This document shows, piece by piece, positions 1-64,000 of a stretch of 64,000 nt of DNA. Position 1 is the first letter of the stretch; each line of letters begins with the position of its first letter. Under the pieces are notes generated by a model, which did no database searches, was not told where the DNA came from, and saw only the letters and a list, made by a program, of their open reading frames with translations. This DNA comes from Methylococcales bacterium (lineage in GTDB: Bacteria > Pseudomonadota > Gammaproteobacteria > Methylococcales > Methylomonadaceae). The stretch covers positions 1 through 64,000 of the forward strand of contig JAPLRP010000077.1 in NCBI GenBank assembly GCA_026399095.1. Reading direction: 5' to 3'. A program made the translations under genes and the position numbers.

Positions 1-90
1 AAACAAATCGCACTTGATTTTGATATTCCATTGACAAAATTAATCGATAAACTGCTGGAAGCACATCAAAAGCAGAAAGCGGATAGCTAA
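1..90 (+). CDS. C-terminal fragment of an unidentified protein
   Basis: The reading frame is open from the left edge and stops with TAA at 88-90. The 29 visible residues contain a hydrophobic helix-like stretch (DIPLTKLIDKLLEAH) and a polar, lysine-rich tail. This is too little to assign a family. It is transcribed towards the minus-strand methyltransferase gene, so the two genes are convergent. Confidence 0.55.
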   Translation, partial: KQIALDFDIPLTKLIDKLLEAHQKQKADS

Positions 91-185
91 TTAAATCGGC
101 CCTCGCGCTCAGCGCTAAGAAAATCGTACCCACTTCACTGGGGGGTCGCGTTCATCCCTGAATACTTCAAAGTGTATAATTTAAT

Positions 186-205
186 GGGCAAAGGTTATTT
201 TGCCC
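186..205. terminator. Small hairpin between convergent genes
   Basis: GGGCAAA (186-192) pairs with TTTGCCC (199-205) around a 6-nt loop, in the spacer between the gene ending at 90 and the methyltransferase gene ending at 320. There is no clear T-tract on either side, so a terminator role is inferred from position only. The rest of 91-319 shows no gene. Confidence 0.35.
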
Positions 206-319
206 ACCTCATGTTGCCATGGGTTTAACTAAGGCTGGTCAGGGTTTTGTTTAGCCCAAGGGCACAAAAGGCGTTGCCAGATCTTATGATGGGTATAAAA
301 ATTAGAGCTTTGTATTTAT

Positions 320-1063
320 TTAAGCCGATGGCTTGGGTTTGCTTGCGGTTAGCAAGGCATTTACGGTCATGCGGTGATTGATTTTTATGTCGATAAATCC
401 GAAATGATGCATTTGCTGTAAGGCATTATTTTCGCGCATGACATGATCTTCTGATTCATCATTAAATAAATGCACGATCCATTGTTTTAATACATCTGTT
501 CGATTTAACGGTGTCAAAATTTCAAAATATTGACTGACTTCATCTTGAACTGCGCGGGTGTGGTGTCTGATATCATTTAAAGCATAGCGATCACCGTTAA
601 TAAATTGCCCGTTTGGTTTTAGCACGCGGAAAATTTCTTTAAGTACCTGCTCACGATAGCTGTTAAGGAAATTATGGAGAGTATAAGCAGAAGCGATAAG
701 GTCAATGCTGTTATCGGTCAAGTGTTTTAATGCCGTTAAGGCATCATCGCCACAAAAGCTTAAGCGCCCATCCGTAACCCATTGCTGCAAGTGATGTTTG
801 GCTTGTTCTTGCATGGTGGGTTCATTATCAATACTCAGCACATGCAGGTTGGTTTGCGAGGACAAGAGTGCCAATGTGGTAATGCCTGTGCCGCCACCTA
901 ATTCAACGACTTGTAAAGTTTCAGTGGTCTTTGGATAGGTCTGCACGACTTCACCTACCAACCGACTCATTTCCGTTGCGGCCGGACAAATCAGTTTCAG
1001 TAAGTCATAGTCTTTCCCAATAACGGTCGAGAACATGGCTTCATAAGAGGTTGTAGCGCTCAT
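320..1063 (-). CDS. Class I SAM-dependent methyltransferase
   Basis: A 247-residue Rossmann-fold methyltransferase of unknown substrate. Motif I is ELGGGTG at about residues 54-60, followed by the acidic motif II (LSIDNEP), a motif around DLIASAYTLHNF, and the late LKPNGQFINGDRY segment typical of the Methyltransf_11/25 group. An upstream in-frame start exists at 1102, but it would overlap the end of sppA; the ATG at 1063 lies 14 nt after the sppA stop and fits an operon. It is the last gene of the minus-strand set rluC-HAD-sppA-methyltransferase. The fold is secure. The target (small molecule, protein or RNA) cannot be read from the sequence. Confidence 0.8.
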   Translation of the reverse strand: MSATTSYEAMFSTVIGKDYDLLKLICPAATEMSRLVGEVVQTYPKTTETLQVVELGGGTGITTLALLSSQTNLHVLSIDNEPTMQEQAKHHLQQWVTDGRLSFCGDDALTALKHLTDNSIDLIASAYTLHNFLNSYREQVLKEIFRVLKPNGQFINGDRYALNDIRHHTRAVQDEVSQYFEILTPLNRTDVLKQWIVHLFNDESEDHVMRENNALQQMHHFGFIDIKINHRMTVNALLTASKPKPSA

Positions 1064-1076
1064 TTTTCGCTGCTTC

Positions 1077-2054
1077 TTAGCGTAAGGAAGGGCTAAGCAC
1101 AAAACTGCCTAGGGCTTTTCCAAAAGAGGCGCCCAGTTTGCCGGTCATTTTATCCAACAAGCTACTTTGTTGAGTAAAGTCAACCAGCTTTTCTGTACCA
1201 ATGCTGTTTTTGGCGACATCATCATCATTACCAAAGTCATCGGCTATACCTAATTTAACACCTGCTTCCCCTGTCCATACCAGTCCGGAAAACATGTCGG
1301 GTGTTTCTTTTAAGCGGTCGCCACGTCCGGTTTTAACAGCATTTATAAATTGCTGATGAACTTGATCCAATAAAGTCTGCATAAATTGGGTTTCATCGGC
1401 TTTAGGTGGCGAGAAAGGATCCAGCATGGCTTTGTGTGCGCCGGCGGTTAAAAGGCGACGTTCTACACCCAGTTTTTGCATAATATCGACAAAGCCAAAG
1501 CCATCCATAATTACACCAATGGAACCAATCAGACTGGATTGATTAACAAATATCTTATCGGTGGCTGAGGCAATATAATAGCAACCGGAGGCACAGATAT
1601 CGCTAACTACGGCAAATATAGGCAGGGCAGGGTGTTCTTTTTTTATTTTTCTTATTTCTGCATAAACATAAGCTGATTGCACAGGACTGCCACCCGGTGA
1701 GTTTGAATGTAAAATAATGCCTTTGGTATGTTCATCTTTAACAGCATCTCTTAAACTTTCAATGATATCTGTTGCATTGGCCTCTTTATCTTCAGCTATA
1801 ACGCCAACCACATCAATAACAGCGGTGTGATATTTGCCATCACCCCCCAAATCTTGTTTTATTTTTGGATAAATAGCCATACCAAACAGGGCAAACAAGT
1901 AAACAAATGCCAATGATTTGAAGAAGATACCCCAGCGTCTTGCTTTTGTTTGTTCTGTAACTGCCGCTAAAGATAGTTTCTCTATGATTGCACGTTCCCA
2001 GTCTTTATCTTGGCTGGTTTCAGTTTTAACGGGATGGTCTTCTTGGTTTTTCAT
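1077..2054 (-). CDS. sppA: Signal peptide peptidase SppA-type S49 serine protease
   Basis: A 325-residue member of peptidase family S49, the short single-domain form rather than the 600-residue duplicated E. coli protein. One membrane segment lies at about residues 43-63, so the protease domain should face the periplasm. The expected catalytic Ser is in the ASGCYYIAS motif (Ser156) and the general-base Lys in the TAGAHKAML motif (Lys208), the same order as in Bacillus SppA. The family degrades signal peptides left in the membrane after protein export. The gene sits 12 nt downstream of the HAD phosphatase gene and 14 nt before the methyltransferase, so co-transcription from the rluC side is likely. 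Confidence 0.9.
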   Translation of the reverse strand: MKNQEDHPVKTETSQDKDWERAIIEKLSLAAVTEQTKARRWGIFFKSLAFVYLFALFGMAIYPKIKQDLGGDGKYHTAVIDVVGVIAEDKEANATDIIESLRDAVKDEHTKGIILHSNSPGGSPVQSAYVYAEIRKIKKEHPALPIFAVVSDICASGCYYIASATDKIFVNQSSLIGSIGVIMDGFGFVDIMQKLGVERRLLTAGAHKAMLDPFSPPKADETQFMQTLLDQVHQQFINAVKTGRGDRLKETPDMFSGLVWTGEAGVKLGIADDFGNDDDVAKNSIGTEKLVDFTQQSSLLDKMTGKLGASFGKALGSFVLSPSLR

Positions 2055-2066
2055 GACTTTTTAACC

Positions 2067-2714
2067 TTAAATAAAATTCAGTAATTCGGTTGGCTGTTTC
2101 AAGCACAGTAGGGGATTGTATAGTTTTAATACATCGGCTGATTGCGCGCCGCAGGTGACAGCAATGGCTGAGATGGGGACATTGATAGCCATTAGCAAGT
2201 CATGTTGAGTATCACCAATCATTAATGTTCGTTCTTTTGCTATTTTAGTGTGTTGAATGATTTCAAACAACATTTGTGGGTCGGGCTTAGAGGCTGTTTC
2301 ATCCGCACAGCGGGTAATGCAAAAAAGATGTTCAGTCTCTGTTTCAATTAAGGCTTCTTGTAAGCCGGTTCTGGATTTTCCGGTAGCAACGGCCAGTTGA
2401 TAGCCACTTTCTTTTAGCTGTATCAGCATTTCATAAACACCGGGAAACAAGTCGTTTCTACTAAAATTTTTAGTGGCCGATTGTTGTCTAAAACTAGCAG
2501 CCAAAGAGGTTTGGGTTTGTTCGTCGACTTCAGGAAACAAGGTTTTTATGGCATTGGGAGTACTTAAACCAATGACATTTTTTGCATTATTTGCATCAGG
2601 AATGGTGCAGTTATATTCTCGTGCGGCATTTTGCAGACATTCGGTAATCCAACCTATTGAATTGACCAGCGTACCGTCCCAATCAAAAATAAGTAGATCA
2701 AACCGGTTCTTCAT
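2067..2714 (-). CDS. HAD-family phosphatase (Gph-like)
   Basis: A 215-residue haloacid-dehalogenase hydrolase. Motif I is DWDGT at residues 11-15 (nucleophile Asp11, acid/base Asp13), motif II is Thr111 in ATGKS, motif III is Lys143 in SKPDP, and motif IV is GDTQHD near 167-172. The helical cap between motifs I and II is of the phosphoglycolate phosphatase/pyrophosphatase type. The start overlaps the 3' end of rluC by 17 nt, which points to translational coupling. The same rluC-HAD-sppA order is seen in other gammaproteobacteria (recalled, not checked). The physiological substrate is unknown. Confidence 0.85.
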   Translation of the reverse strand: MKNRFDLLIFDWDGTLVNSIGWITECLQNAAREYNCTIPDANNAKNVIGLSTPNAIKTLFPEVDEQTQTSLAASFRQQSATKNFSRNDLFPGVYEMLIQLKESGYQLAVATGKSRTGLQEALIETETEHLFCITRCADETASKPDPQMLFEIIQHTKIAKERTLMIGDTQHDLLMAINVPISAIAVTCGAQSADVLKLYNPLLCLKQPTELLNFI

Positions 2715-3654
2715 TTTGTAATAGATTGATTAATTGCAAGGGTAAGGGCGCAGTAATGCTCATGGGTAAATCGGTAACAGGATGTTGAAACTTTAAGGTT
2801 TCGGCATGCAAGAACATGCGTTTATAGCCCTTGTTTCTGAATGTTTTGTTGATCTCATCCACGCCATAGCGATCATCTCCAATGATAGGATGGCCAAGGC
2901 TGGCGGCATGAACCCGGATTTGATGAGTGCGGCCGGTTTTTGGTGATGCTTCGACTAAAGTTGCATTGCGAAAGAGTTGCAAGCGTCTAAATAAGGTTTC
3001 TGCACTTTTACCGGATGGGCTTATCACTACGATGCGCTCGCCGCCTTTACTGACATTTTTTAACAAAGGCGCAGTCACGATGAGTTTTTTTCTGCCCCAT
3101 TGCCCTGAGAGCAGGGCTTGGTAAGTTTTTTGAATTTGGCTGTTACGAAAAAACTCTTGTAATTTACGAAGGGCGCTGCGTTTTTTGGCTATCAACAGGC
3201 AACCGGAGGTATCTTTGTCAAGTCTATGTACCAACTCTAAAAACCGCGCTTCGGGTCTTATCAGTCTAAGTCCTTCAATAATTCCAGAGCTAACGCCACT
3301 GCCGCCATGCACGGCAAAGCCGGCCGGTTTATTGATAACCATAAAACCGTCATCTTCATATAAAATGCCGAGTTTTAATGCTTCTTGTAAGCCTTGTGGG
3401 ACATAAGATTCTTCGGTGCGCTCTGCCACTCTTACGGGAGGTATTCTGACGATGTCGCCTGCGGCCAAGCGGTATTTAACATCAACGCGGCCCTTGTTAA
3501 CTCTGACTTCACCTTTTCTTACGATGCGATAAATTCTGCTTTTGGGTACGCCTTTTAAACGGGCAATTAAAAAATTATCCAGGCGTTGATCACAATTGTC
3601 TTCGTTTATTTCGACGTAGATGACTTTGGGTGTTTGATTTTCTTCTATACTCAT
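2698..3654 (-). CDS. rluC: 23S rRNA pseudouridine synthase RluC
   Basis: A 318-residue RluA-family enzyme. An S4 RNA-binding domain occupies about residues 20-80 (RLDNFLIARL, GEVRVNKGRV). The catalytic domain follows, with the HRLDKDTSG signature at 143-151, in which Asp146 is the catalytic nucleophile. RluC modifies U955, U2504 and U2580 of 23S rRNA in E. coli. The assignment to RluC over RluD rests on the divergent neighbour rne, which is the E. coli arrangement, and on the overall match. The ATG at 3654 is followed on the other side by a 0.5 kb spacer shared with the rne leader. Confidence 0.92.
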   Translation of the reverse strand: MSIEENQTPKVIYVEINEDNCDQRLDNFLIARLKGVPKSRIYRIVRKGEVRVNKGRVDVKYRLAAGDIVRIPPVRVAERTEESYVPQGLQEALKLGILYEDDGFMVINKPAGFAVHGGSGVSSGIIEGLRLIRPEARFLELVHRLDKDTSGCLLIAKKRSALRKLQEFFRNSQIQKTYQALLSGQWGRKKLIVTAPLLKNVSKGGERIVVISPSGKSAETLFRRLQLFRNATLVEASPKTGRTHQIRVHAASLGHPIIGDDRYGVDEINKTFRNKGYKRMFLHAETLKFQHPVTDLPMSITAPLPLQLINLLQNEEPV

Positions 3655-4155
3655 TAGACAAATAATAACAGCATATAATGATAAATGATGCTTTAAAATT
3701 GATGTAAGGCGATAAGGTTGCTATATTAGGCAAGTTTTTAAAAAAACACATTTAAAGCTCGGCAGATTTCATTAATGAAACTGGCTTGGGCTACTTAATG
3801 AACATTAAAATAACACGAGTGTGTGATTAATAATTCATTATACGATTTTCGGGTTCATCGTTCGACCCTAGACGCACGATTTTTTAATACCTGCTTAAAA
3901 CAGAATTTACTACTAAAGACTGTAAAAAAAATTAAATTAGCATCTGCCGCGCTTTCTCTGGCTTTACCTAACTGGAAGCTAAACAACACTATAAAAGTGC
4001 GCAGATGATGGAACATAAGACCATAAAAACTAAGTTGTTTCTGTTTTTTAGATATATCGCTTCATGTTTGTATTGCCAAATAATTTGATGTAACAAGTAA
4101 AACAGTCTGGTTCAGTAAAGGTTGAGAATGGAGCAGGGAACTACAAGGATATAAA
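3655..4155 (+). promoter_or_regulatory. rluC/rne divergent spacer and probable rne leader
   Basis: These 501 nt separate the divergent rluC and rne genes. In E. coli the rne mRNA has a long structured 5' UTR by which RNase E represses its own synthesis; a leader of similar length here suggests the same control (inference). Visible structure includes CATCTG at 3941-3946 facing CAGATG at 4002-4007, with GC-rich flanks (CGCGC and GTGCG) that could extend the stem. A 61-codon open frame at 3823-4008 has no convincing start context and is not called. The ribosome site of rne is AAGGA at 4145-4149, 6 nt before its ATG. Confidence 0.5.
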
Positions 4156-6552
4156 ATGAAAAGAATGCTTATCAACGCCACGCAGCCAGAAGAACTGCGT
4201 GTCGCTTTGGTAGACGGTCAAAAACTTTATGATTTTGACATTGAAATCCCTTCAAAAGAACAAAAAAAGTCCAATATTTACAAAGGTATCATTACCCGCG
4301 TAGAGCCCAGTCTGGAAGCGGCATTTATTAATTATGGCGCTGAAAAACATGGCTTTTTACCCTTTAAAGAAATATCACCGCTGTACAGGGTAGCCCAGGA
4401 AGGCACTGACGATGGTCGACGTCCGGCCATAAAGGACATGATCAAGGAAGGTCAGGAAATTATTGTTCAGATCGAAAAAGAAGAGCGTGGCAATAAAGGC
4501 GCGGCCTTAACGACTTACATCAGTCTTGCGGGTACTTATTTGGTACTAATGCCCAATAATCCGAAAGCCGGTGGTATATCTCGCCGTATTGAAGGTGAAA
4601 CGCGCAGTGATTTGCGGGAAGTAATGGCCTCGCTTGAAATTCCTGAAACCATGGGTTTGATCGTCAGAACGGCTGGTTGTGGTAAAAACGCCGAAGAACT
4701 GCAATGGGATTTAAATTATCTGTTACAACTTTGGGAAGCCATTGAGCGCTCTTCCACTGAACAAAAAGCACCTTTTCTGGTGTTTCAAGAAAGCAACGTT
4801 ATCATCAGAGCCTTACGTGATCATTTGCGCGGTAACATTGATGAAATTCTGATTGATAATGAAGAGTCATTTAAATTAGTGCAAGACTTTCTTAAGGAAG
4901 TTATGCCGCACTTTTTGCCAAAAGCAAAGCTGTATCAAGATGCCGTGCCGTTATTTAGCCGTTATCAAATTGAATCACAAATTGAAGTGGCTTATTGCCG
5001 TGAAGTGTCCTTACCTTCTGGTGGCTCTTTGGTTATCGATCATACCGAAGCCTTAACATCTGTTGATATCAACTCTGCACGCGCTACCAAAGGTAGTGAT
5101 ATTGAAGAAACGGCGTTGAATACCAACTTGGAGGCCTGTGATGAAATTGCCCGTCAACTCAGGTTGCGTGATTTGGGTGGTTTGTTTGTTATCGACTTTA
5201 TCGACATGCTGTCGAACAAAAATCAACGGACGGTTGAAAACCATCTGCGTGATGCGCTAAAAATTGATAGAGCCCGTATTCAAACCAGTCGTATATCTCG
5301 CTTTGGTTTGTTGGAAATGTCTAGGCAAAGAATGCGTCCATCACTAGGCGATTCTACCCAACTGCCTTGCCCACGCTGTAAAGGTCAAGGTACGATTCGT
5401 AATGTAGAATCCGTTGCACTTTCAGTATTACGGATTCTTGAAGAAGAAGCCATGAAGAAAGGCACTGAAAAAGTCATTGCCCATTTGCCGATTGAATGTG
5501 CGACTTTTCTGTTAAATGAAAAGCGACATGCCATTGAACAAATTGAAGCCAGACTGAAGGTGGGTATTATTATTCTGCCCAGCAAGCATCTTGAAACACC
5601 TGCTTATGATATCGACCGAATCAAGGAAAAAGAATTTGTTGATGATAAGCCCAGTTATTTACAAATAAAAGCCGAAGACATTACACTTCCAGAATTTGCG
5701 CAACAAATTAAACCGAAGCTTGAAAGAGCGGCCGTTAAAGAATTTATGCATGATTCGCCAGCTCCCGCGCAAGCCAAAAATGAAGCAGCCAGCCTTATCA
5801 AGCGTTTCTGGGATAAGCTTGTTGGCCCAAGTAATGATGAGCCTGAAGTAAAGGCAGTATCGACGCCTGTTGTTGAAAAAGTCAGTGCAGTTGAAGAAAG
5901 TCAACCGAGCAGAAGTCGTAATAATAGACGTGGTAGAGGTCAAGGGCAAAAGTCAGGGGAGCCACGCGCTAATCGCCACAATCAAGAGCGAAACATCGCG
6001 CCTGAAGTCAATAAAGAAAGCAAAGAAAATAAGGACGTTATAGAAAATAAGGAGCCAACCGAAAATAAAGAACCGCGCGCTAATCGTAATATGCGAGGTA
6101 AAGGTCGCAACGTTAGACGTAATTTGGCACCCGCTAATATAGCGGCAGTTGAGACGGCTCAGTTCGTTGCAACGGAAGCAGTTCCTGTCAAGGAAACGGC
6201 AGTTCCAGATGCGACAATAGGTTCTGCGGATGTTTCTGTAGCAACTGATGAACAGTCGCGGCCAGAGAAGAAAAATAATACCAGAAGAGGCCCTAATCGT
6301 AGGAGACCCCGTAATCCTAATTACAAAAGGGTTGAGGGTGAAGGTGAGAGTGATTCAAATGATGGTGAAACTAATCAAGCATCAACAGATGAAGCTCGAA
6401 CCGCTCCAGTGACTTCTTATGATAGTGATTTTGCACAAAGAGTTGAAAGAGCGGAACGTTCAGAACCTCAAACGTCAATTTCAGCACCCTCCGCTCCTGA
6501 GTCGGTTGTCAAAGTAGTTGAAGCATTCAAGCCAGACGCTGGAACTGAATAA
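4156..6552 (+). CDS. rne: Ribonuclease E
   Basis: A 798-residue RNase E, the endonuclease that starts mRNA decay and matures rRNA and tRNA. The catalytic half holds an S1 domain (about 37-125), the DNase I-like Mg site with Asp304 (TSVDINSAR) and Asp347 (FVIDFIDM), and the zinc-link CPRC (Cys405, Cys408). These match E. coli 303/346 and 404/407 shifted by one. The C-terminal 270 residues are low-complexity and rich in Arg, Asn and Glu, with RNA-binding patches such as [10 protein letters not shown] and a repeated EPRANR motif; they are shorter than the E. coli scaffold (1061 residues in total). The partner sites for the degradosome cannot be verified here. A long leader suggests autoregulation. 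Confidence 0.96.
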
Positions 6553-6559
6553 CAATTAA

Positions 6560-6594
6560 AATCATCGGGGCGTAAGCTTTACGTTCCGATGATT
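6560..6594. terminator. Bidirectional hairpin between convergent rne and dnaE
   Basis: AATCATCGG (6560-6568) pairs with CCGATGATT (6586-6594). The stem continues inwards through two G-T pairs and CGTAA/TTACG to give 16 pairs around a 3-nt GCT loop. It lies 7 nt after the rne stop and just before the dnaE stop on the other strand. There is no strong T-tract, so it may act as a 3' stability element as well as a terminator. Confidence 0.65.
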
Positions 6595-6599
6595 ACTTA

Positions 6600-9500
6600 T
6601 TACTTATAGCGCACTTCGACTGCGTTTGAGCCAAACAACGATTTTAAGCGAGAAACCAACTCATCAGTTGGATGGATTCGCCACTCATCACCTAGTTGCA
6701 CAGAGGTTCGTGCGACATCAGATGTATAATTAATACTGACAGGACAACTCCCTCCTTTAAAAGGATTAAGCACTTCGGTCAGTTTTTCTATGACTTTTTT
6801 TGATTCCGGCCTATTTTCCGAGGTATTCCAGTTAAGTTGAAGTCCCCTTGAAAAGCTCTCTCTGGCTTGCTCTATGTCGTAAAGTTTTTCTACGGTTAAG
6901 CGCATTGCACCAGAAAAATTATCGAGTGCCAAAGAGCCCTCGGCAATTAAGAGACTATCTCGATTAAAAATACTCTTGTATTTATCATACACTTCCCCAA
7001 AAACAGCGCATTCCAAGCGGCCTGATTTATCATCCAGGGTAGCAAAGCCCATGGTTTTTCCGTTCTTGGTTTGACGTGTGCGCACTTCGACGACCAGACC
7101 TGCAATACGCGCCTCCATTTTACCTCGGGTTACTTGCAAAGAAGCTATTTTTCCATGCGTAAAATGTTTTAATTCCGGTTCATATTGGTCGATTGGATGT
7201 CCCGTTAAAAATAGTCCTAAAGTTAATTTTTCCGAAGCCAGGCGCTCGTTATCCGACCAGGGTTCAATGTCGGTAGAATAAGTAAGCGGGTTATCTTGGT
7301 TGCTATCGTTCTCAGCGTCTTCTGAAGGTTGGTTGGTGAGTGAGAACAAGTCATTTTGACCGGTTTGTGCCATTTTTCCGTGTTGTTCTGCAACGCGGAG
7401 CGCAGTGGGTAATTCGGCTAAATGGCCGGCACGATTGGTGTCAAACTCATCAAAAGCGCCGGCGCGAATTAAGGCCTCCAGAACGCGTCGATTAAATTTA
7501 CGTAAATCGACACGTTTACACAGGTCATATAAACCCGAAAAACGACCATTATTCTTGCGTTCTTTGAGCATGTCTTCAATAGCCGCCTCACCCACACCTT
7601 TTATGGCGCCCAAGCCGTAGACAATATGATTATCGTTATTCGCTGTAAAACGATAAGTTGAAACATTGATAGTTGGTGGCAGAATAACCAATTTCATCTG
7701 CCTGCATTCTTCTATCAGTATCACGACTTTGTCGGTGTTATCCATATCGGCGGATAACACGGCCGCCATAAACTCAGCAGGAAAATGCGCCTTTAACCAA
7801 GCGGTTTGATAGGCGACCAGTGCATAAGCGGCAGAATGGGATTTGTTAAAACCATAGCCGGCAAATTTTTCCATTAAATCAAAAACATAAGTAGCAATAG
7901 ACTCATCTATCTGATTTGCAACGGCGCCAGTAGTAAACTTTTCCCGCTCCTTAGCCATTTCTTCGGCTTTCTTTTTACCCATGGCGCGTCTAAGCATATC
8001 GGCACCGCCCAAGGTATAGTGGGCAAGCTCTCGGGCAATTTGCATAACCTGTTCTTGATACAGGATAACGCCATTGGTTGGTTTTAGAATGGGTTCAAGC
8101 AAGGCATGGGCATATTCAGCTTTGGCACCATGTTTGACATTAATGTAATCATCCACCATGCCTGATTCCAAGGGGCCGGGTCGGAACAGAGCTACCAGCG
8201 CGATAATATCGTCAAAGCAGTCGGGTTTAAGCTTTTTAATCAGCTCCTTCATGCCTCGAGATTCCAACTGGAAAACAGCAGTGGTTTGGGCGTTGGTTAA
8301 TAGCTTATAAGAGTCTGCATCATCTCGGGGGATAGTAGTGATATCAACCAGCGGCTTGTTTAGTTTTTTGTGTTTGGCATTAATATCTTGTAAGGTCCAA
8401 TCAATGATAGTCAGTGTACGCAGACCCAAAAAGTCAAACTTGACCAAGCCAACCGCTTCTACATCATCCTTATCAAATTGGGTCACTAAATTGTTGCCGT
8501 CTTGGTCGCAATAAAGTGGCGTAAAGTTGGTTAATTTAGTGGGTGAAATAACCACGCCACCGGCATGTTTGCCGGCATTTCTGGCTGTACCTTCCAATGA
8601 AAGCGCCATATCAATCAGGGCTTTGACTTCTTCTTCGGTGTCATAAAGATGTTTAAGATCCGGGCTATCCGCCAAGGCCTTGGTGAGTGTCATGCCAATT
8701 TCAAAGGGAATAAGTTTGGCTAAACGGTCAACAAAACCGTATGCAAAACCCAATACCCGTCCTACATCACGAATAACGGCTTTAGCGGCCATCGAACCGT
8801 AGGTAATGATCTGTGCAACATGATCGCGGCCATAATGACGAGCAACATAATCAATCACCTCGTCACGGCGATCCATACAAAAATCTACGTCAAAGTCAGG
8901 CATGGAAATCCGCTCAGGATTTAAGAATCGTTCAAAGAGAAGATCGAACTCAATGGGGTCAAGATCAGTAATCTTTAACGCGTAAGCCACCAAGGAGCCC
9001 GCACCTGAACCCCGGCCAGGACCGACCGGAATAAGATTATTTTTTGCCCACTGAATAAAGTCGGCAACAATCATAAAGTAACCGGGAAAACCCATTTGAG
9101 TGATCATTTTTAACTCAAAATTCAAACGGTCATAATAAACCTGACGGTTTTCTTGGTCCGTGCCTTTGCCAACGGCAGGATAATGCGTTAAGCGTTCTTC
9201 AAGGCCTTTCATGGACTCTTCAGCCATAAACTCACCCAGGTTCATACCTTCAGGAACCGGAAAATCAGGGAGGAAGTTTTCGCCCAAAGTCAGTTTTAAG
9301 TTACAGCGTTTAGCAATTTCAACCGTGTTTGCCAAGGCTTCCGGGATATCCGCAAACAAGGCCAGCATTTCTTCGGTGCTGCGCAAGTATTGTTGATCGG
9401 TGTAATCTTTTGGCCGTCGGTTATCATCCAAAACTCGACCTTGATTAATACATACGCGCACTTCATGAGCGGCAAAGTCTTTTTGATAAATAAAACGGAC

Positions 9501-10100
9501 ATCATTGGTGGCAACTACCGGTAAATCAGTTGCCAGCGCCAAATCAATTGCAGCCGCTATATAACGTTCTTCATCTGGTTTACCAACTCGTTGTAACTCA
9601 AGATAGAAGCTTTGCTCAAATAATGTACCCCATTGTTCTGCCAGGCGTTTAGCTTCGTCCGGTTTATCTGCCAATAAGGCTTTGCCTATATCGCCACTCA
9701 TTGCACCCGATAAAGCTATTAAACCCTTATGGTTTTCTTCCAGCCATTCTTGCCTAAGCATCGGGACACCTTGATGTTGGCCTTCTTGATACGCTTTTGA
9801 AATTAACTCGGTGAGGGTGATATAGCCGGCGTGGTTATTGACCAGCAAAGTTAAACGATACGGAGTGGCAGGTTCTTCCGGATTAAAAATTAAAACATCT
9901 GAGCCGCTAATGGGTTTAATGCCTTGCCCCATTGCTGCTTTATAAAATTTGACCAGCGAGAACAGATTGGCATGTTCGGTGACTGCAATCGCGGGCATGT
10001 TTAAATCAGCCAAGCGCTTAACCAGCGGTTTGATTTTTACGATACCATCAACCAGGGAAAACTCGGTATGAAGTCTTAAGTGAATAAATTCTGGTTGCAT
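6600..10100 (-). CDS. dnaE: DNA polymerase III alpha subunit
   Basis: A 1166-residue replicative polymerase, essentially the same length as E. coli DnaE (1160). The N-terminal PHP domain begins at once (HLRLHTEFSLVDG, TEHANLF). The palm carries the catalytic acidic motif PDFDVDF at residues 401-407. The finger/thumb region includes GPGRGSGAGSLVAYAL (360-375) and RRAMGKKK. The C-terminal third has the OB-fold (RIAGLVVEVRTRQTKNGK) and the tau-binding region. It is isolated from the lpxA-lpxB-rnhB-dnaE cluster typical of enterics, being convergent with rne and divergent from uspA. The PHP metal ligands appear partly substituted, as in other proteobacterial PolIII alpha, where this domain has no nuclease activity. 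Confidence 0.97.
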   Translation of the reverse strand: MQPEFIHLRLHTEFSLVDGIVKIKPLVKRLADLNMPAIAVTEHANLFSLVKFYKAAMGQGIKPISGSDVLIFNPEEPATPYRLTLLVNNHAGYITLTELISKAYQEGQHQGVPMLRQEWLEENHKGLIALSGAMSGDIGKALLADKPDEAKRLAEQWGTLFEQSFYLELQRVGKPDEERYIAAAIDLALATDLPVVATNDVRFIYQKDFAAHEVRVCINQGRVLDDNRRPKDYTDQQYLRSTEEMLALFADIPEALANTVEIAKRCNLKLTLGENFLPDFPVPEGMNLGEFMAEESMKGLEERLTHYPAVGKGTDQENRQVYYDRLNFELKMITQMGFPGYFMIVADFIQWAKNNLIPVGPGRGSGAGSLVAYALKITDLDPIEFDLLFERFLNPERISMPDFDVDFCMDRRDEVIDYVARHYGRDHVAQIITYGSMAAKAVIRDVGRVLGFAYGFVDRLAKLIPFEIGMTLTKALADSPDLKHLYDTEEEVKALIDMALSLEGTARNAGKHAGGVVISPTKLTNFTPLYCDQDGNNLVTQFDKDDVEAVGLVKFDFLGLRTLTIIDWTLQDINAKHKKLNKPLVDITTIPRDDADSYKLLTNAQTTAVFQLESRGMKELIKKLKPDCFDDIIALVALFRPGPLESGMVDDYINVKHGAKAEYAHALLEPILKPTNGVILYQEQVMQIARELAHYTLGGADMLRRAMGKKKAEEMAKEREKFTTGAVANQIDESIATYVFDLMEKFAGYGFNKSHSAAYALVAYQTAWLKAHFPAEFMAAVLSADMDNTDKVVILIEECRQMKLVILPPTINVSTYRFTANNDNHIVYGLGAIKGVGEAAIEDMLKERKNNGRFSGLYDLCKRVDLRKFNRRVLEALIRAGAFDEFDTNRAGHLAELPTALRVAEQHGKMAQTGQNDLFSLTNQPSEDAENDSNQDNPLTYSTDIEPWSDNERLASEKLTLGLFLTGHPIDQYEPELKHFTHGKIASLQVTRGKMEARIAGLVVEVRTRQTKNGKTMGFATLDDKSGRLECAVFGEVYDKYKSIFNRDSLLIAEGSLALDNFSGAMRLTVEKLYDIEQARESFSRGLQLNWNTSENRPESKKVIEKLTEVLNPFKGGSCPVSINYTSDVARTSVQLGDEWRIHPTDELVSRLKSLFGSNAVEVRYK

Positions 10101-10285
10101 GAAGGCTATTGGCTAATTAAGCTAAAGACAAAGGCTAATAAGACTTTGCAGTTAACGATATTAAGTAATTATTTAAGTTGTATTTTATCATAATGAACAG
10201 CTTATACTTTTATCTATGACGGGCGGTGTGATATGGTTTGTATTAATAAGCCGGATTTCTATTATAAAAATAAAGGATTAGATTG

Positions 10286-10720
10286 ATGAGTGACTATCAA
10301 CATATTTTACTTGCAGTAGATTTTTCTGAACAATGTCTTTTTGTCGCAGAGAAAGCCAAGGCACTAGCAAATAAATATCACGCTAAATTAAGCATTATTC
10401 ATGTTTTGGATAACATACCCATGCCGGATACTAATTATGGTGTTGTGATTCCTTTAGATCAAGATTCATTAGATGGCTTGTTAGGCGCAGAAAAAGCCAA
10501 ACTGATGACCATCGCTGATCATTTGGATGTTAATCTTGAAAATCGCTGGATGATTTGGGGTATTCCCAAAGATGAGATTATTAATATTGCAGACAAAGAG
10601 CAGGTTGATTTAATTGTAGTGGGTTCCCATGGTCGACATGGCTTAGCTTTGTTATTGGGTTCAACGGCTAATAGTATTTTACATCATGCCAAATGTGATG
10701 TACTAGCGGTTCGATTATAA
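10286..10720 (+). CDS. Universal stress protein, UspA family
   Basis: A 144-residue single-domain Usp. The N-terminal strand HILLAVDFSE is typical, and the C-terminal nucleotide-binding signature GSHGRHGLALLLGSTANSIL (G-2x-G-9x-GS/T) is intact, so an ATP-binding Usp is expected. A TTG codon lies directly in front in frame at 10283, but ATG at 10286 has a good AAAGGA site 8 nt upstream (10272-10277), so that start is preferred. It is monocistronic, with a 185-nt spacer to divergent dnaE. Its stress signal cannot be read from the sequence. Confidence 0.9.
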   Translation: MSDYQHILLAVDFSEQCLFVAEKAKALANKYHAKLSIIHVLDNIPMPDTNYGVVIPLDQDSLDGLLGAEKAKLMTIADHLDVNLENRWMIWGIPKDEIINIADKEQVDLIVVGSHGRHGLALLLGSTANSILHHAKCDVLAVRL

Positions 10721-10757
10721 GTTAGCGACCACTAATCGGCTTTACTCGCCGGGTTTA

Positions 10758-11432
10758 TCAGCGAAATATTCCAGGAATGAGGATCTTTTTCTCAAGCGCT
10801 CTCGCGATAAGTACAATAATGGAAACTAAACATAGATAAACCAGTGCTGCAAAAAAATAAGCCTTAAAGAATTGGAAGTTGGTAGAGGCCAATTCTTGAA
10901 CACGGGCAAAAAATTCAGTGTATTGGATCAAGAAAGCGATCGAGCTGTCTTTAAGATTATTTATGATCTGGTTGGTAAGAGCCGGTATGGATAAACGTAA
11001 TACTTGCGGCAAGGTAATCAGGCTAAATATTTGGCGATGATTAAAACCTTGCGCCTTGGCTGCTTCCAGTTCACTACGATCAAGTCCATTAAAAGCAGAG
11101 GTCAGATAAGCGGCATTATAAGCACCGACATTTAGCGTAAAGCCAATAACAGCGACAGTAAACGGAGTCAGCTTGATGCCCCATTGCGGCAAACCATAAT
11201 ACATAAGAAACAGCAGAACAATAAGCGGCATCCCAATAAAAAATGAGATATAGCCATTAATTAATCGCCTAATAATGCCCCTTTGGCTGAGGGTAAGATA
11301 GAAGACAACAACCCCCATTAAAAAACCGGTAAAACTAATCAGGCTGGCCAATTGCAATGTCTTGCCAAGGCCGGTCAGAATTAACGGCATTTGTTCCAGC
11401 AAATCGCTTATAAATCTAGCCCATTCGCTCAC
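10758..11432 (-). CDS. Polar amino-acid ABC transporter permease (second)
   Basis: A 224-residue inner-membrane protein of the HisMQ/GlnP family with about five membrane segments. The EAA loop that docks the ATPase is EAAKAQGFNHRQIFSLITLP. It overlaps the ATPase gene by 4 nt (ATGA junction at 11429-11432) and is the last gene of the operon substrate-binding protein - permease - ATPase - permease. Two different permease genes imply a heterodimeric channel like HisQM. The amino acid carried is not readable from the sequence. Confidence 0.88.
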   Translation of the reverse strand: MSEWARFISDLLEQMPLILTGLGKTLQLASLISFTGFLMGVVVFYLTLSQRGIIRRLINGYISFFIGMPLIVLLFLMYYGLPQWGIKLTPFTVAVIGFTLNVGAYNAAYLTSAFNGLDRSELEAAKAQGFNHRQIFSLITLPQVLRLSIPALTNQIINNLKDSSIAFLIQYTEFFARVQELASTNFQFFKAYFFAALVYLCLVSIIVLIARALEKKILIPGIFR

Positions 11433-12166
11433 GAAGTTGAAGCCTCACGTTCAAAGAAGGAGCGGATTTGTGGGTCAGAATGATTGTTACAAAGATTCTC
11501 AAAAGTATCTTCCGCCTTGATAATGCCATGATCCAAGAAAGCAACGCGTTCGGATAGATAGCGTCCCAGTAACAAATCATGGGTCACGCACATAATCGTT
11601 ACGTTATCGCGATGGAGGTTTTTAATCAGCATGGCCACTTCACGAGACATGATCGGGTCTAGAGCAGAGGTAGGTTCATCAAACACAACCACAGCAGGAT
11701 CCATAGCCAAAGCACGTGCAAGAGCGACACGTTGCTTTTGCCCCCCCGAAATTTGCGAAGGATACTTGTCACAATGGATCGCCATATCAAGACGAGACAA
11801 TTCATGTAAAGCTTTTTCTTTAGCCTCGCTACGGCTCATGCCGCGTATTTTACGCAGTGCCAGCGTAACATTTTCCAGCACAGTTAGATGTCGATAAAGT
11901 GCAAATTGCTGAAATACAAAGCCGATACTTTGACGCAGTGCACGCACATCAACCTCGGGCTTGGTAATATCTTCACCACGAAAAATGATCGTGCCTGAAG
12001 TTGGTTCGATCAGCCGGTTTAAGCAACGCAGTAACGTTGACTTGCCACAACCGGAGGGCCCCATCACCACTTTTACATCGCCCTCAACCAGACTTAGATT
12101 AACCCCTGCCAGTACAGTTTGTTTATCGAATACTTTGACCAAATTATTTATCTCAATCAACGCCAT
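11429..12166 (-). CDS. Polar amino-acid ABC transporter ATP-binding protein
   Basis: A 245-residue ATPase of the GlnQ/HisP group. Walker A is GPSGCGKST (36-44), the Q-loop is in FVFQQFALY, the signature is ISGGQ (139-143), Walker B is VVVFDEP (159-165) and the H-loop is CVTHD. It lies between the two permease genes, 30 nt downstream of the first and overlapping the second by 4 nt. It drives uptake of a polar amino acid delivered by the lipoprotein encoded upstream. Confidence 0.93.
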   Translation of the reverse strand: MALIEINNLVKVFDKQTVLAGVNLSLVEGDVKVVMGPSGCGKSTLLRCLNRLIEPTSGTIIFRGEDITKPEVDVRALRQSIGFVFQQFALYRHLTVLENVTLALRKIRGMSRSEAKEKALHELSRLDMAIHCDKYPSQISGGQKQRVALARALAMDPAVVVFDEPTSALDPIMSREVAMLIKNLHRDNVTIMCVTHDLLLGRYLSERVAFLDHGIIKAEDTFENLCNNHSDPQIRSFFEREASTS

Positions 12167-12196
12167 GAAGCTTCCTTTGAGGTGATATGTTTGCTT

Positions 12197-12850
12197 TCAT
12201 TTAGGCTCTAAACCCGGGACACGGTAGTGGCGCTCGAGTAATTGCAAGCCAGCGAGGAAAATACGATAAATGACAAAGTACAAAATGCCTACAGCAAAAT
12301 AGATTTCGATACCCCGCATTGTAGTAGAGGCTAAGTTCATTGCTTGTTTGGTGATTTCAGGTATGCCAACGGTATAGGCGAACGGAGAATATTTTAAAAC
12401 GGTCGTAAACTCATTCACCATGCCAGGAAAGGCAAAACGTATCATCTGGGGAAATTCTATAGAAATTAAGATTTGTAGGCGGCTCATTCCCATAGACTGG
12501 GCGGCAATAATTTCCGAGGCATCCACTAAATCCAGCGCGCCGCGAAAGACCTCCGCAATATAAGCACCCGCAATCAATCCCAAACTAAGGGCCATTGCCA
12601 ATAAGGGGGGGACTTTTAGGCCAGACATGGGCAAGCCAAAATAGACCATAAAAAGTAAGACCAGTACCGGTATTGCACGAAATATATAGGTAAAACTATC
12701 AAGTAAAAATCGGAGTCCTGGAAAGCTAAGTCGACGCAAACCGACGACGATAAGGCCGACGACCAATCCAGTGGCACTGCATGTTAGCGTAACCAGGACC
12801 GTATAGTTGACACCTTGAATGAGTTGTAAAACAATATCAAGAAAGCTCAT
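12197..12850 (-). CDS. Polar amino-acid ABC transporter permease (first)
   Basis: A 217-residue HisMQ/GlnP-family permease with an N-terminal membrane helix (YTVLVTLTCSATGLVVGLIVV) and an EAA loop near SEIIAAQSMGMSRLQILISIEFP. It follows the binding-protein gene by 19 nt and precedes the ATPase gene. It presumably pairs with the permease at 10758-11432, which has only moderate resemblance to it by eye. Confidence 0.88.
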   Translation of the reverse strand: MSFLDIVLQLIQGVNYTVLVTLTCSATGLVVGLIVVGLRRLSFPGLRFLLDSFTYIFRAIPVLVLLFMVYFGLPMSGLKVPPLLAMALSLGLIAGAYIAEVFRGALDLVDASEIIAAQSMGMSRLQILISIEFPQMIRFAFPGMVNEFTTVLKYSPFAYTVGIPEITKQAMNLASTTMRGIEIYFAVGILYFVIYRIFLAGLQLLERHYRVPGLEPK

Positions 12851-12869
12851 AAGCCGTATCGTAATTGAC

Positions 12870-13709
<840 letters not shown>

Positions 13710-13775
13710 CTACTATCGGCATCGATGTGCCAAACTGATATGCTGCTGTCAGATAAATTAGAGGAGGAGTCTTGG

Positions 13776-14017
13776 ATGAATATTAAACGAATAGGTATAG
13801 ATCTGGCAAAAGAAGTTTTCAAGTACACTGAGTGGATAGCCCAAAAAAGGTACTCGTACGTAAATAATTACGAAGGTCGCAAATGGTGACTTATTTTGTA
13901 AAAACATCCCCTTGCTTAATTGGTATGGAAGCCTGCGTTAGTGCGCATTACTGCGTAAAAGAACCACAAAAGCAAGGGCTGTTTTTATCGGTACTTTTTA
14001 TTTTTTACTCGCTCTGA
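13776..14017 (+). pseudogene. IS110-family transposase remnant
   Basis: The first frame opens with MNIKRIGIDLAKEVF, the usual N-terminus of IS110-type DEDD transposases with the first catalytic Asp in GIDLAK, behind a strong GAGGAGG site (13761-13767). It derails after about 37 codons and stops at 13889. A second frame from 13883 encodes CLIGMEACVSAHYCVKE, which matches the conserved IGMEACGSAHYWAR block found further along the same family, then ends at 14017. The middle and the whole C-terminal half are missing. This is therefore a deleted and frameshifted relic of a protein normally over 300 residues long. Confidence 0.8.
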
Positions 14018-14529
14018 ATAAAAGATAGCCAAATATCTTGACCCAATTCTTCAGTAATACCCATAATTAAAAAAAATGCCTACAATTTTTAGATTATTGA
14101 ATGCTTAAAGCTTGGCAGGATTGAAAAAATAATTATTTGTACTAATATTTAACTGCTTGAAGTGATTTGGTAGTCGTACTCAAGTGTTTAAACTTAATTC
14201 TCATACTGCCGGACTCTTGTTAGAGTCAGTTGATAAAGTTTATCTGCTGGGGGGTAGACCTATTCGCTTGCTAAAAGGACTAATAAAAGCAGGGCAGTAT
14301 TGAGAGTTATTTACAACAAAATAGAGTTTTTTTGAAAGGGGGGAATGCATCCCATTTTTTCATAATAAACTTTGTTTGGAGTGAGTATTTTAATAAACTT
14401 AATTAAGTGAATTTGAAAGATTAGTGATTTAAATAAAGGAATTATCTATTTTCAATTCATATCATCAAGCTAAGCATGTATGATATGAATATATTAATCA
14501 TGTCAATCATATTGTATTTTATTATTTAA
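14018..14529 (+). other. Gene-free, structured spacer upstream of rnr
   Basis: These 512 nt are AT-rich and carry no credible gene. Two features stand out. A hairpin GACTCT-TGTT-AGAGTC lies at 14212-14227. It is enclosed by a longer-range pairing of CTCATACTGCC (about 14200-14210) with GGCAGTATTGAG (about 14292-14304), which differ by one unpaired base. A T7 run follows at about 14327-14333. This would suit a small structured RNA or attenuator ahead of rnr, but no known RNA family was recognised. The rnr start has no strong ribosome site. Confidence 0.35.
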
Positions 14530-16794
14530 ATGCCCTCGAAGTCTAAAAAAGACGTTGATTTTAATTCAACAAATGATCCATACGCTCAGCGCGAAGCCGA
14601 AAAGTATGAAAACCCCATTCCTAGTCGTGAGTTAATACTCTCTGCCCTAGAACACGCCGGCAAACCTTTGTCTCGCGTTGATATTGCCGAAACTTTCAAG
14701 CTCGATAATGAAGAAGGCTTGGAGGCACTCCGGCGGCGCTTAAGGGCAATGGAAAGAGATGGGCAGCTATTGTTTAATCGCAGTCAGCAATATTGTCTGG
14801 TTAATAATAAAGATTTAATTGTAGGCAGAATTATAGGTCATCCCGATGGTTTTGGGTTTGTCAGGCCCGATGATGGTTCGGATGATTTGTATTTGTCGCC
14901 CCGGGAAATGAATCCTTTACTGCATAATGACCGAGCAATGGTACGTATTGCAGGTATCGATAAAAAAGGCCGCCGTGAAGGCGCTATTGTTGAGATTCTG
15001 GAAAGAAACACCCATCAAATAGTCGGTCGACTCTATAAAGAAGACGGCTTTACCTACGTTGTACCCGATAACAAGAATATAGCGCAAACCCTTTTAGTCC
15101 AGAAAGGTGGTGCAGGCAAGGCCAAGCAAGGTCAAATTGTTATCGCTGAAATTACTGACCAACCAACTAAATTAAGACAACCTATCGGCAGAATAATTGA
15201 AGTTTTGGGAGACCATCTTGCTCCTGGTATGGAAATTGAAATGGCTATTCGGTCTCATGAATTGCCTAATGTATGGCCAGAAGCATTGCTTGAAGAAATC
15301 AAATCCTTAAGCGCTGAAGTACCAGAATCAGCCAAAGAAAATCGTGTTGATTTGCGAGATACTGCTTTAGTAACCATTGATGGTGAAGATGCCCGTGATT
15401 TTGATGACGCTGTATATTGTAAAAAAACACCCAAAGGCTGGAAGTTACTGGTGGCCATTGCCGATGTTTCGCATTATGTGCAAGTTAACAGTGAATTAGA
15501 CAAAGAAGCCAAAAATCGCAGCACGTCTGTTTATTTCCCTGAGCAAGTTATCCCCATGCTGCCGGAAATATTATCAAACGGTTTATGCTCGCTTAATCCG
15601 CATGTCGATCGTTTATGTATGGTATGTGAGCTGTTTATTGATGAACAAGGCAAAGTATTACGCACGCGCTTTTTCGATGCAGTGATGCGTTCTCATGCAC
15701 GTTTAACGTATACAGAAGTCGCCAGTATATTGGTTGATGGTGATGATAAGCTGGCAGAAAAATACAAGCATGTGATGCCGCATTTACGTGAACTTTACGC
15801 ACTTTATAAAGTGATGCGTATCAGTCGTGAAGAGCGCGGAGCAATGGATTTTGATACCCAGGAAACACGCATACTCTTTGGTAAGGACCGTAAAATAGAG
15901 AAAATAATACCGGTAGTGCGTAACGACGCTCATAAACTGATTGAAGAGTTTATGATCACCGCTAACAGTGCCGCTGCCCGATATTTAAACGCAAAAAAAA
16001 TACCCAAACTGTTACGAATACATGAAGGTCCCAGTGTCGATAAATTACTTAACCTGAAAACCTTTTTAGGTGAGCTGGGCTTAAAATTCGGGGGTGGTGT
16101 TCATCCAACGCCATTGGACTATATGCACTTGGTTGATGCTGTTAAAGACAGGCCGGATGCCCATTTAATTCAGACAGTTTTGTTACGCTCGATGTCACAA
16201 GCAGTCTATAGTCCGGATATGAAAGGTCATTTTGGATTAGCCTTGGATGCTTATGCGCATTTTACTTCGCCTATTCGACGTTACCCCGATTTATTGGTAC
16301 ATAGAGCTATTCGCCATTGTTTACTGGATAAAAAAATAGAAAATTTTGTCTATGGCGTACCTGAAATGATTCTTTTGGGTGAGCATTGTTCAGCCAATGA
16401 GCGACGAGCTGATGAGGCGACCCGCGATGTGGTCAGTTGGCTTAAATGTGAATACATGATGGATAAAATCGGTGAAGAGTTCTCCGGTATTATTTCAGCA
16501 GTCACCTCTTTTGGTTTCTTTGTTGAACTGGCAGAAATTTACGTAGAAGGATTAGTTCACATCAGTAATTTGGGGCAAGATTATTATCATTTTGATCCAA
16601 CCAGTCACCAGTTAAAAGGTGAACGTACAGGAATGAATTTTCGCTTGGGTGATAGCGTCAAAATCAAGGTAGCTCGTGTTGATCTTGATGAAAAGAAAAT
16701 GGATTTTGAATTGCTGCAAAAAGACAGTGCTGCAAAAAAAGCAGTTGCCAGTGATAAGCCTAAAAAAAGACGTCGTAAAAAGAAACCAAGTTAA
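14530..16794 (+). CDS. rnr: Ribonuclease R
   Basis: A 754-residue RNase R, the processive 3'-5' exonuclease that digests structured RNA. Domains in order: N-terminal winged helix (about 34-90), cold-shock/OB domains (about 97-240), RNB catalytic domain with the acidic motif DGEDARDFDD (284-293), and the S1 domain (GIISAVTSFGFFVELAEIYVEG, about 660-735). The tail is Lys/Arg-rich (KKRRRKKKPS). It is somewhat shorter than the E. coli enzyme (813). The neighbour rlmB downstream is the classical rnr-rlmB pairing, but the 132-nt gap suggests rlmB may have its own promoter. Confidence 0.95.
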   Translation: MPSKSKKDVDFNSTNDPYAQREAEKYENPIPSRELILSALEHAGKPLSRVDIAETFKLDNEEGLEALRRRLRAMERDGQLLFNRSQQYCLVNNKDLIVGRIIGHPDGFGFVRPDDGSDDLYLSPREMNPLLHNDRAMVRIAGIDKKGRREGAIVEILERNTHQIVGRLYKEDGFTYVVPDNKNIAQTLLVQKGGAGKAKQGQIVIAEITDQPTKLRQPIGRIIEVLGDHLAPGMEIEMAIRSHELPNVWPEALLEEIKSLSAEVPESAKENRVDLRDTALVTIDGEDARDFDDAVYCKKTPKGWKLLVAIADVSHYVQVNSELDKEAKNRSTSVYFPEQVIPMLPEILSNGLCSLNPHVDRLCMVCELFIDEQGKVLRTRFFDAVMRSHARLTYTEVASILVDGDDKLAEKYKHVMPHLRELYALYKVMRISREERGAMDFDTQETRILFGKDRKIEKIIPVVRNDAHKLIEEFMITANSAAARYLNAKKIPKLLRIHEGPSVDKLLNLKTFLGELGLKFGGGVHPTPLDYMHLVDAVKDRPDAHLIQTVLLRSMSQAVYSPDMKGHFGLALDAYAHFTSPIRRYPDLLVHRAIRHCLLDKKIENFVYGVPEMILLGEHCSANERRADEATRDVVSWLKCEYMMDKIGEEFSGIISAVTSFGFFVELAEIYVEGLVHISNLGQDYYHFDPTSHQLKGERTGMNFRLGDSVKIKVARVDLDEKKMDFELLQKDSAAKKAVASDKPKKRRRKKKPS

Positions 16795-16926
16795 GTTTGT
16801 TTTAATGTAAACTTCATATTACCTGCTTATTTTCAATCTGAATATTGGGAATAAGCAACCTGACTAAGTGTTAGTATCGCTTATCCAAAGAACAATCAAA
16901 TCTAAGAATCCCCAACGTTATAACAC

Positions 16927-17676
16927 ATGAAATCAAGCAGATTATTTGGCCTACATTCAGTACAAGCCGCACTGGATTACTCCCCTAAAAAAATTCACAA
17001 GGCCTGGGTGGATAGCGGTCGGCAAGATAAACGCCTGACGCAGGCGGTAAATGATTTACTGGACTTGGGTATAGAGCCAGAAAAAGTTGATAGAAAAAGA
17101 CTCGATCGTTTGGCGGATACCAATAATCACCAAGGTATCGTTATTGAAGTTGAAATGCCGGGTGAATTGTCAGAGAGTGACTTAAAAGCAGCTGTTGAAA
17201 ACTTAGCAAGTCCGGCCTTGTTTTTAGTACTGGATAATGTTCAAGATCCACATAATTTAGGCGCCTGTCTTAGAACAGCCGATGCAACCGGCGTACATGG
17301 CGTTATTATTACCAAAGATAATGCGACCGGTATTACGCCGACGGTCTGTAAAGTGGCTAGTGGCGCAGCGGAAACCGTACCGGTCTATCAAGTCACCAAT
17401 TTAGCCCGTACCTTGCGCTGGTTAAAAGGCGAGGGCTTATGGATTATGGGTGCAGATGGGGAAACTTCGCAAACCGTTTATACCACTGATTTTACCCTTC
17501 CTTTGGCTTTGGTAGTCGGTACAGAGGGTAAAGGCTTGAGACGCTTAACCAAAGAACAATGTGATATGTTGGTCGCTATACCCATGATGGGGCAGGTAGA
17601 AAGTCTTAATTTATCAGTTGCCACCGGTGTGCTGCTTTATGAAGCCGTGCGTCAGAGATTATCGGCTGTTAAGTAA
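16927..17676 (+). CDS. rlmB: 23S rRNA (guanosine-2'-O)-methyltransferase RlmB
   Basis: A 249-residue SpoU-family knotted methyltransferase. An N-terminal RNA-recognition domain (FGLHSVQAALDY) is followed by the three SpoU motifs: NLGACLRTAD, LVVGTEGKGL and IPMMGQVESLNLSVATGVLLYE. The E. coli enzyme methylates G2251 in the peptidyl-transferase P-loop. It lies downstream of rnr as in many gammaproteobacteria. Its stop codon shares one base with the ccmA start (TAATG at 17674-17678), so ccmA is probably translated with it. Confidence 0.94.
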   Translation: MKSSRLFGLHSVQAALDYSPKKIHKAWVDSGRQDKRLTQAVNDLLDLGIEPEKVDRKRLDRLADTNNHQGIVIEVEMPGELSESDLKAAVENLASPALFLVLDNVQDPHNLGACLRTADATGVHGVIITKDNATGITPTVCKVASGAAETVPVYQVTNLARTLRWLKGEGLWIMGADGETSQTVYTTDFTLPLALVVGTEGKGLRRLTKEQCDMLVAIPMMGQVESLNLSVATGVLLYEAVRQRLSAVK

Positions 17677-18299
17677 TGCAGATAAAATCGACCGTCTTGT
17701 TGCAAGGTGTTGATCTAAGCTGTATCCGAGATGATCGGGTATTATTTGAAGGGCTTTCTTTTGAGTTAAACGCCGGTCAGGTCTTATTGTTGGAAGGCAA
17801 AAATGGCAGTGGTAAAACCTCGTTGTTACGTATTTTATGTGGCTTTAGAGAAGCGGATGCCGGTCAGGTAAAATGGTGTGGTGATGCGATTAATGATGCT
17901 GACTATTACGTCGATATGGCTTATGTCGGTCATTTGGATGGCGTAAAAAAAGAATTAACGGTATTAGAAAACCTGAGAGTCTCTTTAGCCTTAGGTCAAG
18001 CAGGGCAGTATTCCATTCAGCAAGCACTCGCTAAAGTGCACCTAGATGACTTTGATGATGCTTTGGTACAAACCTTGTCAGCAGGACAAAAAAGACGCTT
18101 ATCACTAGCCAGATTATTAATAACCAAAAATCGCTTATGGATTTTGGACGAGCCTTTTACCTCACTGGACAAAGCCGGTATTGCTTTAATTGAAGCGTTA
18201 ATGATTGAGCATTGTGCAGTCGGCGGTATGATTGTTTTAACATCGCATCACGACATCAACTTACCCGAGGTTGATGTGCAGCGTATTTTATTATCCTAA
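17676..18299 (+). CDS. ccmA: Heme exporter ATP-binding protein CcmA
   Basis: A 207-residue ABC ATPase with Walker A GKNGSGKT (41-48), signature LSAGQKRRLSLARLL, Walker B LWILDEP and an H-loop in LTSHH. The short length and the partner ccmB directly behind (1-nt overlap at 18299) identify CcmA of cytochrome c maturation system I. With CcmB, CcmC and CcmD it releases holo-CcmE from the membrane complex. Here the pair stands alone behind rlmB without ccmC-ccmH. Confidence 0.9.
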   Translation: MQIKSTVLLQGVDLSCIRDDRVLFEGLSFELNAGQVLLLEGKNGSGKTSLLRILCGFREADAGQVKWCGDAINDADYYVDMAYVGHLDGVKKELTVLENLRVSLALGQAGQYSIQQALAKVHLDDFDDALVQTLSAGQKRRLSLARLLITKNRLWILDEPFTSLDKAGIALIEALMIEHCAVGGMIVLTSHHDINLPEVDVQRILLS

Positions 18300-18973
18300 T
18301 GTCTTTATCAAACGCATTTTTCGCCATCATCCGACGAGATTTAGTCTTGGCTTTACGCCGTCGATCAGAAGTCGCTAATCCCTTATTGTTTTTTATTTTG
18401 GTGATTACGCTTTTTCCTTTGGGAATTGGTGCTCAACCGCATTTATTACAAGCCATTGCTCCCGGGATAATCTGGGTATCTGCTTTGTTGGCGGCTATGT
18501 TGTCATTGGATAGTTTGTTTCGTTCAGATTTTGATGACGGCTCATTGGAACAAATTTTATTAAGCTCACATCCCGCCTCAATTTTAGTTTTGGCCAAGAT
18601 TATTGCGCATTGGTTAGTCACCGGCTTGCCTTTATTGATTGTTGCGCCATTATTAGCTATTTTCTTAGGGATGCCCACGCATTCTTTAGGCATTTTATTA
18701 CTAACCTTATTGCTGGGAACCCCGGTATTAAGTTTGATAGGTGCCATTGGCGTTGCGCTGACCGTAGGCTTGCGTAGAGGCGGCATGATCTTGTCTTTAC
18801 TGGTTTTGCCGTTATATGTACCGGTACTTATTTTTGCCAGTAATGCCGTCGAAATTGCCGGTAGTGGCATGCCTGTTACTGCTCAGATTAATATTTTAAT
18901 TTCAATTTTAATTATGGCGACAGTACTTGCTCCTTGGCCAACAGCAGCCGCACTAAAAATGAGTATTAATTGA
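18299..18973 (+). CDS. ccmB: Heme exporter permease CcmB
   Basis: A 224-residue polytopic membrane protein with about six helices and the CcmB hallmark of an early charged stretch (IIRRDLVLALRRRSEVANPL) followed by FFILVITLFPLGIG. It overlaps ccmA by one base. It is the membrane partner of CcmA in cytochrome c biogenesis. No ccmC follows; 238 nt of non-coding DNA with an inverted repeat come next, so the rest of the ccm set must be elsewhere or upstream rearrangement has split it. Confidence 0.9.
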   Translation: MSLSNAFFAIIRRDLVLALRRRSEVANPLLFFILVITLFPLGIGAQPHLLQAIAPGIIWVSALLAAMLSLDSLFRSDFDDGSLEQILLSSHPASILVLAKIIAHWLVTGLPLLIVAPLLAIFLGMPTHSLGILLLTLLLGTPVLSLIGAIGVALTVGLRRGGMILSLLVLPLYVPVLIFASNAVEIAGSGMPVTAQINILISILIMATVLAPWPTAAALKMSIN

Positions 18974-19024
18974 TTCTTGTATCTTTTATAGCCGATTACA
19001 ATTAATTCTGGAAAAATCATTTGA

Positions 19025-19141
19025 TCCACGAAAAACACAAAAAGTACTAACGTTTCAAAAAGCTATAATAAGTTGCTCGTTACCTAATGGGTGATAGGCT
19101 TTGGAATATAACCGATTAATTACTTTCGTGCTTTTCGTGGA
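19025..19141. repeat. Inverted repeat pair flanking 89 nt between ccmB and dhaL
   Basis: TCCACGAAAAACAC (19025-19038) is matched in reverse complement by GTGCTTTTCGTGGA (19128-19141) with a single mismatch. A-rich extensions (AAAAAGTA / TACTTTC) make the similarity longer. The CCACGAAAAxCACGAAA motif is familiar to me as a dispersed intergenic repeat in environmental proteobacteria (recalled, not searched). The pair may be a MITE-like or REP-like element, and it marks the boundary between the ccmAB and dha loci. Confidence 0.6.
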
Positions 19142-19211
19142 CTAATTAAGGTTTTTAGATTAATCAGATTATTCTTAAAAATATAAAAATATCCATCAAC
19201 TGGAGATTATC

Positions 19212-19859
19212 ATGAGCTTTACTCCCGCATTATTGCCCAGCCTGATTGAGGCTATACAATTAGTTATCGAAGCAAATGCTGAAGAAGTGTCAGCATTGGA
19301 TCAAGCAATTGGTGATGGTGATCACGTCACCAATTTACAGCGAGGGCTTGAAGCATTAATGGCCGAGCGTGTTGAGTTAAGTGAAATGGATTGGGCCGCT
19401 GCCTTTCAAAAAATGGGTATGAGTTTAATGTCATCAGTGGGAGGAGCCTCCGGTTCTTTGTATGGCACTTTGTTTTTAGCGCTCAGTAAAGCCGCAAAAG
19501 ACCAAGATTTAAACTTACATAGCTTTGCTGGTATTTTTAATCGTGGGGTTGATGCGGTTAAGCAAAGGGGTAGGGCAGTTGCCGGCGAAAAAACAATGTT
19601 GGATGTTTATATTCCGGTCGCAGATTATCTTCAAACAGCGGCCTCAAAGTCAGTGCCATTATCTGACGTATTAGCCACTGTTGCGCAAGTTGCTATTGCA
19701 GGTATGGAGTCAACACGCGACATGTTGGCAACCAAGGGGCGTGCTTCATTTTTAGAAGAGCGCTCAAGAGGTCACATTGATGCCGGTGCTAAAACCGGTC
19801 AATTAATGATTTGTGCCATTGTTGATGTATTGACTAAACAACTAACAACCCCAGCGTAA
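19212..19859 (+). CDS. dhaL: Dihydroxyacetone kinase, ADP/ATP-binding subunit DhaL
   Basis: A 215-residue DhaL. The Mg-nucleotide site is the Asp-rich loop AIGDGDH (residues 32-38), and the second signature SSVGGASGSLYGTLFL follows at about 74-89. DhaL hands a phosphate to dihydroxyacetone bound covalently on DhaK. A GGAG site lies 7 nt before the ATG. The gene faces dhaK head-on: their 3' ends overlap by 18 nt (19842-19859), so the two subunits are not co-transcribed. No DhaM (PTS partner) is present nearby, so the phosphoryl donor, ATP or a distant PTS protein, is open. Confidence 0.92.
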   Translation: MSFTPALLPSLIEAIQLVIEANAEEVSALDQAIGDGDHVTNLQRGLEALMAERVELSEMDWAAAFQKMGMSLMSSVGGASGSLYGTLFLALSKAAKDQDLNLHSFAGIFNRGVDAVKQRGRAVAGEKTMLDVYIPVADYLQTAASKSVPLSDVLATVAQVAIAGMESTRDMLATKGRASFLEERSRGHIDAGAKTGQLMICAIVDVLTKQLTTPA

Positions 19860-20831
19860 AGCAGCGGTATGCACCGGAGCATCCCATAGTTTTAGCAGGT
19901 CTTCATCCATCAAGCTTAACGTGATGGAGCAACCCGTCATATCGAGTGAGGTGGTAAAGTTACCGACCAAAGAACGAGCTATTATGATGCCGCGTTTTTC
20001 CCAGAATTGCGCTGCCAGATCATAAATAAGATACAACTCCATTAAAGGCGTTGCTCCAAAGCCGTTGACATGCAGTAATACTGTCTGGCCTTTTTGAGGG
20101 TTTAAGTCTTTATTAATCAGTGTGGCGATGTGTTCTACAATTTCTGTAGCACTCGTTAAGTTGATGGTTTCATGGCCCCGTTCACCATGAATACCAACGC
20201 CCATTTCCATTTCATTATCACTGATAATAAAGCTGGGTTTCCCCAGAGCCGGTAAGGTGCAACTATGCAATGCAACACCCATAGATGCAGTGGCTTGACT
20301 AACTTTGTCGCCTAGGGCTTTGCAAGTGGCCAAGTCAAAACCTTGTTCTGCAGCAGCCCCAACTATTTTCTCAACAATTAAAGTGCCGGCAACACCACGT
20401 CGGCCTGTGCTGTGAGTTTTGGGTAAAGAGACATCGTCACTGACTAAAACAGCTGCATTAGGGCAATCAAGCATTTCACCGGCCATTTCAAAATTCATGA
20501 CATCACCGGCATAATTCTTAACAATAAACAAAACACCACCACCATTTTCAACGGTCTGCGCAGCCGCTAACATTTGATCGGGGCTAGGTGAGGTAAAGAT
20601 TTGCCCTGGGCATGCAGCATCCAACATACCGATACCCACAAAACCGGTATGCAAAGGTTCATGACCAGAACCACCACCGGAAATTAAAGCAACCTTACCG
20701 GGTTTGGTCGGGTTATTACGACTGATAAAACGGGGTTGCTTGTTTAGTTTTATAATGTCGGCATGTGCTTTGGCAACCCCCAGCAAGCTTTCGTCTAACA
20801 GTGTGTCGATGGAATTAATAAATTTTTTCAT
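19842..20831 (-). CDS. dhaK: Dihydroxyacetone kinase, substrate-binding subunit DhaK
   Basis: A DhaK of 329 residues from ATG 20831. That start is preferred over the in-frame ATG at 20840 because AAGGA lies 9 nt upstream and because E. coli DhaK likewise begins MKK. Substrate-site motifs are SGGGSGHEPLHTGFVG near residue 52 and MGVGIHGERG, whose His (position 215, or 218 from the longer start) is the residue that binds dihydroxyacetone as a hemiaminal. Three base pairs or so separate it from the HAD phosphatase stop upstream (20844), so these two form an operon on the minus strand. The 3' end overlaps that of convergent dhaL. Confidence 0.92.
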   Translation of the reverse strand: MKKFINSIDTLLDESLLGVAKAHADIIKLNKQPRFISRNNPTKPGKVALISGGGSGHEPLHTGFVGIGMLDAACPGQIFTSPSPDQMLAAAQTVENGGGVLFIVKNYAGDVMNFEMAGEMLDCPNAAVLVSDDVSLPKTHSTGRRGVAGTLIVEKIVGAAAEQGFDLATCKALGDKVSQATASMGVALHSCTLPALGKPSFIISDNEMEMGVGIHGERGHETINLTSATEIVEHIATLINKDLNPQKGQTVLLHVNGFGATPLMELYLIYDLAAQFWEKRGIIIARSLVGNFTTSLDMTGCSITLSLMDEDLLKLWDAPVHTAALRWGC

Positions 20832-20843
20832 CCTCGTCATTCC

Positions 20844-21680
20844 TTAGCTTAGTGTTTGATTTTTTAGAGCATGGGTAATGGCTGTAATATCAGGCATAAC
20901 CCAAGTGGGTTGATAATCTGAGGCTTTTAAATCGTCTTCTGAAGAGATACCCGTTAACACCATAATGCTTCTGATACCAGTGCGAACAGCGCCTAAAATA
21001 TCAGTTTCAAGACGGTCACCAATAGCGACGGTTTCTTCCGGTGATGCGTTTAGTAACACAAGCGCCTGTTGATAGATAATCGGCTCGGGTTTTCCGATGA
21101 TAGATGGTGTTACACCGGTAGCGACTTCCAAGGCTGCTAAAATTGCACCATTACCATGAGTGACCCCCAATTCTGTGGGTAAAGTAGTATCGCCATTAGT
21201 GCCAATAAATTTCGCGCCCGCACGAATATTTAAGGTAGCTGTTGCTAATTTATGCCAGGTTAGGGTTTCATCTTTGCCGCATACAACAATGTCAGCACCT
21301 TTTTGGTTGGTGTCTTTATTGCTCACTTCATAGAGGTCAGTTAAGGTAAAGCCAAGTTCAATAAGTGGTTGGGTAATACCTTCTACACCGATTACAAATA
21401 CGCGAGTTTCGGTGGGCTTAACTTGTTTGCTTAAGTAAAGTGCTGTGGCAGTTCCTGAAGTCAGTATTTGGTCTTGAGTGACGGTTACGCCCATTTTTGC
21501 CAGCTTGGCCACATACTGTTCTGGCGTTAAACTGGCATTGTTGGTAGCCAAAATGAAGCGAATATTTAGCTTATATAAGGTATCAAAGAAGTCAGTTAAG
21601 CCTGCCATAGGCTCTGTGCCGTGCCATAAAACCCCGTCCATATCGATAATGAGTGCGCGTATATTGGTAAAAGCTTGCAT
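20844..21680 (-). CDS. HAD-IIA (NagD-type) phosphatase
   Basis: A 278-residue HAD phosphatase of subfamily IIA. Motif I is DMDGVLW (13-19), motif II is ATNNAS with the typical Asn pair, and motifs III/IV are GKPEP and AIGDRLETDI. The family includes p-nitrophenylphosphatase, 2-phosphoglycolate and sugar-phosphate phosphatases. Being directly upstream of dhaK, it may dephosphorylate a triose phosphate such as DHAP or glycerol phosphate, working against or alongside the kinase (inference). The 257-nt spacer upstream holds CGTCATT/AATGACG inverted arms near 21820-21860. Confidence 0.85.
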   Translation of the reverse strand: MQAFTNIRALIIDMDGVLWHGTEPMAGLTDFFDTLYKLNIRFILATNNASLTPEQYVAKLAKMGVTVTQDQILTSGTATALYLSKQVKPTETRVFVIGVEGITQPLIELGFTLTDLYEVSNKDTNQKGADIVVCGKDETLTWHKLATATLNIRAGAKFIGTNGDTTLPTELGVTHGNGAILAALEVATGVTPSIIGKPEPIIYQQALVLLNASPEETVAIGDRLETDILGAVRTGIRSIMVLTGISSEDDLKASDYQPTWVMPDITAITHALKNQTLS

Positions 21681-21937
21681 GATTTATTCTCGATAGAGAC
21701 TGTATGGGTCGTGGTTTGATAATTAATGGGCATTAGCATAACGTCCACTTAACAATGAAACAAGTAACAATGTTATAGGCACTGGTAAATTAGTTTCTAA
21801 TAAAAAACGTCACTGGATATTACGTCATTACAATCCCTGAATCAATGACGGCACTAAGACTTGTGCGAGAATTGATTTAGCATACTAGAGGCTTAAATGA
21901 CCTTATTGGGGCTTTCAGTTTAGGCGTTGATTATAGT

Positions 21938-22762
21938 TTAAAGAGAAAAACCGGTTATTCTACTGTAATTTTTGCTGATGTTCTCAAGATAGCGGGTCAT
22001 TAAATGATTTTCTGCAAAAGCAGGTATTAAGTCGAGTTTATCCTCGAAACTACCTTTTATTGATTCCAGAAAAGTATACCAGTAGCTTATATCATCATGT
22101 AATTTACCGGCAGAATCAAAAAAAAGCACGGATCCGGCGTGATTATAAGAGCCAAGTCGAGTTGGAAGGCGGGTAACAATGTCATTGTTATTGACGAATC
22201 TAAAGTAGCGATGCTTTAGCTCATTATCAATTTCCCTTGAATATTGCCTATCGCCTACGCGTGGTTGTCCGAAAGTATAAAGCCCGTTAATGGGCTTGTG
22301 TTCATCCAATGACAATCGTGCCGCACATAAAGTAGCTAGCGCGCCACCTAAACTATGTCCGGTAATCCATAGGGATTGTGCATAGATTTGTTTCTGCTTA
22401 AGGGTATCCATTAATGTTGGCCATACTGAATCTAGTGCAGTGTTAAATCCGCGATGGACTTTACCATGAGGGGTATTGGTAAAACCAATTTTTGCGTCAA
22501 TCATCCAATCTTGAATAGTTGTGGTTCCTCGAAAAGCAATAACAATTGCTGTTCCGTTATGGCCAATAAACAACTGGCTGTCAGTATCAATTGGCGATTT
22601 TTTGGCGCCACTGGTAATAAATTCAGAATGGAATCCGTGCTCTGTCATTTTCTGATAAATAACATCAGGTTTTTCGTAAGCTAATTGTGAACATAATGCC
22701 AGAGCGTTAGCATTTTTAATGGAAAATTTAGTATTGTTGGGTTCAATTGCGATAATACTCAT
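21938..22762 (-). CDS. Class 3 lipase family protein
   Basis: A 274-residue alpha/beta hydrolase of the fungal lipase_3 group. The oxyanion strand is IAFRGTTTIQDWMID, the nucleophile elbow is GHSLGGA, the Asp region is FGQPRVGD, and the final His is likely in SYNHAG. No signal peptide is visible (start MSIIAIEPNNTKF), so it appears cytoplasmic. That is unusual for a secreted lipase but common for this family in proteobacteria. Substrate unknown. It stands alone between spacers of 257 and 176 nt. Confidence 0.87.
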   Translation of the reverse strand: MSIIAIEPNNTKFSIKNANALALCSQLAYEKPDVIYQKMTEHGFHSEFITSGAKKSPIDTDSQLFIGHNGTAIVIAFRGTTTIQDWMIDAKIGFTNTPHGKVHRGFNTALDSVWPTLMDTLKQKQIYAQSLWITGHSLGGALATLCAARLSLDEHKPINGLYTFGQPRVGDRQYSREIDNELKHRYFRFVNNNDIVTRLPTRLGSYNHAGSVLFFDSAGKLHDDISYWYTFLESIKGSFEDKLDLIPAFAENHLMTRYLENISKNYSRITGFSL

Positions 22763-22938
22763 ATAAATTCCTTAATTTATAAATCGAATATAATGGTTTC
22801 ATGCTGATTTTATAGTGTGCGCTATACAAAACAGGCAAAGGCGACAACTAAAGAGTATAGACGACTATCTTTATTCGATTGATTCTGTCACGGGAAAAAG
22901 ACGGCTAACTAATAGCTAACATGCTTACTCAGCTTGGC

Positions 22939-23958
22939 TTAGTTGTCGGTTTTGGTATTTTGCACATTAAGCTCAGTTAAGATTTGTTGGGCTCTAATGT
23001 CAGCGCCAGAGGGGAGTTTTTCGGGTTTACTTATTATCCAAGCCGCTATGTCTTTCCAAGCGGTCGGTGCTTGTAGATCACGAAGCAACATATGGTAACC
23101 TTTTGAATATAAGGCGACAGTTTTTTCTGACTTATCTCTAGCAAGAAACCGTTTCAAGAACTGGTAAGTCGGTTCTTTGGGAATAATGTCGTCATTTTCG
23201 CCATACATCATTAACGTATTACCGTTTAATCGTGTTGCGCTATTAAAGGCTTCATCCATCAAATCAGTAAGGCCATAGATTGTTTCTACGCGAGTTGCTT
23301 TGATAACCAGGGGATCTCGTCCCAAAGCGCGAAGCATTTCGATGTTATCAGAGGGCATAACTTTTACGCCTTTACCTGTTAAGGTTAGCCATGGCAAACT
23401 ATGGGCTACAGTCCATAGTAAACTAGTTTGATACCAAGGCATGGTTGATCGCGCCCAAAGTGCAGGCGCAACTAGAATAACGCCTTCGACTGCCGGTCTG
23501 TTAGCTTGGCTCATTGCATTTATAACAATTGCACCACCCATACTTTCACCAACCAGATAAAGGGGGCGATTGGGGTAACGATTCTTTACTAACTGGATCA
23601 TAGTCAGTAAGTCATTTCTATAAGCAGTTGTGCCTGCCCATAAACCAAGTTTTGGTGAGGCACCAAAGCCACGCTGGTCGAAAGCAAAACAGGCAATACC
23701 TAATTTGCTTAGATACTGACCAGGCCCTTGAAAAAACAAGCTGTAATCATTAAAACCGTGTAATGCAATAATGATTGCTTGGGGCGATGAGTCGGGTAAC
23801 CATCGATGCAAAGGTAAGTTTACACCATCTTCTGTTATAAAAACGGCTTCTTTAAGTTGTGCGGTATTCGTTTTAGTGCCTGGCGGATAAGTCATAGGCA
23901 TACAACCAAGCAAGTTACTGAGTAACAGCGCCAAAATGACTGTGCGGGATAGTTTCAT
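22939..23958 (-). CDS. Lysophospholipase-like alpha/beta hydrolase, predicted lipoprotein
   Basis: A hydrolase_4 (monoacylglycerol lipase/PldB-like) protein. A longer in-frame start at 24009 overlaps moaE; the ATG at 23958 gives MKLSRTVILALLLSNLLGCMP, a clear lipoprotein signal with lipobox LLGC, and lies 4 nt after the moaE stop. Motifs are ALHGFNDYS (oxyanion), FDQRGFG, GESMGG (nucleophile Ser), GENDDIIP (acid) and GYHMLL (His). It would sit on a membrane facing the periplasm. The tight spacing to moaE suggests co-transcription with the molybdopterin genes, though no functional tie is known. Confidence 0.88.
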   Translation of the reverse strand: MKLSRTVILALLLSNLLGCMPMTYPPGTKTNTAQLKEAVFITEDGVNLPLHRWLPDSSPQAIIIALHGFNDYSLFFQGPGQYLSKLGIACFAFDQRGFGASPKLGLWAGTTAYRNDLLTMIQLVKNRYPNRPLYLVGESMGGAIVINAMSQANRPAVEGVILVAPALWARSTMPWYQTSLLWTVAHSLPWLTLTGKGVKVMPSDNIEMLRALGRDPLVIKATRVETIYGLTDLMDEAFNSATRLNGNTLMMYGENDDIIPKEPTYQFLKRFLARDKSEKTVALYSKGYHMLLRDLQAPTAWKDIAAWIISKPEKLPSGADIRAQQILTELNVQNTKTDN

Positions 23959-23962
23959 AAAC

Positions 23963-24415
23963 TCACACGGCTTTATAGCCATCTGTATTATGGGTAACCC
24001 AACGCTCATTTGATTGGTTTAAACGTTCTTTTTTCCAAAAAGGTGCTTTTGATTTAAGTGCTTCCATAATAAATCGGCTTGCGTCAAATGCATCGCCCCG
24101 ATGAGATGACCACACAGCCACTAAGACTATAGCTTCGTTGGGCAAAAGATCACCCACTCGATGAATAATCAAAGTATCAATTAGTTGCCATTGCTTCTGT
24201 GCATCAATAACAATGTTGGCGAGTTGTTTTTCAGTCATGCCGGGGTAATGTTCCAGCGTCATACCTATAACATTAGAACCCTCATTAAAGTCTCGCATCG
24301 TACCGATAAAAATACTGGTTGCACCAACAGTCCCAGAATTTAAAGTGTTGTCGTTCTCATAAGCCTGGAGTTCCCGGTAAGGCTCAAATAGCGACGAGCA
24401 GATTTTAATAGTCAT
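23963..24415 (-). CDS. moaE: Molybdopterin synthase catalytic subunit MoaE
   Basis: A 150-residue MoaE. Key motifs are FIGTMRDFNEG near the N-terminus, LEHYPGM, and the active-site segment WSSHRGDAFDASRF followed by SKAPFWKKE, which holds the conserved lysines. With MoaD it converts cyclic pyranopterin phosphate to molybdopterin. It starts 2 nt after the moaD stop, so the two subunits are co-translated. moaC is divergent 76 nt beyond moaD; moaA is not in the window. Confidence 0.94.
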   Translation of the reverse strand: MTIKICSSLFEPYRELQAYENDNTLNSGTVGATSIFIGTMRDFNEGSNVIGMTLEHYPGMTEKQLANIVIDAQKQWQLIDTLIIHRVGDLLPNEAIVLVAVWSSHRGDAFDASRFIMEALKSKAPFWKKERLNQSNERWVTHNTDGYKAV

Positions 24416-24417
24416 TC

Positions 24418-24651
24418 TTAGCCGCCGGTAACCGGTGGAAAAAAAGCGACTATGTCACCGTCTATAACCAAATAATCCCAGGCAACATAATCCATGTTAA
24501 CGGCTGCCAAGATATTGTCGGGTGTTGATTTGTGAGGGTTGGCTAGATTCCAGACTTCTTGGACAGTTAAAGAACAGGTAAAGCTTAGGTCATCTTCCGA
24601 GCGCCCAAGGCTTTCTTTTAAGCTGGCGAAATAACGCACTTTAATTGACAT
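24418..24651 (-). CDS. moaD: Molybdopterin synthase sulfur carrier MoaD
   Basis: A 77-residue ubiquitin-fold protein starting MSIKVRYFASLKE and ending in the required Gly-Gly tail (PPVTGG), which is adenylated by MoeB and carries the thiocarboxylate. It is first in a minus-strand operon with moaE and the lipoprotein hydrolase, and shares a 76-nt divergent promoter region with moaC. Confidence 0.93.
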   Translation of the reverse strand: MSIKVRYFASLKESLGRSEDDLSFTCSLTVQEVWNLANPHKSTPDNILAAVNMDYVAWDYLVIDGDIVAFFPPVTGG

Positions 24652-24727
24652 AATGATTCACCGAATTATCAAAACAATAGATAATAAAACACTTTAGGTA
24701 CTTTTTCTTATTAATTATCATATACAC

Positions 24728-25204
24728 ATGACGTACACACCACATTTTAATCAAGCTGGCGAAGCTCATATGGTCGATGTTGGCGAAAAAGCCATCACTC
24801 AGCGGTCAGCTGTAACCGAGGGTTATATTGAAATGCACCCCGATACGTTGCAGTTAATTATTGCCAACGAACACAAAAAAGGTGATGTTCTTGCAATAGC
24901 CAGAATTGCCGGCATTATGGCTTGCAAAAAAACAGCCGATTTAATTCCTCTTTGCCATCCTTTGCCCATTACGCATGTTGAAATTAACCTGGATGCTGAT
25001 ATTCAAAATAACCGAATTCGTTGTCAAACGACCGTAAAAACAACCGGTCAAACCGGTATAGAAATTGAAGCCTTGTGTGCTACGCAAATTGCTCTGCTAA
25101 CTATTTATGATATGTGCAAAGGGGTTGATCGGGGTATGGTTATTCAGTCGGTCAAGTTGTTGGAGAAAGAGGGGGGTAAATCAGGTCATTGGCAACGTGT
25201 TTGA
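24728..25204 (+). CDS. moaC: Cyclic pyranopterin monophosphate synthase MoaC
   Basis: A 158-residue MoaC. Family motifs are [13 protein letters not shown] near the N-terminus, the [15 protein letters not shown] block with the conserved Lys and His, and [10 protein letters not shown]...[11 protein letters not shown]. It acts on the MoaA product to make cPMP. No RBS of note is seen before the ATG. It is divergent from moaD-moaE. Confidence 0.95.
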
Positions 25205-25278
25205 GCCATTATAGCCAGCAATTGATTAGCTGAATTTGATACACTAGACACTTAAACAAGATTACCTTAGAGACAATT

Positions 25279-26322
25279 ATGCCGATTACCTTAAAAGAGC
25301 TTGCCAGTTTTTGTGATGCACAGATTGTGGGAGGGGATATAGCAACTGTGATTTATTCTGCTGCGGATATACAATCGGCAAAGACAGGGCAGGTAACACA
25401 GTTGACCAGTCTTAAATATGTTAAGCACTTTGAAAGTTCAATGGCCTCTGCCTGCTTTATTGCTGAGGGTTTTACGGTTGATACTATCCCTGAAAACATA
25501 GCTTTACTGGTTTGTAAGGATCCGGAGATGAGCTTTATAAAGGCCTTGGAAATACTGCACCCAGCCAGGGTTTATAGTCCTCAAATTGCCCCTCAGGCCG
25601 TGCTTGAAAATAATGTAACCTTAGGTAATAAAGTTTATATTGGGCCTTATGCGGTCATCGGTGAGAATGTAACGATTGGTGATGGAACCACCATTTTGGC
25701 AGGCGCTTATCTAGGTAAAAATGTAAAGGTGGGTAAAAACTGTCAAATTTATCCTTATGCGGTTATCTATGATGATGTGGTGCTGGGCGATAATGTCATT
25801 ATTCATTCTGGGGCGATTATTGGGGCTGATGGTTTCGGGTATAAATTTAGAAATTATCGACATGTTAAAGTGCCACAAGTCGGTAATGTTGTTATTGATG
25901 ATAATGTTGAAATTGGCGCTAACACTTGTATTGATAGGGGTGCGCTAGGTAGTACGGTAATAGGGTCGGGTACTAAAATCGATAATTTGGTACAGGTGGG
26001 TCACAATAACAAGGTTGGAAAAAACGTCATTATGTGTGGTTTAACCGGCGTTTCCGGTTCATGTAACATTGAAGATTATGCCATCTTGGCGGGCAGTTCC
26101 GGTGTCGCTGATCATGTTACTATTGGCCAAGGGGCCGTAGTAATGGCACGTTCAGGTGTTGCTGGCGATGTAAAAGCCGGTGCTCATGTTTTTGGTAGTC
26201 CGGCAAAAGATAAAAAGACGGCCTACAAAGAACAGATTGCACTGAGTAAACTGCCGGAGTTATTAAAGAAAGTAAAGTTGCTGGAAGAAAAAATCCAAGC
26301 CTTAGAGAAAGCGGCAGATTAG
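25279..26322 (+). CDS. lpxD: UDP-3-O-acylglucosamine N-acyltransferase LpxD
   Basis: A 347-residue LpxD of lipid A synthesis. An N-terminal uridine-binding domain (about 1-100) is followed by hexapeptide repeats of the left-handed beta helix (for example NKVYIGPYAVIGENVTIGDG), with the catalytic His likely in VQVGHNN. A C-terminal coiled segment (LPELLKKVKLLEEKIQALEK) forms the ACP-binding helices. The usual neighbours bamA, fabZ and lpxA are absent; it lies between moaC and ubiG. A second lpxD in the canonical cluster is therefore possible. Confidence 0.93.
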   Translation: MPITLKELASFCDAQIVGGDIATVIYSAADIQSAKTGQVTQLTSLKYVKHFESSMASACFIAEGFTVDTIPENIALLVCKDPEMSFIKALEILHPARVYSPQIAPQAVLENNVTLGNKVYIGPYAVIGENVTIGDGTTILAGAYLGKNVKVGKNCQIYPYAVIYDDVVLGDNVIIHSGAIIGADGFGYKFRNYRHVKVPQVGNVVIDDNVEIGANTCIDRGALGSTVIGSGTKIDNLVQVGHNNKVGKNVIMCGLTGVSGSCNIEDYAILAGSSGVADHVTIGQGAVVMARSGVAGDVKAGAHVFGSPAKDKKTAYKEQIALSKLPELLKKVKLLEEKIQALEKAAD

Positions 26323-26428
26323 CCTTCAATTATAATTATTTAATTAAAAACAGTGTTCATCAGAACAACATATAACTAATTCCCCACTATTATAGTAAAC
26401 TATATCTATACACAATCGGTTAAGTAAA

Positions 26429-27136
26429 ATGACAGCAAAAGACAACGTACATTTACACGAAATTAATAAATTTGGCTCTATGGCAGAGCGTTGGTGGGAT
26501 ACTCAGGGAGAGTTTAAAACCCTGCATGATATTAACCCGCTACGTATTCAATTTATCCAGAGTTTTGTTGATATTGCCGGTAAACGTGTTGTTGATGTTG
26601 GTTGTGGCGGTGGTATTTTAACTGAGGGCTTAGCTAAACTTGGCGCTGATGCTCTGGGAATTGATCTGAGTGAAGAGTTAATTGATATTGCTGATTTACA
26701 TGGTTTAGAATCAGGGGTTAATGCAAAATATGAAAAGATTAGTGCAGAGACCTTGGCACAGCAGCAACCTGAAGCTTTTGATCATGTTACCTGCATGGAA
26801 ATGCTTGAACATGTTCCTGATCCCGGTTCAATAATTGCAGCTTGCGCTACCTTGGTAAAGCCTGGTGGTATGGTGTTTTTTTCTACCTTAAATCGTAAAC
26901 CTAAAGCTTATTTATTGGCGATTGTTGCAGCAGAACATGTGCTGCAAATGTTGCCTAAAGGCACCCATGATTATAAAACGTTTATCAAACCATCTGAATT
27001 GAGTCAGTCTGCACGCGCTGCAGGTCTTGAGCTACAAGGCATGGTAGGGATTGAATACAATCCGTTTAATAAACAATTTAATCTTGGCAAAGATATTGAT
27101 GTTAATTACATCGCGGCATTTAAACGTATTGAGTAG
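26429..27136 (+). CDS. ubiG: Ubiquinone biosynthesis O-methyltransferase UbiG
   Basis: A 235-residue SAM methyltransferase that does both O-methylations of the ubiquinone ring. The family N-terminus KFGSMAERWWD is clear, motif I is VDVGCGGG, and FFSTLNRKPKAYLLAIVAAEHVLQMLPKGTHDY is the UbiG-specific membrane-associated segment (shown here as a label; it spans about residues 150-182). Six nucleotides separate it from mupP. Quinone supply links it loosely to sqr later in the window. Confidence 0.94.
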   Translation: MTAKDNVHLHEINKFGSMAERWWDTQGEFKTLHDINPLRIQFIQSFVDIAGKRVVDVGCGGGILTEGLAKLGADALGIDLSEELIDIADLHGLESGVNAKYEKISAETLAQQQPEAFDHVTCMEMLEHVPDPGSIIAACATLVKPGGMVFFSTLNRKPKAYLLAIVAAEHVLQMLPKGTHDYKTFIKPSELSQSARAAGLELQGMVGIEYNPFNKQFNLGKDIDVNYIAAFKRIE

Positions 27137-27142
27137 TGGTTG

Positions 27143-27823
27143 ATGCCGACTGATTTTAAATTATCTTGTGTATTGTTTGATCTTGATGGAACCTTAGTCG
27201 ATACCGCCCCGGATTTAGTTTCATGTCTAAACAAGGCATTAATAAAACATGGATTTACAGTCATTACTAGCGACAAAGTAAAACCCTTTATTTCCTTTGG
27301 TGCAGTGGCAATGGTTAATGCAAGCCTTAAAGAATCAGCATCAAAAGAGCTTAAGGCAACAGTTGTGGAAACCATGCTTGATATTTATCAAAACAACATT
27401 GCAGAACATTCAGTTTTTTTTGAGGGTATCTTGGACACACTGGATGCTATAGAAGCACAAGGACTTAAATGGGGGGTAGTGACTAATAAACGTGAACGAT
27501 TTACCGATCCGTTGATGGCTGCCTTAAATTTAACAGATCGTGCTGCTTGTATCATAAGTGGCGATACCACTGGAAACCCGAAACCTCATCCAGAACCGAT
27601 GTTGGCAGCCTGCAAAAGAGCAGACGTAATACCTCAGGAATGTGTTTACATTGGTGATGCCAGTCATGATATAAAAGCAGGAAAAAATGCACAAATGAAA
27701 ACATTGGCCGCTCTTTATGGTTACATTAACGCAGATGACACGCCAGAAACCTGGGGGGCTGATGCTTTAATCAAGTCCCCTAAGCAACTAACTGATTGGA
27801 TAAATTCAGCTCTATGTCTTTAA
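27143..27823 (+). CDS. mupP: HAD phosphatase, probable N-acetylmuramate 6-phosphate phosphatase MupP
   Basis: A 226-residue HAD hydrolase, motif I DLDGTLVDT, motif II VVTNKR, motif III GNPKPHPEP, motif IV YIGDASHD. It resembles Gph (phosphoglycolate phosphatase), but the order ubiG - HAD - YciK-like SDR is that of Pseudomonas PA3171-3173, where the HAD is MupP of cell-wall recycling. That context decides the call. A TTG directly precedes in frame at 27140; ATG 27143 is preferred. The 3' end overlaps the SDR gene by 10 nt. Confidence 0.75.
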   Translation: MPTDFKLSCVLFDLDGTLVDTAPDLVSCLNKALIKHGFTVITSDKVKPFISFGAVAMVNASLKESASKELKATVVETMLDIYQNNIAEHSVFFEGILDTLDAIEAQGLKWGVVTNKRERFTDPLMAALNLTDRAACIISGDTTGNPKPHPEPMLAACKRADVIPQECVYIGDASHDIKAGKNAQMKTLAALYGYINADDTPETWGADALIKSPKQLTDWINSALCL

Positions 27824-28542
27824 AAAAACAAGTCATATTAATTACTGGAGCCGGTGGTGGTTTAGGTAGTGTTGCAGCTTTGACACTTGCTACAAACGGC
27901 GCGCATGTCATTTTACTGGATAAAAACATCACTAAATTAGAAGTGGTTTATGATGCTATTTTGGCGGCTTCTGCCCCAGAACCTATTATTTATCCATTTG
28001 ACCTTGCCGGTGCCAATGAAAATGACTATCAGGAATTAGCTAATAAAATTACTGAAGAGTATGGTTCATTGCAAGGCTTGTTGCATTCGGCGGTTGAGTT
28101 TAGTTCATTTACACCTATCTCCCAATTTGGTACTAAAGAGTGGGGACATACCTTAAATGTAAACTTAAACGCTGCCTTTCTCTTAACGCGGGTGTTATTG
28201 CCGGTACTGGAAAAGAGTCAACATGCGTCGATTGTCTTTACCTCAGATTCTTCAGCCAGAAAGTCTCAAGCCTATTCAGGCGCCTATGGCGTTTCTAAAA
28301 TAGCCATGGAAGGTTTGGCTAAAATCCTGTCTGAAGAGCTTGAGTCAGGTAACAAAGTAAGAGTTAATACCTTAGTGCCGGGTGCGGTTGATTCACCCTT
28401 AAGAAAACGCGCCTATCCTGCAGAAGATAAAACCAAATTACCGACAATGGAATCCCTGGGACCCGCATACCTTTACTTGTTTGGTGCTCAAAGCATTGGC
28501 GTAACAGGGCAGCTGATTAATGCTGCAACTTTTCACTTATAA
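27814..28542 (+). CDS. Short-chain dehydrogenase, YciK family
   Basis: A 242-residue SDR. The cofactor motif is TGAGGGLG, the catalytic Ser lies in FTSDSS, and the Tyr/Lys pair in YGVSK. A TTG at 27796 would add six residues, but the ATG at 27814 begins the typical MSLKKQVILITGAG and overlaps mupP by 10 nt. The E. coli homologue YciK has no settled substrate. It is 9 nt upstream of sufT, so ubiG-mupP-yciK-sufT probably form one transcript. Confidence 0.87.
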   Translation: MSLKKQVILITGAGGGLGSVAALTLATNGAHVILLDKNITKLEVVYDAILAASAPEPIIYPFDLAGANENDYQELANKITEEYGSLQGLLHSAVEFSSFTPISQFGTKEWGHTLNVNLNAAFLLTRVLLPVLEKSQHASIVFTSDSSARKSQAYSGAYGVSKIAMEGLAKILSEELESGNKVRVNTLVPGAVDSPLRKRAYPAEDKTKLPTMESLGPAYLYLFGAQSIGVTGQLINAATFHL

Positions 28543-28551
28543 CTCAATTTT

Positions 28552-29100
28552 ATGGCAGAACGAGAAAGCTTTTTTTTAACCCGAGATGTTAATATCGTCA
28601 CTATTCCTGATGGTACGCCTAGTACCTTAAGTAAAGGTGAAGAAGTGACCATACATCAATCATTGGGCAATAATTATACCGTTGTCACCGAGCAAGGCCA
28701 CATGGTTCGTATTGCCGGTGTGGATGCGGATGCGTTAGGCAAAGAACATCATGAACTGCATACCTTGGTGTCAGAAACCAGTGCAGAAGCAGTTGAAAAA
28801 AATTGCTGGGAAGTGATGAAGACCGTCTATGATCCAGAAATCCCAGTGAATATTGTTGATCTAGGTTTGGTTTATTATTGCAATGTAAAACCACTAGATG
28901 ACGACGAAAATACGGTCCATGTGATTATGACACTGACTGCGCCAGGATGTGGAATGGGCCCTGTAATACAAGGTGATGTTGAAAAATGCATTCGCGCCTT
29001 GCCTGGTGTAAAAAGTGTTGATGTTGAAGTTGTTCTTGATCCCCCTTGGTCTAGGGAAATGATGTCCGAAGTGGCGCAATTGCAATTGGGTTTGTATTAA
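28552..29100 (+). CDS. sufT: Fe-S assembly factor SufT
   Basis: A 182-residue protein. The N-terminal 70 residues are a basic, beta-rich segment characteristic of SufT. The C-terminal MIP18/DUF59 domain begins at CWEVMKTVYDPEIPVNIVDL and contains the conserved LTAPGCGMGP with its Cys, then DPPWSREMMSE. SufT helps mature Fe-S proteins in cells that make heavy use of the SUF route. No suf operon is adjacent; the gene is tied to yciK by a 9-nt gap. Confidence 0.88.
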   Translation: MAERESFFLTRDVNIVTIPDGTPSTLSKGEEVTIHQSLGNNYTVVTEQGHMVRIAGVDADALGKEHHELHTLVSETSAEAVEKNCWEVMKTVYDPEIPVNIVDLGLVYYCNVKPLDDDENTVHVIMTLTAPGCGMGPVIQGDVEKCIRALPGVKSVDVEVVLDPPWSREMMSEVAQLQLGLY

Positions 29101-29170
29101 AGTAATAGTTTCCTATCCGATTGGAGAGGGGTGAAAAGTATAAATCAAGCAGACACTTAAGTGAGGCATT

Positions 29171-30097
29171 ATGACGACACTTTACTATAGTCACCCGGAT
29201 TTCCTGTTTCATGAAACAGGTGCAGGCCATCCCGAATGTGCTGATAGACTTAGAAGCATTAGCAAAGCGCTTGACAAACCCGAGTTCAAAAACTTAATCA
29301 GGGTATCACCGCCACTCGGCAACGAACAACAAATCAGACTGATTCATCCGTCTTATCACTTAGACGCAATTCTCGCAGCAATACCGGAACACGGTCATCA
29401 TTATTTGGATCAAGATACGGTATTGTCACCGGGTTCGCAGCAAGCTGCTTTTCGTGCTGTTGGTGCAGTGTGTGATGCGGTTGATAAAGTCCTTACGGGT
29501 CAGGCAAACAATGCCTTTTGTGCCATCCGCCCTCCCGGACATCATGCCGAACCAGACTTGGCCATGGGCTTCTGTTTATTTAATAATATTGCCATAGCCG
29601 CTGAATATGCTCGCTGCCATTATCCTGGTCAACGCATCGCCATTGTCGATTTTGATGTCCATCATGGCAATGGCACACAAGCGACATTTGAAAAACAATC
29701 TGCTATTCTTTATATCTCCAGCCATGAGATGCCCCATTACCCCGGCACGGGTTATCCATCAGAAACCGGTGTTGGCAATATTATCAATGTGCCGTTGTCA
29801 GCAGGTGATACCGGTGTCGAATTCAGAAAAAAATACAACGCTATTGTTTTCCCCGCATTAAGACATTTCAAACCCGATTTACTGCTTATATCCTCAGGTT
29901 TCGATGCTCATAAAGACGATCCACTCGCCTCAATCATGATGGTAGAAGATGATTTTCGCTGGTTGACGGAAGCATTAATGAAGATTGCAGACAGCTATTG
30001 TAAAGGCAGAATTATTTCAGTTTTGGAAGGCGGTTATCACCTTAACTCGCTGGCTTCCAGTGTTGCTGTTCACGTTAAAACCTTGATGGGCGATTAG
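29171..30097 (+). CDS. Histone deacetylase-family (class II-like) amidohydrolase
   Basis: A 308-residue arginase/deacetylase-fold enzyme. The catalytic blocks are RPPGHHAEPDLAMGFCLFNN, VDFDVHHGNGTQ (zinc ligands Asp and His), SSGFDAHKDDPL (third zinc Asp) and LEGGYHL. Bacterial members deacetylate acetylpolyamines, acetoin-pathway targets or acetyl-lysine proteins. The presence of speD and an AguB-like gene 15 kb on makes acetylpolyamine a reasonable guess only. It has its own 70-nt upstream spacer. Confidence 0.9.
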   Translation: MTTLYYSHPDFLFHETGAGHPECADRLRSISKALDKPEFKNLIRVSPPLGNEQQIRLIHPSYHLDAILAAIPEHGHHYLDQDTVLSPGSQQAAFRAVGAVCDAVDKVLTGQANNAFCAIRPPGHHAEPDLAMGFCLFNNIAIAAEYARCHYPGQRIAIVDFDVHHGNGTQATFEKQSAILYISSHEMPHYPGTGYPSETGVGNIINVPLSAGDTGVEFRKKYNAIVFPALRHFKPDLLLISSGFDAHKDDPLASIMMVEDDFRWLTEALMKIADSYCKGRIISVLEGGYHLNSLASSVAVHVKTLMGD

Positions 30098-30408
30098 CGA
30101 TAAGGCTCTCCAAAGAGTTGTATGTTGTTATTACTGCTTACCGGCAAGCATACGCCCCTAACTTTTAAAGTTAGTTTCTATAAGTATTTATACGTATTGT
30201 TTTATTATTAAAAAACAATACAATTTTATTTTTACTTTACCTAGTCTCATCGAACATTTAATTCGTGAGTATTGACTTACAACTACCACAGGACTTAACA
30301 CGGTTAGGATGCGCCCTGAGTTGAACGATAAAGTATCGAAGGTAGTTAGACCTTGCTAATAACACCAAACTATATCTTTCATTAGCAATCAAACAAAATT
30401 GAAAACTT
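30098..30408. other. Spacer with a REP-like sequence upstream of the ethylene-receptor-like gene
   Basis: These 311 nt have no gene. CTAACTTTTAAAGTTAG (30158-30174) is a perfect palindrome that could end the deacetylase transcript. At about 30311-30342 the text CGCCCTGAGTTGAACGATAA plus AGTATCGAAGG resembles the dispersed CCTGAGTTGAACGAAGTATCGAAGGG repeat I associate with many environmental genomes. A small AAGGT/ACCTT hairpin (30339-30354) follows it. The ribosome site of the next gene is weak. Confidence 0.4.
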
Positions 30409-33400
30409 ATGACAGCAATCATTGAACTCTTCGGACTTAAAGGCTTTATTCCTCATGGCTATTGCTTATTATGGAGTCCGGCATTGCTTTGGTTACATGC
30501 TGCCTCCGATTTTCTTATTTTTCTGGCCTACTTTTCTATTCCTGCAGCGCTTATCTATTTTATTAAGCAACGCAAAGAAATACCCTATCCACGACTCCTT
30601 TTTATGTTTGCCGGCTTTATTATTGCCTGTGGGATCGGGCATTTATTATCCGCACTGACGATTTGGATACCGCTGTATTGGTTGGAGGGTTGGGTTAAAG
30701 GCTTTACCGCTGTTATTTCTATCACCACCGCAACCATGATGTTCTGGGTTATTCCAAAAGCATTGGCCTTGCCAACCCTCAAGCAACTTCAAGAGGAGAT
30801 ACAGCAAAGGCAACTCATAGAAAATCAACTGAGACTCTTTGAAAATTTGTTTGAAATGACCTCTGATTGCATGTTTATGATTAGTCCTAAACAAGATTTT
30901 AGATTTGTATTCGTTAATGCGGCCACTTGTCGGCATTTTGGTCAAGAGCGCGAGCAATTATTACAATCATGCATTTCGGATTGGGATCCTAATTTCAAGA
31001 CGCAAAATGATCTGGATGCGATATGGCTAACAATTAAAGCCAAAAAAGGCATTATTATTGAGACCTGCCATCGTTTGAGTTCCGAGATAGAAATACCTGT
31101 TCAGGTTTCTGCCAACTATCTATCCTACCAAGACGAAGAGTATATAGTTGGTTTTTTCCATAACATCACCGAACGTAGATTGGCAGAAAAAAATCTACGA
31201 GCCAGCGCTCATTATATTCATAGTTTACTTGCGGCCAGTTTAGACCCTGTCATCACCCTCACGATGACTGGCAAAATAGTGTCTGTTAATAAAGCGATGG
31301 AATCTATTACCGGTAAAACCACTGATCAGCTGATCGGTAGCGATTTTTCCACTTATTTTATCAAACCGGAAAATATACAGTCCTGTTACCCAGACGTACT
31401 CGAAAAAGGCTTTATTGGTGACTATAATTTACAACTTCAGCAAGCTTCAGGAAAGACCTGTTTGGATGTCCTTTTAAATATCAGTTTATATTATAACGAA
31501 CAGATAAATGCTTCTGAAATGCTGGTGATGATGCGCGACATTACTGCGCAGAAACAAGCGCATGAAAAACTGCAACTAGCCGCCAGTGTGTTTAGTCATG
31601 CCCAAGAAGGCATTATGATCACGCAAAAAGATGGTGAAATTATCGACGTTAATGATGCTTTTACTGAAATAACTGGCTATAGCCGAGAAGAACTCTTGGG
31701 CAAAAACCCGCGCGTACTGAGTTCCGGTCGTATGGCAATGGAAGCCTACACGGCTATGTGGCGGGATTTAAAGACCAAGGGCCATTGGTACGGTGAAATT
31801 TGGAACCGACGTAAAAACGGTGAGGTCTATGCCGCCATGGAAAATATCACGGCCGTCGTCAATAGCCAGGACAACTCCACGCAATATGTAGCACTCATAT
31901 CGGATATTACCAAGATCAAAGAACATCAGTTTGAACTGGAACATATGGCTCACTTTGATCCTTTAACCAATTTACCTAACCGCGTATTGTTGGCTGATCG
32001 AATACAACAAGCGATTGCGCATTCTCGTCGCTCGGCGGAAATTATTGCCTTGGTATTTCTTGATCTTGACGGCTTTAAAGTGATTAATGATACCTATGGG
32101 CATTTAGTGGGCGATCAATTACTCATTGGTGTGGCGAATGCTATGCAGCAAACTCTACGTGAGGTGGATACCCTCGCCCGTTTGGGCGGTGATGAATTTG
32201 TTGTCGTACTGATCAATGTCGGTGATATTGAAACCAGAGAGCCTTTATTTACCCGTTTATTAAATGCTGCCGCCTTACCGGTGATCTTTGATACGATTGT
32301 TTTGCAAGTATCTGCCAGTATGGGGGTCACCTACTATCCGCAAGTAGACGATGTGGATGCTGACCTTCTCATACGTCAAGCTGACCAAGCCATGTATCAA
32401 GCCAAGATGAGTGGAAAAAATCGTTATCATATCTTTGATACGGATTTGGACAAGCTGACACGCAGTCATAATGAAAGCCTGGAGAGTATAAGCTGTGCCT
32501 TGGCTGCCAATGAATTTGAGCTTTATTATCAGCCTAAAGTTAACCTGCGCTTGGGTAATGTTGTCGGGGTAGAAGCCTTGATTCGCTGGCAGCATCCCAC
32601 TAAAGGTCTTCTCGCACCTGCAGAGTTTTTGCCTTTTGTCGAGAATCACGCACTTTCTGTTGATATTGGTGAATGGGTCATCAATACCGCCATGAACCAA
32701 CTAGAAAGCTGGCATAAAGTCGGCTTACATCTACCAATCAGCGTCAATATTAGTGCCAAGCAACTTCAACAAGACGGTTTTCTTGACTGTTTACGTCAAT
32801 TACTAAAAATCCATCCCACGGTTAAGCCGGGGGATATGGCACTGGAAATTCTGGAAACCAGCGCTATGAGAGAGTTAAGCAAGATATCTCAATTAATAAC
32901 CGATAGTCGAGATATGGGTATATTATTTTCTCTGGATGATTTTGGCACCGGTTACTCCTCGCTGACTTATTTGAAACGTTTACCCATCAGTCAACTTAAG
33001 ATAGATCAGAGTTTCGTCCGTGATATGCTGAGTGATGTCGATGATCTGGTTATAGTGGAAGGGGTGTTGGCTTTAGCCAATGCCTTTAGCCTTGAAGTGG
33101 TGGCTGAAGGCATGGAAACGACTGATCATGGTGAAATGCTGCTCCAACTCGGCTGCGATTTGGCACAAGGCTATGCCATTGCTCGTCCCATGCCGGCGGC
33201 TGCTTTGGAGAAATGGCTCACTACCTGGCAACCTGACCCGAGCTGGGTGGATCGACCTTCTTTTACACGAGCCAATTTACCGTTATTATTCGCCAATGCA
33301 GAATATAAAACCTGGCTAAATGGTGTAGAAAATTATTTAGCGAACAAAGGTCCCAAGCCCGAGAACTCAAACTCTCGCTTTGGTTTATGGTTAGCTAACA

Positions 33401-33603
33401 ATAGCACTCTTAAAAAGGGTAATTATGAGACTATCTTAACCCTGCACCAAGCACTCTATGCCTATGCTGAACAGTTAATAGCGCTCCATGATGCAGGTCA
33501 AACCCAACCGGCACTGGCAGGCTTACCTGAACTTCATGAACGGCAAGAGGCTTTGCTTGTAAAGCTGAAAATACTGGTACTGGAAACCGTGCAGTCGGTT
33601 TAA
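30409..33603 (+). CDS. Ethylene-receptor-like sensor with PAS, GGDEF and EAL domains
   Basis: A 1064-residue inner-membrane c-di-GMP enzyme. Residues about 30-118 form three membrane helices that closely resemble the ethylene-binding domain of plant ETR1: SDFLIFLAYFSIP, LIYF and ACGIGHLL. Asp34, Tyr41, Ile44, Pro45, Ile71, Cys74 and His78 reproduce the ETR1 set D25/Y32/I35/P36/I62/C65/H69 at the same spacing; Cys and His bind Cu(I) there. Three PAS domains follow (about 140-255, 265-380, 388-505). The GGDEF domain has an intact RLGGDEF (591-597) and the EAL domain an intact EAL (722-724) with DDFGTGYSSL. The last 100 residues are helical and CZB-like (FGLWLAN, LHQALYAYAEQL) but lack most expected zinc ligands. 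Synthesis, breakdown or both of c-di-GMP are possible. Confidence 0.92.
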   Translation: MTAIIELFGLKGFIPHGYCLLWSPALLWLHAASDFLIFLAYFSIPAALIYFIKQRKEIPYPRLLFMFAGFIIACGIGHLLSALTIWIPLYWLEGWVKGFTAVISITTATMMFWVIPKALALPTLKQLQEEIQQRQLIENQLRLFENLFEMTSDCMFMISPKQDFRFVFVNAATCRHFGQEREQLLQSCISDWDPNFKTQNDLDAIWLTIKAKKGIIIETCHRLSSEIEIPVQVSANYLSYQDEEYIVGFFHNITERRLAEKNLRASAHYIHSLLAASLDPVITLTMTGKIVSVNKAMESITGKTTDQLIGSDFSTYFIKPENIQSCYPDVLEKGFIGDYNLQLQQASGKTCLDVLLNISLYYNEQINASEMLVMMRDITAQKQAHEKLQLAASVFSHAQEGIMITQKDGEIIDVNDAFTEITGYSREELLGKNPRVLSSGRMAMEAYTAMWRDLKTKGHWYGEIWNRRKNGEVYAAMENITAVVNSQDNSTQYVALISDITKIKEHQFELEHMAHFDPLTNLPNRVLLADRIQQAIAHSRRSAEIIALVFLDLDGFKVINDTYGHLVGDQLLIGVANAMQQTLREVDTLARLGGDEFVVVLINVGDIETREPLFTRLLNAAALPVIFDTIVLQVSASMGVTYYPQVDDVDADLLIRQADQAMYQAKMSGKNRYHIFDTDLDKLTRSHNESLESISCALAANEFELYYQPKVNLRLGNVVGVEALIRWQHPTKGLLAPAEFLPFVENHALSVDIGEWVINTAMNQLESWHKVGLHLPISVNISAKQLQQDGFLDCLRQLLKIHPTVKPGDMALEILETSAMRELSKISQLITDSRDMGILFSLDDFGTGYSSLTYLKRLPISQLKIDQSFVRDMLSDVDDLVIVEGVLALANAFSLEVVAEGMETTDHGEMLLQLGCDLAQGYAIARPMPAAALEKWLTTWQPDPSWVDRPSFTRANLPLLFANAEYKTWLNGVENYLANKGPKPENSNSRFGLWLANNSTLKKGNYETILTLHQALYAYAEQLIALHDAGQTQPALAGLPELHERQEALLVKLKILVLETVQSV

Positions 33604-33653
33604 CGCAAACTTTATTTGCGGTTTGTAATCATTTACCTTCATATATCCATTTA

Positions 33654-33709
33654 GATCGCCATAAAGCTGCCGTTGGCGAATGTGTCTTTATGGCACTTAC
33701 TTGGCGATC
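33654..33709. repeat. Nested inverted repeat after the GGDEF-EAL gene
   Basis: GATCGCCA (33654-33661) is the reverse complement of TGGCGATC (33702-33709). An inner pair CCATAAAG (33659-33666) and CTTTATGG (33686-33693) shares the CCA with the outer arm, so the two pairings compete at that point. The 56-bp symmetry could be a transposon end, a terminator-like element or an RNA switch. No T-tract follows. Confidence 0.6.
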
Positions 33710-34329
33710 ATTAACCCAGGAAACGACATATATTTTTATAAGCATTTATGGGGTTTTACTATAATGAATAGAATATTAAAAATGGTTAGTGATTTACATT
33801 TAAGGCCAGCCCTAAATACGGGCGATTTGGCTAAATAGTCGTTTTTGAATAACGGGAATAGAAGCAGGCGGTGGATTGGGAAATAGCGTCGGTTGAGGAT
33901 AAGGAACCGGCTCAGAGCTACTGCCAAATATCATCAGCTGTTTATGGGCAGTAAATTCTTTGCCATCTCTTTGCGAAGCCGGATGCCATTGCTGCAGCAT
34001 AAAAATATCGGTTTGTGTGTTGGCAATCTCCTTGAGGCCAATGCCACAGGTGGGGCCGTTAACCGGCAGTTGTAAAGCGTAATGAGTCAGTCAGATAATT
34101 TGCGCCGCCTCAGTCGTGGGAAAGAAATGCGAAGTGCTCATAGTAATTGGAGTCTCCTGCCAAGATAGTCAAGTTGTATAGCCAGTCGTTATCAGTTGTT
34201 TGTCAGTTTGCGGAAGACTGCCGCGAGTTATTAGCCGTTGCTTGCCATTGATAATACGCTGCTTGTCATTTATAGCCCGTGGCAAACGGATGTTTAACCG
34301 CGGCTAAAAGGCTTAAGCCCGCTAATGCC

Positions 34330-34353
34330 AGGTTTTAAACGCGGTTAAAACCT
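34330..34353. repeat. Perfect 9-bp hairpin
   Basis: AGGTTTTAA (34330-34338) and TTAAAACCT (34345-34353) flank the loop ACGCGG. It lies inside the repeat-rich spacer, between two CCGCGG-centred sequences that are themselves inverted copies of each other, so several alternative pairings exist. Confidence 0.6.
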
Positions 34354-34671
34354 ATCAAACCACTGCTAAAGACTGGTATGCGATGTACTATGGACGATAA
34401 GCCGCGGTTTAATAACATTTGCCCGCTGTCTAAAACACAGCGGAAGCGCAAATAGAGGCAGTGAGTTAGCCTCCAATAGCCATCCCGAGCTCTTGACCGA
34501 TCATGGAATTACCCAGATCGAGTTGCAAAGGCAATTGTTGAAAAATGCCCTATCAGTAAGCTTTTTTCATACCATGAAAATAGAGTTGATATATTATCAG
34601 CGCTATCAAACCAGAGAAAAAGCTAAGCAAGCTATATTTGAATAGAATGGGATTGGTTCAATAACTTCTAT

Positions 34672-35769
34672 CTAAAGGGTTTCCTTAGACATGTCACCCA
34701 GTCTAGGCCACGCAGTTAAAACGGCTTTAACAACTGTTGCCAAGGGAATGGCAAAAAACACACCCCAAAAGCCCCACAAGCCACCGAAAAACAAAATAGC
34801 GACAATAATTGCCACGGCATGTAAATTTACGGCTTCTGAAAATAATACCGGAACTAATACCACGCCATCCAAAGCCTGAATAATAGAATAGGCGATTACA
34901 ATATACATAAAATCATCGCCACTTAAGCCCCATTGAAAGTAAGCGACAGCCAGTACTGGGAAGGTAACCAAGGTTGCGCCAATATAAGGAATAATAACCT
35001 GAACACCCATTAATACCGCCAATAACATGGCATAATTTAACTCCATCGTGGCGAAGGTTGCATAGCTGACAAACCAGAGAATAAAGACCTCTGCAAATTT
35101 ACCACGCACATAATTACCTAATTGAATATCAACGTCTTCCCATACCCGTACGGTTAAGTTTCTGTTTTTGGGCATGAACTGTAAAAACCAGGAAATTAAC
35201 AAGTCTTTATCTTTTAAAAAGAAAAAAACCATCATCGGTACCAGAAATAGATAAATTAGTGCACTAACTATGCCGACAACCGATGCGGCTGATAGGGTTA
35301 ATATATTTTGGCCGTAGGTTAATAGTTCTTTTTGAACAGCGAACATCATCTGTTGTATTCTGGTTTCGGAAATTAATTTAGGATACATTTCAGGCAAGCT
35401 TAAGATCCCGGTTTGCGCGCGACTAATTATTTCCGGAATATGTTGGATAAGCTCAACCGCTTGTTGTGAAACCAGCGGCATTAAATAAAACAATAAAAAC
35501 CCCAGGCAAGCCATAAAACCGGAAAATACCAGATAGACAGCCGGTAAGCGGGGCATTCCCAAGTTTATTGTTTTGCACACCAAACCTTCAAGTAAATAGG
35601 CAAACACGATTGATGCAAAAACAGGCATTAAAATACTTGATAATGAATAAATCATTACAAAGTTAACAATTAATATAATTGCCAGAGAGACTGCTTGGGA
35701 GTTAGGCAAGAAACGTTTGATGGATTCAGAGAAAAAACGAATATTTACGGAGCGTGCTTGAGTTGTCAT
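34672..35769 (-). CDS. AI-2E family transporter (PerM/YdiK-like)
   Basis: A 365-residue polytopic membrane protein with about eight helices and the family's C-terminal blocks GVQVIIPYIGATLVTFPV and GGLWGFWGVFFAIPLATVVKAV. The family exports autoinducer-2 in some bacteria and acts as ion/proton antiporters in others, so the cargo is not predictable. An isolated gene, divergent from the DHH gene with a 122-nt spacer. Confidence 0.87.
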   Translation of the reverse strand: MTTQARSVNIRFFSESIKRFLPNSQAVSLAIILIVNFVMIYSLSSILMPVFASIVFAYLLEGLVCKTINLGMPRLPAVYLVFSGFMACLGFLLFYLMPLVSQQAVELIQHIPEIISRAQTGILSLPEMYPKLISETRIQQMMFAVQKELLTYGQNILTLSAASVVGIVSALIYLFLVPMMVFFFLKDKDLLISWFLQFMPKNRNLTVRVWEDVDIQLGNYVRGKFAEVFILWFVSYATFATMELNYAMLLAVLMGVQVIIPYIGATLVTFPVLAVAYFQWGLSGDDFMYIVIAYSIIQALDGVVLVPVLFSEAVNLHAVAIIVAILFFGGLWGFWGVFFAIPLATVVKAVLTAWPRLGDMSKETL

Positions 35770-35891
35770 TAATAACAGAATTATTTTGTTTTTATTGTTA
35801 ATATTCTACAGCTAATAAGGCTTTTCTAGCCAAGATGTTTTGTAATTAACAAATTCAGCCAATTAACCATAGAAACTTTCTGGAACAAGTT

Positions 35892-36848
35892 ATGCAAATT
35901 GATGTTTTTAATGGTGATGCTGATGGCATTTGTGCACTTGTGCAGCTGCGTTTAGCAAAGCCAGTCAATGCTAAATTGGTTACCGGAGTAAAAAGGGATA
36001 TCCAGCTATTGGAGCACCTGTCTGTTGATGTGAATGATTTTGTAACGGTATTGGATATTTCTTTAAAAAAGAATCGTAATTCTCTGGATAGAATGCTAAA
36101 GCAAGGCGCTTCTGTTTTTTATGTTGATCATCATGAATCAGGTGAAATTCCTGAGCATCCTAATTTTGAATGTATTATCAATACAGTGGCCGATACGTGT
36201 ACCAGTTTGTTGGTAGATCAATATCTTGCAGGTAAGTATCGAGCTTGGGCTGTGACGGCCGCTTTTGGTGATAATTTGCTTAAGAGTGCAGAACAGTTGG
36301 CGCAAACTCTTTCATTAAGGACAAATCAGTTCAAGCAGCTTCAAGATTTGGGTGTGTGCATCAATTATAACGGCTATGGTGATAGTATAGCTGATCTGCA
36401 TTTTGATCCCGCAGTGCTATTTCGCCACTTGTCATATTATGAGTCTCCTTTTGACTTTATGATCGATAACGCTGATATTTACGGACATTTATTGTCCGGT
36501 TATGCAGATGATATGACGCAAGCCAAGTCAATCAAACCCGAATACGAGACGAATACTATTGGTGTTTATATTTTGCCGGATAAGGCTTGGGCAAGACGCA
36601 TTAGCGGTGTGCTGGGTAACGAACTGGCAAATCAGCATCCGAAACGAGCTCATGCCGTTCTGAGTTACAATGCTAAAGGAGGCTATCAAGTGAGTGTTCG
36701 TGCGCCATTGATAACCAAAGCAGGGGCTGATGAATTATGCTCGTCATTTGCGACCGGAGGTGGGCGCAAAAGTGCAGCCGGCATTAATCATTTGCCATTT
36801 GAGGCGTTATCGGTTTTTATAGATGCCTTGTCAGAAAAATACTCTTAA
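35892..36848 (+). CDS. DHH-family phosphoesterase
   Basis: A 318-residue member of the DHH/DHHA1 superfamily. Metal-site motifs are NGDADG (Asp9, Asp11), LDIS (Asp55) and DHH (79-81), and the C-terminal DHHA1 substrate motif is ATGGGRKSAAGI. Relatives are NrnA-type oligonucleotide/pAp phosphatases and RecJ. It is 22 nt upstream of cysC; since NrnA-like enzymes can remove pAp, the by-product of PAPS use, a role beside APS kinase is attractive (inference from context). Confidence 0.85.
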   Translation: MQIDVFNGDADGICALVQLRLAKPVNAKLVTGVKRDIQLLEHLSVDVNDFVTVLDISLKKNRNSLDRMLKQGASVFYVDHHESGEIPEHPNFECIINTVADTCTSLLVDQYLAGKYRAWAVTAAFGDNLLKSAEQLAQTLSLRTNQFKQLQDLGVCINYNGYGDSIADLHFDPAVLFRHLSYYESPFDFMIDNADIYGHLLSGYADDMTQAKSIKPEYETNTIGVYILPDKAWARRISGVLGNELANQHPKRAHAVLSYNAKGGYQVSVRAPLITKAGADELCSSFATGGGRKSAAGINHLPFEALSVFIDALSEKYS

Positions 36849-36870
36849 CTTTAAAAAAGGACAATAAATT

Positions 36871-37482
36871 TTGCTAAAAGAAAGTACAAATACTGTCTGG
36901 CATCATTCTTCTATTATTAGGGCCGACAGGGAGGTTTTGCATAAACATAAAAGTGTTGTGTTATGGTTTACCGGTTTGTCCGGCTCAGGTAAGTCTACGT
37001 TGGCACATGCTGTAGAAGAACGGTTACATAAGAACGGAAGTTCCACTTATGTGCTTGATGGGGATAATGTGCGTCATGGCTTGTGTAGTGACTTGGGCTT
37101 TAGTGATACTGACCGTGTTGAGAATATTAGACGCATTGGCGAAGTCGCAAAGTTATTAACAGAAGCAGGGGTAATTACTTTAACGGCTTTTATTTCACCG
37201 TTTAGAGCGGATCGAGACGAGGCCAGAAAGGGCCTGCCACATGGCGATTTTCTAGAGATTTATTGCGAATGTCCGATAGAAACCTGTGAGCAAAGAGATG
37301 TAAAAGGGCTTTATAAAAAAGCCAGGGCCGGTGAGATACCTTTTTTTACCGGTATAGGGTCACCCTACGAAGCGCCAGAGCGACCTGAATTGGTAATTAA
37401 TACCAGCGAATTAAGCCTTGAAGAAAGCGTTCATAAAGTCTTGGATCTACTTTTACAGCGTGGCATTATTAAGTGTTTATAA
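36871..37482 (+). CDS. cysC: Adenylylsulfate (APS) kinase CysC
   Basis: A 203-residue APS kinase making PAPS. The P-loop is GLSGSGKS (35-42), followed by [10 protein letters not shown] and the [10 protein letters not shown] segment with the Ser that is phosphorylated in the family. The start is TTG at 36871, with AAAAAAGG about 10 nt upstream; no in-frame ATG lies before the P-loop. cysD/cysN are absent. Neighbours are a DHH phosphoesterase and manC/galU, so PAPS may serve glycan or other sulfation as well as assimilation (inference). Confidence 0.93.
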
Positions 37483-37583
37483 CAAAAGCAAAGTTGTAAA
37501 GCAGTCACTAAGAAATGTTAATATAACCCCATTAAATTTATCTATTTTTTGATATAACAATTCAAGTTAAGGAAAATAACATT

Positions 37584-38984
37584 ATGATCCCCGTTATCTT
37601 ATCGGGTGGCTCAGGAACAAGACTTTGGCCACTTTCGCGTAGACATTACCCCAAGCAATTTCTGCCCTTGGTTTCAAGTCACACCATGGTTCAGGAAACA
37701 CTATTAAGATTGACTGGAATTGAAGGTTTAAAAGCTCCCATCGCAGTTTGTAATGAAGATCATCGTTTTATGATGGCGGAACAGTTATGGGAAATAGATG
37801 CTAAACCGGCCGCTATTATTCTTGAGCCATTGGGGAGAAATACAGCACCTGCCGTCGCGATGGCGGCATTAACGTCGTCATCCCCCGATGATATTTTATT
37901 GATATTACCTGCAGATCATGTCATCAATAATGTGCCGGCTTTTCATAAAGCAGTAGCGCAGGCAAAGGTCTCTGCCGAGCAAGGCTTTTTGGTTACTTTT
38001 GGGATTGTTCCGACTGAGCCAGAAACAGGATATGGCTATATCAAGCGTGATGTTAAGCAAGAAGGTGCTGCTTTTAAAGTCGCTTCATTTGTTGAAAAAC
38101 CTGATTTGGAAACCGCAAAAGGCTATTTTACAAGTGGTGATTATTATTGGAATAGCGGTATGTTTGCTTTTAAGGCGGGCGTTTTTTTAAGTGAGTTGGA
38201 AAAATTCCATCCGGTCATGTTGGAAAGTTGTCGCCGGGCATTGAAAAGCGCAAAAGTTGATATGGACTTTATTCGTTTGGATAAAGATATATTTTCCACT
38301 TGTCCATCTGATTCTATTGATTACGCCGTGATGGAAAAAACAGCTAAAGCAGTTGTTATTCCCATGGATGCTGATTGGAATGATGTCGGGTCATGGTCTG
38401 CTTTATGGGATGTTACTGATAAAGATGCCTTCGGTAATGCCATTAGTGGTGATGTGTTTACAGTTGATACCAAAAATTCATTTATTCATGCGCAAAGTAA
38501 GCTGGTTGCGGTTATTGGTGTTAGTGACTTGATTGTAGTGGAAACAGATGACGCAGTAATGATTGCTGCTAAGGATCGGGTTCAGGATGTTAAGGTAATT
38601 GTGGCTCAATTGAAGGCGGAAGGTCGAAGCGAAGCGGATATTCATCGTAAAGCTTACCGACCTTGGGGGCATTATGATTCGGTTGACTCCGGAGAGCGCC
38701 ATCAAACCAAGCGAATTGTGGTTAAACCGGGCGGCAAGTTGTCTGTACAGAAACATCATCATCGCGCAGAACATTGGGTAGTTGTCAAAGGTACGGCTTT
38801 GATTACCAAAGGGGACGAAAAGCTATTAATTACCGAAAATGAATCGACCTATATTCCTTTGGGTATTGTACATTGTCTTGAAAATCCGGGCGTTATCCCG
38901 TTGGAAATTGTTGAAGTGCAAACAGGAAGCTATCTGGGCGAAGACGATATTGTGCGTTTTGATGATCAATACGGACGTGTTTGA
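37584..38984 (+). CDS. manC: Mannose-1-phosphate guanylyltransferase / mannose-6-phosphate isomerase
   Basis: A 466-residue bifunctional type II enzyme. The N-terminal nucleotidyltransferase begins ILSGGSGTRLWPLSR with the ILPADHVI and FVEKPD motifs. The C-terminal cupin isomerase (about 350-466) contains RPWGHYDSV, KPGGKLSVQKHHHRAEHW and the ENESTYIP block. It makes GDP-mannose for exopolysaccharide or lipopolysaccharide. It lies just before galU on the same strand with a 56-nt gap. Confidence 0.94.
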   Translation: MIPVILSGGSGTRLWPLSRRHYPKQFLPLVSSHTMVQETLLRLTGIEGLKAPIAVCNEDHRFMMAEQLWEIDAKPAAIILEPLGRNTAPAVAMAALTSSSPDDILLILPADHVINNVPAFHKAVAQAKVSAEQGFLVTFGIVPTEPETGYGYIKRDVKQEGAAFKVASFVEKPDLETAKGYFTSGDYYWNSGMFAFKAGVFLSELEKFHPVMLESCRRALKSAKVDMDFIRLDKDIFSTCPSDSIDYAVMEKTAKAVVIPMDADWNDVGSWSALWDVTDKDAFGNAISGDVFTVDTKNSFIHAQSKLVAVIGVSDLIVVETDDAVMIAAKDRVQDVKVIVAQLKAEGRSEADIHRKAYRPWGHYDSVDSGERHQTKRIVVKPGGKLSVQKHHHRAEHWVVVKGTALITKGDEKLLITENESTYIPLGIVHCLENPGVIPLEIVEVQTGSYLGEDDIVRFDDQYGRV

Positions 38985-39040
38985 TATTATATTAATGAAG
39001 GTTTAAACCTAAACAAGCTAAATTATAAAGGAAATGATTA

Positions 39041-39931
39041 ATGACTAAAAAAATTACCAAAGCGGTTTTCCCCGTTGCTGGCTTGGGAACGCGCTTTTTA
39101 CCAGCTACTAAAGCAATAGCTAAAGAAATGTTGCCGGTAGTGGATAAGCCGTTAATTCAATATGCGGTAGAAGAAGCAGTTGCTGCGGGTATTGATACCA
39201 TGATTTTTATTACTTCACGTAGTAAAAATGCCATTACTGATCATTTCGACAAAGCTTATGAGTTGGAAAAAGAATTAGAGTCAAAAAACAAAGCGGATTT
39301 ATTGAAATTGCTTAAGGATATTGTGCCGCCTAATGTCTCTTTTGTTTTTATTAGACAACCAGAGGCTTTGGGTTTAGGGCATGCAGTCTATTGTGCAAGG
39401 CCAGTGGTAGGCGATGAGCCTTTTGCAGTCATTTTGGCAGATGATATGGTTGAAGATGGCGAGCGTGGATGTATGGCGCAGATGGTTGCGCTTTATGAGC
39501 AAAAGAAATCGTCTATATTAGGCGTCGAACGTGTTAATCCAGCCGATACTGCCAGTTATGGAATTGTTAAAACCCCTGAATCTACGGATAAATACGCACC
39601 TATTGAAATCATTGTTGAAAAGCCCAAGCCTGTGGATGCGCCTTCAAATCTTGCGGTTGTTGGACGGTATATTTTGACGCCGGCTATTTTTGATAAGATT
39701 AAAAATACTGGCAGAGGCGCGGGCGGTGAAATTCAGTTAACGGATGCTATTGCCGATCTATTAAATGACGAGCCTGTTTTAGCCTATGAATTTGAAGGCA
39801 CGCGTTACGATTGTGGTACTAAATTGGGTTTTTTAATTGCAAATGTTGAGTTGGCCTTATTAAATAAGGAGTTAAAAGATGATTTTTCTACTTATCTTAA
39901 AGGCTTGATAAAAAGTGACAAGCTTCAATAA
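39041..39931 (+). CDS. galU: UTP-glucose-1-phosphate uridylyltransferase GalU
   Basis: A 296-residue GalU with the nucleotide-binding start AGLGTRFLPATKAIAKEMLP, the catalytic VEKPKP region and the RYDCGTKLG motif. It makes UDP-glucose, the substrate of the Ugd enzyme encoded 5.6 kb downstream. A strong AAGGAAATG context lies 9 nt before the ATG. It is followed by a bidirectional hairpin terminator. Confidence 0.96.
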   Translation: MTKKITKAVFPVAGLGTRFLPATKAIAKEMLPVVDKPLIQYAVEEAVAAGIDTMIFITSRSKNAITDHFDKAYELEKELESKNKADLLKLLKDIVPPNVSFVFIRQPEALGLGHAVYCARPVVGDEPFAVILADDMVEDGERGCMAQMVALYEQKKSSILGVERVNPADTASYGIVKTPESTDKYAPIEIIVEKPKPVDAPSNLAVVGRYILTPAIFDKIKNTGRGAGGEIQLTDAIADLLNDEPVLAYEFEGTRYDCGTKLGFLIANVELALLNKELKDDFSTYLKGLIKSDKLQ

Positions 39932-39966
39932 TTGGTAAGTATAAGTGAATTAAAGTAAAAAAAATC

Positions 39967-40004
39967 AAGGAATACGAAGATTAAAGATTCTTCTTATTCC
40001 TTTT
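39967..40004. terminator. Bidirectional terminator between galU and the glycosyltransferase gene
   Basis: AAGGAATA (39967-39974) pairs with TATTCCTT (39995-40002); after one mismatch the stem continues as GAAGA (39976-39980) with TCTTC (39989-39993). A T4 run ends the plus-strand side and A-rich sequence precedes it, so it can work for both convergent genes. Confidence 0.75.
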
Positions 40005-40018
40005 ATGGTTAAAGCCTT

Positions 40019-40747
40019 CTAGACTTTTATTTCATTAATAACAGGTAGTTTGGCGCGTTTTTGGAGCCAAATGACCCCGGCAATATCGGTAATTCCGGCC
40101 CAAAGACGATCTAATGTTCCGTATTTTGACTGGCCATTAGTTCTAGATCTGTGACTGACTGGTTCTGAAATGACGTGCCCGCCTGCTCGTAATATTAAGG
40201 CAGGTAAAAATCGATGCATGTGATCAAAATAAGGTAATTCAAGAAAGCACTCCCTAGAAAACACTTTTAAGCCACAACCGGTATCGGGCGTATTATCGCC
40301 TAGTAACTTGGAGCGTATGGCATTAGCTACTTTGGAGGAAAAAAGCCGCCATTTGGAATCATAACGTTTGTTTCTCCAGCCAGCGACCATTGATAAGTTG
40401 CTGATCGTTTCTCTTTGTTTGATAAGAACCTGATAAAGATTAGGGATATCAGCAGGATCATTTTGACCGTCACCATCTAAAGTTGCAATCCATGGATAGT
40501 TTGCTGCTTTAATACCTGTATGGACGGCTGTACTTTGTCCACAACTGTGTTGATGATGGATTACCCTCAGCGCCTTAAAATCAAGAAGTGCTTGCTTTAA
40601 TACGTCTGCTGTTTGGTCTTTGCTTCCATCATCGACATAAATAATTTCATAGGCTTCCGCCTGACTCATGGCATTAACAATCTCTTGAATTAAAGAGACA
40701 ATATTGTCAGCTTCATTATGAACGGGAACAACTATAGAAATTTTCAC
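40019..40747 (-). CDS. Family 2 glycosyltransferase, dolichyl-phosphate-mannose-synthase-like
   Basis: A 242-residue GT-A fold enzyme. Its start SIVVPVHNEADNI and the motifs IIYVDDGSKD, ATLDGDGQNDP (DxD-like metal site) and DTGCGLKVFSR match the DPM1/undecaprenyl-phosphate sugar transferase group. No C-terminal membrane helices are visible in the 242 residues. It likely moves mannose, glucose or a similar sugar from a nucleotide donor onto a polyprenyl phosphate, in keeping with manC and galU nearby. Confidence 0.87.
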   Translation of the reverse strand: MKISIVVPVHNEADNIVSLIQEIVNAMSQAEAYEIIYVDDGSKDQTADVLKQALLDFKALRVIHHQHSCGQSTAVHTGIKAANYPWIATLDGDGQNDPADIPNLYQVLIKQRETISNLSMVAGWRNKRYDSKWRLFSSKVANAIRSKLLGDNTPDTGCGLKVFSRECFLELPYFDHMHRFLPALILRAGGHVISEPVSHRSRTNGQSKYGTLDRLWAGITDIAGVIWLQKRAKLPVINEIKV

Positions 40748-40966
40748 AGACCATCCTAACTAAATATTTTTTATTTATAGCGTATTATCAAGGTAAAAAT
40801 GAGTTTATCATTTTTTTTGTACCAATAATCAATCACTCTTGACCCTATATGATATAAAAAATGCCTCAAATGTCCTAAAATTATCTTCCGAAATAGGTAC
40901 TAATTATACTGGCTCTACTTGCAATCCATGTGATTATCCTTTAACTTAGTCCAACATCCGTAAAGG
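40748..40966 (+). promoter_or_regulatory. Upstream region of the thiC riboswitch
   Basis: This 219-nt AT-rich spacer separates the divergent glycosyltransferase and thiC units. TATACT at 40905-40910 is a plausible -10 box about 57 nt before the riboswitch core, with TTATCT at 40881-40886 as a weak -35 at 18-nt spacing. No gene is seen. Confidence 0.3.
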
Positions 40967-42975
<2,009 letters not shown>

Positions 42976-43165
42976 CTAGATTTGTTGAGTGGAGGTGTGC
43001 TTTACTCATCTTGCTATACTTTGGTAGTTTACTAGCGTGATTATTAGAAAGAATAGAAATAGGTATAAGTATAAGTGATACCTCTAATCCTAATTGTCTT
43101 TCTTTTCGGAGGGTAAGTTTTTTAAGGCGCTATTATTCTTAATGGCGGTAATCTACAGGTAATTT

Positions 43166-43756
43166 ATGGTTGATAAAAAAAATATTGTTATTAAGGTTAA
43201 ATATCCTAACGCTAACAAAAAATTAGAAGATTTGTCTGTTTCAAAAGTAATAACTGAATGGAATATCAAACGAATATCTTTGGCATTATTGGGTTTAGTC
43301 TCATTTATTGTTATTTTGTTCTTTATATCAACACCAGATACTGATGATTCTACTGTAGTAATCGCACCAAAGGTTTTAGAAACAGTTGTTAATACTCCCG
43401 CGAAGCCAGATGCTGTTATTCATAAAAATGTATCCAGAGCATTTTTAACCAATAAGATTACTAATAATGAACCTACTGAAAAGCTTGAGTTACCTTTAAA
43501 ACTTAGCAAAAAGAAACCAACATCGGTTTATTATTTTGTAGAATTAACGGGAATGAAAGGAAAAACGATTTATCACGAATGGTTACTTGAAAATAAACTG
43601 ATTACCAGAAAGAAAGTAAATATATCAAAAGATCTCTGGCCTACTTCAAGTAGACAGTTATTTGGTGATAGTACAAAAACTGATTGGACAGCAAGACTGG
43701 TTGACGAAACAGGTCAAATAATAAATGAAATACGCTTTAACGTTTTATACCAATAA
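43166..43756 (+). CDS. Single-pass membrane protein with DUF2914-like domain
   Basis: A 196-residue protein with a cytoplasmic Lys-rich N-terminus, one membrane helix at about 35-55 (RISLALLGLVSFIVILFFIS), an unstructured linker, and a C-terminal domain from about 115. The pattern YHEWLLENKL, then ..W.TSSRQ and DWTARLVDETGQI resembles DUF2914 (H-x-W ... W-x-S ... GxW-x-V-x-V-x-x-x-G). The function is unknown. No operon partner; A/T-rich spacers lie on both sides. Confidence 0.7.
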   Translation: MVDKKNIVIKVKYPNANKKLEDLSVSKVITEWNIKRISLALLGLVSFIVILFFISTPDTDDSTVVIAPKVLETVVNTPAKPDAVIHKNVSRAFLTNKITNNEPTEKLELPLKLSKKKPTSVYYFVELTGMKGKTIYHEWLLENKLITRKKVNISKDLWPTSSRQLFGDSTKTDWTARLVDETGQIINEIRFNVLYQ

Positions 43757-43829
43757 TTAATGGATATGAATAATGACCCACATTAATATATTGCTCTATA
43801 ATTAGGGCTTATATTATTGAGGAATTATT

Positions 43830-44144
43830 ATGACCGATTATCAAAAACTGACTGAAAATGAATTAAAGGCGGTTATTGATGCTGCAGAAAAAGCATTAAA
43901 AAATATACAGATTAATAAACGTAAAGAAGTTATTGCAAAAATAAAAGAATTAGCCGCTTCGATTGATGTTGCTATTGAAATTTATGAGAGTGATAAAAAA
44001 TCAGTGCGTAAAGGTCTTAAGGTGGCAGTTAAATACCGCCACCCACAAGATTTTGAAAAAACATGGACCGGGCGTGGAGTAATGCCGGCATGGTTGCAAG
44101 CTCTCACAAATGAGGGTCATGATCGGTCTGAATTTAAAGTATAG
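43830..44144 (+). CDS. H-NS family nucleoid-associated protein
   Basis: A 104-residue protein. The N-terminal half is a coiled-coil oligomerisation region (ENELKAVIDAAEKALKNIQ). The C-terminal DNA-binding module includes VAVKYRHPQDFEKTWTGRG and PAWLQAL, the conserved H-NS/Bv3F core with TWTGRG as the AT-hook-like minor-groove motif. It would silence AT-rich DNA. Length is shorter than E. coli H-NS (137) and typical of the environmental H-NS group. Confidence 0.88.
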   Translation: MTDYQKLTENELKAVIDAAEKALKNIQINKRKEVIAKIKELAASIDVAIEIYESDKKSVRKGLKVAVKYRHPQDFEKTWTGRGVMPAWLQALTNEGHDRSEFKV

Positions 44145-44246
44145 CTTTTCTGAGTTAAAAAATAATTAGAATTAAGCTGTAGCCAGTTATATAGCTAAAA
44201 CGAAAAGCTATTAATCATTTTGTGGTTTAGCTGATTGATATACTTG

Positions 44247-45131
44247 TTAATCGATAAATCGTTTAGTTAGATCACTGTAGGCATCAATTCTTCTATCACG
44301 TAAATAAGGCCATATTTGCCTGACTCGCTCAATACGGTCAGTATCAAGCTTGCATGTTAATAGTTTTGTTTCTGAGTCATTAGCTAACGTTATTAGGTCA
44401 CCTTGAGGTCCGGCAATAAAACTGTTGCCCCAAAATTTAATGCCTTTGCCTGAATTAGGTGCTTTTTCAAAACCTACACGATTACAGGAAATAACCGGAA
44501 TACCGTTCGCAACAGCATGTGAGCGCTGAATCGTTATCCAAGCATCTAATTGTCGTTGTTGTTCTTCCTTTGTGTCCTCAGGATCCCAACCAATAGCCGT
44601 TGGATAGATTAAAATTTCTGCACCAGCTAAGGCCATTAATCTTGCGGCTTCAGGGAACCATTGGTCCCAACAAATTAACACACCTAATTTGCCGATAGAT
44701 GTTTCTATGGGTGTAAATCCTAGGTCACCTGGGGTGAAGTAATACTTTTCATAGAAACCAGGGTCATCCGGTATATGCATCTTTCGGTATTTACCTGCAA
44801 TACTGCCATCCTTATCAAAAACTACAGCTGTATTATGATATAAGCCGGGCGCTCTTTTTTCGAAAAGGGTTGAGACAATAACGATGTTTAGTTTTTTGGC
44901 AATGGCAGAAAGGATATCAGTTGTAAGTCCAGGAATTGTTTGGGCGAGATCAAAATTATTATAGTCTTCATTCTGACAAAAATAGGGTCCTAAATGCAGT
45001 TCTGGTAATACTACCAAGTCTGCATTAGCAGCCGCTGCTTCATGTATTTTTTCGATAGAAAAATCAAGGTTCGTTTGTCTGTCTTTATCACAGAGTTGTT
45101 GAATGGCACTAACGATTATTTTGGACTTCAT
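44247..45131 (-). CDS. aguB: Carbon-nitrogen hydrolase, probable N-carbamoylputrescine amidase
   Basis: A 294-residue nitrilase-superfamily enzyme with the catalytic triad Glu44 (LPELHLGPYF), Lys117 (YRKMHIPDD) and Cys154 (LICWDQWFPE). The motifs PEAARLMAL, DPGFYEKYYFTPGD and NSFIAGPQG are those of N-carbamoylputrescine amidases of the agmatine route to putrescine. An agmatine deiminase (aguA) is not adjacent. speD is 2.3 kb away, so a polyamine role is coherent. A related amidase specificity cannot be excluded. Confidence 0.82.
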   Translation of the reverse strand: MKSKIIVSAIQQLCDKDRQTNLDFSIEKIHEAAAANADLVVLPELHLGPYFCQNEDYNNFDLAQTIPGLTTDILSAIAKKLNIVIVSTLFEKRAPGLYHNTAVVFDKDGSIAGKYRKMHIPDDPGFYEKYYFTPGDLGFTPIETSIGKLGVLICWDQWFPEAARLMALAGAEILIYPTAIGWDPEDTKEEQQRQLDAWITIQRSHAVANGIPVISCNRVGFEKAPNSGKGIKFWGNSFIAGPQGDLITLANDSETKLLTCKLDTDRIERVRQIWPYLRDRRIDAYSDLTKRFID

Positions 45132-45525
45132 AAATGAATGGGTTGAATGGTTTTGTTGTGATAATTATAAACTATTATAATTTTGTGCGAACAGAGATAT
45201 CATTATTACTTGGTCGCTCAACCTATCTAGCCTGTCGATGCATAGGTATAATATTTCTTGGGTTTGAGATAGTAGCGCTTTTGACAAGTATTTTGGAGTT
45301 AAGTACGGAACTGCTATTTAAAGTGGGTGTGCGTTATAATCTTACCAATTTTGAATAATTATTGTATAACAGGTCGATTTCATTTGTTTAAGTTATTATT
45401 AAGGAAGTAAAAAAGTAATATTAGTTAAGAGTAAATTACAGATTGATTTTTATTTTAATTAAAAGAAAAATCAGTTTTTACATAAAATCTATACTAAATT
45501 GATTAAAAAATCTTGGGAAATATTA
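45132..45525. other. Divergent spacer between aguB and ugd
   Basis: These 394 nt are AT-rich. A 74-codon frame at 45134-45358 lacks a ribosome site and family resemblance and is not called. A perfect -10 box TATAAT occurs at 45335-45340, about 185 nt before the ugd ATG, with no good -35. TTGACA at 45281-45286 has no matching -10 at 17 nt. Otherwise nothing recognisable is seen. Confidence 0.35.
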
Positions 45526-46860
45526 ATGAAAGTAACTGTATTTGGTTCTGGTTATGTAGGATTGGTAACTGGTGTTTGTTTGGCGGAAGTTGGTAATGAT
45601 GTTTTATGTGTTGATGTTGATAAGCGCAAAATTGATAACTTAAAAAATGGCATCATTCCCATTTATGAACCGGGACTGGAAGAGTTGGTTAAAGATAATC
45701 AACAGACAGGAAGAATAAAATTTACCACAGATATCAATGAAGCAGTTAGTCACGGGGTTTTTCAATTTATAGCCGTAGGAACTCCTCCTGATGAAGATGG
45801 TGCGGCTGATCTGCAATACGTATTAGCAGTGGCCAAATCCATTGCTGAAAACATGAATGAGTATCGTATTATTGTTGATAAGTCTACAGTGCCAGTTGGT
45901 ACAGCGGATAAGGTTAAGGAAATTATTCTTAAAGTTCAGGAAGAACGAGGGTTAGCAATTGATTTTGACGTAGTATCAAATCCGGAGTTTTTAAAAGAAG
46001 GTGCGGCTATCAACGATTTTATGAAGCCGGATCGAATTATTGTTGGCACTGATAATCCTAGAACAGCAGAATTATTAAAGGCACTTTATGCGCCGTTTAA
46101 TCGTAGTCATGATCGTATCATTACGATGGATGTGAGATCTGCTGAATTAACAAAGTATGCCGCTAATGCTATGTTGGCGACTAAAATCAGCTTTATGAAT
46201 GAGCTCGCCAATTTAGCTGAACTGTTAGGTGCTGATATAGAACATGTAAGAAATGGTATAGGCTCTGATTCTAGGATTGGCTATTCCTTTATTTATCCAG
46301 GTTGCGGTTATGGCGGTTCCTGTTTCCCTAAAGATGTGAAAGCCTTGGAGCGAACTGCTCAACAACTGGGCTATAAGGCCGAACTGCTTAATGCAGTAGA
46401 AAATGTTAATAATCGACAAAAAGAGGTTTTATTTAATAAAGTTATTCAGCATTATAAAGGCGAATTACAAGGCAAATGCTTTGCGCTTTGGGGTTTGGCA
46501 TTTAAGCCCAGAACTGATGATATGAGAGACGCACCGAGTCGCGTCATACTTGAAGCATTAATTAATGCCGGTGCAACTGTTAGGGCTTTTGATCCTGAAG
46601 CCATGGCGGAAGCTAAGCGTATTTATGGCGATAAGCCCGGGTTAGTTCTTGTGGATACTGCAGAAGAAGCATTGGAAGAAGCTAACGCCTTGATTGTAGT
46701 AACAGAATGGAAAAACTTTTGGAGTCCGGATTTTGATTTAATCAAAAATACGTTAAAAGATTCAGTTATATTTGATGGCAGAAATCTATATCAACCTGAA
46801 TTGCTTAAAAAACAAGGCATCACCTACTACGGTATGGGTAGAGGTGTTACAAATTTGTAA
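45526..46860 (+). CDS. ugd: UDP-glucose 6-dehydrogenase Ugd
   Basis: A 444-residue enzyme converting UDP-glucose to UDP-glucuronate. The NAD site is [11 protein letters not shown] at the N-terminus, the catalytic Cys is in [14 protein letters not shown], and the C-terminal UDP-binding domain has [18 protein letters not shown]. An in-frame ATG at 45499 would add nine residues; ATG 45526 begins MKVTVFGSG as in the family. It uses the product of galU and feeds exopolysaccharide or sugar-acid synthesis. Confidence 0.96.
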
Positions 46861-47054
46861 TTAGTAAGATAATGATTTTTAATGCCATAAATAACGAATC
46901 CAATTTATTTATGTACGTTTATCCACGTTAAACCGAGTTAATAAGCCAAGGTTGATTTAACCTCATGCCTTGATAGTAAAGATTTAGCATTGAAAATTCT
47001 GTCTATGTATATTTATATGCTAATCTATGCCTCATTTTAACTTGGGTAAAAGAA

Positions 47055-47474
47055 ATGCAAGCAACAGTCAAATGGGTCGATGGTGTTATGTTTGTCGGCG
47101 AAACGGGCAGTGGCCACGCGGTTGTGATGGACGGATCTCCGGATTATGGCGGGCGTAATATGGGTATGCGTCCCATGGAAATGATTTTAGTTGGTTTGGG
47201 TGGCTGTTCGTCATTTGATGTGGTGCAGATTTTACAAAAAGGCCGAAACAATATTGTTAATTGCGTAGCAGAAATATCTGCAGAACGGGTTGACACTGTG
47301 CCAAGTGTGTTTAGCAAAATCCATTTGCATTTTGTCGTTAGCGGTCGTGATTTGAAAGAATCAGCTGTAGAGAGGGCTGTGAAATTGTCGGCAGAGAAAT
47401 ATTGCTCTGCTTCCATTATGTTAGGTAAAGCCGGGGTAGAAATTACCCACGATTTTGAAGTTATTGAGGTTTAA
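47055..47474 (+). CDS. OsmC family protein (YhfA-like)
   Basis: A 139-residue OsmC/Ohr-fold protein. The two family cysteines are in [10 protein letters not shown] and [10 protein letters not shown]; the N-terminal [15 protein letters not shown] block is typical of the YhfA subgroup. The fold reduces organic peroxides with paired thiols in OsmC/Ohr, but YhfA members are less defined. It ends 5 nt before speD, so the two are probably one transcript. Confidence 0.87.
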
Positions 47475-47479
47475 CAGTT

Positions 47480-48295
47480 TTGAATAAGTTGCAATTACAC
47501 GGCTTTAACAATTTAACAAAGTCACTTAGTTTCAATATATATGATATTTGTTATGCGCCCGCTGAGCAGCAGCAGGCTTATATTGAATATATTGATGAAG
47601 CTTATAATGCCAAAAAGTTGACGCAAATACTAAAAGATGTTGCCGAAATTATTGGCGCGCAAATTCTAAATATTGCCCATCAGGATTACGATCCTCAAGG
47701 CGCCAGCGTAACTATGTTGATTTCAGAAGGAGATGCACCTCCGCCTCCCAGTATGAACAGCCAATCTCCCGGTCCTTTGCCAGAAACTGTATTGGCGCAT
47801 TTGGACAAAAGTCATATTACTGTTCATACTTATCCAGAAAGCCATCCAGATAATGGTATTAGTACGTTTCGCGCAGACATTGATGTATCAACTTGTGGTC
47901 GAATTTCACCTTTAAAGGCACTTAATTATTTGATTCATAGCTTTGAATCAGATGTAGTAACAATGGATTATAGGGTGCGAGGTTTTACAAGGGATATATC
48001 CGGTAAAAAGCATTATATAGATCACAACATTACTTCTATCCAAAATTATATTGCCAAAGATACTCAGGAAAGTTATCAAATGATAGATGTGAATGTTTAT
48101 CAGGAAAATATCTTCCATACCAAAATGATGCTTAAGGAAACCGAGTTGGAAAACTATCTTTTTGAGAAAGAAAGTAATTTATCTGATGAGCAAAAAACAG
48201 AGATAGAAGTTAAGTTACAAAGAGAAGTAGCTGAAATTTTCTATGGTCATAATTATCGACGTAAAAAACTAAAAGTTGCCGATCAAAATACTTAA
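47480..48295 (+). CDS. speD: S-adenosylmethionine decarboxylase proenzyme SpeD (class I)
   Basis: A 271-residue pyruvoyl-dependent decarboxylase of the E. coli type (264 residues), supplying decarboxylated SAM for spermidine. The self-cleavage site is [13 protein letters not shown], in which Ser111 becomes the pyruvoyl group (Ser112 in E. coli); Cys139 lies in DVSTCGR. The start is TTG at 47480, 5 nt after the osmC stop, with GAGG 10 nt upstream; the usual [16 protein letters not shown] follows. speE is not in the window. A strong terminator comes after the gene. Confidence 0.95.
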
Positions 48296-48306
48296 GATAA
48301 CCAGGC

Positions 48307-48342
48307 GTTAGAGATTCATTAAGCGTATCTCTAACTTTGTTT
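48307..48342 (+). terminator. Rho-independent terminator after speD
   Basis: GTTAGAGAT (48307-48315) pairs perfectly with ATCTCTAAC (48327-48335) around an 11-nt loop and is followed by TTTGTTT. It ends the osmC-speD transcript and also shields the convergent membrane-protein gene. Confidence 0.85.
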
Positions 48343-48391
48343 AATGTATTGTATATCCTCAATTGCTGTTTAGATTTTTTATGTGTCTATC

Positions 48392-48919
48392 TTAATTATC
48401 TTTAGCTTGAGTCAGTGCATCAACAATACTGATGTATTCAGTTAGCTTAGGTCGGTATAAAAAAAATCCTAAAGCCGATAGTCCTGAAAAAATAAATAAC
48501 GTATTGAAGTTATCCCCCAGTACAAACATGACAAAGCCAAAAACTCCAATACTTTCAATGAGCAACATTGATACGATAGTGGTGACCAAGTAACGTCTTT
48601 TTGCAACAGCCTGTGGTTTTATGCCTGAGAATGGCATCGTTTGATTGAGGCGTAGCTGTATATGGCGAATTAAATTCGTCATTGGGAAGGTAATAATGGC
48701 GGCAACGTATAATATCGTTCTTATTAATATTCGCTGATCGTCAGGGAGAGTGTTTTGTATTTGATCACCAAAAGCAAAACAAGCTACGATATAGGCAAGT
48801 AGTGTCGTCAGTAAAATTCCTTGAAAAACCCAAGGAAGAAAAAGATCAGCTTTAAGTTGTTCAGATTCGCGTTGCCCCTGCATTTTGTTTCCAAATAGTT
48901 TGTTATAGATCTTTATCAT
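48392..48919 (-). CDS. Membrane protein of unknown function
   Basis: A 175-residue protein with four predicted membrane segments: about 28-48 (FLPWVFQGILLTTLLAYIVA), 65-82, 110-132 and 137-153. A polar stretch (IRHIQLRLNQTMPF) lies between the second and third. I do not recognise the family. It is transcribed alone, convergent with speD and divergent from ppgK. A second in-frame Met at residue 13 is an alternative start. Confidence 0.7.
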   Translation of the reverse strand: MIKIYNKLFGNKMQGQRESEQLKADLFLPWVFQGILLTTLLAYIVACFAFGDQIQNTLPDDQRILIRTILYVAAIITFPMTNLIRHIQLRLNQTMPFSGIKPQAVAKRRYLVTTIVSMLLIESIGVFGFVMFVLGDNFNTLFIFSGLSALGFFLYRPKLTEYISIVDALTQAKDN

Positions 48920-49094
48920 AACAAATCCAGTGGCTTAGATTTTATTTTATGCTTGTTTTTATGAGTATTATTACAATTATCTAGTAGCCGATTAATTTTC
49001 TATCCAAAGCGAGTGAAGTTGAGAGTGCCGAACCTATTGCATTTATAAGGACTTTGCTTACAATGCATAAATCAACTTATTTTTAGGAAATATT

Positions 49095-49850
49095 ATGCTA
49101 ATACTTGGGGTAGATATTGGTGGCTCAGGCATTAAAGGCGCTATTGTTGACACGGTCACAGGTGAATTGGTGACTGAACGTTACCGTGTAGAGACACCTC
49201 AACCCGCAACTCCGGATGCTATAGCAGTTAGTCTTGCACAGATAATTAGTCACTTTAATTGGAGTGGACTTGTGGGCTGTGGTTTTCCTGCAGCTATTTT
49301 GCACGGAGTACCAAGAACGGCAAGCAATATTTCACCTTCATTTATCGGAACTAATATCGATAAATTATTTTCAAGAGCTACGAAATGCCCTTGTTATTGC
49401 CTTAATGATGCAGACGCGGCCGGTATGGCAGAAATACACTTTGGCGCAGGAGTAGATCAATTTGGCGTAGTTTTGCTAATAACCATTGGCACGGGTTTGG
49501 GTACGGTTATTTTTAGTGATGGGAAATTATTGCCCAATACAGAATTAGGACACTTGCTTATGAAAAATGGAAAAACAGCAGAGCATTATGCATCGGATGC
49601 GACCCGAAAAAATAAGGGTCTTGGTTGGAAGCGCTGGGGTAAGCGCTTTAACAAATACCTTAATGTGATGGAAAAGCTGTTTTGGCCGGATTTAATAATT
49701 CTAGGCGGCGGTGCCAGTAATAGCTTTGTAAAGTTTAAATCGCAAATTACTATAGAAACACCGGTAAAGCCAGCTGCATTTTTAAACCAAGCGGGTATTG
49801 TTGGGGCTGCATTGTATGCCCAATCAAAAAATACCCTAACTGACACTTAA
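49095..49850 (+). CDS. ppgK: Polyphosphate glucokinase PpgK (ROK family)
   Basis: A 251-residue ROK kinase. The phosphate site is [11 protein letters not shown] (residues 5-15) and the second P-loop-like motif is ITIGTGLGT. The ELGH plus [21 protein letters not shown] segment is characteristic of polyP glucokinases, which phosphorylate glucose with polyphosphate or ATP. The canonical ROK zinc motif CxCGxxGC is absent, as expected for PpgK. A 54-nt gap with a weak hairpin and T-run (49846-49872) leads to the next gene. Confidence 0.88.
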
Positions 49851-49904
49851 ATAAGTATTTGAGCCTTTTTTTTGAGTTCCTGTCACACACACTAATTAAA
49901 TGCT

Positions 49905-50927
49905 ATGACTATCAAAACAAAATTACGTTGGGGTATTTTAGGGGCGGCCAGAATTAATGAGCGTTTATTACCTGCGATTGTTCAAGCATCAAATGCTAAA
50001 TTAGTTGCTGTTGCCAGTCGTCGCGAGGGTGCTGCAGTAAAAATAGTAGAGCAGTATGCTCCGCAACAACAGAATGTAAGAATGTACGATGATCTTGATG
50101 AGTTGTTGGCCGATACTGCTGTTGATGCGGTGTATGTTCCGCTTGCCAATCATGAGCACGTCAAGTGGGTATTGCGTGCAATAGAATGTGGCAAACACGT
50201 ACTGTGTGAGAAACCTATGGCACTGACCGTTGCTGATATTGAAGCTATTAAAGTTGCTGCAATTAAATATAAAGTTACTGTTATGGAAGGCTTTATGTAT
50301 CGGTTTCACCCTCAGCATACACGAGTGCAGGATTTGATTGCTTTAGGTACAATCGGAGAGATAAGGTCAGTGCGAGCCAGTTATTCTTTTATGATGCGCC
50401 CAGCGAGGATGTATCGTTTGATGGAAAATGTTGAGCGAGGTGGCGGCGCCATGTGGGATATCGGTTGTTATGCAATCCATTCTGCAAGGTTGTTTTTTGA
50501 CCAAGAGCCGGTAGCTGTGACAGCGATTGCCAAGTATGTTGATAGTGGTGCTGATATTGCGACTAGCGGAATTATTGATTTTGGTTTGGGTAGATACGCG
50601 CATTTTGATTTTAGTTTTGAGCGTGCCAGACGCTGTGAATATGAAATTGTCGGTACTAAAGGTGGTATTAAATGTCATGCTGTTTGGCAGCTGCCAGGTG
50701 ATGTCCCTGTTATTTCATGGTGGACGGAAGAGGGGCTGCAATGTGAAGAGCGTTTACCAATTGCTAATCATTTTCAGCTTGAAATTGAGCATTTTAGTGA
50801 TTGCGTGTTGAATAATAAAGAGCCGCTGTTGTCACTCGACGATGCTAAATCTAATTGCCAAGTAATTGTTGCTGCACTTAAATCTGCTGCGCAAGGACAA
50901 GTTGTTCAATTAGGCGGTAATAAATAA
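49905..50927 (+). CDS. Gfo/Idh/MocA family oxidoreductase
   Basis: A 340-residue NAD(P)-dependent dehydrogenase. The Rossmann start RWGILGAARINERLLPAI is followed by the catalytic EKPMALT motif and the C-terminal domain with GGGAMWDIGCYAIH, where the Asp/His proton shuttle sits. The family oxidises sugars, inositols and similar polyols; the sequence looks closest to D-xylose/glucose-fructose type members. The substrate is not readable. Neighbour ppgK suggests a sugar role. Confidence 0.88.
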   Translation: MTIKTKLRWGILGAARINERLLPAIVQASNAKLVAVASRREGAAVKIVEQYAPQQQNVRMYDDLDELLADTAVDAVYVPLANHEHVKWVLRAIECGKHVLCEKPMALTVADIEAIKVAAIKYKVTVMEGFMYRFHPQHTRVQDLIALGTIGEIRSVRASYSFMMRPARMYRLMENVERGGGAMWDIGCYAIHSARLFFDQEPVAVTAIAKYVDSGADIATSGIIDFGLGRYAHFDFSFERARRCEYEIVGTKGGIKCHAVWQLPGDVPVISWWTEEGLQCEERLPIANHFQLEIEHFSDCVLNNKEPLLSLDDAKSNCQVIVAALKSAAQGQVVQLGGNK

Positions 50928-51030
50928 TTTATTATAAGAAAATAAAAGTCAGACGAGTTGGAAATGTTATAAAATACAAAGTTTTGAATTTAAAGGCCGA
51001 GCTTTCGGCTAATAAAATAGTGGCCTATTT

Positions 51031-51483
51031 ATGCGATGTCCGTTTTGTGCGGCACAAGATACCCGAGTTCTTGATTCCAGATTAATAAGTGAAGGTGATC
51101 AGGTTCGTAGGAGACGGGAATGCAATGTTTGTAAAGAGCGTTTCACTACGTTTGAAATGGTTGAATTAATGATGCCTCGTATCATTAAACGCGATGGGAA
51201 TCGAGAGCCTTTCGAAGAGCACAAGCTACGTTCAGGTATGCTTAAAGCTCTTGAAAAAAGACCTGTTAGCAGTGATGCCATAGAGGCTTCAATCAATCGA
51301 ATAAAAAAAGAATTGATGGAAACAGGGGATAGAGAGATACCTGTGCAACAATTGGGTGAAAAAGTCATGAAAGAGTTAAGCTCTTTGGATCACGTCGCTT
51401 TTGTAAGGTTTGCCTCGGTATATCGAAGCTTTCAGGATGTGAGTGAGTTTACTGACATGATTCAAAACTTGCAAAAAAAATAA
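51031..51483 (+). CDS. nrdR: Transcriptional repressor NrdR
   Basis: A 150-residue regulator of ribonucleotide reductase genes. The N-terminal zinc ribbon is [15 protein letters not shown] and [16 protein letters not shown]; the ATP-cone domain follows ([13 protein letters not shown]...). It binds (d)ATP and NrdR boxes. It overlaps ribD by one base (TAATG at 51481-51485), the standard nrdR-rib arrangement. Confidence 0.96.
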
Positions 51484-52574
51484 TGATAGCCAGTCAGGAT
51501 GGCTTTTATATGGCCAGAGCAATTGAATTAGCTAAAAATGGCCGCTATACAACGGATCCAAATCCTCGCGTTGGTTGTGTTTTAGTGAGGGACGGTAACA
51601 TAATTGGAGAAGGGTGGCATTTTAAAGCAGGCTCTGGACACGCAGAAGTTGAAGCCTTAAAAAATTGCCCTGATGCTAATGGTGCAACCGCTTATGTTAC
51701 TTTAGAACCCTGCAGTCATTATGGCAAAACGCCGCCTTGTTGCGATGCCCTTATCAAAGCAGGGATTAATCGTGTAGTGATTGCCATGCAAGATCCTAAT
51801 CCATTGGTGTCCGGTCGTGGACTTGAAAAACTTAAAGAAGCGGGTTGTGAAGTAAGCTGCGGCGTTTTAGAGGAAGATGCTCAGCATTTAAATCGTGGCT
51901 TTATTAAAAGAATGATGGCAAATCGTCCTTTTGTAAGGAGCAAGTTGGCAATGAGTCTTGATGGTCGTACAGCAATGGCATCCGGAGAAAGTAAATGGAT
52001 CACTTCAGCAGAGGCTAGAGTTGATGTGCATCGCTTAAGAGCAGAAAGTTCGGCAATTTTGACGGGTATAAATACGGTGTTGGCAGATGACCCTTCTTTA
52101 AATGCCAGAGTTGCTTGGGATGTGTTGCAGCCCATTAGAGTTGTTCTTGATTCCAAACTCAACATGCCGGTTGATGCGCAGATGGTTAAGCTGCAAGGAC
52201 GTAGCCTTGTTTTGACCTGCTCTGAGGATCAGGAAAAGATTCATGCTTTGCGGGAAGTTGGCTTTGAAGTTTATACGCTGGCTAAAAAAAATGAGAGACT
52301 TGATTTACATGCTGTAATGGACTTTTTGGCTAAGCAACAAATTAATGAATTACTGATTGAGGCTGGATCAGTGCTAAACGGTGCATTGTTAGCAGAAAAT
52401 TTAGTCGATGAATGGGTGGTTTACATAGCACCTTGTATTTTGGGTGATCAGGGTAGAGGACTATTTGTCGTACCAGACTTAAAAAACATCGCTGATAAAA
52501 AAAAGTTTACGTTGCGTGATGTCAGGCAGGTTGGGTCAGATTTGAAATTAACATTGTCGCAGGAGTGCTTTTGA
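51483..52574 (+). CDS. ribD: Bifunctional riboflavin deaminase/reductase RibD
   Basis: A 363-residue enzyme for the second and third steps from GTP. The N-terminal deaminase has the zinc motif HAE (53-55) and PCSHYGKTPPCC with Cys77 and Cys86. The C-terminal reductase (from about 148) starts KLAMSLDGRTAMASGESKWI. It overlaps nrdR by 1 nt and leads into ribE after 43 nt. Confidence 0.96.
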   Translation: MIASQDGFYMARAIELAKNGRYTTDPNPRVGCVLVRDGNIIGEGWHFKAGSGHAEVEALKNCPDANGATAYVTLEPCSHYGKTPPCCDALIKAGINRVVIAMQDPNPLVSGRGLEKLKEAGCEVSCGVLEEDAQHLNRGFIKRMMANRPFVRSKLAMSLDGRTAMASGESKWITSAEARVDVHRLRAESSAILTGINTVLADDPSLNARVAWDVLQPIRVVLDSKLNMPVDAQMVKLQGRSLVLTCSEDQEKIHALREVGFEVYTLAKKNERLDLHAVMDFLAKQQINELLIEAGSVLNGALLAENLVDEWVVYIAPCILGDQGRGLFVVPDLKNIADKKKFTLRDVRQVGSDLKLTLSQECF

Positions 52575-52617
52575 CGAGTTTAAAATTACTTCTCCATCAG
52601 AGTTTTAAAGGGGTTTA

Positions 52618-53274
52618 ATGTTTACAGGTATTATTCTGGCTATTGGTAAAATAGCTGCAGTCGAGCGTAAAACAGGGGATTGTCGTTTAAAGATAGATAC
52701 GGGTAAATTATCATTAGTGGATGTTGCCTTGGGTGATAGTATTGCAGTTAATGGTGTATGCTTAACGGCTGTAGAATTGGATGCTCACTATTTTTGTGCG
52801 GATGTTTCCAATGAAACTTTATCCAGAACTATCTTAAGTAATGCAACAACCGGAACAGCCGTAAATTTGGAACTGGCTTTAACGCCTGCAACTCGAATGG
52901 GCGGACATATTGTCAGTGGTCATGTTGACGGTATTGGTCAAGTTATTGAAAAGAAGGCTGATGGGAGGTCTATTCGTTTTACTTTTAAGGCACCGGATAA
53001 TCTGGCTAAGTATATTGCAGAAAAAGGCTCTATCTGTATTAACGGCATTAGTCTGACGGTTAACGAAGTTAATGGGGCTAGATTCAGTGTTAATATTGTT
53101 CCGTATACTTTAAAAGATACGACACTGGGCGAAGCGACAGTCGGCACAAAAGTTAATCTTGAAGTAGATTTGTTGGCGCGTTATATGGAGCGTTTAATGC
53201 TGGGCGAAGCGGCAGCTCATCATCAGGGCGGCATTACAGAAGAATTATTGCAAAAGAGTGGATTTTTTGGTTAA
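52618..53274 (+). CDS. ribE: Riboflavin synthase alpha subunit
   Basis: A 218-residue protein with two lumazine-binding repeats: MFTGIILAIGKI at the start and a second beginning at about residue 98 (MGGHIVSGHVDGIG). The first repeat carries the SIAVNGVCLTAVE motif and the second SICINGISLTVNE. It dismutates lumazine to riboflavin. It overlaps ribBX by one base (TTAATG at 53272-53277). No FMN riboswitch precedes this gene group. Confidence 0.95.
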   Translation: MFTGIILAIGKIAAVERKTGDCRLKIDTGKLSLVDVALGDSIAVNGVCLTAVELDAHYFCADVSNETLSRTILSNATTGTAVNLELALTPATRMGGHIVSGHVDGIGQVIEKKADGRSIRFTFKAPDNLAKYIAEKGSICINGISLTVNEVNGARFSVNIVPYTLKDTTLGEATVGTKVNLEVDLLARYMERLMLGEAAAHHQGGITEELLQKSGFFG

Positions 53275-54380
53275 TGAATACAATTGAAGAAATTATAGAC
53301 GATTTACGTCAAGGTAAAATGGTTATCATTATGGATGATGAAGACCGTGAAAACGAAGGTGACTTGTTAATGGCAGCCGCTTTTACCCGCTCGGAAGATA
53401 TTAATTTTATGGCTCGTTACGGTCGTGGTTTGATTTGTTTAACTTTAACCAGTGAGCGTTGTCAGCAGTTACGTTTACCATTAATGGTTAATGAAAATAA
53501 AACTGCACATTCTACCAATTTTACTGTCTCTATCGAAGCGGCAACGGGAGTAACTACCGGTATTTCCGCAGCCGATAGAGCACGCACTGTTCAATGTGCA
53601 GTAGCACCGGATGCAAGCGCGGATGATTTGGTTCAGCCCGGGCATATATTCCCGTTAATGGCTAATCCGGGGGGGGTCTTACGACGTGCTGGTCACACTG
53701 AAGCGGGTTGTGATCTTGCTAAATTAGCGGGTGTAGATCCCTCAGCGGTTATCGTAGAAATCCTTAATGAAGACGGTAGTATGGCAAGACGTCCTGATTT
53801 AGAGGTCTTTGCAGAGCAGCACAAGCTAAAAATGGGGACTATCGCTGATTTAATTCATTATCGTATTCAGCATGAAAATACGTTGGAACGCATCAGTGTA
53901 TGTTTGTATCCTACTGAATTTGGCGAGTTTCGACTCTATGCGTATCAAGACAAAAACGATAATAACCTGCATCTGGCGTTGGTCATGGGTCAGGTTTCAG
54001 ATGGAGAGCCGGTTTTAGTGCGCGTTCATGCGCGTAATTTGTTGGATGATGTATTTTCCTCTAAACGAAATGATTCCAGTGTTTCAATTCGAACCGCCAT
54101 GCAAAAAATTGCTGAAGAAGGTCGTGGTGTTTTAGTTATCATCAGACAAAGTGAAGATAATAAATCACTAGCAGAACTGATTCATCGTTATCAACTTGAA
54201 GATAATGGCATTACCAGTGCTGTAAATATCCAAGAGGCAGCAGCGGATTGGCGTATGACCGGTACCGGCTCAAGAATATTGGCTGATTTGGGTGTGCATA
54301 AATTAAAAGTGCTAGGAACTCATAAAAAATATGTCGGTTTGTCGGGGTTCGATCTCGAAGTCTCTGAGCATGTGGTTTGA
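53274..54380 (+). CDS. ribBX: 3,4-dihydroxy-2-butanone-4-phosphate synthase with degenerate cyclohydrolase II domain (RibBX-like)
   Basis: A 368-residue protein. The N-terminal DHBP synthase (1-200) is intact: DDEDRENEGD (21-30), THSTNFTVSI-like block and HIFPL...GGVLRRAGHTEA. The C-terminal 165 residues align in order with GTP cyclohydrolase II, but the three zinc cysteines are missing: where the family reads HSECLTGDVFGS-RCDC the protein has VHARNLLDDVFSSKRNDS. A working GCH II is therefore unlikely. Proteobacterial proteins of this kind have been called RibBX. An active ribA should exist elsewhere. Confidence 0.9.
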   Translation: MNTIEEIIDDLRQGKMVIIMDDEDRENEGDLLMAAAFTRSEDINFMARYGRGLICLTLTSERCQQLRLPLMVNENKTAHSTNFTVSIEAATGVTTGISAADRARTVQCAVAPDASADDLVQPGHIFPLMANPGGVLRRAGHTEAGCDLAKLAGVDPSAVIVEILNEDGSMARRPDLEVFAEQHKLKMGTIADLIHYRIQHENTLERISVCLYPTEFGEFRLYAYQDKNDNNLHLALVMGQVSDGEPVLVRVHARNLLDDVFSSKRNDSSVSIRTAMQKIAEEGRGVLVIIRQSEDNKSLAELIHRYQLEDNGITSAVNIQEAAADWRMTGTGSRILADLGVHKLKVLGTHKKYVGLSGFDLEVSEHVV

Positions 54381-54442
54381 ATGACACATAAGTTAGGTTG
54401 TCATTAAAAATTGAATTTTCGTAATTAATGTAGAGAAATAGT

Positions 54443-54922
54443 ATGTCAACTATAAAAACCTTCGAAGGCAATTTATTGGTACAAGGCGGTAAATTTTGTA
54501 TTGTAGCATCCCGGTTTAACAGTTTTATTGTTGAGCAGTTAGAGGCTGGTGCAATTGATGCCTTGGTTCGTCACGGCGCCGATAGAGACAATATACATCT
54601 TGTTAAAGCCCCTGGTGCGTTCGAGTTACCTATGGTGGTGCAACGTATAGCAGCAGCCAATAAATATGATGCGATAATCGCAGTTGGGGCAGTGATTCGA
54701 GGAGGTACACCACATTTTGAATATGTTGCGGGTGAATGTGTAAAAGGTCTTGCGCAAGTTTCCCTGCAATATAATGTACCGGTAAGTTTTGGCGTTTTAA
54801 CGGTTGATTCAATTGAGCAGGCAATAGAGCGAGCCGGGACAAAAGCGGGTAATAAAGGTGCAGAAGCGGCAATGTCAGCCATCGAGATGGTCAGTTTATT
54901 TAACAATCTGGAAGCCGAATGA
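54443..54922 (+). CDS. ribH: 6,7-dimethyl-8-ribityllumazine synthase RibH
   Basis: A 159-residue lumazine synthase. Motifs are ARFN-like [15 protein letters not shown], the [12 protein letters not shown] substrate loop, [15 protein letters not shown] with the His, and [10 protein letters not shown]. It condenses the products of RibD/phosphatase and RibBX. The 3' end overlaps nusB by 4 nt (ATGA at 54919-54922). Confidence 0.96.
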
Positions 54923-55380
54923 GTCAAGCACGAACTAATGCCCGCAAAGCAGCTGTCCAAGCCTTATATCAATGGCAGATGACAGGGCAGAGTCTTGTTG
55001 AAATTGAACGGCAGTTTCTTGAAGAAGAGCGTCTTAAAGATGCCCAAAAAAGCTACTTTACTGAGCTTTTTCATGGCGTGCCTAAAAACTTGGGTGTTAT
55101 AGATGAAACCTTGACTGAATTTGTAGATCGTCCGGTTGACATGATTGATCCCGTTGAGCGGGCTATATTGAGAATAGGGGCTTATGAATTGCTTAATCGC
55201 TTGGATATGCCTTATCGGGTTGTTTTAAATGAAGCTATTAATCTTGCCAAGTACTTTGGTGCTGATGGTAGTCATAAATATGTTAACGGCATATTAGATA
55301 AAATAGCCCAGCAAAAACGGGCGGTTGAAATTAAAAGTAAAGTGTCAGTGGAAAGGCCAAAGGCGCAGGGTGGAAGGTAA
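54919..55380 (+). CDS. nusB: Transcription antitermination factor NusB
   Basis: A 153-residue all-helical NusB starting [22 protein letters not shown]. The later block [15 protein letters not shown] and [29 protein letters not shown] is the family core. It binds boxA RNA with NusE for rRNA antitermination. It follows ribH directly, as in most gammaproteobacteria. Confidence 0.95.
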
Positions 55381-55423
55381 AGCGCTTTGAAGCCTTTTTA
55401 ATTTTGAACTTTAAATCATTCTT

Positions 55424-56359
55424 ATGTCTATAGCTGAGTTTTCTCTTATTGAGCGTTATTTTACCCGGCAGGTGGTAGGAAATGATTCAACTAAATTAAG
55501 TATTGGTGATGACTGTGCTTTATTATCATTGCCTGAGGGTTATGAACTTGCTGTAACCACTGATACCATGGTCGAAAATGTTCATTTTTTTGCAGATGCA
55601 AATCCAGAACTACTGGGACATAAATTACTGGCTGTTAATTTAAGTGATTTGGCCAGTATGGGCGCAAAGCCAGTATCGGTTTTGCTGGCTTTAACACTGC
55701 CAACGGTTGATGAAATTTGGTTGGCAGCATTTTCAAAAGGATTTTTAAGTCTGGCAGAACTGCATTTAGTGGATTTGATTGGTGGGGATACAACCTCTGG
55801 CCCCTTAACATTGACGGTTCAAGCTATGGGTTTGGTACCAAAGGGTAAGGCACTTTTGCGTTCAAGTGCAAAACCGGGTGATTTTATTTATCTAACGGGT
55901 TCATTAGGTGATGCCGGGTTGGGCTTAAAAATCAAACAAGGTTATTCTTGCAGTAATCCTGAAGCAGCACTTCAACGGTTTAATAAACCTAATCCGCAGA
56001 TTAATGCGGGAATGGCTTTGCTGGATATTGCCAATGCTTGTATAGATATTTCTGACGGCTTGACTGCTGACTTGGGACATATACTTGAGCGCAGTCATGT
56101 TGGCGCTTGTCTTGATTGGGATAAGTTGCCGCTAGCTGATGCTGTTGTTGATTATATCAACGATACCGGTGACTGGGCTATGCCACTTGTTGCTGGCGAT
56201 GATTACGAATTGTGTTTTACAGTAAGTCCCGAAAAAGCATCCCGGTTAACTATTAATTGCACACAGATTGGCGTCATTGAATCGACCCTGGGTTTACGCT
56301 TATATAAATCAGGTAATCTTCAACCCTTAAATAGTAAAGGATATGAGCATTTTTCTTAA
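55424..56359 (+). CDS. thiL: Thiamin-monophosphate kinase ThiL
   Basis: A 311-residue AIRS-fold kinase making TPP. It starts EFSLIERYF; the Mg/ATP motifs are SIGDDCALL and VTTDTMVENVHF, then DLASMGAKP, LIGGDTTSGPL and GDDYELCFTV. Its 3' end overlaps pgpA by 17 nt. With the riboswitch-controlled thiC it gives two steps of thiamin synthesis in the window. Confidence 0.95.
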   Translation: MSIAEFSLIERYFTRQVVGNDSTKLSIGDDCALLSLPEGYELAVTTDTMVENVHFFADANPELLGHKLLAVNLSDLASMGAKPVSVLLALTLPTVDEIWLAAFSKGFLSLAELHLVDLIGGDTTSGPLTLTVQAMGLVPKGKALLRSSAKPGDFIYLTGSLGDAGLGLKIKQGYSCSNPEAALQRFNKPNPQINAGMALLDIANACIDISDGLTADLGHILERSHVGACLDWDKLPLADAVVDYINDTGDWAMPLVAGDDYELCFTVSPEKASRLTINCTQIGVIESTLGLRLYKSGNLQPLNSKGYEHFS

Positions 56360-56858
56360 CAGTCATTACGGAAAAAACAAACTAACACCTCGGCAAATTC
56401 TTTCTAATCCTATTTTGTTTCTGGCTTTTGGATTTGGTTCCGGGTTGGCAAAAAAAGCACCGGGTACAATGGGTACTTTAGCGGCAATTCCTGTGTATTG
56501 GTTGTTTGCACAAACCAATATGTTGATTTATAGCCTGCTTACTGTTGTTGCCACTATAAGTGGTATTTGGATTTGTGGAATAGCGGCAGATAAGTTAGCT
56601 GAACATGATTTTGGTGGTATTGTTTGGGATGAAATTGCAGGTTATTTAATAACTATGTGGTTAGTTCCTCTTACTTGGCAAACCATGTTGGTTGGTTTTT
56701 TGTTGTTTAGATTTTTTGATATTTTAAAGCCATGGCCAATTAAATGGCTGGACCAGCAAGTTCACGGTGGTTTTGGCATTATGATTGATGATGTCTTGGC
56801 CGCTTTGTTTGCCGGTGGCTTATTATTTGTAATGGTTAATCTTGGTTGGGTAGGTTAA
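56343..56858 (+). CDS. pgpA: Phosphatidylglycerophosphatase A
   Basis: A 171-residue membrane protein with about four helices. The PgpA signature GLAKKAPGTMGTLAAIP is near residue 37, and DEIAGYLITMW and LDQQVHGGFGIMIDDVLAAL follow, with the acidic residues expected for catalysis. It dephosphorylates phosphatidylglycerol phosphate. It ends the nrdR-rib-nusB-thiL-pgpA block, and a 480-nt spacer follows. Confidence 0.93.
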   Translation: MSIFLNSHYGKNKLTPRQILSNPILFLAFGFGSGLAKKAPGTMGTLAAIPVYWLFAQTNMLIYSLLTVVATISGIWICGIAADKLAEHDFGGIVWDEIAGYLITMWLVPLTWQTMLVGFLLFRFFDILKPWPIKWLDQQVHGGFGIMIDDVLAALFAGGLLFVMVNLGWVG

Positions 56859-57112
56859 TTCCCTCATCTTGGTTTTTACCTTAAAACAGCTTTTATAGAA
56901 ATTTATGCCACCTAATCTTAGTGGCTTACTTAAATTTACCCCATAGTCGTTTTTTAAATCAAAAAACATTCAATCCCCAATCCCCCCCCAAAAATATTCT
57001 GCCTTGCAGAAATACTTAATAATTTTACAGGTTACATGATGTTATAGTTTTTTTAGCACATATTAAAAAAACCAAGCAATAATTAATAGTATTTCATACC
57101 GAGGAAGGATGA
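56859..57112 (+). other. Left part of the spacer before the sulfide-oxidation genes
   Basis: The full pgpA-pdo spacer is 480 nt. This part has no gene. A run of eight C occurs near 56980-56990 inside CAATCCCCAATCC-type sequence, and the remainder is AT-rich. The dyads and sigma-54 promoter described separately lie to the right. Confidence 0.4.
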
Positions 57113-57177
57113 GACATTATGTTTCACTGAAACATGATGTCTTCGGGCAATACTTCAGTATGAAACATCATGTTTTA
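57113..57177 (+). promoter_or_regulatory. Palindromic upstream activator candidates
   Basis: GACATTATGTTTCA (57113-57126) and TGAAACATGATGTC (57128-57141) form a 14-bp inverted repeat around one C with a single mismatch; its core ATGTTTCA-C-TGAAACAT is perfect. A third TGAAACAT (57161-57168) is followed by C and ATGTTTTA, a degenerate partner. Outer CATAC/GTATG arms (about 57096 and 57157) add more symmetry. The dyads are 85-140 bp before the sigma-54 promoter, the usual place for an enhancer-binding protein. Confidence 0.65.
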
Positions 57178-57240
57178 ATAATAGATTATTATAATTTTAA
57201 ATATATTATATAAAACAATAAGTTAATTTTTTATGAGTTA

Positions 57241-57256
57241 TGGCACAGGCTTTGCT
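57241..57256 (+). promoter_or_regulatory. Sigma-54 (-24/-12) promoter of the sulfide-oxidation genes
   Basis: TGGCACAGGCTTTGCT matches the sigma-54 consensus TGGCACrNNNNTTGCW at every fixed position, with exactly 12 nt from the GG of -24 to the GC of -12. It lies 83 nt before the ATG of the persulfide dioxygenase gene on the same strand, with dyads further upstream. Transcription would start near 57267. Confidence 0.8.
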
Positions 57257-57338
57257 TTTATATTAATTAAAAGCACATTATTTTCAGACGCTGAGTATGA
57301 AAATCTAATCAATTAAAAGCACTATTTGGAGAGACTTA

Positions 57339-58424
57339 ATGATATTTAAACAATTATTTGACGCAGAAACTTGGACTTATACTTACTTAATTGCTGATTC
57401 GATCAGTAAAGAAGCGATTTTTATTGATCCTGTTAATACACATATTGATGACTATATTGCCTTACTGGAAGCGAATGGCTTACAGCTTAAATACTCATTG
57501 GAAACACATGTTCATGCCGATCATATCACGGCAAGTGGCTTGTTACGTCAGCGCTTGGGCGCGCAAACAGCTGTTAGCCAACTGTGTGGCGCTGAAACAG
57601 CTGATGTTCAGATCCAAGATGGCGATATCTTTACTTTAGGCTCCACTGAGCAGCTTAAAGTAATTGCTACGCCAGGACATACTCGAGGCAGTATTTCTTT
57701 TTTATGGCATGATAGAGTTTTTACAGGTGATTCTTTATTCGTTGGTGGTTGTGGCCGTACCGATTTTCAAGGCGGTGATCCAGGTGCTCTTTACGATTGT
57801 ATCACGCAACGGTTGTTTACCTTGCCTGATGAAACACTGGTCTATCCTGGTCATGATTATCAAGGGCGGTGGGTTAGTAGTATCAAACAGGAGCGAACTA
57901 GCAACCCCCGCTTGACTGGGAAAACACGTGAAGAGTTTATTGTAATTATGAATAATCTTAATTTACCAAAACCACGTTTAATTGATGAAGCTGTACCTGC
58001 CAATCGTTATTGTGGTTTGGATGAAAATGAGCGTCAGGATGCAGTTGCGTTAAGAGATACTTCACGTCCTGTTCGCAGTGAACTCAGCCCTCAAGATTTG
58101 GTGGCTGAGGCAAAAAAACAGATTACTGAAGTGACAGTGCTTACGGCTAAACAACTACTTGCAGAAGGCAATATTGTATTGGTTGATACTCGTGAAGAGA
58201 GCGAATATGCAGCGGGACATATTGATAATGCATTGTTGCTACCTCGTGGTGTTTTGGAATTTAAAATTGGCAACAGTCCTGAATTATCTGACAAATCCAA
58301 AGCAGTATTGATTTATTGCCGTACTGGCGGTCGCTCTGCATTGGCAGCACATACCCTGCAGCAATTGGGTTATAAAAATGTACTGTCTATGGCTGGTGGC
58401 TTTGATGCTTGGCAAAAAGCATGA
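57339..58424 (+). CDS. Persulfide dioxygenase-rhodanese fusion protein
   Basis: A 361-residue two-domain enzyme. The N-terminal metallo-beta-lactamase domain (1-240) is of the ETHE1/persulfide-dioxygenase type: metal motif THVHADH (His57, His59, Asp61, His62), ATPGHTRGS, FTGDSLFVGGCGRTDFQGG and YPGHDYQGR. The C-terminal rhodanese (about 262-361) has the active Cys327 in YCRTGGRSA. Such fusions oxidise glutathione or other persulfide to sulfite and shuttle sulfur. An excellent GGAGAG site precedes the ATG. It is first in a likely operon with sqr and sulP. Confidence 0.92.
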   Translation: MIFKQLFDAETWTYTYLIADSISKEAIFIDPVNTHIDDYIALLEANGLQLKYSLETHVHADHITASGLLRQRLGAQTAVSQLCGAETADVQIQDGDIFTLGSTEQLKVIATPGHTRGSISFLWHDRVFTGDSLFVGGCGRTDFQGGDPGALYDCITQRLFTLPDETLVYPGHDYQGRWVSSIKQERTSNPRLTGKTREEFIVIMNNLNLPKPRLIDEAVPANRYCGLDENERQDAVALRDTSRPVRSELSPQDLVAEAKKQITEVTVLTAKQLLAEGNIVLVDTREESEYAAGHIDNALLLPRGVLEFKIGNSPELSDKSKAVLIYCRTGGRSALAAHTLQQLGYKNVLSMAGGFDAWQKA

Positions 58425-58527
58425 GTGTAAAAATGCAAGGTATTAGTTAAACTGGAACGGGTTGCAGAATATAATTTTGTTTATTGCAATCTTCAATAAA
58501 TAATTAAAATAATAACTGGAGGAAATT

Positions 58528-59776
58528 ATGGCACAACATCATACTATCTTGATTGTCGGTGGCGGTGCAGCGGGAGTGTCCGTCGCTAATAATATGCGTC
58601 GTCAAAACGCCAATATTGATATTTCAATTATTGAGCCATCAGACAAGCATTATTACCAGCCAGGCTTTACCATTATTGGTGGCGGTGCTTATACATTAAA
58701 AGAAACCACGCGTAATGAAGCAGATTTAATACATCCATCGGTTACCTGGATAAAAGATTACGCAGAAACTTTTCAGCCAGATGAAAACACGATAACTTTA
58801 CGTTCGGGTGAAACCATTAGTTATGATTATCTAGTTGTCTGTCCGGGTCTTCAGTTAGATTGGAACAAAGTTGCCGGCTTAAAGGAAACCCTGGGTAAAA
58901 ATAATGTCTGTAGTAATTATTCACCAGATACCGTTGAATATACTTGGGAATGCATTAAAAATATCGAATCGGGAACAGCACTTTTTACCCAACCACCCAT
59001 GCCTATCAAGTGCGCCGGTGCGCCACAAAAAATAATGTATTTGGCTGCAGACCGGTTTCGTAAAAAAGGTCTTTTAGAAAAAATTAACGTTGAATTTTTT
59101 AATGCCGGACCTGTCATATTTGGCATTCCTTTTTTTGCAAAAGCCTTAAATAAAATAGTAGCGGGTTATGGAATAAAAACCAATTTCAATCAAAATCTTG
59201 TTGCTATTGATGGTCCGGCTAAAACTGCCACGTTCGAAATCACAGACACTGAAGGTAACAAACAGCAAGTCGTTAAAGCTTTTGACATGATCCATGTAAC
59301 ACCACCACAAAGTGCACCTGATTTCATTAAAAATAGTCCTTTAGCCAATGCTGCCGGATGGGTAGATGTCCATGAAAATACCCTTCAACATACTAAATTT
59401 CCAAATATATTTAGTTTAGGTGATGCAACGTCAACGCCAAATGCCAAAACTGCAGCGGCAGTCAGAAAACAGGTGCCTATATTGGTCGATAATATTTTTC
59501 ATCTTATTGAAGGTAAAGCACTACAAGAAAAGTATGACGGTTACGGTTCATGTCCGTTAACCATCGCTAAGTACCGTGATTTTAGCGGAGTTTTCCTACG
59601 GTGGTAAGATAACACCTTCTTTTCCCATGCTCGATCCAAGAAAAAGTTTGTTTATTTGGTGGATAGGTAAAAAAATAGGTTTTCCATGGATGTACTGGCA
59701 TTTAATGCTTAAAGGTTATCGTATCGATATACCGCATTTAGAATCTTATGCTAAACGCTTCCTAAAAGAAGAATAA
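58528..59776 (+). pseudogene. sqr: Sulfide:quinone oxidoreductase, type II, with a one-base frameshift
   Basis: A flavoprotein very similar to human SQOR: FAD motif VGGGAAGVS, VCSNYSPDTVEYTW, IKCAGAPQKIMYLA with Cys162 and YGSCPLT with Cys342, the pair that bonds sulfur. The first frame runs to a stop at 59607. Family identity, however, continues in the +1 frame from about 59576 (VILAEFSYGGKITPSFPMLD ... PWMYWHLMLKG) to 59776. Dropping one C at about 59572-59573 (TACCGTG to TACGTG) joins the frames seamlessly as AKYVILAEF. Either a real mutation that removes the C-terminal membrane-binding segment or a sequencing error. GGAGG lies 5 nt before the ATG. Confidence 0.88.
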
Positions 59777-59798
59777 ATTACCTAATGTAAAGAGGACG

Positions 59799-59834
59799 AT
59801 TCAAGGTGCCGACGCTTTTTCACCTTGAATTTTC
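59799..59834 (+). terminator. Rho-independent terminator after sqr
   Basis: ATTCAAGGTG (59799-59808) pairs perfectly with CACCTTGAAT (59821-59830) around a 12-nt loop, followed by TTTT (59830-59833). It separates sqr from sulP, so sulP may have its own promoter or be read through at low level. Confidence 0.8.
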
Positions 59835-59936
59835 GCAACTCTGTTGATACTTTCCCGGGGTATGCCCCATCAACCTTTTATAGCATACAGTTGATGACTT
59901 TTTTAACACGCGCAAGCTAAAAAGGTTAAGACTGCA

Positions 59937-61664
59937 ATGAGCGGATTAAAATCTCATATGTTACGATTAATAAGATTCTTTCCCATTACAGAATGGCTTA
60001 AGACCTATACTCGGAATGAATTTAACAGTGATTTGTTCGCTGGCATTATCACCGCTATCTTACTTGTTCCACAAGGCATTGCTTATGCAATTCTAGCTGG
60101 CTTGCCACCTCAGCTAGGACTTTATGCAAGTATTCTTCCACCGCTATTTTATGCTTTTTTAGGTACTAGCCGAACTTTATCAGTCGGGCCGGTTTCAATT
60201 GCCGCCATCATGATTGCCAGTATTTTAAACTCGCCTGAGATTAGTGCCTTGGGAGATCCGGTCCAAAGTGCATTAATGTTGTCGGCAGAATCGGGATTGA
60301 TCATGTTGCTGATGGCTATCCTACGAATGGGCGGGTTGGTTAATTTTATCAGTCATCCGGTACTTACCGGCTTTACCAGCGGCGCCTCACTTTTAATTAT
60401 CGGCAGTCAATTACCTCAATTACTGGGTTTAAAAAGCCCAAGTTGTGGTTTCGATTTCGATTGTTACAGGGATTATCTACTGGGCTATAACTTGGCTACA
60501 TTACTGGTTGGCATATCAGCATTAACTCTATTGATAGCTTTTGGCAAGCCACTTATTGCAGTGCTAAAAAAAGCCGGTTGTAAACTTTCCTTAGTGACGG
60601 CAATCAGTAAGTGCGGGCCCTTATTGACAGTGCTTTTAGCAACTCTTGTGGTGAGTTATTTTGGTTTAACCACTCAAAATAATGTCGCAGTTGTCGGTAA
60701 AGTACCGACTGGCTTTCCTGCGTTAAGTCTGGATTTTATTAGTCTTGAAAAATGGCGTTTATTACTGCCAGGGGCTGCTTTTATTGCTTTAATTGCTTAC
60801 GTAGAAAGTGTCGCTATTGCCAAAGTTACCGCAAATCTAAGAGGTGAAAAAATAGTACCTAACCAAGAGTTAATAGCGCTGGGTGTGGCTAATCTTGCCA
60901 CGGCTATTTCTGGCGGCATGCCTGTTGCGGGCGGCTTTAGCCGAACAATGGTTAATTTTTCTGCCGGTGCGCGAACGCAAATGGCGATGCTTATCGCGGC
61001 AGGCATCTTGGCCTTGGCCGTTATCTTTTTTAGTCCGTGGTTTGAAAATATACCCAAAACTGCTTTAGCCGCCATTATTTTGGTTGCCATTATTCCATTG
61101 GTACGTTTAGGCAACATTATTCACACTTGGAAGTACGATGTTGGTGATGGAATTGCTGAAACAGTTACCTTACTAGGTGTTTTAATCTTGGGTATTGAAG
61201 AAGGTATTAGCCTGGGCATTATTCTTACCATCTTTTGTTATTTACGTAAAGCAAGTCACCCCCATATAGCCGTCGTTGGGCGTATTCCTAATACAGCCCA
61301 TTATAGAAATATCAAGCGTCACGAAGTAGAAACTTGGCCACATTTGTTATTACTTCGTATTGATGAAAATATTACTTTTGCGAATGTGAATTTTATAGAA
61401 GAATTTATGTCGAAAGAATTACAACGTCAGAGTACTATTAAACAGGTTATTCTGATTTTTACTTCGGTCAGTAATATAGACCTGACCGCTTTGGAAGCCT
61501 TAGAGCATTTGAATCGTGCCTTACAAGAGGCTCACATCACATTATATCTAACAGAAGTAAAAGGCCCTGTTCTGGATAAACTAAATCGAACCAACTTTGT
61601 GGACCAACTCAAGCCAGGCAAAGTATTTTTTTGTACCGAAGATGCCATAGCAGAGCTGGCTTAA
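59937..61664 (+). CDS. SulP family anion transporter
   Basis: A 575-residue SLC26/SulP protein with about 12-14 membrane spans (35-440) and a cytoplasmic STAS domain at about 460-570. The SulP signature PQGIAYAILAGLPPQLGLYAS is near residue 44, and GGMPVAGGFSRTMVNFSAGA is the conserved inner motif. Members carry sulfate, bicarbonate or other anions. Next to persulfide dioxygenase and sqr, export of sulfite/sulfate is the likely use (inference). Confidence 0.92.
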   Translation: MSGLKSHMLRLIRFFPITEWLKTYTRNEFNSDLFAGIITAILLVPQGIAYAILAGLPPQLGLYASILPPLFYAFLGTSRTLSVGPVSIAAIMIASILNSPEISALGDPVQSALMLSAESGLIMLLMAILRMGGLVNFISHPVLTGFTSGASLLIIGSQLPQLLGLKSPSCGFDFDCYRDYLLGYNLATLLVGISALTLLIAFGKPLIAVLKKAGCKLSLVTAISKCGPLLTVLLATLVVSYFGLTTQNNVAVVGKVPTGFPALSLDFISLEKWRLLLPGAAFIALIAYVESVAIAKVTANLRGEKIVPNQELIALGVANLATAISGGMPVAGGFSRTMVNFSAGARTQMAMLIAAGILALAVIFFSPWFENIPKTALAAIILVAIIPLVRLGNIIHTWKYDVGDGIAETVTLLGVLILGIEEGISLGIILTIFCYLRKASHPHIAVVGRIPNTAHYRNIKRHEVETWPHLLLLRIDENITFANVNFIEEFMSKELQRQSTIKQVILIFTSVSNIDLTALEALEHLNRALQEAHITLYLTEVKGPVLDKLNRTNFVDQLKPGKVFFCTEDAIAELA

Positions 61665-61916
61665 AAAGTGTATTGATGGCTCACACGCTTGCCCAATATC
61701 GGTAGCCAAAGATTAATTTTGGAAGCGTTACCAAGACAATATTTTTTCTAATACCCTACTAAATATGTTATATTTTAGCTGAATTAGAGGTTTGACTATA
61801 CAAGTTGTTAATCTTTTTTGGTTTTTTTATTTTCCGATGGAACTATTGCTTCTAATCTTTTAAAAAGCGCTGTTGCAATTTATTAATCAAATTTAAGATC
61901 TTAATGGAGCGATAAG
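61665..61916 (+). promoter_or_regulatory. Upstream region of methylmalonyl-CoA mutase
   Basis: This 252-nt AT-rich spacer has no gene and no cobalamin-riboswitch-like box was noticed. The ribosome site TGGAGC (about 61904-61909) serves the mutase start. Confidence 0.35.
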
Positions 61917-64000
61917 ATGGCTGGGAAATTAGATCAGTGGAAAGAATTAGCTAACTCTGAAGTAAAAAGAATGGGTAAGACGGTCGATGATTTGGTTTCC
62001 AAGACGTTGGAAGGCATTGATATTAATTCACTTTATACCGCTGAAGATACCAAGAACTTGGAAACAATCGACTCTCTGCCGGGCATTTCTCCTTTTGTTC
62101 GTGGCCCAAAAGCCACCATGTATGCCGCCAGGCCTTGGACGATCAGGCAGTATGCGGGTTTTTCCACAGCCAAAGAATCCAATACGTTTTATCGCAAGAA
62201 TCTGGCGGCCGGCCAAAAAGGGCTTTCTGTCGCGTTTGATTTGGCCACCCATCGGGGTTACGATTCGGATAATCCGCGTGTAGAAGGCGATGTAGGCAAG
62301 GCTGGTGTTGCGGTTGATAGCGTTGAAGACATGAAGGTGTTGTTTGACCAGATTCCCCTTGAGGAAATGTCTGTTTCCATGACCATGAACGGAGCCGTTA
62401 TTCCGGTTTTGGCTTTTTATATTGTTGCCGCAGAAGAACAGGGTGTCGAACAAGGGTTATTGACCGGTACTATCCAGAACGATATTTTGAAAGAATATCT
62501 GTGCCGTAATACCTATATCTATCCGCCAAAACCTTCGATGCGTATCATTTCTGACATAATCGAATATTGTTCACATAATATGCCTCGCTACAATACCATC
62601 AGTATCAGTGGCTACCATCTGGGTGAAGCGGGTGCCAACTGTGTTCAGCAAGTGGCGTTTACTATTGCTGACGGTATTGAATATATTAAGACGGCTATTA
62701 ATGCCGGTTTAAAAATTGATGATTTTGCGCCGCGTCTGTCGTTCTTTTTCGGCATTGGCATGAATTTGTTTATGAATGTGGCCATGTTGCGTGCGGCGCG
62801 TTACCTGTGGAGCGATGCAGTTGAACAGTTAGGCGGCAATGAGCAGTCCAAGGCGCTGCGTACCCATAGCCAAACGTCAGGCTGGAGTTTAACCGAGCAA
62901 GATCCTTATAACAATATTATCAGAACCACCATTGAAGCGTTGGCGGCAACGCTGGGAGGAACGCAATCCTTACATACCAATGCGTTTGATGAAGCCTTGG
63001 GATTACCAACGGAGTTTTCGGCTCGTATTGCCCGTAATACCCAGATTATTTTGCAAGAAGAGTCTGAAATTTGTCAGACTGTCGATCCTTTGGCGGGGTC
63101 TTATTATGTTGAATCATTGACAGATAATATCGTGCAAGAAGCCCGTAAAATTATCCGTCAAATCGATGATGCGGGGGGGATGGCCAAAGCCATTGAACTG
63201 GGTATTCCCAAGCGCATGATTGAAGAAGCTGCGGCAGAAACCCAATCGCAGATTGACCAAGGCAAGCGCGTTATTGTGGGCGTGAACAAGTATAAACTGG
63301 AAAAAGAAGAAGTCGTTAATGTCATGGAAATTGACAATCAAGCCGTTCGTGAAGCGCAAATAACTAGCTTGCAAAAAATTAAGCTAACCCGTAATAGTTC
63401 AGAGGTTAAAGAGACGTTGGACAAAATTCGTGTGGTTGCCAAAGAGGGTGGTAATCTGCTGGCAGCCGCTATCGATGCTGCACGCGTTCGGGCGACCTTG
63501 GGTGAGATTTCTGATGCAATGGAAGATGTCTTTGGCCGTTATCTGGTGCCTAGCGAGTGTGTAACGGGTGTTATTTCCAGAGAGTATCATAATAGTGAAG
63601 CTGGGGCGCGCAAGTTTGATGAGGTTAAGCAGTTGGTAGATGAGTATGCGATTAACGAAGGGCGTCGACCACGGATATTGATTGCCAAGATGGGGCAGGA
63701 TGGTCATGATCGAGGGGCAAAAGTAATCGCCAGCGCGTATTCCGATTTTGGTTTCGACGTTGATTTAAGTCCAATGTTTTCTACACCTGAAGAAATCGCC
63801 AAGCTGGCTGTAGAAAATGACGTTCATTTTGTGGGCGCTTCTTCGCTTGCAGCAGGACACAAGACGCTGGTGCCGGCGCTGATTGAAAAATTGCAGGCTT
63901 ATGGGCGGGGTGATATTAAAGTCATTGTTGGTGGGGTGATTCCGCCACAGGATTATGATTATTTGCTGGAACGAGGCGTAGCCAAAATCTATGGGCCGGG
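61917..64000 (+). CDS. Methylmalonyl-CoA mutase, N-terminal 694 residues (runs off the edge)
   Basis: The frame opens at ATG 61917 and has no stop before the window ends, so it is partial at the 3' side. The substrate TIM barrel includes [30 protein letters not shown] and [19 protein letters not shown] lies near residue 360. The C-terminal B12 domain has the DGHDRG base-off motif with His597, then [15 protein letters not shown]. It is of the single-chain (MutB/Sbm) type. It links succinyl-CoA and methylmalonyl-CoA. About 30 residues should be missing. The sequence looks slightly richer in G+C at third positions than its neighbours. Confidence 0.95.

Follow-up and report, generated by a model that had tools for sequence, protein, structure and literature searches.

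A putative ethylene-sensing ETR1_N domain joined to PAS-GGDEF-EAL in a methanotroph of the Methylococcales

The window analysed here (64,000 nucleotides of a Methylococcales bacterium, assembly GCA_026399095.1, contig JAPLRP010000077.1, positions 1 to 64,000) encodes a 1064 aa protein in which a membrane domain of the ethylene receptor type is followed by three PAS domains and a GGDEF-EAL pair. We consider it probable, at roughly 0.6, that this protein is an inner-membrane, one-component sensor of ethylene that depends on Cu(I) and controls c-di-GMP. The output joined to its ETR1_N domain is GGDEF-EAL and not of the histidine kinase type found in the receptors so far characterised, ETR1, SynEtr1 and AzoEtr1; the protein thus has a receptor-type input, yet falls outside the canonical ethylene receptor kinases. 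The open-access literature yielded nothing on ETR1_N joined to GGDEF-EAL and nothing on ethylene receptors in methanotrophs; an earlier description of such a fusion may exist elsewhere.

The protein and its N-terminal domain

The features of the gene, with residue numbers of the protein, are as follows.

30409..33603, + strand: ETR1_N-PAS-PAS-PAS-GGDEF-EAL protein, 1064 aa (ORF, Pfam, orthologues)
30478..30765, + strand: three predicted transmembrane helices, residues 24-54, 61-84 and 90-119 (AlphaFold2)
30484..30771, + strand: ETR1_N ethylene-binding membrane domain, residues 26-121 (Pfam E=2.2e-35, whole-genome match)
30628..30642, + strand: Cys74 to His78, predicted Cu(I) ligands, equivalent to ETR1 C65 and H69 (alignment)
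30859..31179, + strand: PAS 1, residues ~151-257 (Pfam)
31225..31557, + strand: PAS 2, residues ~273-383, approximate boundary
31606..31914, + strand: PAS 3, residues 400-502 (Pfam)
31948..32424, + strand: GGDEF domain, residues 514-672 (Pfam), with the GGDEF motif (593-597) and RxxD (584-587) intact
32485..33189, + strand: EAL domain, residues 693-927 (Pfam; motifs read from the sequence)
33313..33477, + strand: degenerate CZB-like C-terminal domain, residues 969-1023 (below the Pfam cut-off)

The frame opens with ATG and is intact, and three orthologues of full length (88, 72 and 70% identity) share both its start and its entire extent. An earlier note, made from the sequence alone, had placed a three-helix, ETR1-like membrane domain at the N-terminus and had put forward a profile search as the test of that claim. 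The search returned Pfam ETR1_N (PF25487, ethylene receptor 1-like N-terminal domain) at E=2.2e-35 and 121.2 bits against a cut-off of 27, and the interval originally given (30409-30780) spans this domain together with its N-terminal lead. The alignment with ETR1 that had also been proposed covers 113 residues at 37% identity (E=5e-19) and places D34, Y41, I44, P45, I71, C74 and H78 opposite ETR1 D25, Y32, I35, P36, I62, C65 and H69, exactly as the note had said; Lys97, moreover, falls opposite ETR1 K91. The numbering of the AtETR1 sequence used is self-consistent and in agreement with published residues. Pairwise comparison with the AzoEtr1 domain gives 43% identity over 138 residues (E=4e-41). 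The note’s label “plant-type” is misleading, since ETR1_N is a common bacterial module and the window domain is closer to bacterial homologues such as AzoEtr1 than to ETR1.

An AlphaFold2 model built on 93 aligned sequences (mean pLDDT 87) has long helices at residues 24-54, 61-84 and 90-119, and then at 124-145, with pLDDT mostly above 90, so that the N-terminal part of the predicted model has the three transmembrane helices of the ETR1_N family. The first loop, KQRKEIPYPR, is positively charged, which suggests an N-terminus outside and a cytoplasmic catalytic part. In the same 93 sequences H78 is invariant and C74 is at least 90% conserved. A PDB sequence search with the domain gave no match and Foldseek against the PDB gave no significant match, nor did a solved ETR1_N membrane domain turn up. 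Directly before helix 1 lies a PHGxCxxW motif (residues 15-22, window 30451-30474), in which His16, Cys19 and Trp22 reach 90% conservation or more in the alignment of bacterial ETR1_N proteins; it could be an extra metal or redox site beyond the seven known residues.

The catalytic half has the PAS-PAS-PAS-GGDEF-EAL order that had been read from the sequence, now assigned by Pfam. The RxxD at 584-587 is the inhibitory site of the GGDEF domain, and the EAL-domain motifs are intact: EALIR (EAL 722-724), N780, E816, DDFGTG 843-848, K864, E900 and Q920. With both sets of motifs present, cyclase and phosphodiesterase activity are each possible. In the orthologues L145 and L146 (the loci compared are given by our own handles) the DDFGTG of the window protein is replaced by DNFGNG, which suggests loss of phosphodiesterase activity in these two, and EAL activity may not be conserved across the orthologues. 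NCBIfam equivalogs, DibA among them, matched below cut-off in every case and point to general c-di-GMP similarity only. The stretch after the EAL domain resembles CZB at E=0.008 and 17.0 bits, short of the cut-off of 29.4, and by eye has one (H1013) of the four zinc ligands (His, Cys, His, His) left; a degenerate CZB-like domain without zinc ligands follows the EAL domain in the orthologues as well.

The host and related receptors

The host genome (2.77 Mb, 98% complete) carries a three-gene pmoCAB-type operon, recognised by an AMO family match and inspection, together with a methanol dehydrogenase-type PQQ alcohol dehydrogenase. The host is therefore a methanotroph, a circumstance that the earlier note had raised only as a condition. 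Two Cu P-type ATPase matches over the cut-off could handle Cu(I). The genome also encodes a second ETR1_N protein (L034:4133-6904, G000:C89), a hybrid histidine kinase with the layout ETR1_N-PAS-PAS-HisKA-HATPase-REC-Hpt. The neighbours of the window gene are housekeeping, cofactor and cell-envelope genes; inspection by eye recognised no copper or alkene genes and no informative neighbours among them. Rfam matched nothing at the gene, and its only match in the window is an ordinary TPP riboswitch (40959-41075) upstream of a thiC-like gene (41089-42975).

The nearest experimental anchor is AzoEtr1 from Azospirillum brasilense Sp7, a bacterial protein whose domain is proven to bind ethylene, and with high affinity (PMC11819568). 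We take a 525 aa ORF of strain Sp7 (L229:2980-4557) to be AzoEtr1 because its length, its ETR1_N-PAS-HisKA-HATPase layout and its overlap with a response-regulator ORF are as published. Like the window protein, AzoEtr1 has all seven ligand residues and a PAS domain adjoining ETR1_N; unlike it, AzoEtr1 has a histidine kinase output with an adjacent response regulator, and its host is a plant-associated alphaproteobacterium. Ethylene reduces c-di-GMP in A. brasilense (PMC11819568). SynEtr1/UirS (Slr1212) of Synechocystis, likened here by description only, is a bacterial multi-domain sensor that also begins with an ethylene-binding domain and affects motility and biofilm (PMC5812497, PMC7700396), and differs in having a GAF photosensor and a histidine kinase output. 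Plant ETR1 shares the three-helix ethylene-binding domain, the same seven residues and Lys91, and differs in its endomembrane location and its histidine kinase-receiver architecture acting via CTR1. Bacterial ethylene-binding domains with varied outputs have been noted in a review (PMC7700396).

The catalytic half has relatives of its own. Loci L147, L148 and L152, from Methylococcaceae and betaproteobacteria, are ~50-67% identical over this half and carry other N-terminal sensors. Among the 80 loci nearest to the whole protein, ETR1_N occurs only in L144-L146, the others having different N-termini on the same PAS-GGDEF-EAL chassis, which also occurs without membrane segments. Since other sensors are the rule on this chassis, ETR1_N has the look of a plug-in module, added to it in the lineage of the window protein.

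Conservation and distribution of ETR1_N

ETR1_N proteins were collected from Methylococcales and other genomes, and 106 distinct bacterial domains were aligned. Mean entropy is 0.38 at the seven ligand sites versus 1.72 at the 89 other sites (Mann-Whitney p=6e-5), and 0.53 versus 1.89 in a 70% non-redundant set. C65 and H69 are both retained in 103 of the 106 domains and all seven residues in 79, departures at D25 and P36 being commoner among GGDEF-EAL proteins than among kinases. Wherever D25 is replaced by a non-acidic residue, the K91 base is lost too (six of six domains; Fisher p=3e-7, a value that ignores relatedness, five of the six sitting in one tree region). This joint loss agrees with the published Asp-Lys salt bridge of ETR1, in which an Asp-to-Asn change lowers affinity ~100-fold (PMC13012798). 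The domains concerned (L111, L114, L116, L118, L060 and L143) form a natural set for testing a low-affinity or changed ligand; in one of them, L116, ETR1_N is joined to at least 11 PAS domains in a single open frame of ~2000 aa.

Compared with its nearest orthologue, L144, the window gene is most constrained in ETR1_N, which is 95.9% identical and has a dN/dS of 0.11 versus 0.26 for the whole gene. The pattern is not uniform: against L146, which is without the proline matching ETR1 P36, the dN/dS of ETR1_N is 0.31 and lies above the gene average.

By a simple motif test, the 106 domains are joined to 40 GGDEF or GGDEF-EAL outputs and 36 histidine kinases, with 30 left unclassified; some of these last are truncated loci, and L100, the only one put through Pfam, proved to be a kinase. 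In a poorly resolved domain tree, which requires ~12 output changes, the window ETR1_N groups with mostly kinase-linked ETR1_N domains. The type of output thus probably changed several times, although a single origin is still formally conceivable.

Of 151 Methylococcales genomes, 73 have an ETR1_N match over the cut-off, against ~9 of 365 in an even sample of the rest of the class (odds ratio 37, p=8e-36, ignoring relatedness); in a sample of the phylum the figure is 28 of 398. Since pMMO/AMO was found in 122 of the 151 genomes of the order and several pMMO-bearing families of that order are without ETR1_N, strict tracking of pMMO by ETR1_N is rejected; the enrichment belongs to two families and not to the enzyme, and the link between ETR1_N and methane oxidation is not an obligate one. 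Elsewhere the domain occurs in, among other named bearers, Azospirillum, cyanobacteria, Novosphingobium, Rhizobium and Deinococcus plasmids. The phages yielded no ETR1_N homologue.

What the domain may sense

In the scheme that we infer, which takes in Cu(I) and ethylene binding, the dimer, signal transfer, the sign of the c-di-GMP response and the physiological role, the three-helix ETR1_N of a dimer would hold Cu(I) via Cys74 and His78 and bind ethylene. The signal would pass from helix 3 through the helix at 124-145 and the three PAS domains, which may carry other signals as well, to the GGDEF-EAL pair, and the resulting change in c-di-GMP would alter adhesion, motility or exopolysaccharide. 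That ethylene lowers c-di-GMP is our guess. The sensor would thereby report ethylene, and a reason to sense it would lie in its unavoidable co-oxidation by pMMO to toxic epoxyethane. At low ppm ethylene inhibits soil methane oxidation, and its toxicity to methanotrophs arises through pMMO (PMC11507031), a paper in which no receptor is mentioned.

The serious rival, if an unlikely one, is that ETR1_N holds a true copper site and that the signal is copper status or another small pi-ligand such as propylene, acetylene or CO. Copper has a central place in the physiology of pMMO, and the domain is enriched in copper-dependent methanotrophs, but it is also found in bacteria not known as methane oxidisers. 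In favour of this rival, the best-kept residues of the family are C65 and H69, which persist in some copies, especially GGDEF-EAL ones, that have lost D25 or P36; the window copy, however, keeps all seven residues together with the Asp-Lys pair associated with high affinity for ethylene, and a bacterial domain 43% identical to it binds ethylene (PMC11819568).

We regard it as quite improbable that ETR1_N serves only to anchor the protein in the membrane and to dimerise it, with the PAS domains as the true inputs. The chassis occurs with many other N-termini and also without membrane segments, and so can do without ETR1_N, but conservation is much stronger at the ligand residues than in the remainder of the membrane domain, ETR1_N is more constrained than any other part of the protein relative to the nearest orthologue, and Cys, His, Asp and Lys are kept inside helices, which would not be expected of an anchor. 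A chance likeness in an unrelated hydrophobic three-helix domain is ruled out for practical purposes by the profile score and by the pairwise matches to ETR1 and AzoEtr1 cited above.

Ethylene sensing with a c-di-GMP output remains our preferred reading. A wider proposal, which we advance tentatively and at somewhat less than even odds, is that copper-loaded ethylene receptors, many of them wired to c-di-GMP enzymes, serve the methane-oxidising Methylococcales as a group: with them the cells would detect ethylene or another alkene that their own methane monooxygenase makes into a toxic epoxide, and would so switch between attached and free life. If this is true, it would be the first case of a one-component receptor leading from ethylene to c-di-GMP, and c-di-GMP would give ethylene-receptor biochemistry a simple chemical read-out. 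The Methylococcales bearers help to limit the release of methane; their sensor domain, which occurs in roughly half of the sampled genomes of the order and has many copies on c-di-GMP enzymes, is a direct molecular candidate for an ethylene response in them and, if the reading is true, would help explain the effect of soil ethylene on the methane sink.

Follow-up and report, generated by a model that had tools for sequence, protein, structure and literature searches.

A phased half-site array and sigma-54 promoter upstream of pdo-sqr in Methylococcales as a candidate FisR enhancer

Organization of the pdo-sqr locus

The window, i.e., the whole 64,000-nucleotide stretch of Methylococcales DNA analyzed here, carries a sulfide-oxidation gene cluster on its forward strand. 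The pdo gene (57339-58424, + strand) encodes a 361-aa fusion of a metallo-beta-lactamase persulfide dioxygenase (PDO) with a rhodanese, for which PF00753 and PF00581 are both matched above cut-off and none of the matches reaches the NCBIfam equivalog cut-off. It is preceded by a putative ribosome-binding site, GGAGAG (57328-57333, + strand), and GGAGA-type sites are also seen before pdo in several relatives. The sqr gene (58528-59607, + strand), coding for a sulfide:quinone oxidoreductase (SQR), is shortened: compared with four relatives it lacks 2 nt between 59563 and 59564, so that its frame stops at 59607, while the final 70 conserved SQR residues run on in another frame to 59776. This deletion may be a real mutation or an assembly error. 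Further downstream lies a gene for a sulP-family anion transporter (59937-61664, + strand), which follows pdo-sqr in 60 of the 78 relatives' loci and is a probable member of the cluster.

Upstream of pdo, the element TGGCACAGGCTTTGCT (57241-57256, + strand) agrees with the sigma-54 consensus TGGCACRNNNNTTGCW at all specified bases, with the -24 GG at 57242-57243 and the -12 GC at 57254-57255 (coordinates checked on the sequence). A sequence-only reading of this DNA had called it a near-perfect -24/-12 element, which is borne out, the match being exact. The element has the form TGGCACRN4TTGC with the correct GG-GC spacing, and the homologous positions are conserved in relatives. At up to one mismatch, TGGCAYRNNNNTTGCW occurs at two sites in the window, of which 57241-57256 is the sole exact one, versus 3.7 sites expected, so that the promoter match by itself says little. 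Based on promoter geometry, transcription is predicted to start at 57267 (+ strand), 12 nt past the -12 C, which would leave a leader of about 72 nt. Sigma-54 promoters require an activator, and rpoN is represented in the window's genome by a PF04552 match (G000:C40).

The primary dyad of the candidate enhancer is found at 57112-57142 and consists of 15-nt arms (57112-57126 and 57128-57142, with 14 of 15 positions paired) around a 1-nt centre at 57127. The inverted repeat had previously been described as 14 bp long; it is present, and its arms are in fact slightly longer. The core ATGTTTCA-C-TGAAACAT occupies 57119-57135 and includes an exact TGTTTCA-N-TGAAACA at 57120-57134; the dyad centre precedes the -12 C by 128 bp. 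This 17-mer dyad is unique in the 2.77-Mb genome, where all other sites carry at least three mismatches, and the next-best site within the window itself has three. A third half-site, TGAAACAT, is located at 57161-57168 in the orientation of the dyad's downstream half, 33 bp (three helical turns) away from the dyad's own TGAAACAT, and is followed by a degenerate ATGTTTTA at 57170-57177. The second partial copy noted in the sequence-only reading is thus the extra TGAAACAT, while the unit is better described as a helically phased half-site array than as a dyad with a partial copy.

Conservation of the array in Methylococcales

A non-redundant set of 76 Methylococcales regions, each comprising the 300 bp upstream of a pdo homologue, was examined, with dinucleotide-shuffled and coding sequences as controls. 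Forty-five of these 76 regions contain TGTTTCA-N-TGAAACA, 27 of them exactly and 18 with a single mismatch, versus 0.01 regions per replicate in the shuffles and 0/76 in the coding controls. A lack of conservation in relatives had been named beforehand as an outcome that would refute the dyad; the conservation observed is far above chance. Across 78 pdo upstream regions, 248 GTTTCA/TGAAAC half-sites were counted, compared with 18 after shuffling. Half-sites that share an orientation are spaced mostly by 11-12, 21, and 32-33 bp, corresponding to one, two, and three helical turns, and among inverted pairs in these regions the 7-bp step seen in the dyad is the most frequent. Of the 78 homologous upstream regions, 63 have a sigma-54 element with a score of 13/15 or more, dyad and promoter occur together in 51 of the 78 loci, and the nearest dyad centre in the relatives mostly lies 75-131 bp before the -12 element. 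Judged from these arrangements, the putative functional unit is an array of half-sites in helical phase, with TGTTTCA-N-TGAAACA as its best unit. Such phasing fits activator dimers aligned along a single side of the helix, unlike a terminator or a single operator. A composite search for the dyad and a sigma-54 site separated by 60 to 90 bp (dyad-N{60,90}-sigma54) gave 0 matches in 369 genomes of the class and 398 genomes of the phylum; since this range excludes the 105-107 bp gaps of the window and of Acinetobacter baumannii, the result speaks for a nil background only and has no bearing on a wider spread of the array.

FisR as the candidate regulator

Eight clear sigma-54 activators are encoded in the window's genome, comprising NtrC-like, NtrX-like, response-regulator, VpsR-like, and other types, and one protein with PAS-AAA+-HTH_8 architecture. 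The latter is a FisR orthologue, whose gene lies outside the window, downstream of ispG (G000:C90:37465-38835), and whose domains are a borderline PAS, PF00158, and PF02954, with the GAFTGA motif present. The sequence-only reading was therefore right that fisR is outside the window, but the regulator is not missing, and the genome search that it proposed for a fisR-like gene did find one. In the relatives' loci around pdo (up to ~11 kb), the PAS-AAA+-HTH_8 protein is the only one of the eight for which orthologues were found, in about 30 of the loci. In 24 of the relatives' loci, fisR is divergent from and close to pdo, and 22 of these 24 intergenic regions contain the dyad at up to two mismatches. 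This adjacency is absent in the window's genome, where fisR sits behind ispG on C90 and no dyad of its own is found beside it. The adjacency of fisR to pdo-sqr is thus a usual feature, not an essential one. At two loci (L077:4068-5003 and L102:3311-4671), a fisR frame lies in pieces beside pdo, owing either to decay or to sequencing error.

The recognition helix SRATFWRKRK is nearly invariant across the methanotroph FisR orthologues. Among 33 aligned FisR orthologues, the PAS cysteines Cys71 and Cys34 are kept in 28 and 22 sequences, respectively. In an AlphaFold model of one FisR orthologue, strands and helices follow each other as in a PAS domain, at pLDDT values of ~80-90; the model as a whole is poor (pTM 0.36), and with its low overall confidence it was used for the PAS domain alone.

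Comparison with Acinetobacter baumannii

In A. baumannii, FisR activates the pdo1-sqr-tauE-hsd operon (A1S_1708-1711), and deletion of fisR abolishes its induction by sulfide (PMC7315123). Two A. baumannii sequences that have this operon's gene order or adjacency carry in the fisR-pdo intergenic region a series of half-sites in the order R, R at +11, F at +7, R at +21, and an F-like one at +21, followed by TTGGCATCTTATTTGC. The distance from the dyad centre to the -12 C is 128 bp, equal to that in the window. The two systems have in common a sigma-54 promoter, pdo-sqr as targets, the half-site array, and the dyad-to-minus-12 distance. They differ in that fisR is divergent at the operon in A. 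baumannii, as in the 24 relatives, whereas it is on a separate contig in the window's genome, and in that the PDO of the window is fused to rhodanese, unlike that of A. baumannii. Moreover, both PAS cysteines kept in methanotroph FisR are absent from A. baumannii FisR, and the HTHs of A. baumannii FisR and the window genome's FisR are identical at only 14 of 47 positions. That the site is conserved across orders despite the diverged HTH would imply conserved contacts. The suggestion of the sequence-only reading, a sigma-54 promoter under FisR-like control with the TGAAACAT dyad as the candidate activator site, is strongly supported by both the conservation in relatives and this comparison.

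Neither "binding site" nor "inverted repeat" occurs in the available text of PMC7315123. According to papers that cite Li et al. (2017, doi 10.1111/mmi.13725), FisR of Cupriavidus pinatubonensis JMP134 responds to sulfane sulfur and activates genes for sulfide oxidation with sigma-54, which resembles the control proposed for the present system. No description of a FisR DNA code was found in the literature searched, and the Cupriavidus primary paper may report a site. The region upstream of Paraburkholderia pdo is GC-rich, contains no array, and has no adjoining fisR, and is thus uninformative.

Interpretation and alternative explanations

We consider it very probable that the region upstream of pdo comprises the enhancer and promoter of a FisR/sigma-54-regulated sulfide-oxidation operon. 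FisR would most likely bind the GTTTCA/TGAAAC array ~90-130 bp upstream as dimers lined up on the same side of the helix, and the PAS domain of FisR probably registers sulfane sulfur via cysteines such as Cys71. Upon this signal, the AAA+ ring would be activated and the DNA would loop, allowing the GAFTGA loop to remodel sigma-54 RNA polymerase at 57241-57256. Transcription from near 57267 would then lead to the synthesis of PDO-rhodanese and SQR, and we infer that the operon is induced by sulfide. A FisR-type enhancer with a sigma-54 promoter before pdo-sqr is a known kind of regulation; what is novel is the half-site code, together with the candidate targets cydAB and the SoxB-like gene described below.

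It is conceivable that, in some or all of the genus, another sigma-54 activator binds the array, with FisR being merely a frequent neighbour, and several relatives do have the dyad plus a well-matching sigma-54 element with no detectable FisR. In G004, G012, G017, G023, and G032, neither FisR nor a piece of it was found in full-length, N-terminal, or C-terminal searches, while the dyad at pdo is kept. The genes on either side of fisR in the window's genome, ispG and a helicase gene, are neighbours in G017 and G032 with no fisR between them. These five are fragmented MAGs, and either the gene was missed in the assembly or another activator may read the array. Yet no other activator family was found around pdo in the relatives' loci, and in G012 and G032 none of the activators that were read carries an HTH of FisR type, their HTHs being unrelated. 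The array is moreover shared with A. baumannii, where induction is lost on fisR deletion, so we regard a different activator as unlikely. A separate case is L056 (JAQTPT010000005.1), whose pdo upstream region contains a degenerate sigma-54 element, TGGCGCAGGCATAACT, and a partial dyad; FisR was not found in the matching genome, G013 (~100% complete), which suggests that promoter and regulator decayed jointly.

Persulfide-sensing repressors of the BigR/SqrR/CstR type govern pdo or sqr genes elsewhere in response to reactive sulfur (PMC7315123), and the dyad might be the operator of such a sulfur-responsive repressor, overlaid on the promoter. However, their mechanism is repression and not sigma-54 activation, and the array, ~75-130 bp upstream of the -12 element, is beyond the reach of simple occlusion, helically phased, and variable in copy number, as is typical of enhancers. 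The dependence of sigma-54 promoters on an activator also argues against this reading, which we hold to be very improbable. The inverted repeat could in principle also work as RNA, for instance as terminator of the upstream thiL-pgpA operon, as its 15-nt arms are capable of forming a hairpin. But the dyad has a centre of 1 nt only, no T-run follows it, a terminator scan makes no call, and the dyad is retained where the upstream neighbour is a divergent fisR; together with the half-sites kept in phase across DNA turns, these observations led us to drop an RNA role, which we deem the least probable of all. We thus favour FisR as the activator that reads the array, and its candidate DNA code is now tied to an operon with FisR genetics.

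A possible wider regulon

A search of the window's own genome for further dyad sites, as proposed in the sequence-only reading, gave none below three mismatches, and 35 genomes of the genus hold 13 exact copies. Eight of the exact dyads lie before pdo, one is placed ahead of the fisR gene in a fisR-pdo cluster, and two lie before a SoxB-like gene. The remaining two are each followed by a pdo gene that seems truncated at the end of its contig: the dyad in L141 is followed by a pdo that is cut at the contig end, and that in L139 adjoins a leader matching the one of L141. The SoxB-like gene behind the exact dyad (L133:1501-3015 and L134) encodes a metallophosphoesterase, whose best NCBIfam match is SoxB, far below the cut-off, and is preceded by a weaker sigma-54-like element, TGGCATGGTTTTAGCT.

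In two genomes (G001 and G003), a fisR gene located away from pdo is divergent from cydA and faces a TGAAAC half-site array with a sigma-54 site upstream of cydA. The regions, which include a small ORF ahead of cydA, span L237:2651-3931 (G001:C464), where the sigma-54 element is TGGCACAGGCTTTGCT, the same as in the window, and L236:6228-7560 (G003:C82), where it is TGGCATAAGCCTTGC. Cytochrome bd is described as refractory to sulfide, and cydAB of A. baumannii is sulfide-induced (PMC7315123). No array was found upstream of A. baumannii cydAB, so the link to cydAB is not universal, and direct control of cydAB by FisR is predicted for some methanotrophs only.

It appears evenly balanced to us whether the phased TGAAAC code, read by FisR and conserved from Methylococcales to Moraxellales, defines a methanotroph sulfide-stress regulon that comprises pdo-sqr, cydAB for a sulfide-tolerant quinol oxidase, and the SoxB-like gene. 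If so, FisR would couple the removal of sulfide with a switch of the respiratory chain. The methanotroph code points to a direct coupling of sulfide oxidation to cytochrome bd, which would bear on the survival of aerobic methane oxidizers at sulfidic interfaces, where the effect of sulfide on these organisms has been called virtually unknown (PMC10205796). Given the half-site code, FisR regulons would also become predictable from sequence.

The SoxB-like gene was further encountered beside pdo itself. An array before it was not found in L132 or L110. SoxB-like genes lie upstream of pdo in L055, L092, L110, and L132, and where pdo lacks a dyad, a SoxB-like gene is in several relatives its immediate upstream neighbour.
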